From contig NZ_AP018929.1 in assembly GCF_008326425.1 (NCBI RefSeq), positions 2,370,875 through 2,434,874 on the forward strand: DNA of 64,000 bases. Direction: 5' to 3'. Made by a program: the position numbers and the translations under genes. Under the pieces are notes generated by a model that was given only the letters and a program-made list of their open reading frames with translations, was not told the origin of the DNA and ran no database searches. Shown one piece after another: positions 1-64,000 of the stretch. How positions within the stretch are numbered: position 1 is the stretch's first letter; the number at the start of each line of letters is the position of its first letter. This DNA is from Sulfuracidifex tepidarius (lineage in GTDB: Archaea; Thermoproteota; Thermoprotei_A; Sulfolobales; Sulfolobaceae).

Positions 1-174
<174 letters not shown>

Positions 175-179
175 TCAAT

Positions 180-692
180 TTGAGGAAAATAACGCTAACT
201 AGCCATTTTAAAGTACAGACGGGATATTTAACATGGAATGAATTGAGCATTGCGATCAAGTCATGGGACGAAAAACTAAGCTTAAGAGTGAGAAATCTTG
301 ACCTTGAATTAGAGAATGAGGAGATAAGGGAGATAGTGAACAAAGTGAAAAAGATAGACCTAGGGATTAGGGAGTCTCAGCCTAAGGTAAGCAATGAAAT
401 ATCTGAGTTCTGTTTCTCTTTCCCCAATATTGAAGTGAAGTTACTGGTAGACTGGACATCACAAGATACTAAATGTTTGATAAACGGAAAGGATGCATTC
501 CTTAGTAGACTGTCCTGTTTCGGAGTGGAATGTACGTCACTGGGAATAATGTTCTCCAGAGATGTACAATTCCTCATTTTCTCTTTAAACGAGAGGAGGG
601 CATTCCTCCATATCTTAGTTCTAGATATTAATTCGTTTATTAATGAGATAATATTCTATAAATTAAACAAGAAGTTTAAAGTGGCTGACTAA
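180..692 (+). CDS. Hypothetical protein, divergent from the MTA phosphorylase
   Basis: A 170-residue open frame starting with TTG; no in-frame ATG exists until far downstream. The protein is mixed charge, with a helical stretch rich in Glu and Lys at about residues 40-65 and three cysteines around 98-118. No signal peptide, membrane segment or family motif is recognised. It begins 14 bp from the divergent phosphorylase start, so the two share a very short promoter region. Length and clean termination favour a real gene, but the TTG start leaves the N-terminus uncertain. Confidence 0.5.
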   Translation: MRKITLTSHFKVQTGYLTWNELSIAIKSWDEKLSLRVRNLDLELENEEIREIVNKVKKIDLGIRESQPKVSNEISEFCFSFPNIEVKLLVDWTSQDTKCLINGKDAFLSRLSCFGVECTSLGIMFSRDVQFLIFSLNERRAFLHILVLDINSFINEIIFYKLNKKFKVAD

Positions 693-744
693 TTCTTAAA
701 GTAGTTGTCCACTTTTTAAGGGAGTTGTGGAAAAGTTTTAAAAA
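676..744 (+). promoter_or_regulatory. Promoter and possible operator of the AbrB-like gene
   Basis: The motif TTAAAGTRG occurs at 676-684 and 696-704 in direct orientation 20 bp apart, and an inverted version (CCACTTTTTAAG) follows at 709-720. The 7-bp arms AAAGTGG (678-684) and CCACTTT (709-715) can also pair. A TATA-like AGTTTTAAAAAG at 733-744 lies about 27 bp before the ATG at 767, as expected for a leaderless mRNA. Repeats just ahead of a TATA box suggest a regulator site, perhaps autoregulation, which is inference. They could also serve as a terminator for the upstream gene. Confidence 0.35.
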
Positions 745-766
745 GAGAGAATGAAACTTCTATCTT

Positions 767-967
767 ATGAAAGAGAGAGAAGTAGAAGCTAAGAGATTAG
801 TTGGTAAGAAGACAGTCAGAGGTAAGGTCTACGAATACGAATACTATACTTTACCGCTCAACCTTTACATACCGAAATCGATGGTGGAGAAATTCGGAAC
901 TAAGTTCTCTTTACATTACGACGAAGACAGCGGTACTATAACACTCAGACCTACCGATCTGAAATAA
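767..967 (+). CDS. Small AbrB/SpoVT-like DNA-binding protein (probable)
   Basis: A 66-residue basic protein. Residues about 19-66 read as alternating beta strands with LPLNLYIPKSMVEKFGTKF followed by an acidic turn and a final GTITLRP strand. This matches the swapped-hairpin AbrB layout (a strand, IPK-type helix start, then two strands). Such proteins are small dimeric DNA binders, acting as antitoxins, regulators or chromatin proteins. No toxin gene is adjacent, so a stand-alone regulator is more likely than an antitoxin. The ATG start is supported by a well-placed TATA box. The family call comes from pattern reading only. Confidence 0.6.
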   Translation: MKEREVEAKRLVGKKTVRGKVYEYEYYTLPLNLYIPKSMVEKFGTKFSLHYDEDSGTITLRPTDLK

Positions 968-1472
968 TTTATTTTCTTTCATCACAAAGATAATTTTTGA
1001 TTTTAATTTTAGGCTCGGTATTACCAGATCTCGCTTATTTTGTATATCGTAGAACTCTATTGATTTCATCGGTGGAGAAACAAATAAACGTAGACGGCTT
1101 TAAGCCTCATCATGATAAACTCTTTTTACTCTAGGTGTTGTAAAGCTTCTCGAACTCGCTTGACCGCAGAAAAGGACAAAAAAAGTAAGGAAAAATAAGG
1201 ACATGTAGGTTTTCCTCTCACCTTATCTTATAGAGCTACAGTATTTACTATACAGTCGTTAACTTAAATCGAGTTGTCATAAGCTCCTTAACTCTAAGCG
1301 AAAGCCCAAAAACTCAAATCCGTGAAAGAACTCCAAGTTAGGGAAGTTAGTCTTGAGGAAAAGCTTACGTTAGTCCACCTCCCGTATCTATATAATACTT
1401 TGCAGAAATAAACAATGGTAATTCTATAGACAGGAAGACAACAGTTATAATGTACGAGGAAGACCTAATCAA
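968..1472. other. Intergenic region, no gene seen
   Basis: About 500 bp with stops in all frames and no convincing small gene. The T-rich stretch just after 967 could end the upstream transcript. A TATA-like TATATAAT near 1390 and TTATAAT near 1446 lie ahead of the next gene; the second is at the right distance for a leaderless start at 1473. An ATGATGA motif on the reverse strand near 1110 lacks matching D boxes. Confidence 0.6.
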
Positions 1473-1838
1473 ATGGAAAAATCGAATATGGAAAGAATAG
1501 TTAGAATCCCTCACTTTTCCAAAGACGGGAAACAGCCTAAGACTATGGAACTTTTGCTGGTAAGACCGACTACCAACACTAAGGGGTATATAGATGAAGG
1601 GAGGCTTGTATTGATGGTAGACGATGGAGGGAATAGAGTGGGCTTCCAATTGACTATAGCTGAAGCGTCATTGCTTTACCAAAGGTTGGGATATGCTCTA
1701 GGAATTCTTGCAGAGGATTTTCATAAAATGAATAAAGACAGGAAACCTTCTGCATCATCGCCAAGAAGACCAGGAAGGGAGGATGAACCCAGCCAAGACG
1801 AGTATAGCGACGATTACATGGACATGGATAAAATCTAG
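1473..1838 (+). CDS. Conserved-looking hypothetical protein with acidic tail
   Basis: A 121-residue protein in two parts. Residues 1-88 look folded: basic and beta-rich at first, ending in a helix ASLLYQRLGYALGILAEDFH. Residues about 89-121 are a disordered tail rich in Ser, Pro, Arg and then Asp/Glu, ending DDYMDMDKI. Acidic tails like this occur on ssDNA-binding and other nucleic-acid proteins, but the body shows no OB-fold motif I recognise. A second Met at residue 6 is an alternative start. No function is assigned. Confidence 0.6.
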   Translation: MEKSNMERIVRIPHFSKDGKQPKTMELLLVRPTTNTKGYIDEGRLVLMVDDGGNRVGFQLTIAEASLLYQRLGYALGILAEDFHKMNKDRKPSASSPRRPGREDEPSQDEYSDDYMDMDKI

Positions 1839-2081
1839 CTGTATGACGTGAATGAAAGACGTCTAGTCATACTTCATCAGACTTTAAAGGGCAAGGGAAC
1901 TTCCTATTAGCGTCCCACTTTAAGGTGTCAAGTTTCATACAGACCTGAAATAAATCTTATCTTTTAAGGTTTGACAAGTATAAAAATAAAAGGTTGAATA
2001 CTTTTAAAATGCTCAAACTTATAGTTAAAAACTATTAGCATATTTAATATATATTTTAAAAATTAGTCGTATTACCAGATG

Positions 2082-2483
2082 TTAAGGTTTGAACACCATG
2101 TCGTATATAAGAAATACAGCAATTATGGTATAAAAAATAGAAACAAATCTCATCTTCTTGAGAAAATCTGTAGAATGCGCTATCTTATAATGGTACCATT
2201 CGCCTACTGCTAGCACGGGAGCCAGTGCAAAGGCTGGGTACACCCAATCTGGCATACCTAACTCGATCCACATAAAAATTCCAGATATAGCGAGAGCAAA
2301 CAGTGAAATTATCTCAACTATTACAAGTTTCCTGTATGCTTTCAACATCTTCTCTGTTGCCTCGCCCTCAATTGCCATCATGTAATAAGCCCCTGTGGTA
2401 AGCCCACCCCACCCTATGAGACCAAACATATGAATGAAAAACAAGACATGGTATAGCATGATAGTAAATGAGAGAAATTGCAC
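2082..2483 (-). CDS. Four-helix membrane protein, unknown function
   Basis: A 133-residue protein with four predicted membrane helices at about residues 8-30, 50-72, 82-98 and 112-130. The first is LYHVLFFIHMFGLIGWGG. Histidines lie in helices 1 and 3 (YHVLF, EWYHYK), which could bind haem or metal, as in small DUF2269/CopD-like membrane proteins; this is only a resemblance. An internal Met at residue 9 may be the real start. The gene stands alone, flanked by AT-rich spacers. Confidence 0.65.
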   Translation of the reverse strand: MQFLSFTIMLYHVLFFIHMFGLIGWGGLTTGAYYMMAIEGEATEKMLKAYRKLVIVEIISLFALAISGIFMWIELGMPDWVYPAFALAPVLAVGEWYHYKIAHSTDFLKKMRFVSIFYTIIAVFLIYDMVFKP

Positions 2484-2680
2484 TTAAAATGAGTGTAATA
2501 TTCTTTAAATCATCAATTAAAAAGTCAGGTGATGATAAGGCACATAACTTTTAGCAAAAACGAGAGGAGTTTTTAATATAAGTTGTTTTTCCATTTCCTT
2601 TTCTTTCTTTTTTCTCCTAATTTAACTTGAAATAATAAGACTAGTCCTGATTCGTCAAAAAAAGTAGAAAAAAGGATGTT

Positions 2681-3136
2681 CTATTCAGAAGGGATCTTCA
2701 CTCCCTCTAATTCAAGCAACTTCCTCTTGAGCTCAACGCCTCTTGAATAGCCTCCTATCCCTTTCTCTGAAATCACTCTGTGACAGGGTATTACAAGGAG
2801 TATGTTGTTCTTCGACAGCGACGAACCTACAGCCCTAGGTGATGTCGACATTTCATCAGCTATCTGCTTATACGTCCTGACTTCTCCCCACGGTATCTTC
2901 ATGACTTCCTTGAAGACTGAAAGCCTGAAGTGGTTTCCTCTGATGCTAACCCGTTCTCTAAGGTCTACCCTTTCACCCTGAAAGTACAGATCTAGCTTGT
3001 GAAAGAAATCGCTGAAACTCTCATTATCGAGCGCAGAAGGCTCATAACAGTCACAGAAGTCGAGCATCACTAAACCTTTGTCGTCCTTAGCTACGGTTAT
3101 ATCACCTAATGGGCTCTTGTACACCCCGTATATCAT
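2681..3136 (-). CDS. ogt: Methylated-DNA--protein-cysteine methyltransferase
   Basis: A 151-residue DNA repair protein that transfers the methyl group from O6-methylguanine to its own cysteine and is consumed in the process. The active-site motif IPCHRV lies at residues 116-121 with the acceptor Cys at about 118. It is followed by [21 protein letters not shown], typical of the C-terminal domain, and [11 protein letters not shown] is the helix-turn-helix recognition part. Length matches the well-studied Sulfolobus enzyme. The start overlaps the end of the upstream thrS gene by 4 bp, so the two are co-transcribed on the reverse strand. Confidence 0.95.
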
Positions 3137-4740
3137 GATCTTAGTCTCTCCAAGGCAGTTTGGTTCACATCCCTTCTGCTTATCTCACCTTTTACCTCAT
3201 TTACTGCAGAAACTAGAGGAACTCCTCTAATTTCAACGTTGTTTCTCCCCCTCAAGGTGACCTTAGATTCAGACGCCTCCTTCTTCCCAACTATTACGAT
3301 GTAAGGGACTCCATCGTCGTAAGATCCCTTTATCCTTTTTGAAAGGGTCTCTGAGGAGTCATCCAGATCAACTCTTATCCCCTGACTGGAGAACTCCTGC
3401 ATCACCCTCCTTGCGTATTCCTGAACCTCTGAGGTTATGGGTATCACCCTAACTTGTACGGGAGAGAGCCACGTCGGCATTTTACCCCTGAAGTTCTCGA
3501 GTAGGATAGCGAGGAAACGGTCTATGGATCCGAAGATCGCCCTATGTACCATTACGGGTCTCCTCTTCTCCCCGTCACGATCAACGTATTCTAACTTGAA
3601 CCTCTCTGGTAAGTTGAAGTCCACCTGTATAGTCGATAACTGCCACGATCTGCCTAGGCTATCTTTTATCTCAAAGTCGAGTTTAGGACCGTAGAATGCC
3701 CCCTCTTTCTCCTTGACTTCGTAAGGCTGTTTCAGCGATTTGAGGGCGTTCTCGAGGGAAGAGGTCGCCTTCTCCCACTGCTTATCAGTTCCAATGCTCT
3801 CGTCAGGACGTGTACTCAAGTAGATCTTCACGCTGTCCTTACCGAAGCCGAACATGGATAGGACTTCTAACGTCTTAGACACAAGAAGCTTCACTTCCTG
3901 TTCCAGCTGGTCCTCCATTAAGAAGACGTGGCCGTCGTCTTGAACGAAACCTCTGACTCTCAAAAGACCGTATAGCTCGCCCTTATTTTCCCATCTATAT
4001 ACGTGTCCGAACTCAGAGAACTTTATTGGAAGTTCTTTGTAACTTCTGGACCTACTCTTGTAGATGAGGATATGTGCAGGGCAGTTCATTGGCTTTATCC
4101 CGAGTTCGTCGTCCTCGTGGTTGAAGATCAACATTTTGTCCTTGTACAGCTCGTAATGTCCACTTATCTTCCAGAGCTCCGATCTGTAAACGTGGGTCGT
4201 GTATACCTCGTTGTATCCCATTGAAGAGTTGACCTCCCTCATGAAGTTCATCAGCTCGTTCCTTATGACTTGGCCATTAGGATGATATAACACAAGACCT
4301 GGACCAGACTCCTCATGGAAACTGAAGAGATCCAACTTCTCTCCAAGTATCCTGTGGTCGATCTCTGATACCTTCTCTAGCCAAGAGAGATAGTCCTTTA
4401 ACTGCTCCTCCGAGGAGAAAGCTACACCCCTTATTCTGACCAGCTGCCTGCTGGGGTCAGGGTGATGGACTGAGATGTTTAAAATCTTGAAATGGGAGGG
4501 AGTCTCGTTTGAGGGGGAGACTTCAGCATTAACTTTGACGTCAACACTACCTTCTGACTTCACCTTTTCTATAAGCTTATCAGCTTCATTCATGGTTATT
4601 GACGTCTCGCTCTCGACGTCAACGTAGAAGTCCCTCTCTCCCAAGCCTACCTCTACCGGATGATAACCTGCATCTTTTAGTGCCTTAGCGTAAAGCAGTC
4701 CTCCCTTAAGCCAGAGAGGTTTGTAATTGTTGTTTGACAT
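3133..4740 (-). CDS. thrS: Threonyl-tRNA synthetase, catalytic type without editing domain
   Basis: Charges tRNA-Thr with threonine. Class II core motifs are clear: zinc-ligand Cys in KPMNCPAH (residue about 219), motif 2 around [15 protein letters not shown] and motif 3 [13 protein letters not shown] (about 397-410), then a C-terminal anticodon domain from about 425. The N-terminal part is short and lacks the DTD-like editing domain of euryarchaeal ThrRS. This agrees with the known crenarchaeal split into catalytic and editing proteins. The frame stays open upstream to 4818, but the ATG at 4740 (535 residues) avoids overlapping the divergent gene at 4781 and fits homologues; ATG at 4746 is an alternative. 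Confidence 0.93.
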
Positions 4741-4780
4741 ATCCATAACGCATTTTATGTAGAAGTTTAAAAAACACTCG

Positions 4781-5713
4781 TTGAAGATTCTAGTAATAGC
4801 GAGCGGAGGAGGGCACACGGGTTATGCCCGTGCCGTAGCTCAGTACCTTCCTTTTAAGGCAGATTTCGCAGTCCCAAAGGGAGACAAGTGGTCAATAGAA
4901 GTCCTGAGTGAATATGCGTCGAGGATCTTCGAAGTAACCAAAGCAAGAGGTCCTAAGGACGGACTGGGGGCTCTTCTGAGAAACTCCCTTAAATCCATAA
5001 GCGAGAGCTTATCGTTGGAGAAATACGACGTCGTGATAGCCACAGGTAGTAATCATTCCCTCTTCGTTGCACTTACCACTAAACTGAAGGGCTCAAGGGT
5101 TTTCGCCATAGAGAGTCAGGACAGAATAGTTACTAAGGGAAAAGCGGTGTCTCTACTATCCAGATTCTCGGAGAAAGTCTTCGTTCACTGGGAAGAGCAG
5201 AGATCTCTTTACCGTAACTCATACGTGACCGGTCCTATAGTGGAGAAACCCAGATACTCTCCAAGGGACTCAGGATACGTGCTAGTAACTGCAGGTACCA
5301 TGGGTTTCCCTCGTCTTTTCAAAGAGGTCTCCAAGACTAAAGGCTTCGACTTCGTGGTACAGACAGGTCAGGTTGAACCTTCCACCGTGACTGCGTCCAA
5401 GGTATTCTCATTCGATCCGGACATGGAGAGAATAATAGCAAATGCATCAATTGTAGTTACGCATCAAGGGAAGACAGCCATGGAATCTGTGGTAATGTAC
5501 AGGAAACCCACGGTGATAGTTTACAATGCAGACTGGACTAAAGCTGCGACTAAGGAAGATACAAGACTTTACGCTAAGATCCTGGGCGCAACGTTCTTGG
5601 ACGATCCCTCAACCTGGAAAGGGGGAGAACTGACCAAAGCTTTATCCAATCCCATGGAGCCTAAACAATATGGGCCGGGGACGGGAAAACTCGTCGATTT
5701 CATATTACGTTGA
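4781..5713 (+). CDS. Agl24-like Alg14/Alg13-type GlcNAc transferase
   Basis: A 310-residue GT-B glycosyltransferase in one chain. The N-terminal half carries [12 protein letters not shown] (GGGH at 9-12), the hallmark of Alg14/MurG-like membrane-associated acceptors. The C-terminal half has the donor-binding pattern [13 protein letters not shown] at about 228-240, as in Alg13/GT28. In Sulfolobus acidocaldarius the comparable protein Agl24 adds the second GlcNAc to the dolichol-linked N-glycan precursor on the cytosolic side of the membrane. No membrane helix is evident, so it may bind peripherally. TTG start at 4781, 40 bp from the divergent thrS start. The specific Agl24 role is inference from family and lineage. 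Confidence 0.72.
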
Positions 5714-5717
5714 AAGA

Positions 5718-6377
5718 ATGCTTTCCATTTTCCTTGAGAACAGACAATTGATCACGGAGAAAGGTTGGATCGTATCAGATCCAGAGTCCCCTAGATGGTG
5801 GGGAGGACTGGAAAGCTATGAAGAGATAATCATTTCGTCAATACTTGTTCAGATGACCAGGTGGGAAACCGTGGCTGAAGTGATAGAAAACATGAGGCAA
5901 CGAGGTTACACTAACATTAGAAGTCTCGCCTCTCTCAGCGAGGATGAGATCCTTTCCATCATAAGAAAGGTTAACTTCAGCAGGACCAAAGCCAAGAGAC
6001 TGAGGGCTTTGGCTATTGAGGCGTCGAAGTACCCCACATTGAAGGAATTCGTTAAGTACGGGCTGAGGGATCTTGAGGGAATAGGGGACGAAACTTACTA
6101 CTCCCTTCTGCTCTTTGTAGGCAACGAAACGCAGTTTCCTCCCTCAGAGTACGGTAGCAGGGTAATGAGTAGGGTCACCTCAATGAGGATACCAAAGAGC
6201 AGAGTGAGGGAAACTATAGAGTCAAACCTTGAGAGGGACCTCTTCAAATACAAGTTATTCCATTCAGGTCTAGTAACGGTTGGAAGAACCTCGTGCTTTA
6301 AGGAACCTAAATGCGGGAAGTGTATACTTAAAATGATTTGCAAACTAAACAATAATAATGAAGCTTTACGAATATGA
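5718..6377 (+). CDS. Endonuclease III-like HhH/[4Fe-4S] protein, catalytic residues replaced
   Basis: A 219-residue HhH-GPD family protein. Residues about 35-105 form the helical core and LEGIGDET is the helix-hairpin-helix. Four cysteines near the C-terminus are spaced C-X5-C-X2-C-X5-C, one residue shorter than the usual C-X6-C-X2-C-X5-C iron-sulfur cluster. Set against E. coli Nth, the catalytic Lys of the hairpin is Glu and the catalytic Asp is Ser (PPSEYGSRV). It may therefore bind DNA without cutting it or act on an unusual lesion. ATG at 5718 follows the upstream stop by 4 bp; an earlier in-frame ATG at 5670 would overlap it. The end overlaps sucC by 20 bp. Confidence 0.75.
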   Translation: MLSIFLENRQLITEKGWIVSDPESPRWWGGLESYEEIIISSILVQMTRWETVAEVIENMRQRGYTNIRSLASLSEDEILSIIRKVNFSRTKAKRLRALAIEASKYPTLKEFVKYGLRDLEGIGDETYYSLLLFVGNETQFPPSEYGSRVMSRVTSMRIPKSRVRETIESNLERDLFKYKLFHSGLVTVGRTSCFKEPKCGKCILKMICKLNNNNEALRI

Positions 6378-7377
6378 GGGAAAAATTCTATTCAGGAAAG
6401 TGGGAATAAAGACTCCCAACTCCCTTTTGGTGCCTCCGGCAAATGACCTCCCTAAAGGGAAGGTAGTCGTGAAGGCCCAGCTTCTTGAAGGAGGGAGAGG
6501 TAAGAGAGGGCTCGTGAGAATAACTGAGGACGCCTCAGAGGCCATAAAACAGATGCGCGAAGAGGGTGTGGAGAAGTTCCTGGTTGAAGAGTATGTGCCC
6601 CACGAATATGAATTCTACCTTTCATGCATGGTAGACAGGGACTCCCAGGAGCCGATGTTTGCAATCGGAAAGGGCGGCATAAATGTGGAGGAGGAAGGGG
6701 ACATCAGAACCCGGGTAGTCTCCATGGAGAGAGGAGTGAGGTTCTTCGACGCGCTAGAGGTTTCAAAGTTCATGAAGGCAAACCCAGAGGAGGTAATGAT
6801 GGTAATGCGTGGGTTGTACGAACTCGTACTAAACTACGGTGTGGAACTTGCAGAGATAAATCCCTTGGCTGTGAAAGATGGAAGTTTGATCGCCTTAGAC
6901 TCCAAGGTAATCATAGAGGATAATTCACTGATCAGGATAGGGGAGACTCTCAAGTCTTTAGGGATACACGTTGAGAGACCGTCTGCGTACGTGGAACTTG
7001 ACGGTGATATCGGCATAATAGGTAACGGTGCAGGACTCACTATGGCAACCATGGACATGGTGAAGATTGCGGGAGGATCTCCTGCCGACTTCCTAGATGT
7101 CGGTGGTGGAGCTGACAGAAACCACGTGAAGGAGTCGATGTTGAAGGTGTTGAGGAATCCCAAGGTGAAGAAGGTGATCGCAAACATATATGGAGGAATT
7201 ACAAGGTGCGATGAGGTTGCTTTAGGTGTTGTGGACGCCTTAAAGGAGATAAACAAGCCCGTGTATATCAGGCTCTCAGGAACAAACGAGGAACAGGGGG
7301 AGAGAATTCTTGAGGAAAACAACGTGAAGGTCTACCACGATGTACCAAAAATGATAGGTGATGCTCTACGCTCGTGA
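6358..7377 (+). CDS. sucC: Succinate--CoA ligase, beta subunit
   Basis: The ATP-grasp subunit of succinyl-CoA synthetase, which interconverts succinate and succinyl-CoA with nucleotide triphosphate in the TCA cycle and related pathways. It starts MKLYEYEGK, continues with [15 protein letters not shown] and an acidic metal site AEINPLAV, and ends with the CoA-ligase domain [13 protein letters not shown]. At 339 residues it is somewhat shorter than bacterial SucC (about 388), as in other crenarchaea. The GTG of sucD overlaps its stop codon (GTGA), indicating translational coupling. Confidence 0.94.
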
Positions 7378-8213
7378 ACAAGGATACTAAAGTCCTAGTT
7401 CAAGGTATAACTGGCAGGGAAGGGTCGTTCCACACCAGACTAATGAAATCATACAGCACTAAGATAGCAGCAGGAACTTCTCCAGGAAAGGGAGGTACCC
7501 AAGTAGAAGGAATACCAGTATACGACACTGTGGAAGAAGCCGTCAAGGAACACGAGATAGATGCCTCAATAATCTTCGTACCAGCGTCTAACGCTGCAGA
7601 TGCCATTGTAGAAGCCGCAGATTCCAACATCAAGTTGATCGTGACTATTACGGAACATATACCCGTCATAGAAACCTTGAGGGCAGTGAGGTATGCTAAG
7701 TCTAGGGGATCATCCGTTATAGGGCCGAACTCTCCGGGGCTCATTGCCCCAGACGAGACCATGATCGGGATAATGCCGAGTAGGGCGTTCAGGAAAGGAA
7801 GAGTGGGTATAATATCCAGGTCTGGGACTCTGACATATGAAGTAGCTGAGGTACTCAAAGACAGGGGCCAGTCATTGGTTGTTGGGATAGGCGGGGATCC
7901 TATAATCGGAAGCAGCATGCTTGACTTAGCTAAAGAGATGGAGGCTGACCCACAGACTGATAGCATAGTAGTCATAGGTGAAATAGGAGGGATCATGGAG
8001 GAGAGGCTTGCATCAGCCATAGCCAGAGGAGAGATAAAGAAGAAAGTGGTAGCCTACATGGCTGGAATGACAGCGCCGAAGGAGAAGAGGATGGGACACG
8101 CTGGGGCAGTGGTTTACATGGGAATGGGTACATTCCAAAGTAAGATAGAGGCATTCAAAAGAGCTAACGTGAAGGTAGCTAAGACGCCGTATGAGATACC
8201 CGAAATGATCTAA
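7374..8213 (+). CDS. sucD: Succinate--CoA ligase, alpha subunit
   Basis: The CoA-binding and phosphohistidine subunit of succinyl-CoA synthetase, 279 residues. A Rossmann-type CoA domain opens with [15 protein letters not shown]. The conserved EIGGIMEE and [10 protein letters not shown] motifs are present, the latter containing the phosphorylated active-site His. The GTG start overlaps the sucC stop by 4 bp. The convergent gene downstream ends only 3 bp after its stop. In Sulfolobales this enzyme links the TCA cycle with the 3-hydroxypropionate/4-hydroxybutyrate cycle, where succinyl-CoA is an intermediate. Confidence 0.95.
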
Positions 8214-8216
8214 AAA

Positions 8217-9197
8217 CTATGACCTTGTCTTCCTTCTCCTAAGGAATAAGATGAGCAGAAGAACGACAATTATCGCCACAGGTATTATAACGAAGTATAA
8301 CTGTTGAGGCTGTGAATTCCCTATCTGTTTAGAAGAGACTGACACACCTACTCCTTGAGAATGAGAGAAGAATACTACAGTCATGTTTCCAGGATATGGG
8401 TAGTCTATAAGCAACAATCCTGAATTTGGAAGGTAGAAAGCTTGGAACGGAAAACTTGTAGAGGAGTTCCCAACGTAACTTACTGAGTTACCCGTAACAG
8501 CAATGTAGTAAGGTGTCCCATTAATTTCAACTTCGGATATCTCGCTAAGTCTAACGCTTGAAGTAGTGTTAAGAATTAACACCGCAAATCCCTTATCTGA
8601 GACGCTCATATCAAGGAAATTCTGCTTTCCAATTCTCTGTTGACCCACGCTAAATTTAGCATCGGGAGATGCCGCAATAAAATTACCGAATTTAGAAGAC
8701 CCTTGAACTAAATTACCTTCATACTCATTGTAAACCCCGTGATATCCATTTTCGATAAGAGGTGGAAGTTCTTTCATGTAGAAAGACTCGTTCAATGGAG
8801 ATACACCTTGTTGAGGTGGGCTGTAAAGCAGTTTCCCTTGTAACGGTATCATGTACTGTAGATCAAAGTACGAGAAACTGCTCCCATTGACTACTTCCAG
8901 TGCGGGGAATCCATTATATTCTGTGAACTTAACGTTTGGGTGCGAATAAAGATCCCCGCTGAACTCTGAACACCACATTGAATAATATGACGGGTAGTTA
9001 GAAGAGTTCAGCTTCAAGTGACTAGTATAGTTTATTATTTCGTCCTTTACGGTGTAATTTCCACTCAGCGTAACATTTTTCCCATTCCATAAGGAGTTGA
9101 TGTCCACCACAACGTAATCATGGTTTACAGTCCCAGACAATACATATGGCATGACGACTCCAACTGCTAGGAAGAGGAAAATCGATTCCTTTATCAT
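8217..9197 (-). CDS. Secreted, membrane-anchored surface glycoprotein (predicted)
   Basis: A 326-residue exported protein. Residues 1-22 are a hydrophobic signal peptide (SIFLFLAVGVVMPYVLSG). Residues about 295-319 are a C-terminal membrane helix followed by RRRKTRS, so the protein should be anchored with its bulk outside the cell. The ectodomain is rich in Ser, Tyr and Asn and carries about ten N-glycosylation sequons (for example NVT, NYT, NSS, NGT, NMT), as expected for an S-layer-associated protein. No protease or binding motif was recognised. It converges on sucD with almost no gap. Confidence 0.7.
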   Translation of the reverse strand: MIKESIFLFLAVGVVMPYVLSGTVNHDYVVVDINSLWNGKNVTLSGNYTVKDEIINYTSHLKLNSSNYPSYYSMWCSEFSGDLYSHPNVKFTEYNGFPALEVVNGSSFSYFDLQYMIPLQGKLLYSPPQQGVSPLNESFYMKELPPLIENGYHGVYNEYEGNLVQGSSKFGNFIAASPDAKFSVGQQRIGKQNFLDMSVSDKGFAVLILNTTSSVRLSEISEVEINGTPYYIAVTGNSVSYVGNSSTSFPFQAFYLPNSGLLLIDYPYPGNMTVVFFSHSQGVGVSVSSKQIGNSQPQQLYFVIIPVAIIVVLLLILFLRRRKTRS

Positions 9198-9254
9198 TGA
9201 AGTCTTTGGAGAATATAGAATAAAAAAGCCTTTTCAGAAGTCACGTGATCTATC

Positions 9255-9386
9255 ATGAGTGCACTCTCCTTAACGGTTGGAAATTGCATCTCTGGGAGAG
9301 ATGTTGGGCAAGCAACTCCCTTCAAGTTCATTTTTCTCTACCATGCCTTAATCGTTCTCACAGAAGATACAGGAAAACGTGTGTAA
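9255..9386 (+). CDS. Possible 43-residue protein or gene fragment
   Basis: A short ATG-to-TAA frame, beginning MSALSLTVGNCISGRDVGQA and followed by a hydrophobic FKFIFLYHALIVL segment. A TATA-like AATAAAAAAG at about 9218-9228 is suitably placed upstream. The text resembles part of a membrane protein more than random translation, so it may be a small membrane protein or the remnant of a larger gene. Nothing else in this 360-bp gap (9198-9557) looks coding. Confidence 0.25.
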   Translation: MSALSLTVGNCISGRDVGQATPFKFIFLYHALIVLTEDTGKRV

Positions 9387-9557
9387 AGTTCCACTCATCT
9401 CTTCATATTCAGGATAGATCATTAAATAGTTCTTGTTTGAGATTAAAAGGGATATAAAGGAAAAAATCAAAAATCTAAGAAACACTAGTAATGTTTAAGA
9501 AAAGGATTGATCAATGTGAAGTTAAATTAATTAAAGATTAGATAGAATGGTAATGTT

Positions 9558-9908
9558 GTGCAAAAGAAAGCTATAGCTTTTTCAGATGACGGATATTACA
9601 TAGTAGAGATTAACGGAGAAGAGGTTATGTTTAGAAGAGCAAAAGAGCTCGATTTCTTATATTACGTATCATTCTTGTCTCTTCTGCCTATAGTCATAGT
9701 GTATGCCTTAACGTCTACGACTTGGGTACTGGGCTTAATTTTCCTTCCTTTCCTGTTTTATCTAACCTATCTCAGGTTAGCGTTGACTAAGTTCACTCCA
9801 GAGAACGTATCTAGACTATTGTCAGTTGAAACTAAGAAGAACATTATTAAGATAAATTCCGAGGCTAAAACTTTCATCATGCAAAAGGGTAGGCACTATA
9901 GGCTATAA
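9558..9908 (+). CDS. Small membrane protein with two helices
   Basis: A 116-residue protein starting with GTG. Residues 1-30 form a short soluble beta segment, residues about 32-50 and 55-73 two adjacent membrane helices (FLYYVSFLSLLPIVIVYAL and WVLGLIFLPFLFYLTYL), and residues about 80-116 a basic soluble tail. The layout resembles small PH-like membrane proteins, but no family is recognised. It is flanked by AT-rich spacers and has no operon partner. Confidence 0.55.
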   Translation: MQKKAIAFSDDGYYIVEINGEEVMFRRAKELDFLYYVSFLSLLPIVIVYALTSTTWVLGLIFLPFLFYLTYLRLALTKFTPENVSRLLSVETKKNIIKINSEAKTFIMQKGRHYRL

Positions 9909-10048
9909 ATTTGTAATATATAAAATTAATAGTAAATTTTAGTTTGCTTTAAAAAAAATTTATAAAGAGTCTAAGAATTGCAAATAATAATCGCTTTACA
10001 TAATTTAGAGAAATTTTATATCTAAAGATTTAAAATTTGTGAATAAGA

Positions 10049-10312
10049 CTACTTTCTTTTCGTATCCCCATAAAATAGAGAATTAAATCTCCCATGCAAG
10101 GCAGAGAACACTCTTACAAAAAGTGTTTGATATCCCTTTATCATAGCTAATTCTGTAAAAAATATAATTAAAAAATATATTATATCTAAGGGGAAATGAG
10201 AAAGCAGAATTGAAACTTCTTCGCCGTAAACTAGACGAGTTACGCTTATACCTACATTATAATCTAAAAGCGAAAAAAGCAGGGAGAGCAGAACGAATGT
10301 AATCTTTCTCAT
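10049..10312 (-). CDS. Small hypothetical membrane protein
   Basis: An 87-residue protein with an N-terminal hydrophobic segment (residues 5-17, possibly a signal anchor) and a second, stronger membrane helix at about 40-60 (FPLDIIYFLIIFFTELAMI). It ends in a basic tail, YGDTKRK. The region is AT-rich and without neighbours on the same strand, so support comes only from frame length and the coherent membrane pattern. Function unknown. Confidence 0.45.
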   Translation of the reverse strand: MRKITFVLLSLLFSLLDYNVGISVTRLVYGEEVSILLSHFPLDIIYFLIIFFTELAMIKGYQTLFVRVFSALHGRFNSLFYGDTKRK

Positions 10313-10551
10313 GCTTAAAAACTAAGTAAATGTATAGATTTATCCTTAATTTTCTCGATCTAGCCACGTTCAAGATCCGAAATTTTCAATCAGGAAAGGA
10401 AAGAGTTATCTAGCTTCTGTCAGCTATGAGGGATTTCTGTTCCTCAATTTCCGTTAAGGCTAACAATGTGTTCAGTCATGAAGGATAAAAACGTAACTTA
10501 AGATAATGGGTAGACAGCCCCTATGGAAATGTTAAAAAGAAAACTTTCGGG

Positions 10552-11049
10552 TCAATTCGTTGATTTCACTGAAACTCTCTTCAAATAGTCTATCAGACTT
10601 CCAGTGTTCAATATCTCAAGTGCCATTCCCGTTATACCTTTACCCTTCAGCACCTTTCCATTAACCTTAACCTCACCAGTTTCCACGTTCACTGTGACCA
10701 TATCTCCTTCGTTGATCTCCTTCGTTACGTTTGGTACCGTAATTACGGGAAGTCCGTTATTGATAGCGTTCCTATAGAATATCCTGGCAAATGACTCAGC
10801 CACAACTGCTTTCACTCCGGCAGCCTTGAGTGCCATTGCAGCTTGTTCTCTAGAGGAACCCATACCGAACACTTTACCGGCCACCAGTATCACTCCCTTA
10901 GAAGCCTTCTTGTGGAACTCGGGGTCTAGGGGTTCCATTGCATGCTCTGCGAGATATTTAGGATCAGTGTATTTTAGGTATCTAGCAGGTATTATGATGT
11001 CTGTATCTATTTTGTCCCCGAACTTCATTGCCTGACCTTCTACCATCAC
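10552..11049 (-). CDS. leuD: 3-isopropylmalate dehydratase (aconitase-type), small subunit
   Basis: A 165-residue swivel-domain subunit that pairs with the large subunit encoded just upstream to isomerise 2- and 3-isopropylmalate in leucine synthesis. Typical features are [17 protein letters not shown] at the start and the substrate-recognition loop [16 protein letters not shown] at about 62-77. Its start overlaps the large-subunit stop by 4 bp (ATGA). Archaeal small subunits of this type can also act on homoaconitate for lysine synthesis, so the substrate is not certain. Confidence 0.9.
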
Positions 11050-12296
11050 ATCACATCACCAGGGGAGGATATCTTTCCTTCTACTGCAGAAGCTGCAGCT
11101 ACAGCTGGACCTGAGAGGTAAGTTTTGGACTCGTTGCTACCCATCCTTCCGCGGAAATTCCTTGAGCTTGTAGAGACTATCACTTCCCCAGGTCCTGCAA
11201 CGCCAAAGTGACCTCCTAAACAAGGTCCGCAGGTTCCGTAAGTTATAATGCACCCTGCTTCGAACAAGGTATTTATATATCCTTTCTCTAGCGCTTCCTT
11301 AAACATCTCGTATGATGCAGGTATCGCTATACATCTGCTCTTGACTTTCTTTCCTTTCATTATCTTTGCGGCTACTTCAAAGTCGCTCAACCTCCCGTTA
11401 GTGCATGAGCCTATGTATACCTGATCTACGGGAGTGCCCTGAACTTCACTTACAGTCTTTACGTTATCTACGCTGTAAGGTGCTGCAACCAAGGGTTCCA
11501 TCTTGTCTAGCTCTATAGTGTAGTTATCTTCATACTTAGCGTCGTTATCAGGAGTTACCAGCTTAGGTTCGTAACCCCTCATCTGTTTCACATATCTGAC
11601 AGTCTCAGAGTCTGGAATAAACATGAGTGCATCTGCGTTCATCTCTATCCCCATGTTGGAGGCGGTGGCTCTATAGTCCATCGGGAAAGAGGAGGGATCC
11701 TTGACTTCTACCTCTATTGATTTACCGTTAAAGTACTCAGCCTTAAAGTCCCCAAGTAGTTTCAAGGCAACGTCCTTACCGCTTATCCACTTAGCTGGCT
11801 TTCCCTCCAGCGTTACCTTAAACGATGAGGGTGCAACAAGCCACGTCTTCCCGGTGATTGCAGCTGCGGCTATATCGCTTGCCCCCATACCTTGAGCGAA
11901 GGCTCCTAAAGCACCTGAAGTGGTCGTGTGGCTATCAGCTGCAACTATCACTTGTCCAGGCTGGGCGTACTTCTCGACTAAAAGCTCGTGCAGTATGCCA
12001 ACGTTTATGTCATGGAAGTTGGGTATCTTCACGTCTTTGACGAACTTCCTTATATTTCCCTGAATCTCCGCGCTCCTTATATCTGGAGGAGGAGCTAAGT
12101 GATCGAAAGCTACCACTATTTTACCTTGGTCGAATACCTTTACCATCCCCGCTTTCTCCATAACTTCTATGACGTGATATCCCGTTAGATCATGGAAAGC
12201 TACGATGTCAACGGATGCCTCTATCACGTCACCTTGGGTCACGGGCTTCCCAGAAGCTCGAGACAGTATCTTTTCAGTTAGTGTCTGACCTGACAT
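11046..12296 (-). CDS. leuC: 3-isopropylmalate dehydratase (aconitase-type), large subunit
   Basis: The [4Fe-4S] subunit of isopropylmalate isomerase, 416 residues. Cluster cysteines are visible in YIGSCTNGR and in [14 protein letters not shown]. An N-terminal DHLAPPPD and the [18 protein letters not shown] segment are also standard for the aconitase superfamily. Start chosen at the ATG at 12296 (a GTG lies one codon upstream); a TATA-like CATTTATTTT about 30 bp upstream fits a near-leaderless mRNA. It forms an operon with the small subunit. Use in the alpha-aminoadipate lysine pathway instead of leucine synthesis cannot be excluded. Confidence 0.9.
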
Positions 12297-12397
12297 CACC
12301 TATAGTTTCTTTGAAGGGAAAATAAATGTTTCTTACGTAAGAAAAACTTGTGGTATGGTTTTCAGTTCGATTTTTTAAGCTTGGATAAGCTATCCTT

Positions 12398-13063
12398 ATG
12401 ATGGAGCTTTACGACGCAATAAAGAGGAGAAGAGACGTAAGGTCGTTCTATAAGAACGGGACGATAAGCGACGAAGTCCTAGCCAGGATACTGATGGCAG
12501 GTCATCTAGCTCCCTCGGTTGGATTTTCCCAGCCGTGGAACTTCATTGTAATTCGCGATGAAGAAAAGAGAAGGAAGATAAAAGAGCTAGCCCTTGAAGA
12601 GAGGGAAAGGTTCAGGGAGGAGCTTCCAGAGGACAGGAAGAAAATATTCGATAACGTGAAAATAGAGGCAGTTCTGGACACGCCATTGAACATAGCAGTT
12701 ACATGCGACCCCACTAGGTTCGGCCCTCACGTTCTGGGAAGGAGGACAATACCAGAAACGTGCCAATACAGCTCAGTCTTGGCTGTGGAAAACATGTGGC
12801 TCGCTGCAACGAGTGAAGGAATAGGAATGGGATGGTTATCTTTCTTTAGAAAAGAGGACGTTAAGAAAATTCTGGAAATTCCTGAACATGTAGATCTAGT
12901 TGCATACCTCACTTTAGGACCAGCAGACATACCTGAAAGACCAGAGCTTGAAATTTTCGGGTGGGGAAAGAGAATGAGGCTTTCAGAAGTAGTTAATGAA
13001 GACTCTTGGGGAAAGCCTCCAAGGAAAGAGTTAATAGACAAGTTAGACAACATAAGAATATAG
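12398..13063 (+). CDS. bluB: BluB-type 5,6-dimethylbenzimidazole synthase (nitroreductase fold)
   Basis: A 221-residue FMN-dependent flavin destructase candidate. BluB converts reduced FMN and oxygen into the lower ligand of vitamin B12. Family features are RRRDVRSF near the N-terminus, [16 protein letters not shown] at about 37-52, [15 protein letters not shown] at about 111-125, [19 protein letters not shown] and a C-terminal [13 protein letters not shown]. These match BluB rather than generic nitroreductases. The sequence opens ATGATG, with a TATA-like ATTTTTTAAG about 27 bp upstream. It has no cobalamin gene next to it. Sulfolobales use B12 in methylmalonyl-CoA mutase, so the role is plausible. 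Confidence 0.8.
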
Positions 13064-13132
13064 CGAGCTAGTAGAGTTTAGACGCAAAAGAAGAAAATAT
13101 TAATAAATGCTGGTAATAAAATACTATCGTTT

Positions 13133-13372
13133 ATGATAATCTGTTTTCACGGAAGCAAATATTTCCTATCACAAGAGGGGTTCTTTAGAACCGAAGATGG
13201 TGACTGTGATGTTTTAGTAGTGCAATCAATGGAAGAGGCTAAACGTATGTTAGACAAAGGAGCATTAAAGAAAGGAGAGAAAATTGAGATCTGTGATAAT
13301 AACGAGGAAGTCTGTATGGAAGAAATAAGAAGGAAGTTGTTCAGAATAACTAAATCATGTAAGTTCTCTTAG
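13133..13372 (+). CDS. Small hypothetical protein, cysteine-containing
   Basis: A 79-residue protein with five cysteines (positions about 4, 25, 48, 55 and 76) and a mixed alpha/beta pattern: MIICFHGSKYFLS, DCDVLVVQSMEEAKRML, then KKGEKIEICDNNEEVC. A TATA-like AAAATATTA at about 13096-13104 supports a leaderless ATG at 13133. It may belong with the next small gene. No family recognised. Confidence 0.5.
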   Translation: MIICFHGSKYFLSQEGFFRTEDGDCDVLVVQSMEEAKRMLDKGALKKGEKIEICDNNEEVCMEEIRRKLFRITKSCKFS

Positions 13373-13413
13373 TTTCGGTTAAGGCTCCGATATACTTTAT
13401 TATCCGTGAAATC

Positions 13414-13602
13414 ATGGAGACCGATCTAAAGCTGGTTAAAGCAGTATTAGACGTAGTTAAAGAGAGCCTCCCTGAGGACTGTGATGAGATCATAGAGAAA
13501 GTGAGTAAAAGAATAGTGAAGGATCTAAAAGATAAAGGTGCTGAAAGGGCAATGATGGAATGGTACGGAATCACAGAGGAAGATTTGAAAATGATAAGAT
13601 AA
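13414..13602 (+). CDS. Small helical hypothetical protein
   Basis: A 62-residue, strongly helical and charged protein (METDLKLVKAVLDVVKESLP and onward, ending ITEEDLKMIR). Its promoter looks good: GATATACTTTA at about 13387-13397 is 27 bp before the ATG. No motif is recognised. It could be a small adaptor or DNA-associated protein. Confidence 0.5.
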   Translation: METDLKLVKAVLDVVKESLPEDCDEIIEKVSKRIVKDLKDKGAERAMMEWYGITEEDLKMIR

Positions 13603-14006
13603 ATAAAAATTTTTGTTTTATTTGGAAAAACTTTTTTCTTATATACAGTATATAAAGTGTATAATAGAGATAAATCAAATAACTTGTACTAGTTCTTGCT
13701 TTACGGCTCCACTTCATTACATCATCGCACTTAGATGCCTCCGAATACTAAAACATCTATACCGTCATTCCGGCTTTTGGACTCTCATGCGTAATTCTTT
13801 ATTCCCTGAAATCAGTTAAGAACGAGATACATCTTACAAAACTTAGCTTTCCGATTTCTCTAATGCTTTCCCGACATAGAGGTTATTAATAAGTATAATT
13901 TTTAAAGGTATATTTGAATACTATTTAAATACAGCACAATACCAACCTTCAGAAAGAAATCCTTCGCTCCTTGTTGGGATTCACCGATTTAAGTTCCTAA
14001 AAAAAT
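13603..14006. other. Intergenic region, no gene seen
   Basis: About 400 bp between a rightward gene and a leftward gene ending at 14007. It is AT-rich, with T-runs just after 13602 that could end transcription. No convincing small gene, RNA or repeat was found; the one open frame near its start has poor protein character. Confidence 0.6.
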
Positions 14007-14693
14007 TCAGGATGGAATCACTTGAGGCAGCTCGCTTGAAGCTTCCTCTATGTCCTTTAGCGTATCTATAGACCTCCAATAGACATCCTTGAATTTAGCA
14101 CCCTTCAATTGACCAGCCTCTGCGAGCTTAGGGAAAGTTGCTTTTTCTACATCCCCTCTATCAGGAAGCAAATCAAATATCTTTGGAGACATCATATAAA
14201 CTCCGGCATTTATCATGTAGTTCTCTAGCACAGGCTTTTCCCTGAAGCTGGTTATCAATCCGTCTTTAGTTTCTACTATTCCGTACGGGCTTTTCAGAGG
14301 TACCAAAGCTATTGTTGCAACGCTTTCCTTTACGTCCATCTTCGAGAAGTCCAAGTTGGTCACTACGTCACCGTTAGTCACAATGAACTCATTTTGCTCT
14401 CCTAGGATTTCCTTAACCTTCTTCAACGCTCCTCCAGTCCCAAGGGGTTCTTCCTCAATAGAGAAATAAGCTGATATCTTCAACCTCTTCTCGTTCTTGC
14501 TCACCCATTCAGCTAGGACATCCCACTTGTAACCTGTAAGGAAAATGAAGGATGAAATACCATACCTCTTGAAGTGGAGTATCTGCCACTCAATAATCGG
14601 TTTTCCCGCGACCTCTATCAAAGGCTTTGGTCTGTCATCTGTAAGAGGCCTAAGCCTCTTTCCAAAACCTCCTGCCAAAATTACAGCGTGCAT
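14007..14693 (-). CDS. Sugar-phosphate nucleotidyltransferase
   Basis: A 228-residue nucleotidyltransferase that joins an NTP and a sugar-1-phosphate to give a nucleotide sugar. The signature [30 protein letters not shown] occupies residues 3-32 (named here by its ends), with the catalytic GNP-binding G-rich loop and Lys. [11 protein letters not shown] and NGDVVTNLD follow as sugar and metal sites. There is no left-handed beta-helix domain, so it is the short form seen in many archaeal mannose-1-phosphate guanylyltransferase or glucose-1-phosphate thymidylyltransferase homologues. Nucleotide and sugar are not determined. Confidence 0.85.
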
Positions 14694-14839
14694 AACCTTA
14701 AATATATTGTTCAGTTTAAAAATTTTTTGGAGATAGTTTTATTTCGTTAAAAAGAGTTTGTATTAGTTTTCATACATATTAAAGATAATACATGGCAGTG
14801 GCTTCTTTCTTTTATATCATGTAAATCGCAATTAGGTTT

Positions 14840-15568
14840 ATGACAAGAGAAGTAAGTCTGAAATACGATTCTACTGGTATATTGCATAAGCTAGCGGATC
14901 CATTCGTAGTCACCAGCATCTTAGGTCATGTCAGGCTAATTATGGAAAAGGAGGACGATGAGTTCAAATCCTTCGATAGAGTTACATCGTCGTCTGACGT
15001 TTTCAGAGTCATATTTGAGTTCGGTAACCCTTTTTCGAAGTTATTAACTTCTTCTGGAGAATTACAGAGGAAGGTAACGCCAAGTTCGATCTCATATAAG
15101 ATGAACCCTGAAGATAACGTGTTTTCTATCAGTACAAACTTCGTCATAGAGAAAGGAAAGCTAAGAATTATAAATAGTGTGAAGTACCTCTCGCCCCAAG
15201 CTGTAAACTACATAGGTATGAAAGAGGATGAACTAGAACTACATTTAATAGAAGGTCATTTAATTCCTTATTTCAAGTTCTTCAGCGGAAATGAAGAGGA
15301 TGAATACGTTCTATTGAAAACAGCTGAGGGAAACTTATGTAGTCTAATCGCATCAATGGGAGAATTAAGGAAGACTAACTATATCTATAAGATAGTTATC
15401 GCATCGCCTAAAATTAACACAGTGCTTCACATTCAAAAGGACAGTGTAAAAGTGGAGGGGAATATAGGAGAATCTTCAGTTTCCTCTATGAAGCAACTAT
15501 TAGAGGAGATCATGACAAGGTGTTGTAATGGAACTATCAAGATCTTTATGAAATTAGATTTCAGATAA
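14840..15568 (+). CDS. Hypothetical protein, possibly SRPBCC-like
   Basis: A 242-residue soluble protein. The opening pattern (beta strand, then ILHKLADPFVVTSILGHVRLI) resembles the first strand and helices of START/SRPBCC ligand-binding folds, followed by many beta strands. The C-terminal 60 residues contain two cysteines in TRCCNG. No catalytic motif is present and the fold call is weak. ATG start with AT-rich upstream sequence; it stands alone between the nucleotidyltransferase and a long AT-rich gap. Confidence 0.55.
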   Translation: MTREVSLKYDSTGILHKLADPFVVTSILGHVRLIMEKEDDEFKSFDRVTSSSDVFRVIFEFGNPFSKLLTSSGELQRKVTPSSISYKMNPEDNVFSISTNFVIEKGKLRIINSVKYLSPQAVNYIGMKEDELELHLIEGHLIPYFKFFSGNEEDEYVLLKTAEGNLCSLIASMGELRKTNYIYKIVIASPKINTVLHIQKDSVKVEGNIGESSVSSMKQLLEEIMTRCCNGTIKIFMKLDFR

Positions 15569-15945
15569 TACAAGATTAATTTTAATATAATTTTATATTA
15601 TTTTTAAAATGTAGTTGCAACTATTTTGTAAATCTTATTATAAACTATCTTACGTTCCATCCTGAAGGTTGAGCTTTCGACCTTTTACAAAGCTTATTAT
15701 TGAGTTTCTGCTTCTAAAAATTTTATGACTAAGAAAATAAACTTTATGTTCTATTATTAACTTAATTAGGTTAATTGGAAATAAGATTAGAATAGACTAG
15801 TTTCAAATTGTTGCTGTAAGTTCGGAACGTGGATCAACAACGTCTTAGCTTATACTATATTTATATTAAAATTATTTTCCTTTTTTATAGAAAAAGACTT
15901 AGTTTTGAAGAAAAGAATATATAGAATAAAAAGGAAGTTTAGTTT
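15569..15945. other. AT-rich intergenic region
   Basis: About 375 bp, mostly A and T, with stops in every frame. The stretch ending near 15945 (ATATAGAATAAAAAGG) supplies a TATA-like element for the next gene. No RNA gene or repeat recognised. Confidence 0.6.
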
Positions 15946-16413
15946 ATGAGTGATATAGAATCCACTCTTGCAAAACTAAGGAACGTATCTATAGGAATCT
16001 TTGGAGCCTCTTCTTTCATCGCGCTAGTGATGAGTATCCTTATATTCGAGGGAATATCATTCAGTATTAACGAATCATATTCTACCGCTGGTAGAGTAAG
16101 TATTCCATACAACGGCGCTCCCATTATCATAGCTTCATTCCTCATATTTTCTTCAATATTCAGTATAGCAATGATAATAGCGACAGAAATACTAATAACT
16201 AGACTATTTAAATATTCAGTAGCTACATCGTTCTTAAGTATAATTGCAGTAATGTCTTATCTGTTCCTTAATTACTTTAGGGCTGCCTCAAGCCCTTACG
16301 CCTTATCCATAAAACCAATGATTGAAATCACAGCCCCTATAATTATAGTGCTGGACTTATTATCAATATTTATCATTTATTATATAAGAAAGCTAGAAAG
16401 AGGAATCTCATAA
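15946..16413 (+). CDS. Four-helix membrane protein, unknown function
   Basis: A 155-residue protein with four predicted membrane helices at about residues 14-34, 60-85, 92-112 and 127-147. The loop between helices 1 and 2 (about residues 35-58, with NES) would be extracellular. It ends in the basic RKLERGIS. No transporter or enzyme motif recognised. It starts a run of three rightward genes and may be co-transcribed with the next two. Confidence 0.6.
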   Translation: MSDIESTLAKLRNVSIGIFGASSFIALVMSILIFEGISFSINESYSTAGRVSIPYNGAPIIIASFLIFSSIFSIAMIIATEILITRLFKYSVATSFLSIIAVMSYLFLNYFRAASSPYALSIKPMIEITAPIIIVLDLLSIFIIYYIRKLERGIS

Positions 16414-16437
16414 TGTGAAGAACTCTAGGCCAAAAAA

Positions 16438-16758
16438 GTGAGGCTAATGATAGTCAAAGTGGAGATAGAGTGGCATAAAGCTAAGGAAATAACTTTCCCG
16501 TTTACTTTCTGGAAAGACGTAGTTTTGATAATAAAAACCATTGATAGGGTAGTTGCAGTTGACGTATGCAGGGAAGAGCTAGGTAAATATAAACCTCCTC
16601 TCAGAGCCAGAGTTTTCTCGTTCTACTACGAAATAGGGAAAGTAAGCGAAGGCGACACTAAGTATTTAGAATGTATAGCTAACCAATTACAAGACAAGTT
16701 GAACCCGTATATCAAGAAGCAATTTAATTGCAACCAAGAGGTGACGATACTATTATAG
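16438..16758 (+). CDS. Hypothetical protein
   Basis: A 106-residue protein starting with GTG (an ATG three codons on is an alternative). It is mixed alpha/beta with two cysteines (about 43 and 76) and no signal or membrane segment. It lies 24 bp after the membrane protein gene and its end overlaps the next frame. No family recognised. Confidence 0.5.
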   Translation: MRLMIVKVEIEWHKAKEITFPFTFWKDVVLIIKTIDRVVAVDVCREELGKYKPPLRARVFSFYYEIGKVSEGDTKYLECIANQLQDKLNPYIKKQFNCNQEVTILL

Positions 16759-17048
16759 ACCAAAAGAAGTTCGTAGAATGTTTAGGAAAGGTAGTTTACG
16801 TCAAAGAGATTAGCCCATTAGAGATTGATTTCGAGATAACGGGAAAGATTCTGCTGAAAGGGAAAATGAAAATCACTCCTGGAATATCTGAGACAATTGA
16901 AATAATCTTCAAGAGCCCTTATGGAAGGGGGACTATAATGGAGTGTAAGAACGATGTTGTAGTGAAATACGAGGGTGTCATGGGAAATGAGATGAAGAGA
17001 AAAATTGAGGAATGCGCATCGCTTTCCTTAGTAAAGAAAGTAAGTTAG
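16728..17048 (+). CDS. Hypothetical protein overlapping its upstream neighbour
   Basis: A 106-residue frame opening with TTG and overlapping the previous gene by 31 bp. A GAGGTGA ribosome-binding-like motif at about 16738 suggests the true start may be a little further in, at a non-ATG codon. The protein is beta-rich, with cysteines at about 18, 73 and 91. It overlaps the convergent membrane protein gene by 4 bp at its end. Function unknown; equal length with its neighbour is not matched by obvious similarity. Confidence 0.45.
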   Translation: MQPRGDDTIIDQKKFVECLGKVVYVKEISPLEIDFEITGKILLKGKMKITPGISETIEIIFKSPYGRGTIMECKNDVVVKYEGVMGNEMKRKIEECASLSLVKKVS

Positions 17049-17746
17049 ATTTGCACTATTTTCTCAACTCTATGGGCTACGAGACCTCCTATTACGCCTG
17101 CTATCCAAATGAAAGCTAGGCCGGCTTCTACCTTGAATATTACAGCCTGCCAATCCACTACTGCACCGTAGATGAATGGCCTATAAAACGCATCATAAAT
17201 TAGGGGATCTGGCAAAGCCCAGAGCAGAGAGACCAATCCTCCCTCAATTGCAGCTATAATTTTGGAAGGCTTTGATCCTAACCCGAAGAGAGTTCCTCCG
17301 GTCACAGACACCAAGAGATCTAGGAATAAGCCGTAAGTTAAAGCTTCATAGAAGAAGTATAAGGGTTGTCCTCCGTAACCGTAATGAAATTGATCAGATA
17401 GCAAGGTAAAAACTAGCAAGGATGCCATTCCTGCTCCCGTCTTTCTTACCATTCCAACTATTACCATCAGGATTACCATTCTTCCCCAGAAACCTGGGTC
17501 TATGTAGGTTGCAGCTCCTGCAGGAACTAGTTTGTCCACAAATGTTCCTATGTAGAACTCCCACACAGTTCCAAGCGCGCCTCCAATTCCTATGTAAACC
17601 CAATCTAGAGTACTGAAGCTCTTGACTGTACCTCTCTTCTTCCCTATGAGAAAAACAAGCAGAGGAGCTAGTATGTAATATGCTACAACTACCTCCCAGG
17701 GAATCTCTCCAGCTACGTCTGTCAATCCCTTTATACCGTTAAACAT
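17045..17746 (-). CDS. Polytopic membrane protein, possibly transporter-like
   Basis: A 233-residue protein with about six to seven membrane helices, starting at PWEVVVAYYILAPLLVFLIG and ending with FIWIAGVIGGLVAHRVEK. Gly-rich helices (YIGIGGALGTVWEFYIG) and a conserved-looking aromatic loop (DQFHYGYGG) recall small-molecule S-components of ECF transporters such as the YkoE type. No ATPase gene is nearby, so this is only a resemblance. Confidence 0.6.
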   Translation of the reverse strand: MFNGIKGLTDVAGEIPWEVVVAYYILAPLLVFLIGKKRGTVKSFSTLDWVYIGIGGALGTVWEFYIGTFVDKLVPAGAATYIDPGFWGRMVILMVIVGMVRKTGAGMASLLVFTLLSDQFHYGYGGQPLYFFYEALTYGLFLDLLVSVTGGTLFGLGSKPSKIIAAIEGGLVSLLWALPDPLIYDAFYRPFIYGAVVDWQAVIFKVEAGLAFIWIAGVIGGLVAHRVEKIVQI

Positions 17747-18517
17747 ATGCTAGGATTTCTTAGTATGGCTTTATATTTTTCCTATATAGATATTTAGGTA
17801 TTATATAGACAAATATAACATTTATTGAACTATATTTTGAAAATAAGGTTATCTATAGAATTTCTCTCAAGGAAATTAGATCAACAATACACGCTTCTCT
17901 TAAGATATTCTAATTCTAACCTAGAATTTAGCGTGGAGAATTTTTCTTTCACATTAATATATATGAAAAACTCGGTTAAAATTTTAGGATAGGCTAATAT
18001 GAGAAGGGTCTTCTCTGTTTAAAATGCCACTTATGAAATTAAAAATAAATTTTAACTAAAAAATATTAAATATATAATATTAAATATATATAAGAAAGTC
18101 AGAATACACTTTTATAATATTCAGATCCTCAAAGACGGACTAATGTCCTTTTTACTCCTTTTAAACATTTCGTGAAATACTCCGACCCACGGATAGTTTC
18201 CCACTTTACTACTCCACCTTACTAACAAATCTGAAGTTCTAAGCTGAGGTCGTTTCTACCTGATCTTAAATGACGCTCAATTTCCCATATGAGACTGAAA
18301 CAGAAGCATATCACATCAATCTCTTAGGGGCGTCCCGGTGACGCTTGCCCCGTCTGTGACTGTCATTGAAATATACGTGATACTTGTTGTATTTATCCTT
18401 TGCTATAAAGGGGCTATCCATCCTCACCCTTGCGGATGGGGTCTTCAACCCCCTTTGAACCCCCAAGATAAAAACCATTTTTATCTATTGATTGGAGGAG
18501 AACAGAGGTGTGGAGTT
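17747..18517. other. Long intergenic region with hairpins and a possible gene remnant
   Basis: About 770 bp. The first 370 bp are very AT-rich, with a repeated TATTAAATATA motif near 18065-18095. The reverse strand at 18121-18255 has an open 44-codon frame reading like protein text (WSSKVGNYPWVGVFHEMFKR), bounded by stops and without a start, which may be a decayed transposase or other gene. Hairpins follow at 18326-18350 and 18406-18455; the second belongs to a repeat also found near 21165. Confidence 0.4.
18406..18455 (+). repeat. Hairpin repeat copy 1 (GGGGCTATCCATCC element)
   Basis: An outer AAAGGGG/CCCCTTT stem encloses CTATCCATCC and an inner CCATCC/GGATGG stem. The same plan and the same TATAARGGGGCTATCCATCC opening recur at about 21163-21212. 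It sits about 60 bp before the start of the PaREP1 gene. Such hairpins in Sulfolobales are often leftover ends of IS200/IS605 elements or their non-autonomous derivatives; that identity is inference. Confidence 0.6.
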
Positions 18518-18520
18518 TTG
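18505..18520 (+). promoter_or_regulatory. Ribosome binding site that sets the PaREP1 start
   Basis: GAGGTG at 18505-18510 lies 7 bp before the TTG at 18518. This supports TTG 18518 over the longer frame, which would begin at 18338 and run straight through the hairpin repeat. Confidence 0.55.
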
Positions 18521-18979
18521 AGCGAAATTATATATAATTTCATCAAGAAGGCTTCAGAAGATCAAAGGAAAAACGAAGAAGAGTTCCTTGTAGATCTTCT
18601 TCTATCGGCTAGAACGTCGGGTACAGATAACCTACTTTTAAAATTGATTGATTACCACTTAAAAGAAGGAGAAAAAGAGGAAGGGAAAGGAAACCTGATT
18701 GAGGCTGGAGAGAACTATTGGTTATCTCTATCTTATACCCTTAAACTTGTTGCTCTTAAAGAGAATCTGGAGATCAACGACTATCCATCGTATTATAGCT
18801 TGGTAGAGTACCTCTCATATAGGACTCAAGATCCATCACTGATAATAGACTTCGTGAATGCTGAGAAGCTTCACGGAGAATATCATCCAAGACCTCAAGG
18901 AGAGGGCTTCGATATTAGAAGGGATCATGTTATAGCTCTTATACGTAAAATAAAAGAAAATATTCTCAAAATACAATAG
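18518..18979 (+). CDS. PaREP1 family protein (HEPN-like helical domain)
   Basis: A 153-residue helical protein. Residues about 41-80 (LIDYHLKEGEKEEGKGNLIEAGENYWLS in outline) followed by ALKENLEINDYPSYYSLVEYL match the PaREP1 pattern, a crenarchaeal multicopy family whose fold resembles HEPN and tetratrico-like helices. A late NAEKLHGEYHPR segment is the usual C-terminal marker. Members are scattered in hot archaea, often near mobile DNA, with no proven activity. The open frame reaches back to 18338, but that extension merely translates the hairpin repeat, so the TTG with its GAGGTG site is preferred. Confidence 0.65.
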   Translation: MSEIIYNFIKKASEDQRKNEEEFLVDLLLSARTSGTDNLLLKLIDYHLKEGEKEEGKGNLIEAGENYWLSLSYTLKLVALKENLEINDYPSYYSLVEYLSYRTQDPSLIIDFVNAEKLHGEYHPRPQGEGFDIRRDHVIALIRKIKENILKIQ

Positions 18980-19149
18980 AAAATTAATTCATTCTCCTTT
19001 AGCTCTCTCTTCAAGAAACACGAAAACTATGCCATTCAATTAGAACGAAGATATTTAACACCTCTTGAGAGGAAGGAAATCTCAGGCTAATTTAAAATAA
19101 CTTGCGTATACTTCTTAAGTTAAGCGTTATATTGTAGGTAAAATGAAAG

Positions 19150-19824
19150 ATGGAAAGTGTTTTTGTTTACTATTTAAAATTTCATGACATGAAGGTTTCT
19201 TTGATAATCTCTTCCGAGAACTCAGTGCTGGAAAACGACATAAAGAACGTCTTGAACCACGTTAAGGTGTTCTATATGAAATACGTTCCTGGACATGGAG
19301 AGAGTGAGCGTGAAAGACGCAAGGCATTCGACGAGCTTTCAGGGATGAAAGGAGAGATAGAAGACGCTGACGCAATAATTTACGCCAGGTCTTATGGGGT
19401 TTTCTCTAAAAGAGGCTGGGAGGAATTTAGGAAGTTCTTCTCAATTCCTTTAGTCATCTCCACTGAAGCTATAATAAAAACTTTGAAGAGGCATGACACA
19501 AGGAACGTTTTCCTCGTAACACCTTATAATCAGTTCAGACACGACTTCGAAGTGAAGTGGTTGAGGGACTTGAAGTTTAAAGTGGTAGGTTCAGTGGCAC
19601 TCGGTAGAACTGGAGGACCTGCGATAGCTTCTACCCCCCATGATCTGGTCATAGACGCTGTAAGTATAGGCCACAGGAACCCTGAGGCGGATTCAATATA
19701 TGTTGCTTGCACAATACTCTCCACGATACCAATTTTAGATAAACTAAAAGGAGAAAAACCGGTAATTACAGCAGCATCAGCAATACTGGAGGAACTGGAA
19801 AATGTGCGACAAAGAGGTAGCTAA
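19150..19824 (+). CDS. Asp/Glu racemase superfamily protein, arylmalonate decarboxylase-like
   Basis: A 224-residue protein with the two-domain racemase fold: opening strand [33 protein letters not shown] in the middle, and [12 protein letters not shown] near residue 193-204. Racemases use two cysteines. Here the first position reads IIYARSYG with no Cys, and only the second (VACT) remains. This is the arrangement of arylmalonate decarboxylase rather than of aspartate racemase or maleate isomerase. The substrate is unknown. Start is uncertain: ATG 19150 has a plausible TATA box, while ATG 19189 begins exactly at the first strand. The next gene overlaps its end by 23 bp. Confidence 0.7.
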
Positions 19825-20734
19825 GTCCATTTTCGACAAGTGCAAATTAGACGAGTGCAGGAAAGCAGTTAAGTTCTTCACCGACGACCTTTGCCAAACC
19901 AGAAGACAGACGCTTGATATTATAGATAACGTACCTAAAGGGTGGAGCGGGCTCTACAAGACGGTAAGGTCCTTCCTCAAGGATAGCAAGTCGTTATTTA
20001 AAGGGTTCGTTTTTCAGGACGAGATAGAAGTACTGATAGACAACGGATACATCAACGCTTTGAAAGGAAACTTACACTCAGCAGAGGAGTCCAATAGGTT
20101 CTTGATGGAGAGGATATTTCTTTCAATTTTCATAGAGAACACAACGAGGGATTACGAGGAGATCCTGCAAAGAAGACTATGGCACAAGATGGTAGACTCA
20201 GGATATACAATACTCCACTTCGGGGAAGTTATGGGAAGGCTCAAGAAAGCGACCGGAGGAAAACCACCGCTTAATGAGGAGACTATTTACCTCGTAGGTA
20301 AGCCTGTCTGTAGGAAACATTTGGAGTATCCTCAGTTTTCCAGACACATAGAGGACCTGCCGATACAAGAGAGGCTAAAGTGCAGGTGCGGGAAAGACGC
20401 TGACTACATGACCTTGGCAATGCCGAAAGTGAGCGCTCTAATAGGAATAGGCTGTTACATCCTGGGGTATCCGAGCGAGAGATTTGAGAACATATACTCC
20501 AACATCTCCAGGATCATTCACCCTTATGGGCTTGTGAAAGTTGAGAAGAGTAAGGCTGTGTTATTGTGGTTTAGAGACTATTTCATGATAGTGTCAGAGC
20601 TGGAGAAGGCTATCCAGTCAAAAGGAAACAAGCAAACTGACTTTCAAGAGAAAGAAAGAAAAGATGAAAAAATAGAGAAGAAAAAGAAGAAAGGGAGAAA
20701 AAATAATCCCAAAAAGAGAAATAGAAAGAGATAA
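19802..20734 (+). CDS. Hypothetical protein with Cys pairs and lysine-rich tail
   Basis: A 310-residue protein overlapping the racemase-like gene by 23 bp, so probably co-transcribed. The N-terminal 30 residues hold four cysteines (MCDKEV, CKLDEC, LCQTR). The middle is helical, and residues about 189-217 add CRKH and CRCGKD, a possible zinc site. The last 45 residues are a very basic, disordered tail rich in Lys and Arg ([11 protein letters not shown]), suggesting contact with nucleic acid or membrane. No family recognised. A chance low-complexity extension is unlikely, because the frame closes cleanly. Confidence 0.6.
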
Positions 20735-20887
20735 ACCATTAATTATTAAATATATATTTGGGAGAGAGATAATTTATTATTTTATTAAGTTATTTTTAAA
20801 TGGCATTTCAACTGAATTGCATGCTATCTTTAATATAAATTAAAGAATAGCAAGGAATTATTTACTCAAGTTTATGAATCGCTGACT

Positions 20888-21060
20888 CCTCCCCGCCCTA
20901 AAGGGCGAGGGTTCCCTTCCAGAGTGGCTCATCGTTCCCACCATCTATTCGGGATTACATCTCTCATTTGGTGGGCAGTCAGGGGTAGCCAGAGAGCCCC
21001 CCACTTGAAAAGAGGGGACTTTCATTGCCGAGCTCTAGTCCCTTAAGAGAGAGAAGATGA
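20888..21060 (-). ncRNA. Probable omega-RNA / decayed tnpB 3' end of an IS200/IS605 element
   Basis: Read on the reverse strand, this stretch ends with GGGAACCCTCGCCCT, then TTAGGGCGGGGAGGAGTCA. That is a strong hairpin (CGCCC-TTTA-GGGCG) followed by GGGGAGGA-GTCA, the arrangement known at the 3' end of many TnpB omega-RNAs. Just upstream, a broken frame (LELGNESPLFSSGG, then stops) reads like the tail of TnpB. No intact tnpB or tnpA is present, so this looks like a deletion derivative. The right end of the element would be near 20888, and a guide segment would continue to lower coordinates. Confidence 0.5.
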
Positions 21061-21162
21061 TGATTGATCCTCCCACAGTTCCATTAAGCCCTCGATCGAG
21101 CTGAGGAGGAGCGTCATTAGCATTACTAAAAGAAATTTAAAAAAAGGATTATTTAAACTTTC

Positions 21163-21212
21163 TATAAGGGGGCTATCCATCCCCGCCTCACAGAGGCTTT
21201 CCGCCCCCTTAA
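21163..21212 (+). repeat. Hairpin repeat copy 2 (GGGGCTATCCATCC element)
   Basis: An outer 9-bp stem TAAGGGGGC/GCCCCCTTA encloses CTATCCATCCCC and an inner GCCTC-ACA-GAGGC stem. It shares its opening and its trailing AACCCC with the copy at 18406-18455, in the same orientation. It may be the left end of the decayed element whose right end lies near 20888, which would make that element about 325 bp long. Confidence 0.6.
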
Positions 21213-21278
21213 CCCCAAACTTTGTAAGAAATTTGAGGAACTATCTTCAAATTTAAACCCAGTAACCATTTTTAATCC

Positions 21279-23120
21279 ATGAAGATCGAATCTTTCAGCG
21301 GAACTGTTAATGGAGTTGAAGTTCACAGAGTTCTTTTGAACGAACCTAACCCAGTTATCAAATTAGACACAAAGGGGCTTTCGCCATCAAACCCACCGCC
21401 GTTGGAAATCAAGGAAGACATAACTGTAGGAAAGGAAAAGTTGGGCATCGCAGTGCAAAAGAAGCTCGGAGTCAAGGAGAGAGTTCTCGGCTTGGGGGAG
21501 AGAACTTACGAAATGGACAGAAGAAGAGCCACTTTCAACCTGTGGAATGTTGACGTAGGAGGACGTTACACGTGGTACACGGACCCAATGTATAAGACAA
21601 TTAATTTCATGATGACAGTAAACGACGACGAAATTCTCGGATTTCTCTTCAATTCTCCCAGTAAAGGGATCGCTGATATAGGAAACTTGATCTACGATAA
21701 GATAACCGTGGGTTTCGTGGACAAGAAGCTCGAGTTCCTCTTTTTTAGAGCTGAGAAGATGGAAAGCTTACTCGAGGCATTATCATCTATAGTCGGGAAG
21801 CCTTTCATGTTGCCGGAATGGGCTCTTGGATACCAAATAAGCAGATATTCCTACTACCCCTCATCATTGATCCTAGACGTAATAAAGGAGCATGAGAAGG
21901 AGGGAATCCAGATCTCTGCATTGTACCTTGATATAGACTATATGGAAGGATATAAGATGTTCACTTGGGACAGAGATAGATTTCCGAACCCGAAGGAATT
22001 CATAAAAGAACTTCATGGAATGGGGGTAAAAGTAATTACAATCTTCAGCCCATGTCTGAAATTGGACCAGAAGTATCGACCCTTCAAGGAAGCTATGGGC
22101 CTCTTCGTTGAAAATGAGAACGGCGAGATATACGTTGATGACATGTGGCCCGGAAAATGTGCATGGATAGACTTCTTTTCAACGGAAGCTAGAGATTGGT
22201 GGTCGAGGAAAACCGAGGAGTGGGTGAAAGAGTACGACGTGGACGGCATATGGACTGATATGAACGAACCAGCAGTTTTAGGCAAAGGAACTTTCGTATC
22301 CGCCTATCACGACAAGACACCGCACACCCTCCTTCACAATGCGTACGGATTGCTTGAAGCCGAAGCCACATTTCGCGGAATGAAGAACGCCGGAAAGGAG
22401 CCTTATATCTTGTCCAGAAGCGCCTACAACGGAATACAAAAATACGCCGTGGTGTGGACAGGGGACAACGTGAGTTCTTGGGAAGACTTAAGATTACAGC
22501 TATCCCTCGCGTTAAGCCTGTCCATCAGTGGGGTACCCTACGTCGGGTTCGATATAGGAGGTTTTTCAGGCAGGGAAGAAGGGGTCAGAGGAGGCAGGGA
22601 CTATGAGCTCCTTCTAAGGTATTTCCAAGCCGGACTGTTCATGCCGCTTTTCAGGAACCATAAGTCCAAAGGAGGGGAAGACCAGGAGATATACCTCTTG
22701 CCTGAACCTTGGAGGAGAAGAATAAAAGAAGTTATAGGACTCAGGTATGATTTCATACCTTACCTTTACGAGTTAGTAAGGGAAGCCCATGAGTACGGAC
22801 ACCCGCTCTTGAGGCCTCTCCCATATTACTTCCCTCACGACAATAACACATATGTGTGTGACGAGTTCATGGTCGGAAAGGACTTGCTAATGGCACCAGT
22901 CTTAGAGAAATGTACAAATAAGAGGAGAGTATATCTACCTGAAGGAAAGTGGGCTTATTTAAATACAGGAGAAATTTTCGAAGGGAATGATTTCGTGAGT
23001 TCTCCAGACGACCTACCTATCTTCGTGAGGTACGGGTCTAAAATAGAGCTAAGGGAAAGAACCATAACTTTCAATGAGAATGGATTCAAAATAGAGCTAA
23101 AAAATCAGTATAGGAAATAA
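21279..23120 (+). CDS. GH31 alpha-glucosidase, MalA-like
   Basis: A 613-residue cytosolic glycoside hydrolase releasing glucose from maltose and malto-oligosaccharides. The N-terminal beta domain includes GLGERTYEMDRRRA. In the (beta/alpha)8 barrel the nucleophile motif WTDMNEPAV lies at about 324-332 and the acid/base motif WTGDNVSSWEDL at about 392-403, with SGVPYVGFDIGGF after it. It is about 80 residues shorter than Sulfolobus solfataricus MalA (about 693), mainly because the distal C-terminal beta domain is reduced. No signal peptide. A TATA box 26 bp before the ATG implies a leaderless mRNA. An alpha-xylosidase activity is the main alternative. Confidence 0.88.
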   Translation: MKIESFSGTVNGVEVHRVLLNEPNPVIKLDTKGLSPSNPPPLEIKEDITVGKEKLGIAVQKKLGVKERVLGLGERTYEMDRRRATFNLWNVDVGGRYTWYTDPMYKTINFMMTVNDDEILGFLFNSPSKGIADIGNLIYDKITVGFVDKKLEFLFFRAEKMESLLEALSSIVGKPFMLPEWALGYQISRYSYYPSSLILDVIKEHEKEGIQISALYLDIDYMEGYKMFTWDRDRFPNPKEFIKELHGMGVKVITIFSPCLKLDQKYRPFKEAMGLFVENENGEIYVDDMWPGKCAWIDFFSTEARDWWSRKTEEWVKEYDVDGIWTDMNEPAVLGKGTFVSAYHDKTPHTLLHNAYGLLEAEATFRGMKNAGKEPYILSRSAYNGIQKYAVVWTGDNVSSWEDLRLQLSLALSLSISGVPYVGFDIGGFSGREEGVRGGRDYELLLRYFQAGLFMPLFRNHKSKGGEDQEIYLLPEPWRRRIKEVIGLRYDFIPYLYELVREAHEYGHPLLRPLPYYFPHDNNTYVCDEFMVGKDLLMAPVLEKCTNKRRVYLPEGKWAYLNTGEIFEGNDFVSSPDDLPIFVRYGSKIELRERTITFNENGFKIELKNQYRK

Positions 23121-23198
23121 TACAATGCATGTTTAACCCCCGTGCATGATATTATACGAAATATTATACGCTCATATTATGTTATTCTCTAGATTATA

Positions 23199-24332
23199 TC
23201 AATATTGGAGTTCTTTCTCTAAGGTAGAGATATATTCACAGGCTTCATTAACCTCCTCTTCCGTGTTATAAAAATGAGTCGAAATCCTGATCCCGCTTCC
23301 TCTCGGAGAGACCACGATTTTATACTTCTTGTACAACTCTTCTACTACCTTCTTTGGGTCCCTAACCTTGACCGTCACGATCCCCGTTCTCTTATCTTCA
23401 GGAGTTAGTACGTCCATTCCCTTATCCTTCAAACAATCAATAGCTACCTTAGAGAGCTCTTTAACCCTGCTGTATATCATGTAAGAGTTCTCATAGATGA
23501 TCTCAGCAGCTTTCTTCATACCTATCAGAGAAACCATTGGGTAGGTCCCTATTTCAAACCTACGTGGGCCTTTGTCTGGTGCGAACTTGTAAGGACTGAA
23601 TTCCTCGTATGTAGAATCGGCTCTCCACCCATACCAAGGTGGGTCTTCCAAGAGTCCTTTCCTCACAAACATGAAACCTGAACCTTGTGGCGACATCATC
23701 CATTTATATCCTCCCGCTACAAGGAAGTCTATTCTGTTCTCCTCTACATCTATTTTCCCTGCACCAACTGTTTGAATGCCGTCTACAAGCAGAAGACTGT
23801 TGTTTGATTTAGCCTCTTTACTGACCTTAGAAAGATCTGGAGTAACCCCTGTCAGGAAGCTAGTGGAGCTAATTGCAACTAATCTCACATTGTCGTTCAA
23901 GTTGGAGACAATGTCATCCTCGAATGTCTCTGGAGTGACTTCCGCTATCTTTACCTTGATCCCCTTCTTTAACAACTTAAATGACGCTGACGTGATTGCC
24001 GGGAATTCGCTAGAATCAGTTAATATCTGATCTCCTTCTTTTAATCCGATACCATGTAATATCATGTTTATCCCGTATGACGTATTTGGTACCAGCGACA
24101 CCTCTTCGACACGTGAATTTATCAAACGGGAAACTGGCTCTCTGATGTAGTTAAGATCGTCTCTTTCCGCATAGTTAACTGCTATCGTCCCTTCATCTGA
24201 TACATCGTACATGAAGGAAAAAGATTCCATGATGACAGGAAGCGGAGTGGGAGAAATTGCGGCGTGATTCAGATATTTGTATTTCCTAGTTACGGGAACT
24301 AGATCCCTAAACTCTCTATAGTCTATTTTCAT
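23199..24332 (-). CDS. Aminotransferase class V (cysteine desulfurase-like) protein
   Basis: A 377-residue PLP enzyme. It opens with KYLNHAAISPTPLPV, as in the isopenicillin epimerase/cysteine desulfurase branch. NTSYGINMI, DSSEFPAI and LVDGIQTVGA are cofactor-binding segments, and GGYKWMMSPQGSGFMFV at about 218-234 carries the PLP lysine. The active-site Cys loop of IscS/SufS is not evident, so sulfur transfer is doubtful; a lyase or transaminase role is equally possible. It stands alone, and an inverted repeat lies by its promoter. Confidence 0.85.
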   Translation of the reverse strand: MKIDYREFRDLVPVTRKYKYLNHAAISPTPLPVIMESFSFMYDVSDEGTIAVNYAERDDLNYIREPVSRLINSRVEEVSLVPNTSYGINMILHGIGLKEGDQILTDSSEFPAITSASFKLLKKGIKVKIAEVTPETFEDDIVSNLNDNVRLVAISSTSFLTGVTPDLSKVSKEAKSNNSLLLVDGIQTVGAGKIDVEENRIDFLVAGGYKWMMSPQGSGFMFVRKGLLEDPPWYGWRADSTYEEFSPYKFAPDKGPRRFEIGTYPMVSLIGMKKAAEIIYENSYMIYSRVKELSKVAIDCLKDKGMDVLTPEDKRTGIVTVKVRDPKKVVEELYKKYKIVVSPRGSGIRISTHFYNTEEEVNEACEYISTLEKELQY

Positions 24333-24736
24333 TTCCTAACACCAAAGGTTTCTTCGTGAGATAGATCTGGAGCATTTTATACTAATATTCGTATTTATGT
24401 ATTAGTAATTATCGCAAGACCTTAGCAAAGATTTTTATGAGCTTTGTACAGATCTTAAGTTAGGAAATTTTTCCAAATGTGGATCCTTACTTCTACAAAA
24501 ATAATCATATCAGCTTTCATCTTTAAGATTTCTTCATCTAGTATGAAAATAGTTTAATATATATATTAAGAGATCTAACCTTTAGACCTTCTTCATGCAA
24601 CCAGAGATAAAAAGCAATAATTGCCGGAATTCAGCAAACCTATACCTTATCTTGTTCATACAGGTTACTTTCTGCGACACCGAGCCCAAGTAGCTTAGTT
24701 GATAATTCTAGTAAGAATGAAAAATTTTTTGAGATA
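24333..24736. other. Intergenic region upstream of the aminotransferase gene
   Basis: About 400 bp between two leftward genes. Apart from the inverted repeat at 24380-24407 there is an AT-rich run near 24555-24570 (TTTAATATATATATTAAG, itself self-complementary). No convincing gene or RNA seen. Confidence 0.5.
24380..24407 (-). promoter_or_regulatory. Inverted repeat by the aminotransferase promoter
   Basis: TACTAATA at 24380-24387 and TATTAGTA at 24400-24407 are perfect 8-bp inverted arms 12 bp apart. The first arm adjoins a TATA-like TATAAAATGC on the reverse strand (about 24371-24380) that could serve the aminotransferase gene starting at 24332. An operator is possible, but in such AT-rich DNA chance is also plausible. 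Confidence 0.25.
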
Positions 24737-25216
24737 TTAGCCTTTTTTACTCCTCTTAACTACCGTGCTTCCACAGATCTCACATTCAGGTACCTTGTGT
24801 TTATAGATTTTTCCACAACCTTCACATATATATTGAAATTCCTTGACGTCATTAACGCTTCCTTTAACTTTAACTGACTTGTATTCTATCCCCATCAATC
24901 TCAACACGTTCTGGAGGGAAAAGTCATCAGTCAACACAAGACAAGGTCTTAACTCCAACGCTAACGCCAAGACAGATATATCTGCTTTGGAAAGTGTACT
25001 GTCCCTGACCTGCCTTACGTACTCCATAGCCTCCTGCATGCTCGACTGCTTAGGTTTAAACACGGATATCTTTCCGCTTGATAAGGCCATATTCAGGTTT
25101 TGTCTCGAGAAAGAATCCTTCACCTCTTGGATGACCTCTTCCGTCGTGTAAACCTTGGGGAAGGCGTTCTCAAGACCTGCCAAGAAACCCGCGGTATCCA
25201 TGATTATCTTATCCAT
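24737..25216 (-). CDS. nob1: Endoribonuclease Nob1 (PIN domain plus zinc ribbon)
   Basis: A 159-residue nuclease that trims the 3' end of 16S rRNA precursor in small-subunit maturation. The PIN domain has its acidic metal residues in MDTAGF (Asp7), KADISVLALA (Asp79) and LTDDFS (Asp97/98). The C-terminal zinc ribbon uses Cys131, 134, 145 and 148 (CEGCG and CEICG). Length and layout match archaeal Nob1. Its start overlaps the NAD kinase gene by 13 bp, so the two form an operon. Confidence 0.9.
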   Translation of the reverse strand: MDKIIMDTAGFLAGLENAFPKVYTTEEVIQEVKDSFSRQNLNMALSSGKISVFKPKQSSMQEAMEYVRQVRDSTLSKADISVLALALELRPCLVLTDDFSLQNVLRLMGIEYKSVKVKGSVNDVKEFQYICEGCGKIYKHKVPECEICGSTVVKRSKKG

Positions 25217-25950
25217 AGCGATTCCCTCACAGGATCTAGGTCGAAGAATCTGAAGACTTTCGCCTTTTCATTTACCGGGGAAACTACTAGTTCCTCTCTT
25301 GTCTTTATAGTCGAAAATACCTCCCCGTCCGCGACTATTCTGGCTGTTTGAACGTAACCTTTGTCTAACATCCTTACCTTTATAGGAATAGCATCAACAA
25401 CTACAGACCTCAATGGCTGGTATATAGGGTTCACAAATACGACTTCAAGTACGTTTAGCTTACTGCAGATTAAGTTTCTAGTGATGGACATACTCCATCC
25501 ACTGCTTCCCTGCGGAGTGGAAATCAAGATCCCGTCACCCTCTACTATAATCTCAGTAGACCTAAATTTGACGGAAAGCTGTATTGATTCTGGTCTATCG
25601 AACATAATCCCTATCTCGTTAAAAGCTCTGATTTTCCTCCCGTTATAATCCCCTTCTATGAGGAGATACTCTTCCTCCTTGTAGTCCCCTTCTTTCAATC
25701 TATCAAATATTTCTCCAACCCTTTCCTTAGGCACGTCCATTAAGAAGCCCCTTCTCCCTGCCTTTACTCCAACTATGGGTTTACCTTCTTTCACTGCCCT
25801 TAGAAGAGTTCCGTCCCCACCTATAGCTATGACTAAGTCAGCGTCTTCATCGTCGGTGTACACAAATCCCTTTTCCATACCTTCCTTTTTGACCCTTTCA
25901 ACCAACTCGAGAACTGTTTGTGAAGGCTTATTGACGATTTTAAACTTCAT
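25204..25950 (-). CDS. nadK: NAD(+) kinase
   Basis: A 248-residue enzyme that phosphorylates NAD to NADP with ATP or polyphosphate. The GGDG motif lies at residues 44-47 (IAIGGDGTLLRAV), and the second conserved segment STPQGSSGWSMSI at about 145-157 contributes to substrate binding. It is at the short end for the family, as in archaea. It leads a two-gene operon with nob1 and is divergent from the MFS gene 54 bp away. Confidence 0.92.
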   Translation of the reverse strand: MKFKIVNKPSQTVLELVERVKKEGMEKGFVYTDDEDADLVIAIGGDGTLLRAVKEGKPIVGVKAGRRGFLMDVPKERVGEIFDRLKEGDYKEEEYLLIEGDYNGRKIRAFNEIGIMFDRPESIQLSVKFRSTEIIVEGDGILISTPQGSSGWSMSITRNLICSKLNVLEVVFVNPIYQPLRSVVVDAIPIKVRMLDKGYVQTARIVADGEVFSTIKTREELVVSPVNEKAKVFRFFDLDPVRESLWIR

Positions 25951-26004
25951 CTAAGATTCAGTAAATGAGGTAGTTATTAATAGTAATCTCAGCCTCTACA
26001 CTCA

Positions 26005-27069
26005 ATGGACGGAAAGAGGATATTCTTCGCTAGGGTAATCTACGCTGTGCAGTGGTTTTACCTCGCGCCATTTTTACCTGAGATTCTGTCAAAGTTCTCC
26101 CTTCCACCTTCTTATGCTGGTTTAGTCCCTCTTTCCTTTTTCATAGGTTCCGGTTCAATGCAGTTGCCTTCTGCTTTCATATCTTCCAAGATAGGTTTAA
26201 GGAAAAGTTTAACTATAGGTTTAATAATAATGTCTATATCTCCAATTCTAGTATATGTGTCTGGATCGTTCTATCAACTTTTGCTCTCTTACATGATGGC
26301 GGGAGTCGGAGCGTCACTCTTCTTTTCGAGCGGGGGAGGGCTTCTGATCCTCCTTAACAAAGATAGACCTTCCACAGCACTTGGAATTTATAATTCGCTC
26401 TTCTCTCTTGGGGGTCTGTTGGGGTTGAACTGGATATTCCTAGAGAAGTCTTATGGATTGATCTCTTTCCTATTGATATCAGCTCTCACGTTGATATCTT
26501 CAGCTTTATGCTTCTTTACCAAGGCTGACTTGAAACCTAACTGGAACGTCGTAAAGGACAGGAGAATATTCTATCTGGGTCTCTCCACCTCCGGGGTTTG
26601 GGGCGTTTACTATGTAATAGGAGAACTATTTCCTACTTTCTCTTTATACTACCTCCACATACCTGTTACCTCAAGTTCAGAAATAACCAGTCTTCTCCTA
26701 TTGGCTTCTATGCTGGGAGGTTCACTTGGTTTCTTAGGAGACAAAGTTGATAAATTCAAGATTTTCATTCTCTCCTCACTTGCGGGTACTTTACCGTCGC
26801 TGATGTTATACACGTACTTCTTTATACCAGCTATTTTCATACTCGGTGTTTTCAATGAGCTTGCGATATCAATACTTTACTCTGTGACATCTTTCATAGC
26901 AAAGGAAGGTTCCAGCGTAGCCCTAGCTGAAGTAAACACGGTGGATATACTGATAGGAATGTCGTTGCAACCGATAGGGAGCGCTAGCGGTTACTTCATT
27001 TGGATAATAACCCTAATGATCGCGTTAATCCTGACGTCCTTCGCGCTCAAACTTAGGCTTCGCATCTGA
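26005..27069 (+). CDS. Major facilitator superfamily transporter
   Basis: A 354-residue membrane protein with about ten to twelve helices arranged as two bundles around a short cytosolic loop (KADLKPNWNVVKDRR, residues about 172-186). Typical MFS features are the N-terminal half Gly-rich helices (MMAGVGASLFFSSGG) and the loop GDKVDKFK between helices of the second half. Substrate is not evident. At about 350 residues it is shorter than usual. It overlaps the convergent gene by 17 bp. Confidence 0.75.
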   Translation: MDGKRIFFARVIYAVQWFYLAPFLPEILSKFSLPPSYAGLVPLSFFIGSGSMQLPSAFISSKIGLRKSLTIGLIIMSISPILVYVSGSFYQLLLSYMMAGVGASLFFSSGGGLLILLNKDRPSTALGIYNSLFSLGGLLGLNWIFLEKSYGLISFLLISALTLISSALCFFTKADLKPNWNVVKDRRIFYLGLSTSGVWGVYYVIGELFPTFSLYYLHIPVTSSSEITSLLLLASMLGGSLGFLGDKVDKFKIFILSSLAGTLPSLMLYTYFFIPAIFILGVFNELAISILYSVTSFIAKEGSSVALAEVNTVDILIGMSLQPIGSASGYFIWIITLMIALILTSFALKLRLRI

Positions 27070-27409
27070 TCACCAAGTTCAATGGCATTGTCCTGCTTTC
27101 GTTTATTATAGTGAGATCTCCTTCTGTGTTCATCAACCTTATCTTGAATACACGTTGCCTCACACCGTTATTCATCCTTATCGTAAACCAGGAGTTCATT
27201 CCCTCTGACAATAAAACACATTTTCCGCTCACGTGAACCGTCACAGACTTGCTAGGAGGCACTATTATTCTCCTATCATTGTAATTCTCACCTACGTACT
27301 CAAGCCCTCCCCTGATAAGCTTCCTATAAGTGCTTACCCACGCTGCCATGAGAAGTGGGAAAGTTGATAAACCGAGTATTAGCAAAATCTCAATTAGTTG
27401 TTCGTCCAT
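27053..27409 (-). CDS. Hypothetical single-pass membrane protein
   Basis: A 118-residue protein. One membrane helix occupies residues about 5-23 (LIEILLILGLSTFPLLMAAWV). It is followed by a soluble beta-rich domain with two cysteines (VSGKCVLLS and the terminal VIRCEA), which would face outside if the helix is a signal anchor. The 3' end overlaps the MFS gene. Divergent from the flavoprotein gene at 27489. Function unknown. Confidence 0.55.
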   Translation of the reverse strand: MDEQLIEILLILGLSTFPLLMAAWVSTYRKLIRGGLEYVGENYNDRRIIVPPSKSVTVHVSGKCVLLSEGMNSWFTIRMNNGVRQRVFKIRLMNTEGDLTIINESRTMPLNLVIRCEA

Positions 27410-27488
27410 AGTAATAACCCATTGTCAAAGATAGATAAGTAAAAGTTTAAATAGTATAAGCTTGTAAAAGAAGCACGGAGGGTATTTA

Positions 27489-28487
27489 ATGGGCGAATAT
27501 GATATAGCCGTAATAGGAGGAGGACCAATTGGTCTATTCTCGGCATTTTACGCAGGCTTACGTGATATGAAGGCTGTGATAATAGAAGCACAAGACGAAT
27601 TAGGTGGTCAGCTAATAAAATGGTATCCTGAAAAGATGGTTTACGATGTAGGTGGTTTCCCCGGGATTCAGGCATACGATTTAGCTATGAACTTAATCGA
27701 ACAGGCTAAAATGTTTTCTCCCGAAGTAAGGCTAAATGAACTTGCAGACCAGCTCGAGAAAACCGACGACGGTATGTGGACAGTTAAAACTAACGGAGGA
27801 TCGTATAAGGCAAAGGCTGTGATGATAGCAGCAGGAATAGGCAAAATAGAGCCGGTCAGACTTGGAGCTAAGGGTGAAATAGAGTACGAAAATAAGGGAG
27901 TTTTCTACACCGTTAAAAGAAAGAAGGACTTTGAAGGAAAGAGAATACTAATAGTGGGGGGAGGAGACTCCGCAGTAGATTGGGCTCTAACACTCGCTCC
28001 TATAGCAAAGAAGGTTTATCTGGCTCATAGAAGGGATCAGTTCAGAGCACATGAGAGGAGCGTAAAGGAGATGTATGAAGTGGCTACCGTGTACACTTGG
28101 CACGAGTTAAAGGAAGTCAAGGGGGATGGAACTAAGGTTAACCAAGCTGTAATATTCGACAACAGGACAAACGAGGAAAAGACTCTTGATGTAGATGCAG
28201 TCATCATAAGCATCGGACACAAGGGCGAGCTAGGCAACATGGTAAAGTGGGGTCTGAACATGAAGGGAAGAAGCGTCGTAGTTAACGCAAAGATGGAGAC
28301 CAATTTGCCAGGAGTTTACGCTGCGGGAGATATTGTAGAACAAGAAGGATCTGCCAAGCTAGCTCTCATAGCTGTAGGATTTGGACAAGCAGCTATAGCT
28401 ATAAGTGTTGCTAAGAAGTACATAGATCCTCGTGCCTCGCTATTCGCAGGCCATAGCTCAGAGATGAGCAAATTTAAGAAAGAGTAA
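27489..28487 (+). CDS. Thioredoxin reductase-like ferredoxin--NADP(+) reductase
   Basis: A 332-residue flavoprotein. The FAD motif [11 protein letters not shown] lies at residues 10-20 and the NAD(P)H motif [11 protein letters not shown] at about 157-167, followed by [10 protein letters not shown], which favours NADPH. The CxxC redox pair of true thioredoxin reductases is absent, and the C-terminal [10 protein letters not shown] extension is typical of the YumC-type ferredoxin-NADP reductases known from Bacillus and Sulfolobales. It likely passes electrons between NADPH and ferredoxin in the cytosol. Confidence 0.85.
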
Positions 28488-28505
28488 GCTACTTTCTTTT
28501 AAAAA

Positions 28506-29408
28506 ATGGTTTTTTGCATCAAGATTGAAAGAAGAAGATACAATGAGGTAATAAAAAGTCTGAAAGTTCACCCAGATTATGCTCCGTTTTTCGATGGTGA
28601 TTTCGCTTACATACCCCTGGTAGATCAGGCTGGAGAGGAATGTAACCCTCCACCTAGATCTAAGGTAAAGAAACTGAATCAGATAGTCCCCGGTCTTAGA
28701 AGCTACTACATTGTAGGAGAAATAGCTCTCATCACGGATCAGGGGGACGAAAAGGACTACTCGCAGGCTGCCTCTTACATTCTCGACGTCTATAAAAAGG
28801 TAAGGTCTGTCTACCTCAGGAAAAAGGTAACCGGGCCGCTTAGAATAAACCAAGTTAGACTCATTGCAGGCAAGGATGATCCAGTAACAGAGTACAAGGA
28901 AAACGGATTAAGGTTTATCGTGGATGTGACTAAGGTCTATGTAAATCCTACCATGGCTAACGAAAGAATAAAGGTAAGCGAAAACCTGAAATCTAACCTA
29001 GTTTTAGACGCTTTCGCTGGATATGGGCCTTTCTCGCTTCACTTAGCAAGAAAGGGAATCGCGGTAGTTGCAGGGGACTTAAACTTGGATGGGCTTTACA
29101 TGTTGAAGGTCAACGCAGAGCTTAACAAGCTTAGAGGATGGATAGATATAGTACAATATGACGCCTCATATCTACCATTTAGGGATTCGTCCTTCGAAAC
29201 CGTGATAGCTGACAATCCTACAATTGTGGAGAACTTCAAAAAGGAGCTCTGCAGGGTCGGTAAGATGGTGATTTTCTACACTCTCAGTGAAAGTGAACAA
29301 GAAGCTTCTAGAAAGATCTTCAAAACTTCATGGGTCAGAGTTAACGACTACGCTAAGAACCTCTACATCTTTAAGGGGGTAGTCAGATGCGACAACGAAA
29401 ACAGTTAG
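28506..29408 (+). CDS. Trm5/Tyw2-family tRNA methyltransferase-like protein
   Basis: A 300-residue SAM-dependent enzyme. An N-terminal D1-like region (1-95) precedes a central linker and a Rossmann fold with LDAFAGYGPFSLHLA at about 168-182. GDLNLDGLYMLKVNAELN and QYDASYLPFRD follow. In Trm5, which makes m1G37 in tRNA, the catalytic segment is NLP-like; here the position reads ADNPT. This suggests a divergent member, with wyosine-pathway Tyw2-like activity as the alternative. It overlaps the convergent DUF371 gene by 81 bp, the longest overlap in the window. Confidence 0.75.
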   Translation: MVFCIKIERRRYNEVIKSLKVHPDYAPFFDGDFAYIPLVDQAGEECNPPPRSKVKKLNQIVPGLRSYYIVGEIALITDQGDEKDYSQAASYILDVYKKVRSVYLRKKVTGPLRINQVRLIAGKDDPVTEYKENGLRFIVDVTKVYVNPTMANERIKVSENLKSNLVLDAFAGYGPFSLHLARKGIAVVAGDLNLDGLYMLKVNAELNKLRGWIDIVQYDASYLPFRDSSFETVIADNPTIVENFKKELCRVGKMVIFYTLSESEQEASRKIFKTSWVRVNDYAKNLYIFKGVVRCDNENS

Positions 29409-29801
29409 ATCCTTTTCGTTCTTAAGTTCCTCTATCAGGTCCCTTCTAATATCTCTTGCAGCTTTGTTTGAATGCAGCATGAGAGTAGAATCTGAGATGA
29501 ATCCTGACTTCCTCACTATCATTTTTTCTGTGTTTGATAACGGAAGTTCGTGAGATCCAACTCCTTGTACTAAATCGATCAGGCCCCCTACCTTCATGAC
29601 TAAATAGACGTATGATCCGTCCATCTTTATTATCTGTTTAACTCTTTCGTCCAAGTCAGAGAGTGCCTTATCGGCGTTTATGCCTAGTATGCAGTCTCCT
29701 CTAGGTGTCAGATAGTCGTCCTTGGTTATTTCCAGAGTGTTCCTGTGAGTACCTTTGACATTAAAGTGCCCTTTAGCCTTGATCACATCAAGAGCTATCA
29801 T
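29328..29801 (-). CDS. DUF371 protein
   Basis: A 157-residue protein of the archaeal DUF371 family, recognised by GHFNVKGTHRNTLEITKDDY, then LTPRGDCILGINADKAL. The conserved His, Thr and Arg residues of this stretch suggest a nucleotide or RNA active site, but no function is established. It is the last gene of an rnp4-yhbY-DUF371 operon (overlap of 14 bp with yhbY), hinting at a part in RNA processing. Its 3' 81 bp overlap the convergent Trm5-like gene. Confidence 0.8.
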   Translation of the reverse strand: MIALDVIKAKGHFNVKGTHRNTLEITKDDYLTPRGDCILGINADKALSDLDERVKQIIKMDGSYVYLVMKVGGLIDLVQGVGSHELPLSNTEKMIVRKSGFISDSTLMLHSNKAARDIRRDLIEELKNEKDLTVFVVASDYPLKDVEVLSVVVNSDP

Positions 29802-30039
29802 CTTTAGCCAGTATGAAAGTAAATCCTCTGGTCTCTATAAGCTTGGCTCCTACGCTTTCAGCTACTTTCCTGGCTACTTCGTTCACGTCGTCTTCTGTTG
29901 CTACTTTAACTTTGAGAACTTTGTCCTGCTTCAGCCTTCTCTTTATCTCATTAATTACGCCGTCATTTAATCCGTTTTTCCCTATTCTTATTACCGGATG
30001 TGATGCTCTTGCCTTTTTTATCAGTTCTTCTGAGGTCAT
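29788..30039 (-). CDS. YhbY/CRM-domain RNA-binding protein
   Basis: An 83-residue stand-alone CRS1-YhbY domain. The signature is HPVIRIGKNGLNDGVINEI and later GAKLIETRGFTFIL, with the GxxG-like loop IGKNG. Such domains bind RNA and associate with pre-ribosomal particles in bacteria and archaea. Encoded between rnp4 and DUF371 with overlaps on both sides (77 bp with rnp4), in a reverse-strand operon for RNA maturation. Confidence 0.85.
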   Translation of the reverse strand: MTSEELIKKARASHPVIRIGKNGLNDGVINEIKRRLKQDKVLKVKVATEDDVNEVARKVAESVGAKLIETRGFTFILAKDDSS

Positions 30040-30307
30040 ACCTTCTTATCCAGTTACATGTGTTGCATCGCCTTATTAAGGTCTTTGAGTGAATCCTCCT
30101 ACTCTCGGTTATTCCCAAGACTAGGGGAGTGAAACATTTCCTGCAAAACTTCCTCTTGTACTCTATTGGAATTTTCAATGAGTTCTTCCTTGAATACTCC
30201 ACTGCAAGCATAACGTATTTCCTGCCCAATTCAACGTTCCCTCTCTTCACTTCTTGGATGGCCATGTCCAAGAGCTCATATATGCGAAACTTTGCTTTCA
30301 CTGCCAT
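29963..30307 (-). CDS. rnp4: RNase P protein component 4 (Rpp21/Rpr2 type)
   Basis: A 114-residue zinc protein of archaeal RNase P, which matures the 5' ends of tRNAs. An N-terminal helix pair (ELLDMAIQEVKRG) precedes the zinc site formed by FCRKCFTPL and RRCNTCNW, and the tail is very basic (KKGKSITSGNKNREKR). The ATG at 30307 is preferred to an in-frame TTG two codons upstream. It is divergent from nep1 with only 37 bp between the starts, so their core promoters must interlock. Confidence 0.88.
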   Translation of the reverse strand: MAVKAKFRIYELLDMAIQEVKRGNVELGRKYVMLAVEYSRKNSLKIPIEYKRKFCRKCFTPLVLGITESRRIHSKTLIRRCNTCNWIRRYDLRRTDKKGKSITSGNKNREKRIK

Positions 30308-30344
30308 AAACAATCTTTTTTATATGCTAAGGATTAAGGCTTTC

Positions 30345-31001
30345 ATGCTCCTTAACGTGATATTACTAGAATCAGCTCTTGAAACCGTTCCAGATGAGAT
30401 CTTAGACCACCCCTCAGTGAAAAATAACGCTAAAAGAAGGAGGAAGGAACCTAAAAGTACGATTCTCGACGTTTCTATTCACTACCATGCAATGAGAAAC
30501 TTAAAAGAAAAGGAAAAGAGAGGAAGGCCCGACATAATACATTCTGCTATGGTTCTCCTCCTAACAGATCCTGTGGTGAAGGTGAACTTATATATTCACA
30601 CCATAAATTCCCTGCTAATCAAGGTTAACTCCGACATTAGACCTCCAAAGAATTATGAAAGATTCATAGGTCTCATGGAGCAACTGTTCGAATACGGAAA
30701 GGTTCCCCCAGAATCTGATACCCCGCTAATTGAAATCACTAAATGCACACTTGATGATTTACTATCGAAATACAAGATGGTTCTCCTCACAGAAAAAGGG
30801 GAGAGAAAAACTCCTGATTATCTTTGCAATTTAGGAGAAGAATGGATCATTGGTCTAGGAGGGTTTCCGCACGGAGACTTCAACGAACAGATTTACAAGA
30901 AAGCTAGTGAGAGGATATCTATCAGTGACCACGTCCTAGAAACTCAAGGCGTGATCTGCAGAATAATGGGTTCATGTAACCAGCTTGTTGGATGGCCCTG
31001 A
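30345..31001 (+). CDS. nep1: Nep1/Emg1 rRNA pseudouridine N1-methyltransferase
   Basis: A 218-residue SPOUT-class methyltransferase that methylates a pseudouridine in the 16S rRNA decoding region and aids 30S assembly. Recognised by LLNVILLESALETVPDEI at the start, KRRRKEPKSTILDVSIHYHAM, RGRPDIIHSAM and the SAM-binding knot near VIGLGGFPHGDF. The open frame runs far upstream, but ATG 30345 gives the normal protein and has TTTTTATATGC 25 bp before it. It overlaps the convergent ribbon-helix-helix gene by 30 bp. Confidence 0.92.
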   Translation: MLLNVILLESALETVPDEILDHPSVKNNAKRRRKEPKSTILDVSIHYHAMRNLKEKEKRGRPDIIHSAMVLLLTDPVVKVNLYIHTINSLLIKVNSDIRPPKNYERFIGLMEQLFEYGKVPPESDTPLIEITKCTLDDLLSKYKMVLLTEKGERKTPDYLCNLGEEWIIGLGGFPHGDFNEQIYKKASERISISDHVLETQGVICRIMGSCNQLVGWP

Positions 31002-31565
31002 GAACTTCCCTATTAAAGTAACTATACCTCCTGCTAGAGCGTCCACTTTCTTTATCTCTAACCCGAAGCTCTCTCCTATTTTACTGAATATTCTAGATGC
31101 ACAAAGAGTTGAAACTGCACTAAATCCCGTTCCATAAATTCTGAACTCAATTAATCCATTTGAGTCCTTTATTTGTACATCCCTTATAGGCATTAAGGGC
31201 TTTATCATGTTGTAGATCTCCATGAGATCATTAATGTCGTTAGCCTTGGATTTCAGATAGCTTCCTATCTGTTCTCCAACGCCTTCACATATTTTCTCGT
31301 ACTCATTGGGATCCTTTTCATACGCTAGTCTGGTTATGTTCTCCAAGTACCAAGAGGTGACTGGTACCAGATCTAAAGAACTAGATAGCCTATGATATTC
31401 AACTATGTTTTCAAGGACGGAAGCGTCCTCTCCCTCCTTAAGCAGCTTGAGGAGGGACTTTATCGCTATGTTAGTCAGAGCGTATATAGTATAACCTCTC
31501 TTCTTAGCTTCCTGTTCAAGTTCCTCAATCAAATTAGCATCTGCTGCAATATTGATTCTCGGCAT
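30972..31565 (-). CDS. Ribbon-helix-helix-like hypothetical protein
   Basis: A 197-residue protein. The N-terminal 45 residues (MPRINIAADANLIEELEQEA, then RGYTIYALTNIAIKSLLKLL) look like a ribbon-helix-helix DNA-binding unit; the remaining 150 residues are a helical and beta domain of unknown type. The ATG at 31565 is chosen because the TATA-like GATATATAAG at about 31598-31607 would place the transcript start near 31575, after the alternative upstream start. Probably a transcription factor, by inference. Overlaps nep1 by 30 bp. Confidence 0.6.
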   Translation of the reverse strand: MPRINIAADANLIEELEQEAKKRGYTIYALTNIAIKSLLKLLKEGEDASVLENIVEYHRLSSSLDLVPVTSWYLENITRLAYEKDPNEYEKICEGVGEQIGSYLKSKANDINDLMEIYNMIKPLMPIRDVQIKDSNGLIEFRIYGTGFSAVSTLCASRIFSKIGESFGLEIKKVDALAGGIVTLIGKFSGPSNKLVT

Positions 31566-31635
31566 ACGAGTCTCAGAAAAAAACATTCTTAACTAAACTT
31601 ATATATCTTTCCATTAGATACACATTTATTTTATT

Positions 31636-31785
31636 TTAATGTGGCGTAAATGCTGCTAGATCGAACAGTATGAACAGAATCAAAGCTACTATAAATCCTC
31701 CCAAATACCAGTTATCGTCTTTAAATAGAGCCTTTATTAAATCCATTATGCTATTTATTTCCTGTGTTTTCTGCTCCTTGCTCAT
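31636..31785 (-). CDS. Small single-pass membrane protein (49 residues)
   Basis: A clean ATG-to-TAA frame, MSKEQKTQEINSIMDLIKAL at the N-terminus (charged, amphipathic) followed by one membrane helix (WYLGGFIVALILFILFDLAA) and a short FTPH end. Composition and order, with a soluble charged head and tail anchor, look like a genuine small membrane protein. It fills an otherwise empty 300-bp gap between the RHH-like gene and tldD. Function unknown. Confidence 0.45.
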   Translation of the reverse strand: MSKEQKTQEINSIMDLIKALFKDDNWYLGGFIVALILFILFDLAAFTPH

Positions 31786-31867
31786 GATTACCAATAATTA
31801 ATTCATTATCTTTGATTTTAAGTTTTTCTAGCTTATATCATCAAAGATTATTAGTAACAGAGTTACA

Positions 31868-33310
31868 ATGATGTCCTGTATGTCAGATAGAAGTGACGAT
31901 GTAGAGAGGATTCTCCACTATGCTGAAAAGAGAGGGTTCGATTACATAGAAGTAAGATATCATTCCCTAGGCGTTCAGAACTTCAGCGTCTTGAACGGAA
32001 TTACAACCAATGTAAACTTTAGTCTATCGTCAGGATTTTCTGTAAGAGTAGCTAAGGACAACACGCTATATTTCTTTTCCTCGCCAGATCAGCAGAAACT
32101 AAAGGAAAGTTTGGACTACTTCCATCCAATTGATTCGAGGCCGTGGATACCATCGATTGAGATGAATGAGAACCTTTACAAAGGAGATTATGAGGTCCCA
32201 CAGAAGACCCCCTTAGATATAGTTTCACTGGAAGAAAAGATAAAGTACATGAAAGGGGTGACTAAAGAGGTAACAGATATAAAGATATCTAGTAAGATTA
32301 TATCATTAGAAATAGATTATATTGAATCTATGGAAGTTAAAGACGTAGTAACCTCAGACGGTGCAAAGGTTCACGGAAAGGTGCCAAGGGTCTGGAACCT
32401 TTATTCGATTGTAATGAAAAACGGGGACATAAGCATAAACACATTTGCAGATGAGTTGGGTTCGTCCGGAGGTTATGAAGTAGTAAATTCCTGGAATTTA
32501 TCTGAGTACTTGTCAGGAAAAGTGAAATCGTTCGACGAGATCTTGACTAAGGGTAGACCTCCTTCAACTTCAACTCAGGACATAGTGCTAAGCGGGCAGA
32601 TAGCTGGAATAATAGCCCACGAGTCGGCTGGGCATCCTTTCGAAGCAGATCGAATCTTGGGCAGAGAAGGAGCTCAGGCCGGAATGAGCTATCTGACTGG
32701 AAGAGACTTAAATTTGGATAGATCCTTCGGGAGTGAGGTTGTAAACGTTATTGATGACCCTACTTTACCTTATAGTATGGGCTTCTTCCTTTCTGACGAT
32801 GAAGGAATAACAGCCAGAAGGAAGTTCCTCATCAAGAACGGAAAGATAGACGAGCTATTACAAAGCAGGACCACTTCCACCAAGTTTAACGTGAAAAGCA
32901 ACGGTTCGGTTAGAGCGTCAGATTTCACGGGAGAACCCTTAATCAGGATGTCTAATACGTTCTTCCTTCCTTCATCGATGAAGTTTGAAGAGATGATAGA
33001 AGATATAGATGACGGGATATTCATGAAATCGTTCATGGAGTGGAACATAGATGACTTAAGGTGGAGCCAGAGGTATGTCGGGTTAGAAGCTTATGAGATA
33101 AAGAAGGGAGAGATTGGATCTCCTGTTCTTTTCCCAGTCTTCGAGGCAGATACTGGGAAAATATATAATTCAATAGTAGCTGTTGACAACACACTGTCCT
33201 TTTACGCGGGGATGTGCGGCAAAGGAGAGCCTTCTCAAGGTGTTCCGGTTTGGATGGGTGGGCCGGATCTAAAGTTAAAGGGAATGCAAGTGAAGAGGTT
33301 AGGTGATTAG
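31868..33310 (+). CDS. tldD: TldD-type zinc metalloprotease subunit
   Basis: A 480-residue subunit of the TldD/TldE heterodimeric protease, which cuts unfolded peptides through a narrow active site and in bacteria also matures modified peptides. The zinc-binding HESAGHPFEADRI motif (HExxxH) lies at about 252-264. GRDLNLDRSFGSEVVNVIDDP is a conserved following segment. tldE starts immediately after the stop codon, with a GGTGAT ribosome site inside the end of tldD. Confidence 0.92.
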   Translation: MMSCMSDRSDDVERILHYAEKRGFDYIEVRYHSLGVQNFSVLNGITTNVNFSLSSGFSVRVAKDNTLYFFSSPDQQKLKESLDYFHPIDSRPWIPSIEMNENLYKGDYEVPQKTPLDIVSLEEKIKYMKGVTKEVTDIKISSKIISLEIDYIESMEVKDVVTSDGAKVHGKVPRVWNLYSIVMKNGDISINTFADELGSSGGYEVVNSWNLSEYLSGKVKSFDEILTKGRPPSTSTQDIVLSGQIAGIIAHESAGHPFEADRILGREGAQAGMSYLTGRDLNLDRSFGSEVVNVIDDPTLPYSMGFFLSDDEGITARRKFLIKNGKIDELLQSRTTSTKFNVKSNGSVRASDFTGEPLIRMSNTFFLPSSMKFEEMIEDIDDGIFMKSFMEWNIDDLRWSQRYVGLEAYEIKKGEIGSPVLFPVFEADTGKIYNSIVAVDNTLSFYAGMCGKGEPSQGVPVWMGGPDLKLKGMQVKRLGD

Positions 33311-33313
33311 ATG
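33302..33313 (+). promoter_or_regulatory. Ribosome binding site of tldE within tldD
   Basis: GGTGAT at 33302-33307 is followed by the tldD stop TAG and then the tldE ATG at 33311, a textbook coupled start. It is the same GGTGAT type used elsewhere for internal operon genes in this window. Confidence 0.7.
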
Positions 33314-34582
33314 GAGAAAGTGGTTGAGAAACTAAATCAGACTTGTGATTCGTACAGTTTGTCCATAACGCAGACCAAATCTACAATGGTGAAGTTCGCG
33401 GACTCCAAGGTTACGATAGTCCAAAACTGGAACGTGTCTAACGTATCTCTCCTCTTGACCAGGAGGAACAAGTTCATGACCTCGACGTTCTCGTCTGTAG
33501 AAGAAATGGAGAGAAATTTGTCCTCACTTAACGAGAAACTCGGATTGTTGGAACCCACCGAACTTGTCCCGCTAATAAGCGAGAGTGACAAAATTGTCAG
33601 GGTAAGGAACACGGATGAGAGAATAAGTTCTGCTATCACTGACCCTTCTCCGATAGTCAAAGTAGTGTTAGACTCAGCTGAGTCTTCTCTCTTTGGAACC
33701 CTCAATCTAGTGGAAACTACCAGGAAGCTTATCACGTCTGCGGGCTTCGATGGCGAGGAGACGAGAAACTATTTCGTTTCATACTTTAGGAGCATTGATA
33801 GGGGAAGATCTGGACACTGGTCCACAGTTTCATCTAAGTATAGTGACTCAAGCCTTGCGTCCACTGTTAAGAAGTCCGCAGAATACGCATCTATAGATGG
33901 CGAAGCTACCCTTGATGAGGGTCGACATGACGTTGTGTTATCACCTTCAGTTTTCGCTAACTTAATAGAAATAATAGGTTACATGTCCTCAGCATATAAC
34001 CTCATGTCGTCCATGTCCTTTCTAGTCAAAAGCAAACCGGGTGATAACGTAGCGTCCAGCAAGTTCTCCTTAAATGACATACCTAAAAACGACATGGTGG
34101 GAAGCTTCAACTTCGACGATGAAGGTACTCTGACTTACAATAAACCTATCATTGAAAATGGGACACTTAGGACTTTTCTTTTTAACAATTCTTTGGCTAA
34201 AAAATATAACTATAAATCAACTGCAAACGCTGGATGGGTAGAGCCCAGACCTTGGGCACTCGAGATTGGAAAAGGCGACGTAAAGGAGGACTCACTGCTG
34301 GATGGAAACTTGATATTCTTCAATAACAACTGGTATACCAGATTACAGAACTATTATGAAGGCCAGTTCTCCACTGTAGGAAGAGACGCAATCATAGCGT
34401 TCAAGGACGGCAAGCCGATAGGAAGAATAAAAAGGGCGAGGATCTCAGACAAACTCCCCTGTATTATCAATAGAATTGAGGGTTTATCAACAGATGTGTA
34501 TAAACAGATGTGGTGGGAGGTAGAAGTCCCGACAATCTCTCCTTTTGCTCTGATAAAGAACGTCATGATAACAAAAGGTTAA
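33311..34582 (+). CDS. tldE: TldE/PmbA-type partner of TldD
   Basis: A 423-residue partner subunit lacking the HExxxH motif, as is normal for TldE. Family markers are the central GRHDVVLSPSVFANLIE, the SFNFDDEGTLTYNKPIIENG segment and the C-terminal EVPTISPFALIKNVMI. Encoded directly after tldD (no gap). T-rich sequence after the stop (about 34588-34610) probably ends the transcript. Confidence 0.9.
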   Translation: MEKVVEKLNQTCDSYSLSITQTKSTMVKFADSKVTIVQNWNVSNVSLLLTRRNKFMTSTFSSVEEMERNLSSLNEKLGLLEPTELVPLISESDKIVRVRNTDERISSAITDPSPIVKVVLDSAESSLFGTLNLVETTRKLITSAGFDGEETRNYFVSYFRSIDRGRSGHWSTVSSKYSDSSLASTVKKSAEYASIDGEATLDEGRHDVVLSPSVFANLIEIIGYMSSAYNLMSSMSFLVKSKPGDNVASSKFSLNDIPKNDMVGSFNFDDEGTLTYNKPIIENGTLRTFLFNNSLAKKYNYKSTANAGWVEPRPWALEIGKGDVKEDSLLDGNLIFFNNNWYTRLQNYYEGQFSTVGRDAIIAFKDGKPIGRIKRARISDKLPCIINRIEGLSTDVYKQMWWEVEVPTISPFALIKNVMITKG

Positions 34583-34689
34583 ATCCCGTTTTCCTTCTTG
34601 TTTTTATTAGATTTGCTAAATACTTTTAAAAAAGAGTAAGCCTTTTATGTATACTTCAATATATTATAATGACATTAGAGGTGTCGAGT

Positions 34690-34705
34690 GAGGTGATGTA
34701 CCTTG
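34690..34705 (+). promoter_or_regulatory. Ribosome binding site deciding a TTG start
   Basis: GAGGTGAT at 34690-34697 lies 5 bp before the TTG at 34703, supporting this start for the cation transporter even though the codon is unusual. An out-of-frame GTG and ATG lie between. Confidence 0.6.
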
Positions 34706-35581
34706 ATTTCGTTAAAAGGTTTGAATTCAGCCTCGCGAATCTTTTTATTCACGGGGATAGTCCTTCTACCTTTATCTTTGGTTGAATATCTGTTCGGTTT
34801 CTGGTATGGGTCGTTCATACTTATAGCCGATTCATACCACGGTTTCATAGATACTTTCTCCGCATTTTTCTATTCTATCATACTTAGAGTAATATATAGG
34901 AAATCTAAGAGGTTCCCATTAGGAAAGTACAACTTGGAAAGCCTTGGCATATTGCTCGCATCAATAATAGTCCTCTTTCTTTCCCTCAACCTGATCATAG
35001 ATGCAGTAAGGGATAATCAGTCATTTGACAGTCCGTGGTTTGCTTTCCTAACTTGGGTCCCTGCAGTAGTGACTTTAGTCATATACTTTTCAGAGAGAAA
35101 ATACAGCTGGATAGGCTTAGTTAGAGCAGACATGGCCCACAGCAAGTTTGACGTGTTAACCGAGGTGGCTAGCGGATTTGCTATAATTCTGGACAACTCT
35201 CTAGTTACACTTATAATGATTTTAGTCATAGTCGGCTTCGTTATCCTTGACACAGCAAGGGAACTCAAGGAAGCAGTAATGTCTTTGATAGGGGCCACGC
35301 TAGATTCCCCTATACGTGATGTAGCAATCGAGAAAATGAGAAAGTCTGGGATAAATGTGCTTTCGGCATCGATTAGAAAAGTAGGCTCGTTCTATTCTAT
35401 ATCTGTAGTAATTGGATTGCCTAGCAACACGACGCTAAAGGAAGCATATAGGATCAGGAAGAAAGCATATAGGATTATAAATTCTATTGATAATATAGCA
35501 CTAGTTGAAGTAAAAATAATCCCTCTTAGGAGCTTAAAGGTCAAGGAAAAGAAGTCTATATTGAGACAAATGAAACATTAA
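34703..35581 (+). CDS. Cation diffusion facilitator family transporter
   Basis: A 292-residue metal exporter with about six membrane helices in residues 10-190 and a cytosolic C-terminal domain (about 205-292). The metal-site HxxxD motifs are visible in YHGFIDTF and MAHSKFDVL; the first has Asp a few residues earlier (ADSYHG). CDF proteins export Zn, Co, Mn or Fe against protons. The basic C-terminus (KVKEKKSILRQMKH) is longer than usual. The window holds a second, dissimilar CDF gene at 49831. Confidence 0.82.
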   Translation: MISLKGLNSASRIFLFTGIVLLPLSLVEYLFGFWYGSFILIADSYHGFIDTFSAFFYSIILRVIYRKSKRFPLGKYNLESLGILLASIIVLFLSLNLIIDAVRDNQSFDSPWFAFLTWVPAVVTLVIYFSERKYSWIGLVRADMAHSKFDVLTEVASGFAIILDNSLVTLIMILVIVGFVILDTARELKEAVMSLIGATLDSPIRDVAIEKMRKSGINVLSASIRKVGSFYSISVVIGLPSNTTLKEAYRIRKKAYRIINSIDNIALVEVKIIPLRSLKVKEKKSILRQMKH

Positions 35582-35678
35582 GAACATACATTCTCTAATA
35601 GGGATCAAAGGTTTCTGATAAAATGTTATAGTTAGGTAATAACTTAAACTATATGATATTAAAGCATTTATTAAAAAT

Positions 35679-36545
35679 TTAGATTATATCAATTTCTTTT
35701 ACTTTAGGTAAAATCGACTTCTCCTCAGCTAGCTTGTAGAAGGTTTCTAGGCCTCTCTTAACCTGATCTATGGGCACGTTATACTCTTGAATGTCAGCCC
35801 AGATGGTCTTCTTAACTATCTCCTCTTCCAGGTCAGCTCCTTGGGCCTCTCTCATTATCCTGACGTCCTTAGGTATTATCTCCTCCAAATGAGATTCGGC
35901 ATATTTCTTGCTTTTCTCATAAGTCTCTTTGAACTTCAATGCTAATTCCTTTCCTAAATCCTTGTTTATAACTACCATACCCATCGGCATAGGAGACCCG
36001 TTAGAGATGTTCTTCCACATGTCCCACATGCTCGTTATCGGCTTGGCGTTAATCCCTAACTTCTTCATCGCATACATCATTTTTATTTCATGAACAGCAA
36101 CCAAAACATCTCCGTCCTTCCCTAGTGCCTTCATTTCGTCCAGAACACGACGAACTATCACTAGTTTCCCGTATCTCCCGACAAGCATCTTGTAGAGAGT
36201 GAACGCTGTAGTGTTTGGCCCGTGGACTATCAGTCTAGCCTTAGGTAGCTCGTCTTGTTTAATATCTGAAGTTGATAGGACTGGCATTCCTGTAATTCCG
36301 TCTATCGCTGAGGCCACAGCGTTTCCCATTATATAAAAGTAGTCCTGTATGTAAGGATACATTGCAGCTGAAGGTACTGAAACATCGACTTCTCTTTTTA
36401 AGACTAGTTCGTTTATGTCTTGGACTGTGGGAATGACTTCGAACTCTAAGTTAAAACCATCTGGTTTAACTTTTCCCTCCATTAATGGTATGAAAGGATA
36501 CAAATCTCCCGAGTCTGCTAGAGCACCAACTTTTATTGTTACCAT
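35679..36545 (-). CDS. MqnA/MqnD-family protein (futalosine-pathway-like)
   Basis: A 288-residue protein with the periplasmic-binding-protein fold but no signal peptide. It resembles MqnD, 1,4-dihydroxy-6-naphthoate synthase: REVDVSVPSAAMYPYIQDYF, then VAVHEIKMMYAMKKLGI with the catalytic-type His, a MWDMWKN segment and MPMGMVVINKDL, all in the MqnD order. MqnD works in menaquinone synthesis from futalosine. Sulfolobales make sulfur-containing caldariellaquinone, so the substrate here may be a quinone precursor that is not yet defined. An alternative is an unrelated NMT1/THI5-like ligand-binding protein. Confidence 0.65.
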   Translation of the reverse strand: MVTIKVGALADSGDLYPFIPLMEGKVKPDGFNLEFEVIPTVQDINELVLKREVDVSVPSAAMYPYIQDYFYIMGNAVASAIDGITGMPVLSTSDIKQDELPKARLIVHGPNTTAFTLYKMLVGRYGKLVIVRRVLDEMKALGKDGDVLVAVHEIKMMYAMKKLGINAKPITSMWDMWKNISNGSPMPMGMVVINKDLGKELALKFKETYEKSKKYAESHLEEIIPKDVRIMREAQGADLEEEIVKKTIWADIQEYNVPIDQVKRGLETFYKLAEEKSILPKVKEIDII

Positions 36546-36574
36546 GTGGTCAAATCTTAACTCATAGATAAAAA

Positions 36575-37075
36575 ATGTTGGTTACAGTAGGTAGTAAAAA
36601 CAGCGTAAAAGTCGATGCTGTAAAGGAAGCCTTCAGGATAGCTAAACTTGACGCTGAAGTTTTCTCTATAGAGGTAGAAAGCGGAGTCCCTGCACAACCT
36701 TTCTGCGATGATACATTTACGGGGGCCAGAAATAGGGCGTTAAGGTCAATGAAAATTGGTCATTCGGACATGGGAATAGGTATAGAAGGGGGAGTATGTG
36801 AAAGAAACGGGAGAATGGTTGCCTTTGCCGTTGTTCATGTCGTGGACAAAGGAGGTAAAGAGAACTTCTCCACCTCTGCGTCTTTCACTTTACCAGAAAA
36901 CATAGCACAGCTTATTAGAGAAGGCAAAGAATTAGGTGAGGCTACTGACGTCGTATTCAAAGTTAAGAACAGTAAGGAAAAACTCGGTGCAGTAGGACAT
37001 CTAAGCAAAGGTTTAATAAGCAGAACTACACTGTACATTCAACCCGTACTTCTTGCAATATATCCTTTCATCTAA
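36575..37075 (+). CDS. DUF84 inosine/xanthosine triphosphatase
   Basis: A 166-residue house-cleaning NTPase of the YjjX/DUF84 family, which removes non-canonical ITP and XTP. Markers are VTVGSKNSVKVDAVKEAF at the start, the VPAQPFCDDTFTGARNRA stretch and GIGIEGGV with the metal-binding Glu at about 73. It is slightly shorter than bacterial YjjX. Divergent from the MqnD-like gene by 29 bp and followed closely by the flavoprotein gene. Confidence 0.85.
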   Translation: MLVTVGSKNSVKVDAVKEAFRIAKLDAEVFSIEVESGVPAQPFCDDTFTGARNRALRSMKIGHSDMGIGIEGGVCERNGRMVAFAVVHVVDKGGKENFSTSASFTLPENIAQLIREGKELGEATDVVFKVKNSKEKLGAVGHLSKGLISRTTLYIQPVLLAIYPFI

Positions 37076-37087
37076 AGGTGAATTAAA

Positions 37088-38233
37088 ATGAAAGTTCTGA
37101 TTCTGGGAGCCGGATATGGAGGGCTCACCGTAGCTCACAGATTGAAAGAATACCTAGGAGAGGATATCGAGATAACAGTCGTTTCTAAGAGTAGGTCAAT
37201 CTATGAGAACACTATATTTCCAGCTATTCTTACTAATGACGTTAAGGTAGAGGATACCGTATTCGACGGACTTGAAGTAATGAGACGAAAAGGAAACCTC
37301 TTCGTCGAGGCAGAAGTGAAAGACGTTAATCTGCAGTCAAAGGAAGTGAAGACGAGTAAGGGGACATTCGATTACGATTATCTCGTTTTAGCTTTAGGAG
37401 GAGGATATGAAGAGAATTTCAATAAGATAAGCGGGCATGAACACGCTTTCATGCACCATCCATTATCAGACTTCTTAAAAATAAAAGAGAAACTCGCTTC
37501 TATGGATGAAATAAACGCAGTGATAGGAAACTATACGGGGAGCCCGATAGAAGGTCCTTCTTATCAACTAGCCCTGATCGTCAGGAACGAAATCAACAGG
37601 AGGGGCATTAAAGGAAAGGTTACCTTAGTTACACAGAGCCCCAATGGTGTCTTCGGTATGTTACCCGTTAAGGAAATATCAGAGAGAGCCAATAGACTCT
37701 TCGAGGAAAACGGGATAGAGTTGGTGAAGGGTGACTCAATCGTTGAGGTTAGAAAAGATAAGGTGGTTACAAGGAACGGAAAAGAGATAGGCTCCAATTT
37801 CGTCTCCATCCTACCCAAACTTTCTGTACCATCACTACTGAGGGAAACTTCGATAGTAAACGAAAGAGGTTATGTAGAGGTAGAGTTTCCCTCATTTAGG
37901 ACTAAGAGGTTCCACGATGTTTTTGCCATAGGAGATCTAGCCGAAGGTATGATACCAGCTAGAACAGCTAGAGGAGCCATGATTGCTGGGGAGAACGTTT
38001 CCTCTACACTGGCTAAAGAAATCAAGGGAGTAGAAAAGCCTCTCTACAAACAAGGAATAATATGCATGTTCCATGGAGGAGAAGTAGCCGGAATGCTCAG
38101 GTTTGACGTCAAAGATAAGCCTCATGTGAGCCTCTTAGTTAACCCTGTTTTCAGTAAGCTAAAAATTATGTATAGCAGAATGTTAGTTGCCACAGGATTT
38201 AACGTACCTTATCACGCTGCACCTTTCTTTTAA
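37088..38233 (+). CDS. NDH-2/sulfide:quinone oxidoreductase-like flavoprotein
   Basis: A 381-residue FAD protein. It opens with LILGAGYGGLTVAHRL, has a second region YDYLVLALGGGYEENF, and FAIGDLAEGM near residue 280 contacts FAD. The cysteine pair used by sulfide:quinone oxidoreductases is missing: the position equivalent to the first Cys reads EGPSYQLA. This favours a type II NADH dehydrogenase-like or other quinone reductase. The C-terminus NPVFSKLKIMYSRM is amphipathic and may dock on the membrane. Likely co-transcribed with the DUF84 gene 12 bp upstream. Confidence 0.78.
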   Translation: MKVLILGAGYGGLTVAHRLKEYLGEDIEITVVSKSRSIYENTIFPAILTNDVKVEDTVFDGLEVMRRKGNLFVEAEVKDVNLQSKEVKTSKGTFDYDYLVLALGGGYEENFNKISGHEHAFMHHPLSDFLKIKEKLASMDEINAVIGNYTGSPIEGPSYQLALIVRNEINRRGIKGKVTLVTQSPNGVFGMLPVKEISERANRLFEENGIELVKGDSIVEVRKDKVVTRNGKEIGSNFVSILPKLSVPSLLRETSIVNERGYVEVEFPSFRTKRFHDVFAIGDLAEGMIPARTARGAMIAGENVSSTLAKEIKGVEKPLYKQGIICMFHGGEVAGMLRFDVKDKPHVSLLVNPVFSKLKIMYSRMLVATGFNVPYHAAPFF

Positions 38234-38254
38234 CATATAATCCAGAAATAACAT

Positions 38255-38271
38255 GATGTAAGTCTTACATC
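38255..38271. repeat. 17-bp palindrome in a convergent gap
   Basis: GATGTAAGTCTTACATC is a perfect inverted repeat with one central base. ACATGATGTA, which overlaps its left arm at 38251-38260, recurs at 38279-38288. It lies between the 3' ends of two converging genes, so a terminator, protein site or transcribed hairpin are all possible. Confidence 0.5.
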
Positions 38272-38365
38272 ACTCTACACATGATGTATACAAATCATGG
38301 ACATTACTAACACCGAAGATAAGAAAATCTAAAGCTTTAAGTTAGTCCCACCTTATTCAATAAAA

Positions 38366-38397
38366 ATCTCTACATTTAGGATAACTCATGTAGAGAT
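38366..38397. terminator. 10-bp perfect hairpin between converging genes
   Basis: ATCTCTACAT (38366-38375) and ATGTAGAGAT (38388-38397) form a perfect 10-bp stem with a 12-base loop. Placement between two 3' ends fits a bidirectional transcript end, although Sulfolobales terminators usually rely on T-runs, which are weak here. Confidence 0.35.
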
Positions 38398-38465
38398 AAC
38401 AACAAACCTCTTATATCAAATACAATCACTAAAATATTAGAACTATGAAAACAAGTCAGTTATGA

Positions 38466-39104
38466 CTAATAAAATGCCTCTCCTTTTGCTAGCTTGTTAA
38501 AAAGATAGCCTATCTCCTCAAGCTTCACCGTTTCGTGCTCTGACGGTCTTGGAACGGAAGCCAGGAATATTCCGTAGTCCTCTAGAGTATTACCTTTAGG
38601 TTCTCCGTAAGGTGAGAACAAAATAAAGTCGTCAGCCTTGCTTAGAACCTTCCCTATGAAAGAGTCTACTTTAGAATAGAGTGAACATTTATCCTCTTTA
38701 GTTAGTAACTTTTCGAAGGAAATAATACTAGCTATTACAGGCTTGCTTTTGGCTTTCTCAAGTATAGCGTCAGCAACTGCCTTGGTCTCTTCCTCTATAT
38801 TTACATCTTCTGAGAACGAGAAACTTACCTCGCCTAAGCTTGGATTGGTTATAGGGATATTGACTGGAACAGCACCAGTCTGCTCTATAAGCGGAACAGT
38901 TTCTGGCTTGACGCCTGCCATGAAGGTTTGAGGTATTTCCTTGAAGCCCAAAACCTTGGCCCACGCTGCGAAGGGTTTCTTAAGATCTTTGTTTACAACT
39001 ACTCCTCTGTAAGTGCTGCCGAATAGGGTACCTAGAACTCTAGGATTACACTTCAGGAAACTGCTATAACTGAGACTGTCTACTCCCAGAAGAATTGGTT
39101 TCAT
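38466..39104 (-). CDS. Alkaline phosphatase-superfamily-like protein (tentative)
   Basis: A 212-residue protein. The opening ILLGVDSLSYSSFLKCNPRVLG resembles the first metal and nucleophile region of alkaline phosphatase-superfamily phosphodiesterases (GVDG followed by a P-rich turn). The end has FSPYGEPKGNTLEDYGIFLA, recalling the late SDHG/DYG pattern. It is far shorter than normal members (350-500), so it would be a reduced form or an unrelated fold. Its stop-start junction with thioredoxin shares one base, so the two are co-transcribed. Confidence 0.5.
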   Translation of the reverse strand: MKPILLGVDSLSYSSFLKCNPRVLGTLFGSTYRGVVVNKDLKKPFAAWAKVLGFKEIPQTFMAGVKPETVPLIEQTGAVPVNIPITNPSLGEVSFSFSEDVNIEEETKAVADAILEKAKSKPVIASIISFEKLLTKEDKCSLYSKVDSFIGKVLSKADDFILFSPYGEPKGNTLEDYGIFLASVPRPSEHETVKLEEIGYLFNKLAKGEAFY

Positions 39105-39505
39105 TACATTCCACCTAAGATTAGCTTCAACTTCCTCTCGATCTCCTCACGAGGAACTGCTCCTACTACTTCGTCTACCGGCTCTCCATCCTTGAAGAAT
39201 AGAATAGTCGGCAAGCTGAATACACCATACCTTCCAGCAATGTCAGGGCTCTCGTCCGAGTTAAGCTTTCCGAAGCCCACTTGAGGATAGTCTGATGCTA
39301 ATTCCTCCACAATTGGAGCCAACATTAAACAAGGAGCACACCATTCAGCCCAGAAATCAACGACAGCTACCTTATGTCCTTTAATGAACGCATCAAAGCT
39401 ATTTGTATCCAGATGTTCAACCTCACCTTTAGCCTTGCTTGAAATATCTTTTATCTTTTCGTTGAGTAATTTCTCCAGTTCTGGATCCTTTTCTTCCTGC
39501 GTCAT
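39104..39505 (-). CDS. trxA: Thioredoxin
   Basis: A 133-residue disulfide reductant. The active site WAEWCAPC puts the redox cysteines at 56 and 59. The FSLPTILFFKDGEPV segment holds the cis-proline. A charged 30-residue N-terminal extension precedes the thioredoxin fold, as in some archaeal members. It is first in a two-gene operon with the 38466 gene. Its usual reductase partner is not next door; the flavoprotein at 27489 lacks the CxxC needed for that job. Confidence 0.9.
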   Translation of the reverse strand: MTQEEKDPELEKLLNEKIKDISSKAKGEVEHLDTNSFDAFIKGHKVAVVDFWAEWCAPCLMLAPIVEELASDYPQVGFGKLNSDESPDIAGRYGVFSLPTILFFKDGEPVDEVVGAVPREEIERKLKLILGGM

Positions 39506-39653
39506 ATCATACCTTAATCACCATAGCATTATAAAGTTTTAATGAATTGAGATAATTATACCTTAAAACGTGAAATATAAACAAATTTCAAAATATAAGG
39601 AAACATAGACGGGAGCATTGCTTAATATTTGATAGAGGTAGCAGAATAATATT

Positions 39654-40556
39654 ATGTACAAACTCGCAGTAATAGGAGGAGGCGTAACTGGGTTATGGGC
39701 AGCATTCATGGGAGGAGATAACACAGTAGTGCTAGAAAAGGAAAAGACCGTAGGGAGCAACTCCCTTTCTAGCCTTTGGTCTATAATGCCTCCCCTATGC
39801 GGAGACATGGAGGAGGAATGCATAAGAGCAGAAAAGGATTACCAAGATATTTGTTCAGATTTAGGTATTTTTTGTAAAGATACACATATTCTGAAGCTAG
39901 ATGGGTTTACGGGAAAAGGAAGGCAGATAGAAAAGAACGAAATCAGAACTTTCGAACCTCAGATCAATGCTGAACACGCTGAGTTATTTGAAAATGGTAT
40001 GTTCATAGAAGGAAATGAGTTCTTCACAAGAATGGAAGACAGCTTGAACATAGACAAGGGGACAGTAGTTACAAAGGTAAACTCTGAAGGAAATTTCATC
40101 AAGTCACTAGAGACAAATAAAGGTGAGATAAAGGCTGAAAAATACATCTTCGCAACGGGTTACCTCACTAAGGCACTTCTAGACCTGGATGTCTCGCTTT
40201 TTAAAGGCCATCTGATCAAGACAAGACGAATAGGGCTTAACGGAATTGTGATCTACAAAGGTAGAATAGCAGTAGAAGGGAGAGAATTGTACCTGAATGG
40301 TGATTCCACGAAGACTGATGATACATCAGTTAACTATGAATCTGTAAATGAGACAATATCAATTTTTTCAAGTATACTTAGAATTGATGTACAAAACTTG
40401 ACAGTCTCCACTGGTTTCAGGACAGTCTCAAGTGACGGAAGACCATTGGTTAGAAAAGTGTTCGAGAACGGTGTGGCAATCACCGGGTTTAAATTCGGCT
40501 TTGCCCTAGCGCCCGTGCTGGCTAGAGAGGGAGTGAAGCTACTAAACATAAGGTGA
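39654..40556 (+). CDS. FAD-dependent oxidoreductase, D-amino acid oxidase-like
   Basis: A 300-residue protein of the DAO family. The dinucleotide-binding motif KLAVIGGGVTGLWAAFMGG starts at residue 3. SLSSLWSIMPPLCGD follows, and TVSTGFRTVSSDGRPLVRK with GFALAPVLARE closes the flavin domain. These enzymes oxidise amines such as glycine, D-amino acids or glycerol-3-phosphate. It is about 70 residues shorter than typical members, so the substrate domain is reduced. It lies 4 bp upstream of the DTD2 gene, an intriguing neighbour because both may handle D-amino acids. Confidence 0.75.
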   Translation: MYKLAVIGGGVTGLWAAFMGGDNTVVLEKEKTVGSNSLSSLWSIMPPLCGDMEEECIRAEKDYQDICSDLGIFCKDTHILKLDGFTGKGRQIEKNEIRTFEPQINAEHAELFENGMFIEGNEFFTRMEDSLNIDKGTVVTKVNSEGNFIKSLETNKGEIKAEKYIFATGYLTKALLDLDVSLFKGHLIKTRRIGLNGIVIYKGRIAVEGRELYLNGDSTKTDDTSVNYESVNETISIFSSILRIDVQNLTVSTGFRTVSSDGRPLVRKVFENGVAITGFKFGFALAPVLAREGVKLLNIR

Positions 40557-40560
40557 TCTA

Positions 40561-41262
40561 ATGGTAGAAATCGGGATTTCACTACAAGACCAAGTGGGAA
40601 AGACTGTCAAGAAATTAGGCTACTCTTTCCTGGAACTTGAGGGAGACGTAACGGAGTTTAAATACGATGGGAATGAACCTCTGATAGTTTTATGCAGGCA
40701 TGAAAGCTCATCTGGTAAACCTTCCTTGACAGTTCATTACCCAGGAAACCCGTCCGAAAAGACGATGGGAGGACGACCTGAAACTCTCGGTTTTTCATAC
40801 CCAAGTTTAGGGACATCAATATACAAGGAGATTGTCAAGATTGATTACGAAATTGATAAGGTATTCGAGGCCACTCATCACGGACCTACGATCGATATTC
40901 CCGTGGTATTCGTTGAGGTAGGAAGTTCAGAAGAGATGTGGAAAAACGAGACCCTTGTGAAGAGTCTGGTAGAAGCAGTCCTCAGGGGGATAGAAAACAT
41001 GAAAACGTGCGAGGAAGTAGTTGTTGGCCTTGGAGGACCACACTACGCATACCAATTTTCTTCTATTACAAAAGATTCTTGTCTAGGCCACGTGATCTCC
41101 AAGCATTATGTGAAATCCATAAAGGACGACGTAATAAGACAGTCAGTCCTCAGGTCTAGAGATAAGACTACTAAGGTGATCTTTAACGACTTAAGCCAAA
41201 AATTAAGGTCTAAAATCCAGGAATCATTGAGCGATTTGAACCTTATCTTTGAGCTTATCTAG
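40561..41262 (+). CDS. dtdA: Archaeal D-aminoacyl-tRNA deacylase (DTD2)
   Basis: A 233-residue enzyme that removes D-amino acids wrongly attached to tRNA. Family markers are LCRHESSSGKPSLTVHYPGN, which includes metal-binding residues, EATHHGPTIDIP at about 100-111 and VVGLGGPHYAYQF. This is the archaeal/plant type, distinct from bacterial DTD. It follows the amino acid oxidase-like gene by 4 bp with a GGTGAT ribosome site. It overlaps the convergent phosphatase gene by 39 bp. Confidence 0.9.
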   Translation: MVEIGISLQDQVGKTVKKLGYSFLELEGDVTEFKYDGNEPLIVLCRHESSSGKPSLTVHYPGNPSEKTMGGRPETLGFSYPSLGTSIYKEIVKIDYEIDKVFEATHHGPTIDIPVVFVEVGSSEEMWKNETLVKSLVEAVLRGIENMKTCEEVVVGLGGPHYAYQFSSITKDSCLGHVISKHYVKSIKDDVIRQSVLRSRDKTTKVIFNDLSQKLRSKIQESLSDLNLIFELI

Positions 41263-41853
41263 GGCTTGTTGAGTCAAGAATGGAGTTCCTATAGTCAAAA
41301 TCTTACATTCATCCTCGCAACTGATCGTAGTGAGGCTAGCGTTAGGGATCTTTATTCCCCAAGCAGAAACGTCGTCCATGTCAAGTAAGTCGGAGATCAC
41401 AGCCCTTATGGGGTCAGAGTGGCTTACAGCTATTATCACTCCTTCTTCAGTTTTCCTAAGATCACTAACGAACTCCATCATCCTTTTCCTCAGAAGATCC
41501 CAGTTTTCGATCCCTTTTATTTCTATTTCTTTTCTAATTAATTTAAGTTTCCAATGCTCACTTGGCTCAAATTGCTTATTATTCAACTCTCCTAAATATC
41601 TTTCCTTTAACCTGTCGTCTACAATAGGTATTAATCCCGTGACTTCACCTACTATCGTTGCAGTCTGGTAAGCTCTCAATATCGGGCTTGTGAATATCTT
41701 CTTCGGAGAGAGTCTTGCGACCTCTCTCCCAGCCCTTTTAGCCTGTTCCCTTCCTTCATCGGTCAGGGGATAGACGTTCAAGTCGTGACTAAGTATCCTA
41801 TTAACATTAGATACGCTCTGCCCGTGCCGTATCATCACAATAATTAATCCCAT
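41224..41853 (-). CDS. Histidine phosphatase superfamily protein
   Basis: A 209-residue protein of the phosphoglycerate mutase-like superfamily. The catalytic motif IRHGQSVSNVNRI lies near residue 8, TSPILRAYQTATIVGE at about 58-73 and the second His in VSHSDPIRAV at about 141-150. Archaeal members include phosphoserine and sugar-phosphate phosphatases; the exact substrate is unclear. ATG at 41853 is preferred over an upstream in-frame GTG. Confidence 0.85.
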   Translation of the reverse strand: MGLIIVMIRHGQSVSNVNRILSHDLNVYPLTDEGREQAKRAGREVARLSPKKIFTSPILRAYQTATIVGEVTGLIPIVDDRLKERYLGELNNKQFEPSEHWKLKLIRKEIEIKGIENWDLLRKRMMEFVSDLRKTEEGVIIAVSHSDPIRAVISDLLDMDDVSAWGIKIPNASLTTISCEDECKILTIGTPFLTQQALDKLKDKVQIAQ

Positions 41854-41920
41854 GTTCCACACTAACTTTTAGCAGTACATATATTTATAACTTTAAATAT
41901 CATGAAAGGCGAAATATCAT

Positions 41921-42901
41921 GTGATCTTCTTCAGGAAGAAAGAAAAGACAGGGGATAAAGATAGTGGTAAACCGATAAAGTTGCTGTTTTCCTCTGATCT
42001 TCATGCTTCCTATGTTGTGTACAGGAAATTTCTTAACGCAGGTAAAATGTACTCTGTTGACGTGCTAGTCATAGGCGGAGACCTCGCAGGAAAAAGCCTC
42101 AAACCTATAGTGGATCTAGGAAACAACAAATACGAAATAGACGGAGTTACCTACGACGAGCAGGGAGTGAACAAAATGAAGAAGGACATGGAGAACCTGG
42201 GAATATATTACGTTGTCATGAGCAAGGAGGAACTGGAAGACGCTAAGGCAAATCCGAAGAAACAGGACGAATATTTCAAGTTAGCCATAACTAGGACTCT
42301 CAGAGAATGGATAGGAATAGCAGAGGAGAAATACAAGGGGCTAGACGTTCCGATTTTCGTTAATTTAGGCAACGACGATCCAGAATACATGTTCGATGTG
42401 CTGAAGGAAGGAGAGAGATTCAAGGTAGGCGAGAAGGAGATCTTTGACCTTCACGGACACGAATTCTTCTCCTATGGATACGTGAACCCCACACCTTGGC
42501 ATACTTTCAGGGAGAAGACGGAGGAGGAGATCTACAAGGAATTAAAACAGATCACGGATAAACTCACAAATCCCCATTCTGCAATATATAACATACATGC
42601 ACCCCCTTACATGACAAACTTGGACAATGCCCCTCTCCTTGATGATAACCTGAGACCCATAGTTAAAGGAGGAGAAATACAGCTAACCCACGTAGGCTCT
42701 ACCTCTATAAGGAAGATAATAGAGGAGACTTCTCCTCTGATAGGGCTACACGGCCACGTTCACGAATCGAGAGGTTTCGATAGGATTGGTGGGTCTCTGG
42801 TTCTCAACCCGGGAAGCGAGTATAACTCTGGAATATTGCATAGTTACCTTGTTATTATAAAGCCTGATGAAGTTCAGGCATACCAGTTTATTTCTGGTTA
42901 A
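41921..42901 (+). CDS. Metallophosphoesterase
   Basis: A 326-residue calcineurin-like phosphoesterase. The metal-binding motifs appear in order: FSSDLHASYVVYRKF, VIGGDLAGK, NLGNDDP, YNIHAPPY and GLHGHVHESRG. After a basic N-terminus the fold starts at about residue 22. Substrates of such proteins include phosphoproteins, nucleotides and cyclic nucleotides. The GTG start is supported by CTTTAAATATC 26 bp upstream. It may be linked to the CBS-domain gene downstream. Confidence 0.85.
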   Translation: MIFFRKKEKTGDKDSGKPIKLLFSSDLHASYVVYRKFLNAGKMYSVDVLVIGGDLAGKSLKPIVDLGNNKYEIDGVTYDEQGVNKMKKDMENLGIYYVVMSKEELEDAKANPKKQDEYFKLAITRTLREWIGIAEEKYKGLDVPIFVNLGNDDPEYMFDVLKEGERFKVGEKEIFDLHGHEFFSYGYVNPTPWHTFREKTEEEIYKELKQITDKLTNPHSAIYNIHAPPYMTNLDNAPLLDDNLRPIVKGGEIQLTHVGSTSIRKIIEETSPLIGLHGHVHESRGFDRIGGSLVLNPGSEYNSGILHSYLVIIKPDEVQAYQFISG

Positions 42902-42952
42902 AGCTTTTTAATAAAATAAAACTTTAATTTGGCATAAGCTTATTCTATCCTT

Positions 42953-43450
42953 ATGATAATAGAGACAATAAAGGTAGCAAATAAGAATCCTATCTTCATC
43001 AGCAGAAATTCCACTATAAGGGAGGCTGCTAAGAAAATGAGGGAAAACAACATAAGCTCTTTGATAGTAGAAGGGGAGAACCACGAAGTTATTGGTATAC
43101 TGACTGAAAGGGACATCACGAGAGCTGTAGGGAACAGAGACGTAGATAAGCCAGTAGAATCTTACTCTACAAAACAGTTGAAAGGAATCGTAGAAGATGC
43201 GCCCATAGAGGACGCTTTATTAATAATGGTAGAGAACGGAATAAGACATCTACCAGTAATGGATAAGGATACAGGTAAAATAAAGGGAATAACTTCTATC
43301 AGGGATCTAGTGAACTCCATTTTAGATACCCACTTCCTTCAGTACGGAAAGAGGGCAGATGAAGTAAAGACGAGCGGAGTGACTTGTCCTGTCTGTGGAG
43401 CTGAAATAGACGAATACGGTTATTGTAATTGTGGTACTGGTTCAGGCTAA
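42953..43450 (+). CDS. CBS-domain pair protein with C-terminal zinc ribbon
   Basis: A 165-residue protein. Two CBS motifs (about 8-60 and 70-125, the first with GILTERDIT, the second with GITSIRDLV) form a nucleotide-sensing Bateman module. The tail VTCPVCGAEIDEYGYCNCG is a small zinc-binding ribbon. Such proteins usually sense AMP/ATP or SAM and regulate a partner. The leaderless ATG is 51 bp after the phosphoesterase gene. Confidence 0.85.
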   Translation: MIIETIKVANKNPIFISRNSTIREAAKKMRENNISSLIVEGENHEVIGILTERDITRAVGNRDVDKPVESYSTKQLKGIVEDAPIEDALLIMVENGIRHLPVMDKDTGKIKGITSIRDLVNSILDTHFLQYGKRADEVKTSGVTCPVCGAEIDEYGYCNCGTGSG

Positions 43451-43494
43451 TACAGTCGGATTACTTTTTTTAAGGTAGCTACTTTCTTCTATTT

Positions 43495-43824
43495 ATGATA
43501 ATATTTTATGCCATAGGGGAAAGAGAACGTGCAAAGGAGCTAGTCAGAATAATAACTAAGACCAGATGGAAAACTATTTCAAAACACTCAATAAAAATAT
43601 CGAGTTCTTCAATAGGTCCTTCCATGGTTATTTTTAAGCCTACCATGGCTGGGCTGGCTGTTGCGTTATGGCTGAAACAGAGAGCTGAAGAACTAGGCAT
43701 GACTGCAGCAGTAGGATGGTTTTCCTCGATAGATAGCGTTCCAGAACAAGTTCAAGATGCAGTAAAAACTGATTTAAATAAAATTCTCATGAAGAGGCTC
43801 GAAGTTCCTTGGTCGCCTTCCTAA
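43495..43824 (+). CDS. Hypothetical protein overlapping the coalescin-like gene
   Basis: A 109-residue protein with alternating strands and helices (MIIFYAIGERERAKELVRII, PSMVIFKPTMAGLAVALWL). It has no cysteines or membrane segments. Its last 38 bp overlap the convergent SMC-like gene. Start is an ATG after a T-rich gap. No family recognised; the low complexity of its neighbours argues against a spurious frame. Confidence 0.55.
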   Translation: MIIFYAIGERERAKELVRIITKTRWKTISKHSIKISSSSIGPSMVIFKPTMAGLAVALWLKQRAEELGMTAAVGWFSSIDSVPEQVQDAVKTDLNKILMKRLEVPWSPS

Positions 43825-45535
43825 CATTAATTTTTTCGCTACTTCTCGTTACTATAACGTATTCTGATATCCCTTTCAATACGTTCAGCAGTTTCTCGTA
43901 ACGTTTTTGATCGAAAGTCATTGCAGATTCGTCTATGATGAAGTAAGGCGTTGTGAAGTAACTCTTCAGTGAGCTAAGTATCAAGATTAATGCTATTGTT
44001 GTTCTTTCAGATGAGGAAAGCTTCTTTATGTCAAGTTTAGCGTTGTTTCTTCTCACTACTAGCTTGTTGTCGTCCGTGACCTCTGCTGTGAGGTTAAACT
44101 CCATCTCTTTAAGTATTGAGTTAGATATCTTCATGAATTCCTCTTTAGCTAACCTGAGCCTCTTAAGAAAATCAATGTTATATTCCTCTACTTTTTCACT
44201 TAAATGCTGAATTTCCCTTTCTTTCTGGGATATTTTCTCTGCTATAAGAGTCGGTATGCCCAAATTCTGCAAGTCGTAAATAATGTCGCTTCTCTGCTTC
44301 TTCAACTGGTTGATCTTCTCATCGATTGGAGAAAGCCTCATCCCCGCTATACCTTCCCCTGTCCTGTTGAACTTCTCCTCCATCTCTCTTTTCTGTCTCT
44401 CAAGGTCTTGGATTTGAAACTGAAGGGTCTCCATTTTAGTTTTCAACGCTTCGTAGGAGCTCTTAAGCTGTTCGATGTCGTTCTGGACTCTGTCGAAATC
44501 TTTTAATTTCATCTCTAAATCCTGTTTTTTATTGTTTAAATTTAATATTTCATTACGTAATGACTCAAGAGCATTGGTTTTAGAGGACAACTCCTTAGAG
44601 ATGACTTGAGACCTGGATTTCCACGTTTCAGGATCCACATGGCTCCCACAGACATAGCAGGAAGAAGCATGACGTTGGTCGGCTTCCTTTATCTCCTCTG
44701 AAACTCTCTCTAAGACCTTCAGTTCTATTTCTAGCTCGGACCTCTTCGAGGTAAGACTCCTCAGTTCCTCTTCTATTCTCTTTAGCTCTTTCTCAATTTC
44801 TTGCTTCGTATCTATCTTCACTTTCGATTCCTTCTCTTTTATCTCCTCCTCGGTTTTCTCTAACTTTTGTTTAGTTTTTTCCAATTCCTCTCTTTTAACG
44901 TTTATCTTACTATTTATTTCGTCTAACTTGTTCTGCCTAGTGATGGATATAGTCTGGACTGTATTAGATATTATAGCTGACCCGGTTTCCTTCTCTTTCT
45001 CTAATTTCTCTATCTGTCTATCAATTGATACGAGCCTTTGCTGAAGCTCTATAGCTATATTGTAATTCTTCTGCATCTCGTCTCTAGAATTTTTAGCGTC
45101 CTGAAGAAGCTTTTCTAATTCTTCTTTCTTTGCCTTTATTTCATTTATCTTTGACGTAGTAGAAATGAACCACTCTACGTTGTCCTCTCCAGCTAAAATC
45201 TGAACCAGAAGTTTATTCTCTGGTGAGAAATAAGAGAGAAGAAGGGCCCTATCATCGTCCATAATCAACTGTTTCTCCTCTATTATGTTGCCCTTAATCC
45301 TTTTCATTCTTCTGTAATACGTCTTTGAACCGTCCATGAGTTCTATCTCAGCAGAGTCACTGAACACGTTGAGCAGATCCTCAGCTTTGACTGCACTCGT
45401 CAATAGAGATATCAATGCTTTACTTAGAGAGGTCTTCCCATAGGCGTTAGGTGCTTCATAAGATGTTACGCCTGGGGCTATTTCAAGCTCGAGAGGTTCC
45501 GTAATACCCCCTATATTTGATACTCTTAACTTCAT
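43787..45535 (-). CDS. clsN: Coalescin-like SMC/Rad50 superfamily ATPase
   Basis: A 582-residue ABC-type ATPase with a long coiled coil. Residues 1-130 hold the N-lobe with a Walker A APNAYGKTSLSKAL at about 28-41. About 135-430 is heptad-rich coiled coil broken by a zinc-hook SCYVCGSH near 291-298. The C-lobe carries the signature LSSSERTTIALIL at about 506-518 and Walker B YFIIDESAMTFD at about 530-541. Size and layout match coalescin, the Sulfolobus protein that organises chromosome compartments and is smaller than Rad50 or SMC. A generic Rad50-like role is the alternative. Confidence 0.7.
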   Translation of the reverse strand: MKLRVSNIGGITEPLELEIAPGVTSYEAPNAYGKTSLSKALISLLTSAVKAEDLLNVFSDSAEIELMDGSKTYYRRMKRIKGNIIEEKQLIMDDDRALLLSYFSPENKLLVQILAGEDNVEWFISTTSKINEIKAKKEELEKLLQDAKNSRDEMQKNYNIAIELQQRLVSIDRQIEKLEKEKETGSAIISNTVQTISITRQNKLDEINSKINVKREELEKTKQKLEKTEEEIKEKESKVKIDTKQEIEKELKRIEEELRSLTSKRSELEIELKVLERVSEEIKEADQRHASSCYVCGSHVDPETWKSRSQVISKELSSKTNALESLRNEILNLNNKKQDLEMKLKDFDRVQNDIEQLKSSYEALKTKMETLQFQIQDLERQKREMEEKFNRTGEGIAGMRLSPIDEKINQLKKQRSDIIYDLQNLGIPTLIAEKISQKEREIQHLSEKVEEYNIDFLKRLRLAKEEFMKISNSILKEMEFNLTAEVTDDNKLVVRRNNAKLDIKKLSSSERTTIALILILSSLKSYFTTPYFIIDESAMTFDQKRYEKLLNVLKGISEYVIVTRSSEKINVRKATKELRASS

Positions 45536-46131
45536 CTGGATAACCTTAAAAGTTGAAGCATATAAAATCTTTCATTTAACACGAGGTGATATATACCTAC
45601 ATAGAAGGAACGTAGAATCATTATAAGAAAGATTTAAGAATATAAATAAACTGTAACGTCATCTTATTTATTTTATATATTCTAGATTTTAATCTAAAAA
45701 TTTATTAATATAATACAATTATAAACCTGAATTAATTAGCGGTTTAGAAAATTTCCTTAATTTATACAGTAACTTTCTCAATTTAGATATAGTATGAACT
45801 GCCTCCATTAGTTATATAACTATGACTAGTGACCTAAATATGTTATATTAGTCTCATTCTATGATATTATATTATTTTGTTATAATATCTAATTTCTTTT
45901 ATTATAGACCGTTATAGTCTAGATTTTTTTACCTTTACTCTATAGATATTAATACTATTAAATACATTACATATAAGTTTAATATATCTAATAAAGTTAA
46001 CAATTAGATTTCACAATCATAAAGAGAATTATCCTTCACTGACTAAATACAGAAATACAAAAAATACAAAAAACAAGATAAAAGTGGTGCAGGAAACTTG
46101 CGAGAATTCTTTTAACCTCAAGAAGAGTTAA
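45536..46131. other. Long AT-rich intergenic gap
   Basis: About 600 bp, almost entirely A and T, between the divergent coalescin-like and nucleoside hydrolase genes. A TATA-like TTTTATATGC near 45560 serves the leftward gene. No open frame with protein character, hairpin series or origin-type repeat was recognised. It is the longest such gap in the window. Confidence 0.6.
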
Positions 46132-47091
46132 ATGAAAGAAATGGATAAAAGAAATCATCTCTCAGTAAATAGTGACAAAATAACCATAATAGATTCAGAT
46201 ACAGCAAGTGACGATACGACCGCAATTACACTAGCATCTAGTCTAGGCGATCTAAAAGCCATTACAGTAGTCGCAGGAAATGTAGATTTCAAGAACGAAA
46301 TAAAGAATGCTTTGTTCACCAAGGAATACTTGGACCTTGACTCTCCAGTTTTCGTTGGTAGTGAAAGACCAATATTGAACCAGTGGAGAACTGTAGAGGA
46401 AGTTCATGGAAAAAACGGCATGGGAAGGCTAACAGACATTAATCCTAAATCCTTACCAGAACCTGCTTTTGCGCCTGACGCTATAATCTCTTTAGCTCAG
46501 CAATACAAAGGAAAACTGGAAATATTGGCAGTATCTCCCTTAACTAATCTAGCTTTAGCCTACCTAAAGGAACCTAGTCTTCCTAGTTTAGTGAGGAAAG
46601 TATGGATTATGGGAGGAGCGTTCACTAGAGGGAACACAACCCAGCTGGCGGAATTCAACTTTTGGACAGACCCGGAAGCCGCCCAAATAGTTCTCAATGC
46701 AGGGTTCGACATAACTATAGTCCCCTGGGAGGTAGCTGAAGAAAGTGCAATGGTCTATGATGAGGAATGGAACAAGATAGAGTCACTTAAAACAAAAAAG
46801 GCTAAGCTGTTCATAGAAGCCAACGCTGTAATGAGGGAGTTCTCCAAGTTGAAAGAGAACTTGAAAGGAAGCGTCCACCCTGATTCCCTCACTGTAGCTA
46901 TTGCTCACGACCAAACTATAGCTACAGAAAGAAAGAAATTTTACGTTAGTGTCGAGACATGCGGAAGTTCCAGAGGGGGGATGTTAATAGACTGGTACGG
47001 TTTGACAGGAAAGGAACCAAACGCAGAAATAGTAACGAGGGCTAACCGAGAGAAGTTCATGGAATTGCTTATTTCTGTACTTTCAACTTAG
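46132..47091 (+). CDS. Inosine-uridine-type nucleoside hydrolase
   Basis: A 319-residue hydrolase that splits nucleosides into base and ribose. The calcium-binding cluster reads [12 protein letters not shown] at about 20-31 in place of the common DTDPGx[24 protein letters not shown] and the C-terminal [15 protein letters not shown] are further family signs. Cytosolic; nucleoside preference not determined. It overlaps the convergent Fur-type gene by 23 bp. Confidence 0.88.
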
Positions 47092-47476
47092 AACAGTCGG
47101 CATAGACCACTATGTTTAGACTCTTTACATCTATTCCTCTCTCTTGTATATCTCTAACCATTGACCCCACATTTACTTCCATGTCTATTATTTCATTCAT
47201 ATCAATACAGAAAACATTAACGTGAGGCTCTACCTTGGCCTCATACCATTTCATCCCATTCGCTTCAAATGAGTTCACCAACCCAGCGTCCTTTAGCGTC
47301 TCTAGAGTATTATAGACTGTCGAAAGGCTTATGCTCGGCTCTGTCTTCTTGAGCTCCTCATATATCTGTTCTCCGTTGTAATGACCGTTTCTTAAAATGA
47401 TCTTCATTATCGCCAGCCTTTGCGGTGTAACCTTTAGTCCCTTTCTTCTTAATTCATTAGCAATATCTTCACTCAT
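47069..47476 (-). CDS. Fur-family transcriptional regulator
   Basis: A 135-residue winged-helix repressor. The DNA-binding half has [20 protein letters not shown] and [20 protein letters not shown]. The second half carries the His-containing metal region [16 protein letters not shown]. The paired CxxC structural zinc sites of many Fur proteins are absent, as in some PerR or archaeal members. Metal specificity (Fe, Mn or Zn) cannot be told. A 19-bp palindrome like a Fur box lies 14 bp before its start, suggesting autoregulation. Confidence 0.85.
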
Positions 47477-47489
47477 ATCAGTACTGTTA

Positions 47490-47508
47490 TTAAGTAATAA
47501 TTATTTAA
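47490..47508. promoter_or_regulatory. Candidate Fur box (9-1-9 palindrome)
   Basis: TTAAGTAATAATTATTTAA matches its own reverse complement at 8 of 9 arm positions around one central A. It begins 14 bp upstream of the Fur-family ATG and overlaps the expected TATA position. The 9-1-9 shape is that of bacterial Fur boxes. AT-rich surroundings weaken the case. Confidence 0.45.
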
Positions 47509-47702
47509 AATTAATGCCGTTTAAGTAGAATAGAATTAATCCATTATTTAATTTTCAGATAAAGATTATTTAATGATATATTAAAATTCTCTTATGGTTA
47601 TATTTCTGTATTAATGTTATTAATATGATTATTAACGACAATATTATGAGAACACCTTTTGTTTTATGTATGCTTATATATCATAGTGAATATACTCTCT
47701 TC

Positions 47703-48002
47703 ATGGGTAAAGTTCTGGTTGATATATCCGTGGAACCCATAGGAACTTCATCAACTAGCATTTCTAGATACGTCAGGATCGCCTTTGAAGTACTGAAAGA
47801 AAAGGGACTTAAATTCTATCCTGCGCCTTCAATGACTACAATAGAACTAGACGACCTAAGCTCACTGGGATCTATAATAAAAGAAATCAATGATAGATTA
47901 GAAAAAGAGGGCGTAAAAAGAGTAGTCACTATCATAAAAGTAGACGATAGGAGAGACAAAGAGAACTCAATAGACCACAAACTAGATGTTATAAAGCTCT
48001 AA
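47703..48002 (+). CDS. MTH1187/YkoF-type thiamine-binding-like protein
   Basis: A 99-residue protein of the MTH1187/YqgV family: [22 protein letters not shown], then [16 protein letters not shown] in strand 3. Members bind thiamine or its precursor as small oligomers. The frame is open upstream to 47625, but ATG 47703 matches the family start and has GCTTATATAT about 29 bp before it. Its 3' end overlaps the four-CBS gene by 4 bp. Confidence 0.82.
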
Positions 48003-48808
48003 AAAGACGTAGTATACATCTTAATCTCGAAGAGGTACTCTCTAACGCTATCGCTTGTTAGGGCTCTGACTACATCTGAAGTCGTTATCAATCCGATCGG
48101 TCTTCCAGAATCGTTTATGACAGGGACACTCTTGATTTTTCTGTTTGCCATAAGCTTGGCTGCAGAAGAGAGGTCCTCCTCCTCATAAACAACGAAAGGA
48201 TCAGGATTCATAATATCCTCTACCTTTACATCACTTTTCGCCTTCAAGAACGGAGAAATGAAAAGCATATCCGTAGTCGTAACTATCCCCTCCAGCTTTC
48301 CATCATCATTAGTTAAGGGTATTCTACCCAATCCTTTTTCCACCATGAGTCTAAAGGAATCATAAACAGAGTCCTTAACGTTCAAACATATAGGATCCTT
48401 TATCATGAAATCTTTAACTTTGTGCAAACCTTTTATTTTGCTTGCATAAAATCCGGAAAGATCACTCTTAATTATCATCCCTATGACTTTCCCTTCTTGA
48501 GAAGTTATTACCAGCATAGGAACTTTTTTGGATTCGAAGATGTGTGCAGCCTCTAAATAATCCACTCCCTCGTTCACTGCAATGAAGTCTTTCTCCATGA
48601 ACTCAGAGACTTTAATGGAAGAAAAAGATCTTTTTTCTCCATGATAATATATAAACTTCAAGATGTCTTTCTGAGTAACTGTCCCGAGCGGAATTCCCCT
48701 CTCGTCTGCGACCACTGCCTTAGGAACGTAATCCATCACCATGATCTTAAGTGTTTGCAATAGAGAATCATGAGGTCTAACCGTGATAGGTTCCCTGATA
48801 AGTCCCAT
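47999..48808 (-). CDS. Four-CBS-domain protein
   Basis: A 269-residue protein made of two Bateman modules. CBS repeats end with typical strand-helix patterns: [11 protein letters not shown] (about 44-54), [11 protein letters not shown] (about 110-120), [11 protein letters not shown] and [12 protein letters not shown]. No other domain is fused. It presumably senses adenine nucleotides and regulates an unknown partner. ATG 48808 is preferred to 48817 because CTTAAAAAC near 48838 then sits at the leaderless distance. Confidence 0.83.
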
Positions 48809-49022
48809 GTAAAACATATTTACTTCCCAATGTTTTTAAGTTATTGTGTGTAGGTTTCTGGAAAGCAATATTAGGCCAAGGTAAAAATGAACGCAATATA
48901 CGAGAAATTTTTCAGAAAGTAACGGAATAGTTGTTAAGAGAATTTAAAGATGCAATATAAAAATTGGATAAAAGCACCTTTTTAATCAAAGACTAAAAAG
49001 CTATAAAGACATATACTACAGT

Positions 49023-49487
49023 ATGGAAGAGTTTACCAAGATTTCTATTGATTTAGCCTTATCATCTAAGATAAAGAACTACGATAAACTAATTTCCGAA
49101 GGAGAGTCTAAGATGAAATCCTGCGTGTTTTATGATAACGACTCATGTATTAAATTTAAGCCTAATAGCAAAATTCTTGCGATTTGGAAAAACGACACAA
49201 AAATATCTCCCCATGCAATGTTCTGTTATTTGTGTCCTTTTTATGCGTTCAGAGATGATGGAGACAGGGTATCACTGACAATGTACGACCTTTACCTTTT
49301 CTACATGGAACTTAGAGCTAGGATAGAAAAGGAGACCATAAAGCTGGAAGAAAGACTCAATGATGTAACATTTTCTTCATCTGTTTTTATAAGGAAAAGA
49401 TATAATGAGCTTTTAGATATATTAAATGATGCTCAAGATAAAATAGATATAATAAAAACGATTCTAAGTATAACAAAGGGTATGTAG
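49023..49487 (+). CDS. Hypothetical protein with cysteine cluster
   Basis: A 154-residue soluble protein. Cysteines lie at about 34 and 41 (KSCVFYDNDSCIKF) and in a CxxC pair, FCYLCPFYAF, at about 67-71. Together they could bind zinc or an iron-sulfur cluster. The last third is helical. A short leader with a TATA-like CATATACTA precedes the ATG. No family recognised. Confidence 0.55.
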   Translation: MEEFTKISIDLALSSKIKNYDKLISEGESKMKSCVFYDNDSCIKFKPNSKILAIWKNDTKISPHAMFCYLCPFYAFRDDGDRVSLTMYDLYLFYMELRARIEKETIKLEERLNDVTFSSSVFIRKRYNELLDILNDAQDKIDIIKTILSITKGM

Positions 49488-49830
49488 TTTCGATCCTTTA
49501 AGAAAGCGTCGTAAAGGGAGATTTCGGACATGGGCTTTAGTTGCCTTTTTTAGAGGTCAAAAAACACCTTTCTTTATTAAATACTAAAATCTATCACGTT
49601 TGTCTTACTTTTCATTCAAGATGTAGAAGCTAGTCAGTAAATGAACATTGTATAAATGAAAAGAGAAATGAGAGACGTTGGTTGTAAGTTAAACTGTAGG
49701 ATCATCATGCTTATATGGAGGAACTTTTTATTTCTTCTTATCTTAAGGAGAGAGATTATTAAAATTGTAAAAATTTATCTTAGGGTAACACTTAAAAATA
49801 GTTAAAAGTTATCCGAACATATATCTATTA
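49488..49830. other. Intergenic region, no gene seen
   Basis: About 340 bp with stops in all frames. T-rich stretches after 49487 may end the upstream transcript. AAAATAGTTAAAAG near 49793-49806 is a TATA-like element for the transporter gene. No repeat or RNA gene recognised. Confidence 0.6.
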
Positions 49831-50628
49831 ATGAAACCGATTGTCAGCTTCGTGATAGCATTCGTTGCTACAACTATAGCTTGGATCTTCACGTTCTCGC
49901 CTTTGACTTTCCTCGAATTCTCTCACTCTCTAGCAGATGTTTTATCGGTGGTAATATCGGCCTGGATCGTGAGGAACTTAAATGCTAAGAATAAGGGATT
50001 TACCTACGGGCTTCATAGAAGAGAGATCCTCTCTGTTATTATCAATGTAAGCGTTATGATCATAACCTCGCTTTTAGCTGTGATATTTGCATTCCAAGAA
50101 CTAATACTTAAGACATATGAGGCAAGTGAATTACCTCTAATTTTAGCTTCCATTGTATCTGCAGCCTTTATGACCGTGGCTAACGGCAAATACGGAATTA
50201 AGGAGCATGCTTTAGTAGATTCCATTGATTACATAACGGGTGCGGTTACGGGAACAGCGGTAGCTATAACTGGAATTTATATACTTAACCCATTAGCATC
50301 TCTTTTGCTCGTTGTGATCAATATTTACCTTGCTTTCCCACTCTTGAAGCAGTCTTATTACGTCCTCATGGAGAAATCTCCCGTGGATGTCTCTAGAATC
50401 CAGGGGGATTTAAAAGAAGTTGAACCTAGTGTACACCACGTCCATGTATGGTCTATATGTGAACATGTGAGAGTTGCAACGCTCCATGTAGTAGCAAGTC
50501 CGAATGAAAGGCTAGAGGAAGTAGAGAAAAGAAGGATAGTACTGGAGAAATTACTTAAGGAAAAATACGAAATAAATCACGTTACAATTCAATTCGAAGC
50601 TAACGGAACTGACTTGGCCACCAACTAA
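49831..50628 (+). CDS. Cation diffusion facilitator, second copy
   Basis: A 265-residue metal transporter with six predicted helices in residues 1-185. Metal-site motifs are FSHSLADVLSV (HxxxD) and EHALVDSIDYI. The C-terminal cytosolic domain (about 190-265) contains HHVHVWSICEHVRVATLH, a His-rich stretch typical of Zn/Co/Cd CDF exporters. It is distinct from the copy at 34703, which lacks the His-rich tail. It overlaps nurA by 29 bp at the 3' end. Confidence 0.85.
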   Translation: MKPIVSFVIAFVATTIAWIFTFSPLTFLEFSHSLADVLSVVISAWIVRNLNAKNKGFTYGLHRREILSVIINVSVMIITSLLAVIFAFQELILKTYEASELPLILASIVSAAFMTVANGKYGIKEHALVDSIDYITGAVTGTAVAITGIYILNPLASLLLVVINIYLAFPLLKQSYYVLMEKSPVDVSRIQGDLKEVEPSVHHVHVWSICEHVRVATLHVVASPNERLEEVEKRRIVLEKLLKEKYEINHVTIQFEANGTDLATN

Positions 50629-51601
50629 CTCCGAGGTTGTTATACCTTCCTATCATGGAAAGAATTCTAGCCCTATCGTCTTTTGAGACTTTGACATCTG
50701 AGTGTGCCTTAATCAGAGGATAAGGGTACCCCTTTATGGAATCAGAGTGAAGTTTGTTCATTATGTGTTCAATCTCGTCACAAGTTATCCTTCCGAATAC
50801 ATCTACTCTCAAAATCATAGAACCGTTAGAAAGCCTGACGTAGAACGTGGAGTACTCCCCTCCTAGTTTCTTAAGCTCTGGTACCTCTTCAATCGAACCT
50901 ACGTCTATGAAATGTATTTTTGGTTTGGTATACCCAGTCCCTCTAGTAAATAGTTCGAGCAGTGTCATGTCGGAATAGAAAGAATTAAACACGTCGGTAG
51001 ACCTGCTCTTTTTAGATATCCAAACGGTTCTTCCCCTTTCCTTTATTGCAGATATTAGGAGCTTATTTTCAAGAATTAGAGAGTTCTTAATTTCAGTTTC
51101 CGTTTTCATCTCTAAGGATAGTATTTCCCTAGATTTATCGGTCTCCTTCAATTGATCCAGGAGGTAAAGATACCTCTCGTCTATCTTTTTCCCAATCTTT
51201 TTCTTTATGCTTCCATCCATCAAAATTAAAGGAGAGGGATTGTGCAAAGCTAATTTCAATTCCATAAGTTCCATCGCATAACCAGTCATGTCCCTAGCGT
51301 CATTTCCAGGCTTAAACACGCCTACTCTTGCCATCTTATCTTTGGGTTCTGTCTTCTCACCGTCATGATAAACTGCCTCTGCGTTTACGACAAAGACAAC
51401 TCCAGTTCTCACTTCTTTAGAGAACATACCACCATCTATTGCCAGAACGCCCTTGGGGTCTTCTGGCTTAGGGACGTAAGGAACCCATATATCGTTGACT
51501 TTATCCTGAGTTTCCTTACTTATCTCCTGAGAGAAAGCAAAGAGATCCTTTTTTATTTTCAGGTAGTTGTCAACTAAGTTATTGTAAACCTCCTTAATCA
51601 T
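50600..51601 (-). CDS. nurA: NurA nuclease
   Basis: A 333-residue nuclease that with HerA resects double-strand break ends. The catalytic-site aspartate lies in LAIDGGMFSKEV at about 53-64. ILMDGSIKKK at about 125-134 and the C-terminal YPLIKAHSDVKVSKDDR complete the RNase H-like fold. It is the last gene of the herA-mre11-rad50-nurA operon, overlapping rad50 by 8 bp, the standard archaeal arrangement. Confidence 0.93.
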   Translation of the reverse strand: MIKEVYNNLVDNYLKIKKDLFAFSQEISKETQDKVNDIWVPYVPKPEDPKGVLAIDGGMFSKEVRTGVVFVVNAEAVYHDGEKTEPKDKMARVGVFKPGNDARDMTGYAMELMELKLALHNPSPLILMDGSIKKKIGKKIDERYLYLLDQLKETDKSREILSLEMKTETEIKNSLILENKLLISAIKERGRTVWISKKSRSTDVFNSFYSDMTLLELFTRGTGYTKPKIHFIDVGSIEEVPELKKLGGEYSTFYVRLSNGSMILRVDVFGRITCDEIEHIMNKLHSDSIKGYPYPLIKAHSDVKVSKDDRARILSMIGRYNNLGVSWWPSQFR

Positions 51602-54233
51602 TTCCGTCCCCCGTATTTTCTATGTTCACCTTGCTTATGCCGTTCTCCTTCTTTACTCTAAAGACAACGTCTGCAGCGTCTAAGACTTCTTCGTCATGAG
51701 TTATCACCAAAATCTGCGGTACTACCTCATTCACAGCCTTTATTACCTCTATCAGCTTCTTCCTTCTCTCCTCGTCCAAGTGAACAGTAGGTTCGTCCAG
51801 TATCATGAACCCGGGGTTCGTAATTATTTTAGTTAGTGCTAAACGAATAGCTAGCGCTAAAGAGATCTTTTCTCCACCGCTTAAATTCTCTATGCAGAGT
51901 TGATCCCCCTTAGTGTTATAGACTATTGTTTCAAATTCAGTTCTTAGTCTGGTCTTACCAGTCGTTTTCCTCGATATTTCAACGTTCCTAAATGATAGGT
52001 CGAACCTACCTAAGATATCGTTCACGTTACTCATCAAAAGAGTTGTAACGCTCGAAATGAGAAATCCTTTCAAACCGTTATCTCCAAGGTCATCCCTGAG
52101 CTTGGTCAACTTTTGATGGGCTTTCTCCAATTTAGGTATGTCCTTCAACTTGGCTTTCCCCTCTTCTATTTCCCTTCTCCTGTTCTCTATCTCTTTCCTC
52201 ATTTCGGTTATCCTACCCTCAATTTCAGATTTCCTGCTTATCACTTCCTGAAGTTTCTTCACACCTCTATCCACTAAGTCTTTGACTCTCATGTATTCTC
52301 CCTCGTCATACGACAAGTTACCTAGTTCCTGAGATATGGCCTCCAGCTCTTTCTTTTTCTCCTCAACGCTTTCTTTATTGTGTAGAAATCTAGCCTCTGT
52401 TTTCTCTAGCTCTCTAAGTTCCCTTTCCACTTGATCATGTTCCTGTATCTTAGCCTTTATATAATCTATTGATTGTCCCATCATCTTGGATTCAACGTCG
52501 TTAAGCTTCTCCTCTAGATCTGCTATGTGTCGCTTGAGAGCGTTTTCTTGAGCTATCAGATCCTCTAACTCTCCCTCAGTCACATCCTTGACCGAGAGGT
52601 ATGACTCATACAAAGACTCCAGATCTTCGTTATTCAAAATCTCCTCATCTGCCTTGACCTCGTCTTTCAGTCTTTCATAGTCCCTTGCTTTCTCTTGCAA
52701 GTCAGATATCTCTTTTTCCAGTCTAGCCTTCCTATCCAGATAAGACCTCACTTTACCTGCTATCTGGCTCAAGTTGGAAATCTCGTCGTTAAGTTTCCTG
52801 ATCTCCAAGTTGAGCTTCTTCCTTTCCTGATTAAGAGATAGTTTGGACCCCTGTAGCTCAGAAAGCTTAGCTTTCTTCTCCTCTTCTATGTTCTTCTTGT
52901 GTTCCTCGTCAAGAGGGTTACCACATATTGGACATTTATCCTCATGAATCTCTTCCAATCTGCTGAGAGTGTCTTGAATGTCCTTTACTGTAGCGTCGAT
53001 TTCCCCTATCTTCTTTTCTATCTCGCCTAGTTCCTCTTGCTTTGTAGACAGGGTTTCCTTCAAGGACGCTATTTTCTCGTCTATGTTGACCTCTTGTGAT
53101 GAAAGTTCATCTTCTAATTTCTTCAGCTGATTGATGTCCTGATCCAGCCTAACTTTAAACGGGGTTATTTCGTCTAACTTTCTCTTATTTTCCTTCAATC
53201 TGCTACTGATCTCTAGATAACGCTTATAATACGGCTCTAGCTCTCTCTTCTTTTTCAATTTACCTTCCATGTTCTCCCTGTTCTTCGTGACTATTTTCAG
53301 CTGTCTATACTGTTTTTCTACAGTATCCTTGTTAGCTTGGTACGCTTTTATGTCGCTCTCTATTTCTTTGTACTTTTTTAGGGCTTCTAACTTGGAACGT
53401 AAGGAATCTATCCTCTCGATTTCTTTCCCGTCCCTCTCAAGCTCTAGTTCCAACCTCCTAATTTCTTCCTCCTTTGCGGTCTTCTTCTCGCGTATTCTGA
53501 GATAGGCTTCTCTTCTCTTGGTCTGCTCATCGAGTTCTGTCTTTAAGTCATTGACCTCATTAGATATTGTCTGTAGCTCATTGTCAACCTTTTGCAATTC
53601 CCCTTCTTTCTGTTTAAGCTCTGATTCCCTCGCCAACAAGTACTCCTCGTCTTTTTGGATTTGAGTCTCCATTTCTTTAAGATTCTGAAGCTTATTTTCC
53701 AATTCCTTTTGAACGGACCTAATGTAACCTGAAGAGTCGATGAGTTTATCAAGCTTGTCTATCTTCATTATCTCCGACAAAATATCGGCCAACTCTTTCT
53801 CATCCAGTACGTCAAGGATCTTCCCTTCCTTCACTATGAAGGTAGAGTAAGCGACATCTGAAGTAATGCCTAGAATTCTCTCCATCTCCTTGTTGACCGC
53901 TGAGGCTCCCCTAGCTAATGGGTTCCCCTCCACGAAGAGGACATCATCTCTAGCCTTTCCCTGCCTTGAGAGGTACCTCGTGACTTGATATTCCTTCCCA
54001 TTTTGAGAGAAACTCATAACAATGGAGGCTTCCTGAGCCCCTCTCCTTACCATGTTTGAGGCGTTTCCTCTATCCCCTTCTCTAAACAAGGAGAACAGGA
54101 TTCCTTGTATAATTGAAGTCTTCCCAGCGCCGTTCTGCCCTATTATGACGTTTACTGCGACGTTACTATCGAATTTGACCTCGGTGTTAGCGTGGCTTAA
54201 GAAATCTTTTATCTTAAGCTCTTCAATTTTCAT
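51594..54233 (-). CDS. rad50: DNA repair ATPase Rad50
   Basis: An 879-residue SMC-like ATPase that bridges DNA ends with Mre11. Walker A IGQNGAGKTSII lies at about 31-42. Two long coiled-coil arms meet at the zinc hook CPICGNP (about 433-439). The signature LSGGEKISLALAI is near 783-795 and Walker B FMILDEPTVHLD near 807-818. ATG 54233 follows a GGTGAT ribosome site; the frame also opens at a GTG three codons upstream. Overlaps mre11 by 11 bp. Confidence 0.95.
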   Translation of the reverse strand: MKIEELKIKDFLSHANTEVKFDSNVAVNVIIGQNGAGKTSIIQGILFSLFREGDRGNASNMVRRGAQEASIVMSFSQNGKEYQVTRYLSRQGKARDDVLFVEGNPLARGASAVNKEMERILGITSDVAYSTFIVKEGKILDVLDEKELADILSEIMKIDKLDKLIDSSGYIRSVQKELENKLQNLKEMETQIQKDEEYLLARESELKQKEGELQKVDNELQTISNEVNDLKTELDEQTKRREAYLRIREKKTAKEEEIRRLELELERDGKEIERIDSLRSKLEALKKYKEIESDIKAYQANKDTVEKQYRQLKIVTKNRENMEGKLKKKRELEPYYKRYLEISSRLKENKRKLDEITPFKVRLDQDINQLKKLEDELSSQEVNIDEKIASLKETLSTKQEELGEIEKKIGEIDATVKDIQDTLSRLEEIHEDKCPICGNPLDEEHKKNIEEEKKAKLSELQGSKLSLNQERKKLNLEIRKLNDEISNLSQIAGKVRSYLDRKARLEKEISDLQEKARDYERLKDEVKADEEILNNEDLESLYESYLSVKDVTEGELEDLIAQENALKRHIADLEEKLNDVESKMMGQSIDYIKAKIQEHDQVERELRELEKTEARFLHNKESVEEKKKELEAISQELGNLSYDEGEYMRVKDLVDRGVKKLQEVISRKSEIEGRITEMRKEIENRRREIEEGKAKLKDIPKLEKAHQKLTKLRDDLGDNGLKGFLISSVTTLLMSNVNDILGRFDLSFRNVEISRKTTGKTRLRTEFETIVYNTKGDQLCIENLSGGEKISLALAIRLALTKIITNPGFMILDEPTVHLDEERRKKLIEVIKAVNEVVPQILVITHDEEVLDAADVVFRVKKENGISKVNIENTGDGND

Positions 54234-55359
54234 TCCTATCACCCATAGAGATTTTCTGGAGGGATTCCTTCACGCTCGCCTCGTTATCCGTATTTTTGAT
54301 CATCTCTAAAATTATATCTATTTCTTGTTTAGAATAACCTTTCCCTTCAAAGAACTTCCTTATTAACTCGTCTACCGTGCTATTAGATGGCATTGTAGGA
54401 CCTTTGGATTGATCTTGCTCTGTGTTGTACTTGGTAATCCTATAATGAAGGACTACCTCCTGTAGTTTAGTCATGTATTCCAAGGCATATTTAGATGGGT
54501 TCCCGTTAATTTCAATGTGAATTATAGGCTTCTTTTTATACTTTACAGGAATCTCTTGCACGAGATTGTCTATCTCCTGTTTATAACTAGCGGAATTTAT
54601 GCTGACAATCTCTTGTGGCCTTATGTCAATATTGATTCTTTGAACCGTGGTTTCGCCTGAGGAGAGGTCCACCAGGAAAGCTCCCTTTCCGTTTTTCTTG
54701 TAGCCTTCGATTTCTTCTTCCCTTATAATGTCTGGAGATCCAGCTACACCTAACTGTCCGTTGCTGAACTTCTGAAGCATTCTGGTATGGAAGTGACCAA
54801 GAGCGTAGTAGTCGAAACCTAAAGGTATGTCTCCTTGAGAAATCTGCCAGGAGTAAGCGAAAGGAAGGACTTCCCTTATTCCTTGATGCATCATTATAAC
54901 ATTCTTGAAGCCAGGGGTAGGTTTAGTCTCTCTGAGCTGATCCTTTAATTGTTCGGATAGTAAGCTAGGTTTATGTTTCACCCCAAATATCCTTACTTTA
55001 GTTCCTCCGTCCTCCAGATCTATGGACGCATCGTTAAGAAGTCTCAAGCCAGCTATCTCTAGGATCTTCTGAGGGTACTTCTCTCCGGCCCTCTTTGGAG
55101 TGTCGTGGTCTCCCGGTATGCTCAGGAACTCTATCCCTGCTTGTCTAAGTCTCATGATCTCTTTCATGGCATGATATAAAGCATTGTTTGGTGGATTGGG
55201 GACGTCGAAAAGATCTCCAGTATGGATTACCGCTTTCACATGATCCTTAATTGCTTCGTCAATTAAGGAGGAAAACGTATCGTAAATGTCTGTTTCTCTT
55301 TCGTCAAGGCCGTACTGCCTCTTACCTAGATGCGTATCGGATATGTGAAGGAGGAGCAT
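54223..55359 (-). CDS. mre11: DNA repair nuclease Mre11
   Basis: A 378-residue Mn-dependent exo/endonuclease. The phosphoesterase motifs appear in order: ISDTHLGKRQYG, HTGDLFDVP, PGDHDTP, MMHQG and YALGHFHTRM. The C-terminal helices contact Rad50. The ATG at 55359 follows a GGTGA site and leaves one base between it and the herA stop; an in-frame GTG at 55368 and TTG at 55371 are less likely. Second gene of the resection operon. Confidence 0.95.
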   Translation of the reverse strand: MLLLHISDTHLGKRQYGLDERETDIYDTFSSLIDEAIKDHVKAVIHTGDLFDVPNPPNNALYHAMKEIMRLRQAGIEFLSIPGDHDTPKRAGEKYPQKILEIAGLRLLNDASIDLEDGGTKVRIFGVKHKPSLLSEQLKDQLRETKPTPGFKNVIMMHQGIREVLPFAYSWQISQGDIPLGFDYYALGHFHTRMLQKFSNGQLGVAGSPDIIREEEIEGYKKNGKGAFLVDLSSGETTVQRINIDIRPQEIVSINSASYKQEIDNLVQEIPVKYKKKPIIHIEINGNPSKYALEYMTKLQEVVLHYRITKYNTEQDQSKGPTMPSNSTVDELIRKFFEGKGYSKQEIDIILEMIKNTDNEASVKESLQKISMGDRNEN

Positions 55360-55360
55360 C

Positions 55361-56842
55361 TCATTCACCAAAGGAAACGAATTTGGAGTTCATCTCTTTA
55401 GTTTTAGCATGTTCCCTCCACTCCTGAATTAAATCTGGATCTGCACCTGCAAGCCTGCCGGGATATCTATCGACCTTAATTATAGCAGGTATTCTAACTA
55501 TCTTGCCTATCACCATTGCCTCACCTATGTCTAGAGAGGATAGCTGCTCCGCCAAGTCTTCGCTTAAGTTATCGCTAGACTCCAATACATATTTCTTATC
55601 ATTAGGCTCCACTATTTTCAAGATTATCTTGTTGGTCATCTGGCTCAATATGTTCTCATCCAGTCCCTTAGGCCTTTGACTCACAATTATCAAACTCACA
55701 CCAAACTTCCTTCCCTCCCTGGCTATCTTAGAGGCCCACGTCTTAGTCAGGGTATCGTTGTCTTTAGAAAGGAAGATATGTGCCTCTTCTATGACGGTGA
55801 TGACGGGGAACGCTAGACCATTTCCTCCTCTCTTCGTTGTCTTCCTAGAATCAAGTATTTTACGTAAGTAATGTGACGCTAAAGCGTCCATACTTTCAGG
55901 CTCCATCGAACTGAGATTAACTACGTTTACAGTTCCATTTTTGATTCTTTGGGATATATCTGGAGTCAGAATATCAACTATCCCAGAGTAACGATCTTGA
56001 AATTCCTCTATCTTGGTTATAACTTCGTCTTTCGCATCTTTCTTCTTTTCATCCTTGTTTTCATCTATTGATTCCTCGAGCATTTCGAAAAACTTCTCAG
56101 TGGAACTCTGAAGGTCGATTTCCCCTTTAGATAGTCCTTCTCTAAATGCCTTGGTAGTTTCTACGAAAGCCCTCCTTAAAATCCTGTACTGTATGAAAGC
56201 GTTGGATCTGATCTCTAACAAAGTGGCGAATTCTCTCGGTGAAAGTTCAAGGGGATTCAGCTTAGGCTCTAACACAGTAAGGTTATTTATGTCGCTATCC
56301 GAATATTCGCCGTGATAATCAAAGATAAGTATGCTACCTCCTAGATTCGCTATTCTCTCTGATAATACAGCTACCGTATTTGACTTACCTGACCCAGTTG
56401 CTGCCAACACTGCAAGGTGTCTTGATAAGGAGTTAATTGAAATGTTGACTGGCACGTCAGTGCCTACTAAAGTGCCGACTCTGAGTTCTCCAGCAGAAAA
56501 TATATTTTCAAGTTCCTGCGGACTTGCAAGTCTTACAGTATTTCCAGGATAGGGAGGAAGAGTAGGTAATTTACATGCCTGATTCAGATCACAGAGCATC
56601 TTTATCTTGGCTTTTATGTAATGAGGTATCCTTTCCTTGTTTTTGGTTATATCTTGAACCATTTCTATGTCGCTAACTTGCTTATCCAGAAGAGGACTCC
56701 CTCTTGTAAGCCACGTCACCAGCCCCAAAGCCTTTACGTTGTCGTATTCTATCACAACATAAGTTCCTAGCCTAATGCTTCCCAACGTTATCATGAAGGC
56801 CTCCTGTGGGGTGGCCTCTCCGATGACGAAACCAATATCCAT
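55361..56842 (-). CDS. herA: HerA bipolar DNA helicase/translocase
   Basis: A 493-residue hexameric DNA pump that drives end resection with NurA, stimulated by Mre11-Rad50. An N-terminal HAS-barrel (1-110) precedes the RecA-like core with Walker A AATGSGKSNTVAVL at about 147-160 and Walker B VIEEAHIFLS at about 353-362. The arginine-finger region is near FGVSLIIVSQRPKG. An Asp/Glu/Lys-rich insertion (DENKDEKKKDAKDE) lies around 260-273. First gene of the operon. Confidence 0.94.
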   Translation of the reverse strand: MDIGFVIGEATPQEAFMITLGSIRLGTYVVIEYDNVKALGLVTWLTRGSPLLDKQVSDIEMVQDITKNKERIPHYIKAKIKMLCDLNQACKLPTLPPYPGNTVRLASPQELENIFSAGELRVGTLVGTDVPVNISINSLSRHLAVLAATGSGKSNTVAVLSERIANLGGSILIFDYHGEYSDSDINNLTVLEPKLNPLELSPREFATLLEIRSNAFIQYRILRRAFVETTKAFREGLSKGEIDLQSSTEKFFEMLEESIDENKDEKKKDAKDEVITKIEEFQDRYSGIVDILTPDISQRIKNGTVNVVNLSSMEPESMDALASHYLRKILDSRKTTKRGGNGLAFPVITVIEEAHIFLSKDNDTLTKTWASKIAREGRKFGVSLIIVSQRPKGLDENILSQMTNKIILKIVEPNDKKYVLESSDNLSEDLAEQLSSLDIGEAMVIGKIVRIPAIIKVDRYPGRLAGADPDLIQEWREHAKTKEMNSKFVSFGE

Positions 56843-57012
56843 AAATGCATAATACCTTAGAACATTTATTTGTATTTCGATAAATAGGAAAGTAATACCG
56901 AGCCTAATGAAAGGGAAAGTGAAAAGGAACTTTACCTGCTTTAATCTAGAGATAGGTTCCTAAAATACAAAATAAGACAAAAGTTGATGAAAAGCAAAAA
57001 ACGCGAAAAAGC

Positions 57013-57549
57013 TTAGAAAGCTCCTCCCGCTACTTTCCTTGCGCTGTCAGCTATATCCTTCTCTTGAGCTGCATATGCACACAGCATTGCCTCTACGTCT
57101 GCATGTCCCTCAGCTTTAGCTGCCATTGCAACTCTGTTGTACTCGTCTGTGTGTGCCTTGTCTTCTGTTACTGCGAACTTTCCTAGGAGAGCTGTGACTT
57201 TCCTTGCGCTGTCAGCTATATCCTTCTCTTGAGCTGCATATGCACACAGCATTGCCTCTACGTCTGCATGTCCCTCAGCTTTAGCTGCCATTGCAACTCT
57301 GTTGTACTCGTCTGTGTGTGCCTTGTCTTCTGTTACTGCGAACTTTCCTAGGAGAGCTGTGACTTTCCTTGCGCTGTCAGCTATATCCTTCTCTTGAGCT
57401 GCATATGCACACAGCATTGCCTCTACGTCTGCATGTCCCTCAGCTTTAGCTGCCATTGCAACTCTGTTGTACTCGTCTGTGTGTGCCTTGTCTTCTGTTA
57501 CTGCGAACTTTCCTAGAAGTTCGGTTACTTTCTGAGTTTCGGATACCAT
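57013..57549 (-). CDS. Triple-repeat rubrerythrin-like protein
   Basis: A 178-residue protein built of three 55-residue units that are nearly identical in protein and DNA. Each unit runs from LLGKFAVTEDKAH through DEYNRVAMAAKAEGHADVEAML to CAYAAQEKDIADSARK. This closely tracks the first helix pair of rubrerythrin (LLKAFAGESQAR, then Y-x-x-x-A-x-x-A-K-x-EG and A-x-x-E-x-x-H-A), but the metal-binding His of ExxH is Ile (EKDI) here. Each unit has one Cys and two His. No signal peptide. A strong TATA box supports the start. Function is unknown; a metal- or redox-related scaffold is inference. Confidence 0.75.
   Translation of the reverse strand: MVSETQKVTELLGKFAVTEDKAHTDEYNRVAMAAKAEGHADVEAMLCAYAAQEKDIADSARKVTALLGKFAVTEDKAHTDEYNRVAMAAKAEGHADVEAMLCAYAAQEKDIADSARKVTALLGKFAVTEDKAHTDEYNRVAMAAKAEGHADVEAMLCAYAAQEKDIADSARKVAGGAF
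57032..57516. repeat. Tandem array of a 165-bp unit, three copies
   Basis: Copies begin at 57032, 57197 and 57362. By eye the first two and the third (to 57516) are identical at every base, including silent positions, and the period is a whole number of codons (55). This points to very recent amplification or ongoing homogenisation, and copy number may vary between strains. Confidence 0.9.
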
Positions 57550-57580
57550 TTTGGGTCTGATTCTATTCTTACCTCTTCCC

Positions 57581-57590
57581 TATATATAAG
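57581..57590 (-). promoter_or_regulatory. TATA box of the triple-repeat gene
   Basis: On the reverse strand this reads CTTATATATA, a close match to the crenarchaeal TATA consensus. It predicts a transcript start near 57559, leaving about 10 bases of leader before the ATG at 57549. Its quality suggests strong expression. Confidence 0.6.
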
Positions 57591-57777
57591 CATTAGTTTG
57601 TAGAGTAAGTTACATAAAAATATAATCTAGGAGATTTAGATTGTCTCACCCGTTCTTAGATTTGAAAGATTTATAGTTCCATTTTAATTTTCTAGAACTC
57701 TATCTCAGTTTCTCTGTGACACCATGAATACACATTTTTTACAAAAGAATTTTATTGCTGAAAACCCTTAATTAAGC

Positions 57778-58209
57778 ATGCAGTTAGGTCCTAAGACTGA
57801 AATGGGATTGAAGGAACTGTTCATAGCAAATTCAGAAGATCATTTTCTCTTGAAGTTATCGTCTCAGAAGTTGAGTGAAGCAGGGAAAACGGAGGAATCT
57901 AAGATAATAGGAGACAAATCTATGACTGAGTTCAGGCACGCGAGGGGCATATTCGAAAAACTAAATTCTTACTTGGGAGAGGAGAAACTTCTAGAATGGT
58001 TAAAAGAAATTGAATCTATGAAGGAAGACAATCATAGAGACATTTTCGTAAAGTATTCCACAATATACATGCTTTCGTCTTTCCTGTCTGAGAAGAAAGT
58101 AGCCGACGAGATTAAATTATCTCTTAAAGAAAAGGCCAATTCATGTATACCTAAGATAAGTGACTCATATGAAAAAATATTAAATGACCCCAATGTCAGT
58201 TTAGAGTAA
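57778..58209 (+). CDS. Ferritin-like (rubrerythrin-type) helical protein
   Basis: A 143-residue all-helical protein. Helix 1 holds IANSEDHFLLKLSSQKL; helix 2 carries an ExxH pattern, MTEFRHARGIFEKL (about 50-63); a later helix has MKEDNHRDIF with a second ExxH (about 81-90). Paired carboxylate and His residues on a four-helix bundle are the di-iron pattern of rubrerythrin and related proteins. No rubredoxin domain is fused. It is divergent from the triple-repeat gene, 228 bp apart. The fold call is from pattern only. Confidence 0.6.
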   Translation: MQLGPKTEMGLKELFIANSEDHFLLKLSSQKLSEAGKTEESKIIGDKSMTEFRHARGIFEKLNSYLGEEKLLEWLKEIESMKEDNHRDIFVKYSTIYMLSSFLSEKKVADEIKLSLKEKANSCIPKISDSYEKILNDPNVSLE

Positions 58210-58210
58210 A

Positions 58211-58259
58211 ATGATGAGTGACTTCAATACCTATAGATGAAGAAGTAACTCGAAACTGA
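58211..58259 (+). ncRNA. Candidate C/D box sRNA
   Basis: C box ATGATGA at 58211-58217, a 13-base spacer, a weak D' (CTAT, 58231-58234), a C'-like AGATGAA at 58235-58241, 14 bases, then D box CTGA at 58256-58259. Spacing and total length (49 bases) fit archaeal C/D box methylation guides. It lies directly after the ferritin-like stop codon, so it could be processed from that mRNA. The non-canonical D' box and missing terminal stem limit confidence. Confidence 0.4.
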
Positions 58260-58497
58260 TTCAAAGTCCCTATACTTTCTTCACATTTATTTTAATTTGT
58301 ATCTATAATCACACTAATAAAATTGGCTAGGCTTTAGTTTTGCTTTTTTCTTTATACTCAGTTTCTTTCTTTTCATTCATATGTATAATCTAATAAGATT
58401 GAGATATTCCCATCAACAGAAATGTAAGTACCATATATCTTATTTTATGTAGCAAGCTAAAAGTAAATTTGATATAATAAATAATATAATCTAAAAT

Positions 58498-59997
58498 TTA
58501 CAAGATTCTAGTATAAACCTTCTTTTGAAAACTTCCTATGGGATCATTCATAGCTTCAGGTATAGCTTCAATGACGTCTGAGGCTCTCAAATGCTCTCCT
58601 AGCTTCTGATATTGAATTGCTCCAGCTAACCCATTTAAAAATGCTCCAAGGCATGCAGAAGTAAACGAATCCACTTTTCTAGCCATCAAGGTCCCTATTA
58701 TCCCTGTTAGTACATCACCGGTTCCTCCCACCGTCATGCCAGGGTTTCCGGTCTTGTTTAAACGAAACCTCTCTCCGTCTGAAACTATGTCCACGAAGCC
58801 TTTCAATAACACATTCGTATTACGTTCGCTTGCCACATTCATAACTTGGGATATCCTTTCATTGAATTCAGAAGAGGGTTTAACTCCAGAGAAGATCTCG
58901 AACTCACCCGCATGAGGAGTTATAACAAAGTTATAGTTCAAACTCATATCTTTTGCTGCCTTTAACGCATCTGCATCGAGGACGACCCTCTTTTTCATTT
59001 CCTTTAATTTCTCTATCATCTGCCTAGAGAATTCTTGAGTTTCAGGTGATATACCCATTCCTGGCCCCATCACCACAGCGTCTGCCCGCTTGATCCAAGG
59101 AATTACCTCGTCCATATTAGACGAAGAGAAATCGTTTCCTTTAACACTAACAACAATCAAATCAGGAGACCTCTCCGCTATGACACGAGATATGGATTCA
59201 GGAACCGCAACGTAAACTAGGTCAGCTCCAGCCTTAGCCGATGCCATGGCTGAGAAATAAGGGGCCCCGGAGAAAGAATGACTTCCACCTATAACCAACA
59301 CCTTACCATTGTCCCCTTTCTTAGACTTGGGATCCCTTCTAGGTAAGTTCAAGAGAGCATCTCCGGGACCTACGTATATTGAAGCCTCTGGAGGAATCCC
59401 TATCTTTCTAACTGTTACATTTTTGAGGTCAGAAATCCCTTTCTTCACGTCATGAAAAGTCACAACTAAGTCACAGTTTACAGATGAGTCACCTACCTTC
59501 CCTCTGTCAGCGTCATACCCAGATGGCAGATCTATACATACCTTGAAACCTTCACTTTCATTGAACTTCTTTATTGCGGTACGAAAAGGTTCTCTCACTT
59601 CACCTTTAAGACCAGTCCCCAACATCGCATCTATGAGAACGTCTGCCTTTTCTGTCTCTATTTCACTCTCCTGTTTGATTTGTACTACTTCAACGCTGAA
59701 GTCCATCTCCATTATAGCTCTCAAATTCACCAATGCGTCCTTGTGCTTATTCTCCCCAAGAAGTATCGCTTTCACCTTAGCTCCGGCCTCTGCAGACCTT
59801 CTAGCTACCACCAAACCGTCTCCTCCCTTTCCACCATGGCCCGCGAAGACTACTATTCTCTTTCCTTTCAATCCTCCAAATTTCTTCTCAATCTCATCTA
59901 CTACAGACGACCCTGCGTTTTCCATCAGAAGTAAAGTTGGAACCCCCAGAGCTTCACTATTGATTTCGAGAACCCTCATTTCCTTAGATGATATCAT
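58498..59997 (-). CDS. nnr: Bifunctional NAD(P)H-hydrate epimerase/dehydratase
   Basis: A 499-residue repair enzyme for damaged NAD(P)H. Residues 1-205 are the YjeF-N epimerase with GHGGKGGDGLVVAR at about 53-66, and residues 215-499 the ADP-dependent dehydratase (YjeF-C) with MGPGMGIS and NPGMTVGGTGDVLTGIIG near 421-438. Fusion of both halves is the normal archaeal form. It stands alone, with its start facing the leftward Bcp gene end. Confidence 0.93.
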   Translation of the reverse strand: MISSKEMRVLEINSEALGVPTLLLMENAGSSVVDEIEKKFGGLKGKRIVVFAGHGGKGGDGLVVARRSAEAGAKVKAILLGENKHKDALVNLRAIMEMDFSVEVVQIKQESEIETEKADVLIDAMLGTGLKGEVREPFRTAIKKFNESEGFKVCIDLPSGYDADRGKVGDSSVNCDLVVTFHDVKKGISDLKNVTVRKIGIPPEASIYVGPGDALLNLPRRDPKSKKGDNGKVLVIGGSHSFSGAPYFSAMASAKAGADLVYVAVPESISRVIAERSPDLIVVSVKGNDFSSSNMDEVIPWIKRADAVVMGPGMGISPETQEFSRQMIEKLKEMKKRVVLDADALKAAKDMSLNYNFVITPHAGEFEIFSGVKPSSEFNERISQVMNVASERNTNVLLKGFVDIVSDGERFRLNKTGNPGMTVGGTGDVLTGIIGTLMARKVDSFTSACLGAFLNGLAGAIQYQKLGEHLRASDVIEAIPEAMNDPIGSFQKKVYTRIL

Positions 59998-60155
59998 GTG
60001 ATATTGTATAACATCAACGGATTAAAAGGAAAAACATTACTTTCCTTTCGAAAGTAGGAAAACTAATCTGGTAAAATGTCTTCTAATTAATAGATATCAT
60101 GAGAAGAAAATAAAAATACATAAACATATAGGTTCCTTTTCCCTTCAAAACTCCT

Positions 60156-60608
60156 TTATCCACTAGAGGAAAGTTTAGTCACTATCTCTAACGCTTTGTC
60201 AGCGTGTTCCTCGGCTTTCTTCATCTTCCTGAGTACCTCAACGATTTTGCCGTTCTCATCGATTATGAAGGTTATCCTTTGAGCACTCGTGCCTTTTTCA
60301 TTCAATGCCCCGTACGATGCTATAATTTTCTTTTCCTTGTCAGCTACTACAGGGAACTTGTTTCCGTACTTCTCGGCGAACTTCTTCTGCGTAGAGATCG
60401 AGTCAGCGCTAACGCCTATAACCTCAGCGTTGTTTTGTTTGAATTGATCGTAAAGCTCACTAAATCTCTCCATTTCCCTAGTGCATCCAGGGGTGAACGA
60501 TTTAGGATAAAAGTACAGTACAACTTTCTTTCCTCTAAATGAAGAAAGTTTGACACTCCCTTTGGAGGACTCCGCCTCGAAATCAGGAGCTTCTTGACCT
60601 GGTTCCAT
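60156..60608 (-). CDS. bcp: Peroxiredoxin, Bcp/PrxQ type
   Basis: A 150-residue thiol peroxidase. The peroxidatic Cys is at 42 in SFTPGCTREME. It is the only Cys in the protein, so this is a 1-Cys form needing an external thiol; PrxQ proteins with a second Cys five residues on are the common alternative. QRITFIIDENGKI is the conserved C-terminal strand. Sulfolobales carry several Bcp proteins against hydrogen peroxide and hydroperoxides. Confidence 0.93.
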   Translation of the reverse strand: MEPGQEAPDFEAESSKGSVKLSSFRGKKVVLYFYPKSFTPGCTREMERFSELYDQFKQNNAEVIGVSADSISTQKKFAEKYGNKFPVVADKEKKIIASYGALNEKGTSAQRITFIIDENGKIVEVLRKMKKAEEHADKALEIVTKLSSSG

Positions 60609-60760
60609 GCCTAGAAATTATCTCTTTTTCCTTATAAAGTAGAATTCCATTGCTTTCGTACATGCTCTTCTATAGTTAAAGAAATAAATTACTATAATGT
60701 CATTTTTATTGCTTGTTTGCTGAGAAAAGTATAAAAACCGAAGTGAGCAGAAAGAATGAA

Positions 60761-62296
60761 ATGAGACTTATACCTAGGACTATGTCCACTCAACACCCCG
60801 ATAACGCCAAAGTACCGGAGTGGAGCAGAGGAGAAGCCATTGAAGGAGAAGACGAGATCACGGAAGCATTTCTGGCGTTCAGTAACTACAATATTCACGA
60901 GGTGATGTGGGACGCTGAAGGAAAGGACGTGGATACTCACGTGATCAGAAAGTTACTTTCAAGATATTCAGAATTTTTCAAGAAAAGGCAGATAGGTAAG
61001 GATATCTACCTCACCTACAGGTTACCTAACCCCAGAATTGAGGGTGCTGACAGGAAGGTCTTTGCGGAGACTTTGGAGAGCATACCCAACAATTTCGACG
61101 TAGCTGAAAAGTTCTATGGAAAGAACGCTACTCCAGTTTTCGAGGTAATACTACCTTTCACTACAGAGTCAATAGAGTTGATAGGAATAGCTAAATATTA
61201 CGAGAAGGTTGTAGCAGGGAAGCAGGACGTTAGGTTATGGGACGAACTGTACGTCAGAGACCTGGTAGGCGAAATAGAGCCTAAGAGCGTAGAGGTAATA
61301 CCTCTTATAGAGGACAAGGACTCTCTGATGAAGGCTGACGAAATAGCGGGGGGATATGCTAGGGCAATAAAACCAGCTTACATGAGAGTTTTTCTAGCAA
61401 GGTCTGACCCTGCAATGAACTACGGAATGATATCTGCAGTACTCTCGGCTAAGGTTGCCCTCAGCAAGCTGAGTAAGCTGTCGAAGAGCCTTGGGATTAA
61501 GATCTTCCCTATAATAGGCGTAGGGTCACTTCCTTTCAGGGGGAACATGAACCCTGAAAACTACAGAAAGGTTATGGAAGAGTATAGCGGAGTTTATACT
61601 TTCACTATACAATCTGCATATAAATATGATTATCCGCCTGATTTGGTAGAAAAGTCTGTAGAGGACATAAATAACTCCCCCGTGTCTGAGCCTGTAGAGC
61701 TGGACTACGAAGTGGAAAAGTCCCTTAAATCTGTTGCAGACAAGTTCACCTTGTCATATCAAAGCATCATAGAGCCATTGGCTGGGGTAGTGAACCAAGT
61801 AGCTTCTATGATGCCGAGGAGGAGAGCAAGAAAGCTACACATAGGTTTGTTCGGTTATTCCAGGAGCACTGGAAAAGTCACACTACCAAGAGCGATTTCC
61901 TTCACAGGAGCGTTCTACTCCATAGGTATACCTCCTGAGGTGATAGGGATGTCATCTCTCTCCGAAATGAAGGACGCTGACTTGGAGAACGTGTTCGCCA
62001 ACTACAAGTTCCTGAAAGACGATATGAGAAGGGCATCTAAGTTCTTCAACTGGGAGTCCTTGGACATGTTAAAGGACGTATGGAAGATAGACGATGAAGT
62101 AATAGGGAAGATAAAGAAAGACGCAGAGTATGTGGAGAACAACCTTGGGATAAAAATAGGAGAAGATAACGGTTATGAATTTAAGAAACATAGACTGCTG
62201 AGCAGCATGTTCACATTATCCGTAAGAGAGGGTGAAACTGCAGAGGCAAAGCGCTTCCTTTATGAGATGGCAGTAGTAAGAAGATCTCTAGGGTAA
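60761..62296 (+). CDS. ppcA: Phosphoenolpyruvate carboxylase, archaeal type
   Basis: A 511-residue PEPC-A enzyme that makes oxaloacetate from PEP and bicarbonate to refill the TCA cycle. It starts [15 protein letters not shown] and includes the family segments [17 protein letters not shown] and [17 protein letters not shown] (PEP-binding). [11 protein letters not shown] follows in the C-terminal part. The frame is open from 60713, but ATG 60761 gives the usual length and has AGTATAAAAACC about 29 bp upstream. Followed after 2 bp by the P-loop gene. Confidence 0.94.
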
Positions 62297-62298
62297 AC

Positions 62299-63114
62299 TT
62301 GATCAAGATCTTAGTAAGCGGGGTTGTGCCGTTTGACTCTGGCAAGACTACTTTTTCTCTCAGACTTATGGATCTGATAAAGGAGATAGTAGGTGAGAAA
62401 ACAGTATTCCCCTTCAAGCCAGTTGCTGGGCATAACTTGTGGTACAGCGAGCACACTATAGACGAATCCCTAAAACACGGCTTGCTGTTGGGTAACGATG
62501 CACTCAAATATCTACAGAAGAGTAATCTAAATCCTAGGTACATCAACCCAGTTGCGGCTGCATCAGTACCGGTGGATCTGGACAAGTTATCCTTCGACTT
62601 CACGGAATATGAAAGATACATGTTTGAAGGATCTTTCGTATTGATGAGGGAAACCACAATTCAAGGAAAGGAAATTCACGATAATTATTTCGTCAATAGG
62701 AAGATTCTAAACATGTCAGTTCAGTCGTTATCAAAGAAGATGAGTAAAATGATAGACCTTTTCATGCCTGTTAGTGTAGATGACATCACATCTAGAATTC
62801 TGAATGCCCATGAGAGGGTCTCGGAGTTCTTCAAGAGTGTAGCCAATTTAATTCAACCCGAGGTAACTATCATAGAGTCTTATAACGATGCCCTATCTCC
62901 GTTGTCACTAGATTCACTAGACTTGGCCTTCATTGTCTCTCCTGGAAAGGCATTCGCAGTAGAAGGAGAGAGAGTTATCCACATCATGAAAGTAATGAAT
63001 TCTCCACCGTGGATAGTAAGAACTGGATCTGTGTTGAGATACCTAAGGAGTCACATTATAAAGTCGTTCGAATTACCAGCAGAGAAAAGCGTACTAGATC
63101 TAATATTTCACTAG
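62299..63114 (+). CDS. P-loop NTPase of unknown role
   Basis: A 271-residue protein, TTG start 2 bp after the ppcA stop, so co-transcribed. Walker A is SGVVPFDSGKTTFSLRL (residues 7-23). PFKPVAGHNLWY follows a switch-like position and IIESYNDALSPL is a late strand. The arrangement recalls archaeal predicted P-loop ATPase/GTPase proteins near cofactor enzymes, but no reaction is known. It could serve PEP carboxylase or be a chance operon mate. Confidence 0.7.
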   Translation: MIKILVSGVVPFDSGKTTFSLRLMDLIKEIVGEKTVFPFKPVAGHNLWYSEHTIDESLKHGLLLGNDALKYLQKSNLNPRYINPVAAASVPVDLDKLSFDFTEYERYMFEGSFVLMRETTIQGKEIHDNYFVNRKILNMSVQSLSKKMSKMIDLFMPVSVDDITSRILNAHERVSEFFKSVANLIQPEVTIIESYNDALSPLSLDSLDLAFIVSPGKAFAVEGERVIHIMKVMNSPPWIVRTGSVLRYLRSHIIKSFELPAEKSVLDLIFH

Positions 63115-63273
63115 GTTTCCCTTATCTAGAATTAACCTTGAGATTAAGACATCTGTAAGAGTTTCTATACAAACTGAACGTCAATAATATTGAACCAAAT
63201 ATCTTCTTGTTTTAGTAAAAAGGAAAGAAAAATAAGAGAAAGATGAAAAGGGGAAAAAGAGGGAAGGAAAAAT

Positions 63274-64000
63274 TTACTGTTTCGCTTGTGTAGCTATCTT
63301 CCCTGTATTAGGATCGTATAGCTTTCCTATCTGCCTAAGTGCTGCGAAAGCAACTCCCATACCTCTCTGTACGTCAGGGTCCTTAAGTTCTCCAAGTATT
63401 GCCCACATACCCTTTACCGGTTTAACGTTCTCTGTCTTTAAAGCCTCTCCAGTTGCACTTATTAAGTAAGTAAAGTACTTGAAGTTGTTCAAGTCTATTG
63501 TAGCAAGGTCCTTGGTTATCTGATTCCAGTATGTCATTAAGTTAATTGTGAAGTCGTTTACCATGGCACCTATAATCTTGCCTAAAGAGTCTTCGTCTTT
63601 TATCAGACCTTTCACTGGGTCCAGAACTCCGTTTCTACTCAGATCTTTCAGGATGTCTAACACATTCTTCACCGCAACTACAGTATCCTCATCAGCCACA
63701 GTATCTACTAAATCAAGGAGATTTCCCCATCTGCTCAGGAGACCCATTGTCCTGTCGTTTACGATAGCACCTAAGATCTTACCGAGATACTCCTCATCAG
63801 TAAGCATCCCGCGAATGGGGTCAAGGATTCCGCTGTTCTTTAGGTCTCCAAAGAAGCCAAGGAGGTACTTCAGGTTGGAGATAGTGTCAGCGTCCATGAA
63901 CATATCAACGAGGTCTAGAAGCTTGTTCCAGTTAGTAGCGAGTGCCATTGTCCTGTCGTTTACGATAGCACCTAAGATCTTACCGAGATACTCCTCATCA
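63274..64000 (-). CDS. DUF1641 tandem-repeat protein, 5' end outside window
   Basis: At least 241 residues in frame to the window edge; an internal ATG at 63948 is not the true start, because the frame stays open upstream and repeats itself. The body is made of 67-residue units (KLLDLVDMFMDADTIS, then GILDPIRGML, DEEYLGKILGAIVNDRTM). The C-terminal unit has the DUF1641 signature, LKDPDVQRGMGVAFAALRQI. DUF1641 proteins such as YrhD occur beside oxidoreductases; their role is unproven. It is predicted soluble and helical. Confidence 0.85.
   Translation of the reverse strand, partial: DEEYLGKILGAIVNDRTMALATNWNKLLDLVDMFMDADTISNLKYLLGFFGDLKNSGILDPIRGMLTDEEYLGKILGAIVNDRTMGLLSRWGNLLDLVDTVADEDTVVAVKNVLDILKDLSRNGVLDPVKGLIKDEDSLGKIIGAMVNDFTINLMTYWNQITKDLATIDLNNFKYFTYLISATGEALKTENVKPVKGMWAILGELKDPDVQRGMGVAFAALRQIGKLYDPNTGKIATQAKQ
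63744..64000. repeat. 201-bp repeat within the DUF1641 gene
   Basis: The 56 bases at 63744-63799 recur exactly at 63945-64000, a period of 201 bp (67 codons). Further identity beyond the window edge cannot be seen. The preceding unit (about 63543-63743) is clearly related in protein sequence but diverged in DNA, so the last duplication is recent. Confidence 0.85.

Follow-up and report, generated by a model that had tools for sequence, protein, structure and literature searches.

The 64,000-nucleotide stretch of Sulfuracidifex tepidarius DNA analysed here (the window) carries a gene, designated mqnX, whose product is an enzyme of the MqnA/MqnD family (PF02621) and represents a third clade of this family. 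Together with a UbiA-family prenyltransferase (UbiAx) and a flavoprotein-like protein (FlavX), MqnX probably belongs to the uncharacterised pathway of benzothiophene-quinone (caldariellaquinone) synthesis; the reaction of MqnX is inferred. Membership in this pathway is likewise an inference, drawn from distribution, predicted fold and sequence, and these three proteins are the strongest candidates to date. Aerobic respiration in Sulfolobales uses caldariellaquinone as its electron carrier.

The mqnX gene and its surroundings

The gene, and the motifs of its product referred to below, are located in the window as follows:

35679-36545, (-) strand: mqnX, coding for an MqnA/MqnD-family (PF02621) enzyme of the third clade; 288 aa, ATG start, the sole gene of its transcription unit
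36504-36518, (-) strand: ADSGD (residues 10-14), the signature of MqnX where canonical MqnD has PDPDD; D11 and D14 are common to both; present in 41/41 MqnX rows
36204-36224, (-) strand: HGPNTTA, residues 108-114; T112 is aligned to T106 of TTHA1568, and H108 takes the place of the MqnD proline
36087-36095, (-) strand: VHE, residues 151-153; H152 is aligned to H145 of TTHA1568
35979-35993, (-) strand: PMPMG, residues 185-189, aligned to PLPLG of MqnD

The mqnX gene is real. Its product matches the PF02621 profile (VitK2_biosynth) over positions 1-252 of 252 (E 5.6e-53, 180.4 bits, cut-off 26). This was the sole profile reported at E 0.001, with no ABC substrate-binding profile matched, and the NCBIfam models gave no match at E 0.01. 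In addition, six motif patterns recur in 40 or 41 of the 41 distinct MqnX sequences, and hence the motifs are conserved far beyond chance. No other PF02621 gene is found in the whole 2.56 Mb genome from which the window was taken (the window genome).

The first-pass annotation placed quinone-linked flavoprotein genes just downstream of mqnX. Flavoprotein genes do exist nearby, but the nearer of them (37088-38233, Pyr_redox_2) lies on the opposite strand to mqnX, past a divergent NTPase gene located 30 bp from mqnX, and is conserved near mqnX in only one of 16 related loci. A functional tie of mqnX to its window neighbours was rejected, given that the NTPase gene is kept in four of the 16 loci, the flavoprotein gene in one, and that mqnX itself stands alone and divergent. 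The informative flavoprotein, FlavX, and the prenyltransferase UbiAx are encoded 0.7 Mb from mqnX in the window genome, and in none of the neighbourhoods examined does MqnX adjoin them.

Two rubrerythrin-like genes were recognised by eye in the window at 57013-57549 (-) and 57778-58209 (+), the former containing 2.9 perfect copies of a 165-base repeat. Rubrerythrin-like relatives adjoin mqnX in up to six of the 16 related loci, in both phyla; the window pair lies 20 kb off. In Thermoplasmata loci including L150, L061 and L066, mqnX diverges from two genes, one for a carbon-nitrogen hydrolase and one of 80 aa, and both a radical SAM gene and a MEMO1-like gene (the latter identified by eye) are found near mqnX in these three and others of those loci. 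An AMMECR1-like gene, also identified by eye, is located near mqnX in L150 and L061.

Residues, predicted fold and position in the family

The MqnD motif order ascribed to this protein in the first-pass annotation was borne out by alignment with TTHA1568 and AF1704, in which D14, N45, S59, T112, the HE pair at 152-153, W177 and PxPxG at 185-189 of MqnX follow one another. H152 occupies the alignment position of TTHA1568 H145, a correspondence that holds in every MqnX and MqnD row, and D14, N45, S59, T112, W177, P185, P187 and G189 of MqnX are also common with MqnD; in the numbering of TTHA1568 (PDB 2CZL), the residues kept are D14, N43, S57, T106, H145, W166, P173, P175 and G177. We take His145 to be the proposed catalytic base of TTHA1568, the pocket of which is presumably lined by Asn43, Ser57, Thr107 and Tyr234. 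The two proteins differ, however, in that they share only 19% identity and show swaps at D38, E40, P102, D161 and Y234 of TTHA1568. At four MqnD-conserved positions the replacing residue is invariant in MqnX (D38 by T40, E40 by Q42, P102 by H108 and Y234 by D251), as would be expected, on the evidence of the alignment, for a new substrate.

In its AlphaFold2 model (pLDDT 91.3), MqnX has the fold of MqnD, its best structural match being MqnD 2czl (Z 32.2, 268 residues, 2.0 Å), followed by AF1704 (Z 30.3) and MqnA (24.8), with no binding protein above 23.4. Among PDB sequences the closest to MqnX is AF1704 (Archaeoglobus fulgidus, PDB 1ZBM; 64 bits); unlike MqnX, it scores 230 bits against a canonical archaeal MqnD and sits among the MqnD rows in the tree. 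The chorismate dehydratase MqnA (SCO4506, PDB 7AHR, 2NXO) shares both Pfam family and fold with MqnX (Z about 24-25), but has Gly where MqnX and MqnD carry His.

The periplasmic-binding-protein fold is common to SsuA, TauA, Thi5 and the thiamin-pyrimidine binding proteins, and MqnX might accordingly be a non-catalytic cytoplasmic ligand-binding protein or regulator built on it. Such a role is nevertheless very doubtful: the Z scores of MqnD and AF1704 stand well above those of the binding proteins, the active-site residues are invariant over the 41 MqnX rows, inspection by eye shows no signal peptide, the N-terminus (MVTIKVG) leading straight into the first strand, and the nine mqnX neighbours scanned include no transporter component except one cation-efflux protein. 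Loss of the catalytic positions together with closer similarity to ABC binding proteins, which would have refuted the original annotation, was not seen, as the His and pocket residues are kept and the best structural match is MqnD.

The position of MqnX in the family was taken from a tree of 112 rows, built by a quick method, in which the deep joins between MqnD groups are weak. The 41 MqnX rows form one clade (SH-aLRT 100) on a long stem of 3.07 changes per site, the join of which to the MqnD rows is unresolved. Thermoplasmata rows constitute one clade inside MqnX (support 99), and the MqnA rows form a clade of their own (support 98). Against TTHA1568, MqnX scores 41 bits compared with 148 bits for canonical Thermoplasmatales MqnD. 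Because of the separate clade and this difference in score, MqnX and MqnD are not orthologues, and, as far as can be judged from sequence, it would be wrong to give MqnX the name MqnD.

Both archaeal groups also contain a small additional PF02621 clade (126-132 bits) that is separate from MqnA, MqnD and MqnX (L145, L146, L147 and L148, from G237, G274, G241 and G066, respectively).

Distribution of MqnX, UbiAx and FlavX

Exactly one PF02621 copy was detected in 30 of the 31 Sulfolobaceae genomes, and MqnX is also present in the Sulfolobus acidocaldarius control genome. The exception, G001 (1.5 Mb, 93% complete), lacks MqnX and carries UbiAx and a fragment of FlavX that contains an in-frame stop; its gap possibly reflects either missing sequence or a decaying pathway. 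Class-wide, some PF02621 match was found in 57/229 genomes. Genomes outside the Sulfolobaceae with a strong match (224-271 bits) have canonical MqnD, and in many of them a second, weaker match (about 29-64 bits) was interpreted as MqnA. The annotation had called for a genome search for the other futalosine genes. Neither the window genome nor any of the 31 Sulfolobaceae has a second PF02621 gene that could be MqnA, and MqnC/MqnE-type radical SAM proteins at E 1e-30 are absent from all 31 (all three menaquinone-type relatives have them). MqnE is missing from the window genome, where the best score of its model was 19.8 bits against a cut-off of 434.55. The COX1 terminal-oxidase subunit is encoded in 31/31 Sulfolobaceae genomes.

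A scan with the two most conserved MqnX motifs over 84,980 prokaryote species (one genome per species, with records near the window genome possibly omitted) yielded 16 loci, 59-94% identical, from Sulfolobaceae, Acidiplasma aeolicum, Ferroplasma acidarmanus and Thermoplasmata MAGs; one of these loci, L057, matches the Sulfolobaceae genome G022 in sequence. Of the eight Thermoplasmata genomes searched from among those behind the scan loci, five possess three PF02621 genes, scoring 221-227 bits (MqnD), 73-77 bits (MqnA) and 151-161 bits (MqnX), and three have MqnX alone. In the order Thermoplasmatales, MqnX was found in 12 of the 117 genomes, seven times beside MqnA and MqnD and five times alone; MqnC/MqnE-type matches occur in all seven of the former and in none of the latter. 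Since MqnX coexists with the full MqnA/C/D/E set in seven genomes, it has another job. G325 was considered as a carrier of decayed MqnX and rejected; its broken 159-bit match is canonical MqnD with stops, and this genome was therefore counted as MqnX-negative.

These distributions bear on the possibility that MqnX is, after all, a genuine MqnD (1,4-dihydroxy-6-naphthoate synthase) serving a menaquinone route whose other enzymes are unrecognised. The full-length PF02621 match, the retained His and pocket residues and the structural match to MqnD agree with it, but it can scarcely be maintained in the face of the missing MqnA, the absence of MqnC/MqnE-type proteins from every Sulfolobaceae genome, the presence of canonical MqnD in seven MqnX genomes, the low score against TTHA1568 and the replacement of MqnD-conserved D38, E40, P102 and Y234 by invariant T, Q, H and D.

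MqnX as an enzyme distinct from MqnD can be followed in the Thermoplasmatales genome G323, which has MqnX and is devoid of MqnA and MqnD. A Ferroplasma MqnA query found no match in it; one of the two radical SAM partners of Ferroplasma had none either, the other scored 36 bits, and the best match to MqnD was MqnX itself. About 0.06 Mb of G323 lay outside the sequence read; the PF02621 and MqnC/MqnE-type searches spanned the whole genome. G323 encodes CydA-like proteins 75% and 57% identical to the Ferroplasma gene taken as CydA by eye, and a COX1-like protein as well. With oxidases present and futalosine genes absent, it should depend on a quinone produced by a different route.

Companions of MqnX were sought by comparing G323 with 520 kb of the Sulfolobaceae genome G006 plus the window. 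When the 318 reciprocal best hits were ranked by identity, UbiAx came second (67%) and MqnX fourth (62%), the first and third being IlvB-like and IlvC-like proteins (by eye); the median identity over the 313 hits aligned for at least 80 residues was 35.9%. The FlavX gene lies beside UbiAx in both compared genomes. In the window genome the two are located as follows:

C1:1704614-1705507: UbiAx, UbiA-family prenyltransferase (PF01040), 134.6 bits, cut-off 34.2
C1:1705779-1706663: FlavX, flavoprotein-like, weak Pyr_redox_2 match

Eighth among the 318 hits was a Pyr_redox_2 protein similar to sulfide:quinone reductase or NDH-2 (G006:C1:207305-208534 and G323:C1:406525-407760, 59% identical), which may have travelled with the quinone.

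Co-occurrence was assessed in a panel of 80 chosen genomes, comprising all 31 Sulfolobaceae, 46 of the 117 Thermoplasmatales (all 12 MqnX-positive and 34 of the 105 MqnX-negative ones) and three menaquinone-type genomes of the window's order. UbiAx is present in 30/31 Sulfolobaceae (59-66% identity), in 12/12 MqnX-positive Thermoplasmatales (76-100%) and in 0/34 MqnX-negative ones, where the best matches are 26-32% identical or absent. The Sulfolobaceae genome without UbiAx is G026 (71% complete); MqnX and UbiAx are thus each found in 30 of the 31 genomes of this family, and both in 29. A profile search for FlavX (E 1e-12) gave 30/31 Sulfolobaceae, 12/12 MqnX-positive and 0/34 MqnX-negative Thermoplasmatales, and 0/3 menaquinone-type relatives. 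The distance between UbiAx and FlavX is no more than 0.5 kb in 9/12 Thermoplasmatales and 17/30 Sulfolobaceae. Across the two phyla FlavX shares just 34% identity, which is near background. Fisher's test of 12/0 versus 0/33 (G325 not yet among the negatives) gave p 3.5e-11 with kinship ignored; because the genomes are related, this value is not a count of independent events. Moreover, the MqnX and the UbiAx sequences of Thermoplasmatales each fall into a single clade, and the 12-versus-0 pattern may for this reason reflect one or a few transfers.

In G006, UbiAx (L238, C1:169064-169956) is split into two pieces in different frames, which is either a real lesion or an assembly error.

The window genome has three UbiA-family genes (the UbiA gene profile, applied over 19 genomes, was usable for counting only). 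The other two presumably have the expected roles in ether-lipid (DGGGP synthase) and haem O synthesis, and this makes UbiAx the natural candidate for the quinone prenyltransferase. UbiAx keeps the Asp-rich motif NDNLADRxID of UbiA-family quinone prenyltransferases (PF01040), whereas the best UbiA-family match in the three menaquinone-type genomes of the same order is just 33-35% identical to it.

Ferroplasma and Acidiplasma hold the module beside a menaquinone pathway, and the product of the module is unknown, so that MqnX, UbiAx and FlavX could conceivably make some other prenylated aromatic compound or cofactor instead of a respiratory quinone. This seems rather unlikely, as nearly all Sulfolobaceae have the module and no genes have been assigned to their quinone; that quinone is expected to be made by some UbiA-family enzyme, with UbiAx the only unassigned one of the three; and the five genomes with MqnX alone keep the module without futalosine genes, the oxidase-bearing G323 being among them.

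A short protein, 209-213 aa where complete, is encoded beside FlavX in L276:3590-3892, L274:455-1096 and seven more Sulfolobaceae sequences. Its N-terminal part is similar to MqnX (P 2e-5 and probability 77% by profile comparison; 1.4e-4 against MqnD), and it seems to lack the His motif. The structure model of this protein had a pLDDT of 56.4. It is possibly a decayed or a partner paralogue of MqnX.

A putative route to benzothiophene quinones

Under the favoured reading, in which the three proteins act in quinone synthesis, MqnX would be a cytoplasmic MqnA/MqnD-family enzyme that has departed from menaquinone synthesis. Its step would most likely be a general acid-base elimination or aromatisation, with His152 as the base and a pocket of Asn45, Ser59 and Thr112 holding a carboxylate, and would build the head group of the Sulfolobales benzothiophene quinones (caldariellaquinone, sulfolobusquinone). 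UbiAx would then prenylate this MqnX-derived head group, and FlavX may set a ring oxidation state. The order of these steps is inferred, as is the need for MqnX in caldariellaquinone synthesis. The labelling work of Zhou and White in 1989 reportedly traced the caldariellaquinone ring system to tyrosine; this origin offers no obvious MqnA- or MqnD-type step, and the exact reaction of MqnX therefore remains open. The module would have passed between Sulfolobaceae and acidophilic Thermoplasmatales; in five genomes of the latter it stands alone, without the futalosine pathway.

The initial guess of an enzyme belonging to an undescribed quinone route is thus supported, in that the remainder of the futalosine pathway is absent and that a prenyltransferase and a flavoprotein share the distribution of MqnX, with no chemistry demonstrated. 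A more far-reaching proposal may just as well prove wrong as right. It regards MqnX as an MqnD-derived head-group lyase, UbiAx as a dedicated prenyltransferase and FlavX as a ring oxidoreductase, the three being the core thiophene-quinone enzymes. The module would have moved horizontally between Sulfolobales and Ferroplasma-type archaea, the latter then making benzothiophene quinones, and menaquinone would have been replaced in at least five Thermoplasmatales genomes. Against the favoured reading of a quinone pathway stand the full menaquinone pathway kept in the seven other MqnX-positive genomes, the Sulfolobaceae genome G001 without MqnX, the near-background identity of FlavX, the absence of MqnX from the neighbourhoods of UbiAx and FlavX among those examined, and the chance that a single transfer explains the co-occurrence.

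In the literature searched, neither a report of benzothiophene quinones nor any quinone data were found for Ferroplasma or Acidiplasma, the essential-gene literature offered nothing useful, and no title or abstract listed from the open-licence literature names the MqnX, UbiAx or FlavX genes. A Thermoplasmatales paper on Oxyplasma reports menaquinone, for Cuniculiplasma too (PMC11349054); membership of either in our panel is unestablished. Zhi et al. 2014 counted all 11 Sulfolobales genomes as lacking complete MK and UQ pathways (PMC3914697). Ravcheev and Thiele made the general prediction that such quinone pathways should hold homologues of older quinone-pathway enzymes (PMC4746308), and the biosynthesis of caldariellaquinone and sulfolobusquinone is still called uncharacterised in a 2026 paper (PMC13386864).

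If the proposed pathway is correct, three named genes would provide an entry to caldariellaquinone synthesis. It would also mean that a quinone pathway can cross from one archaeal phylum to another and supplant menaquinone, and that the Pfam label "Menaquinone biosynthesis" conceals a third function of the MqnA/MqnD family.
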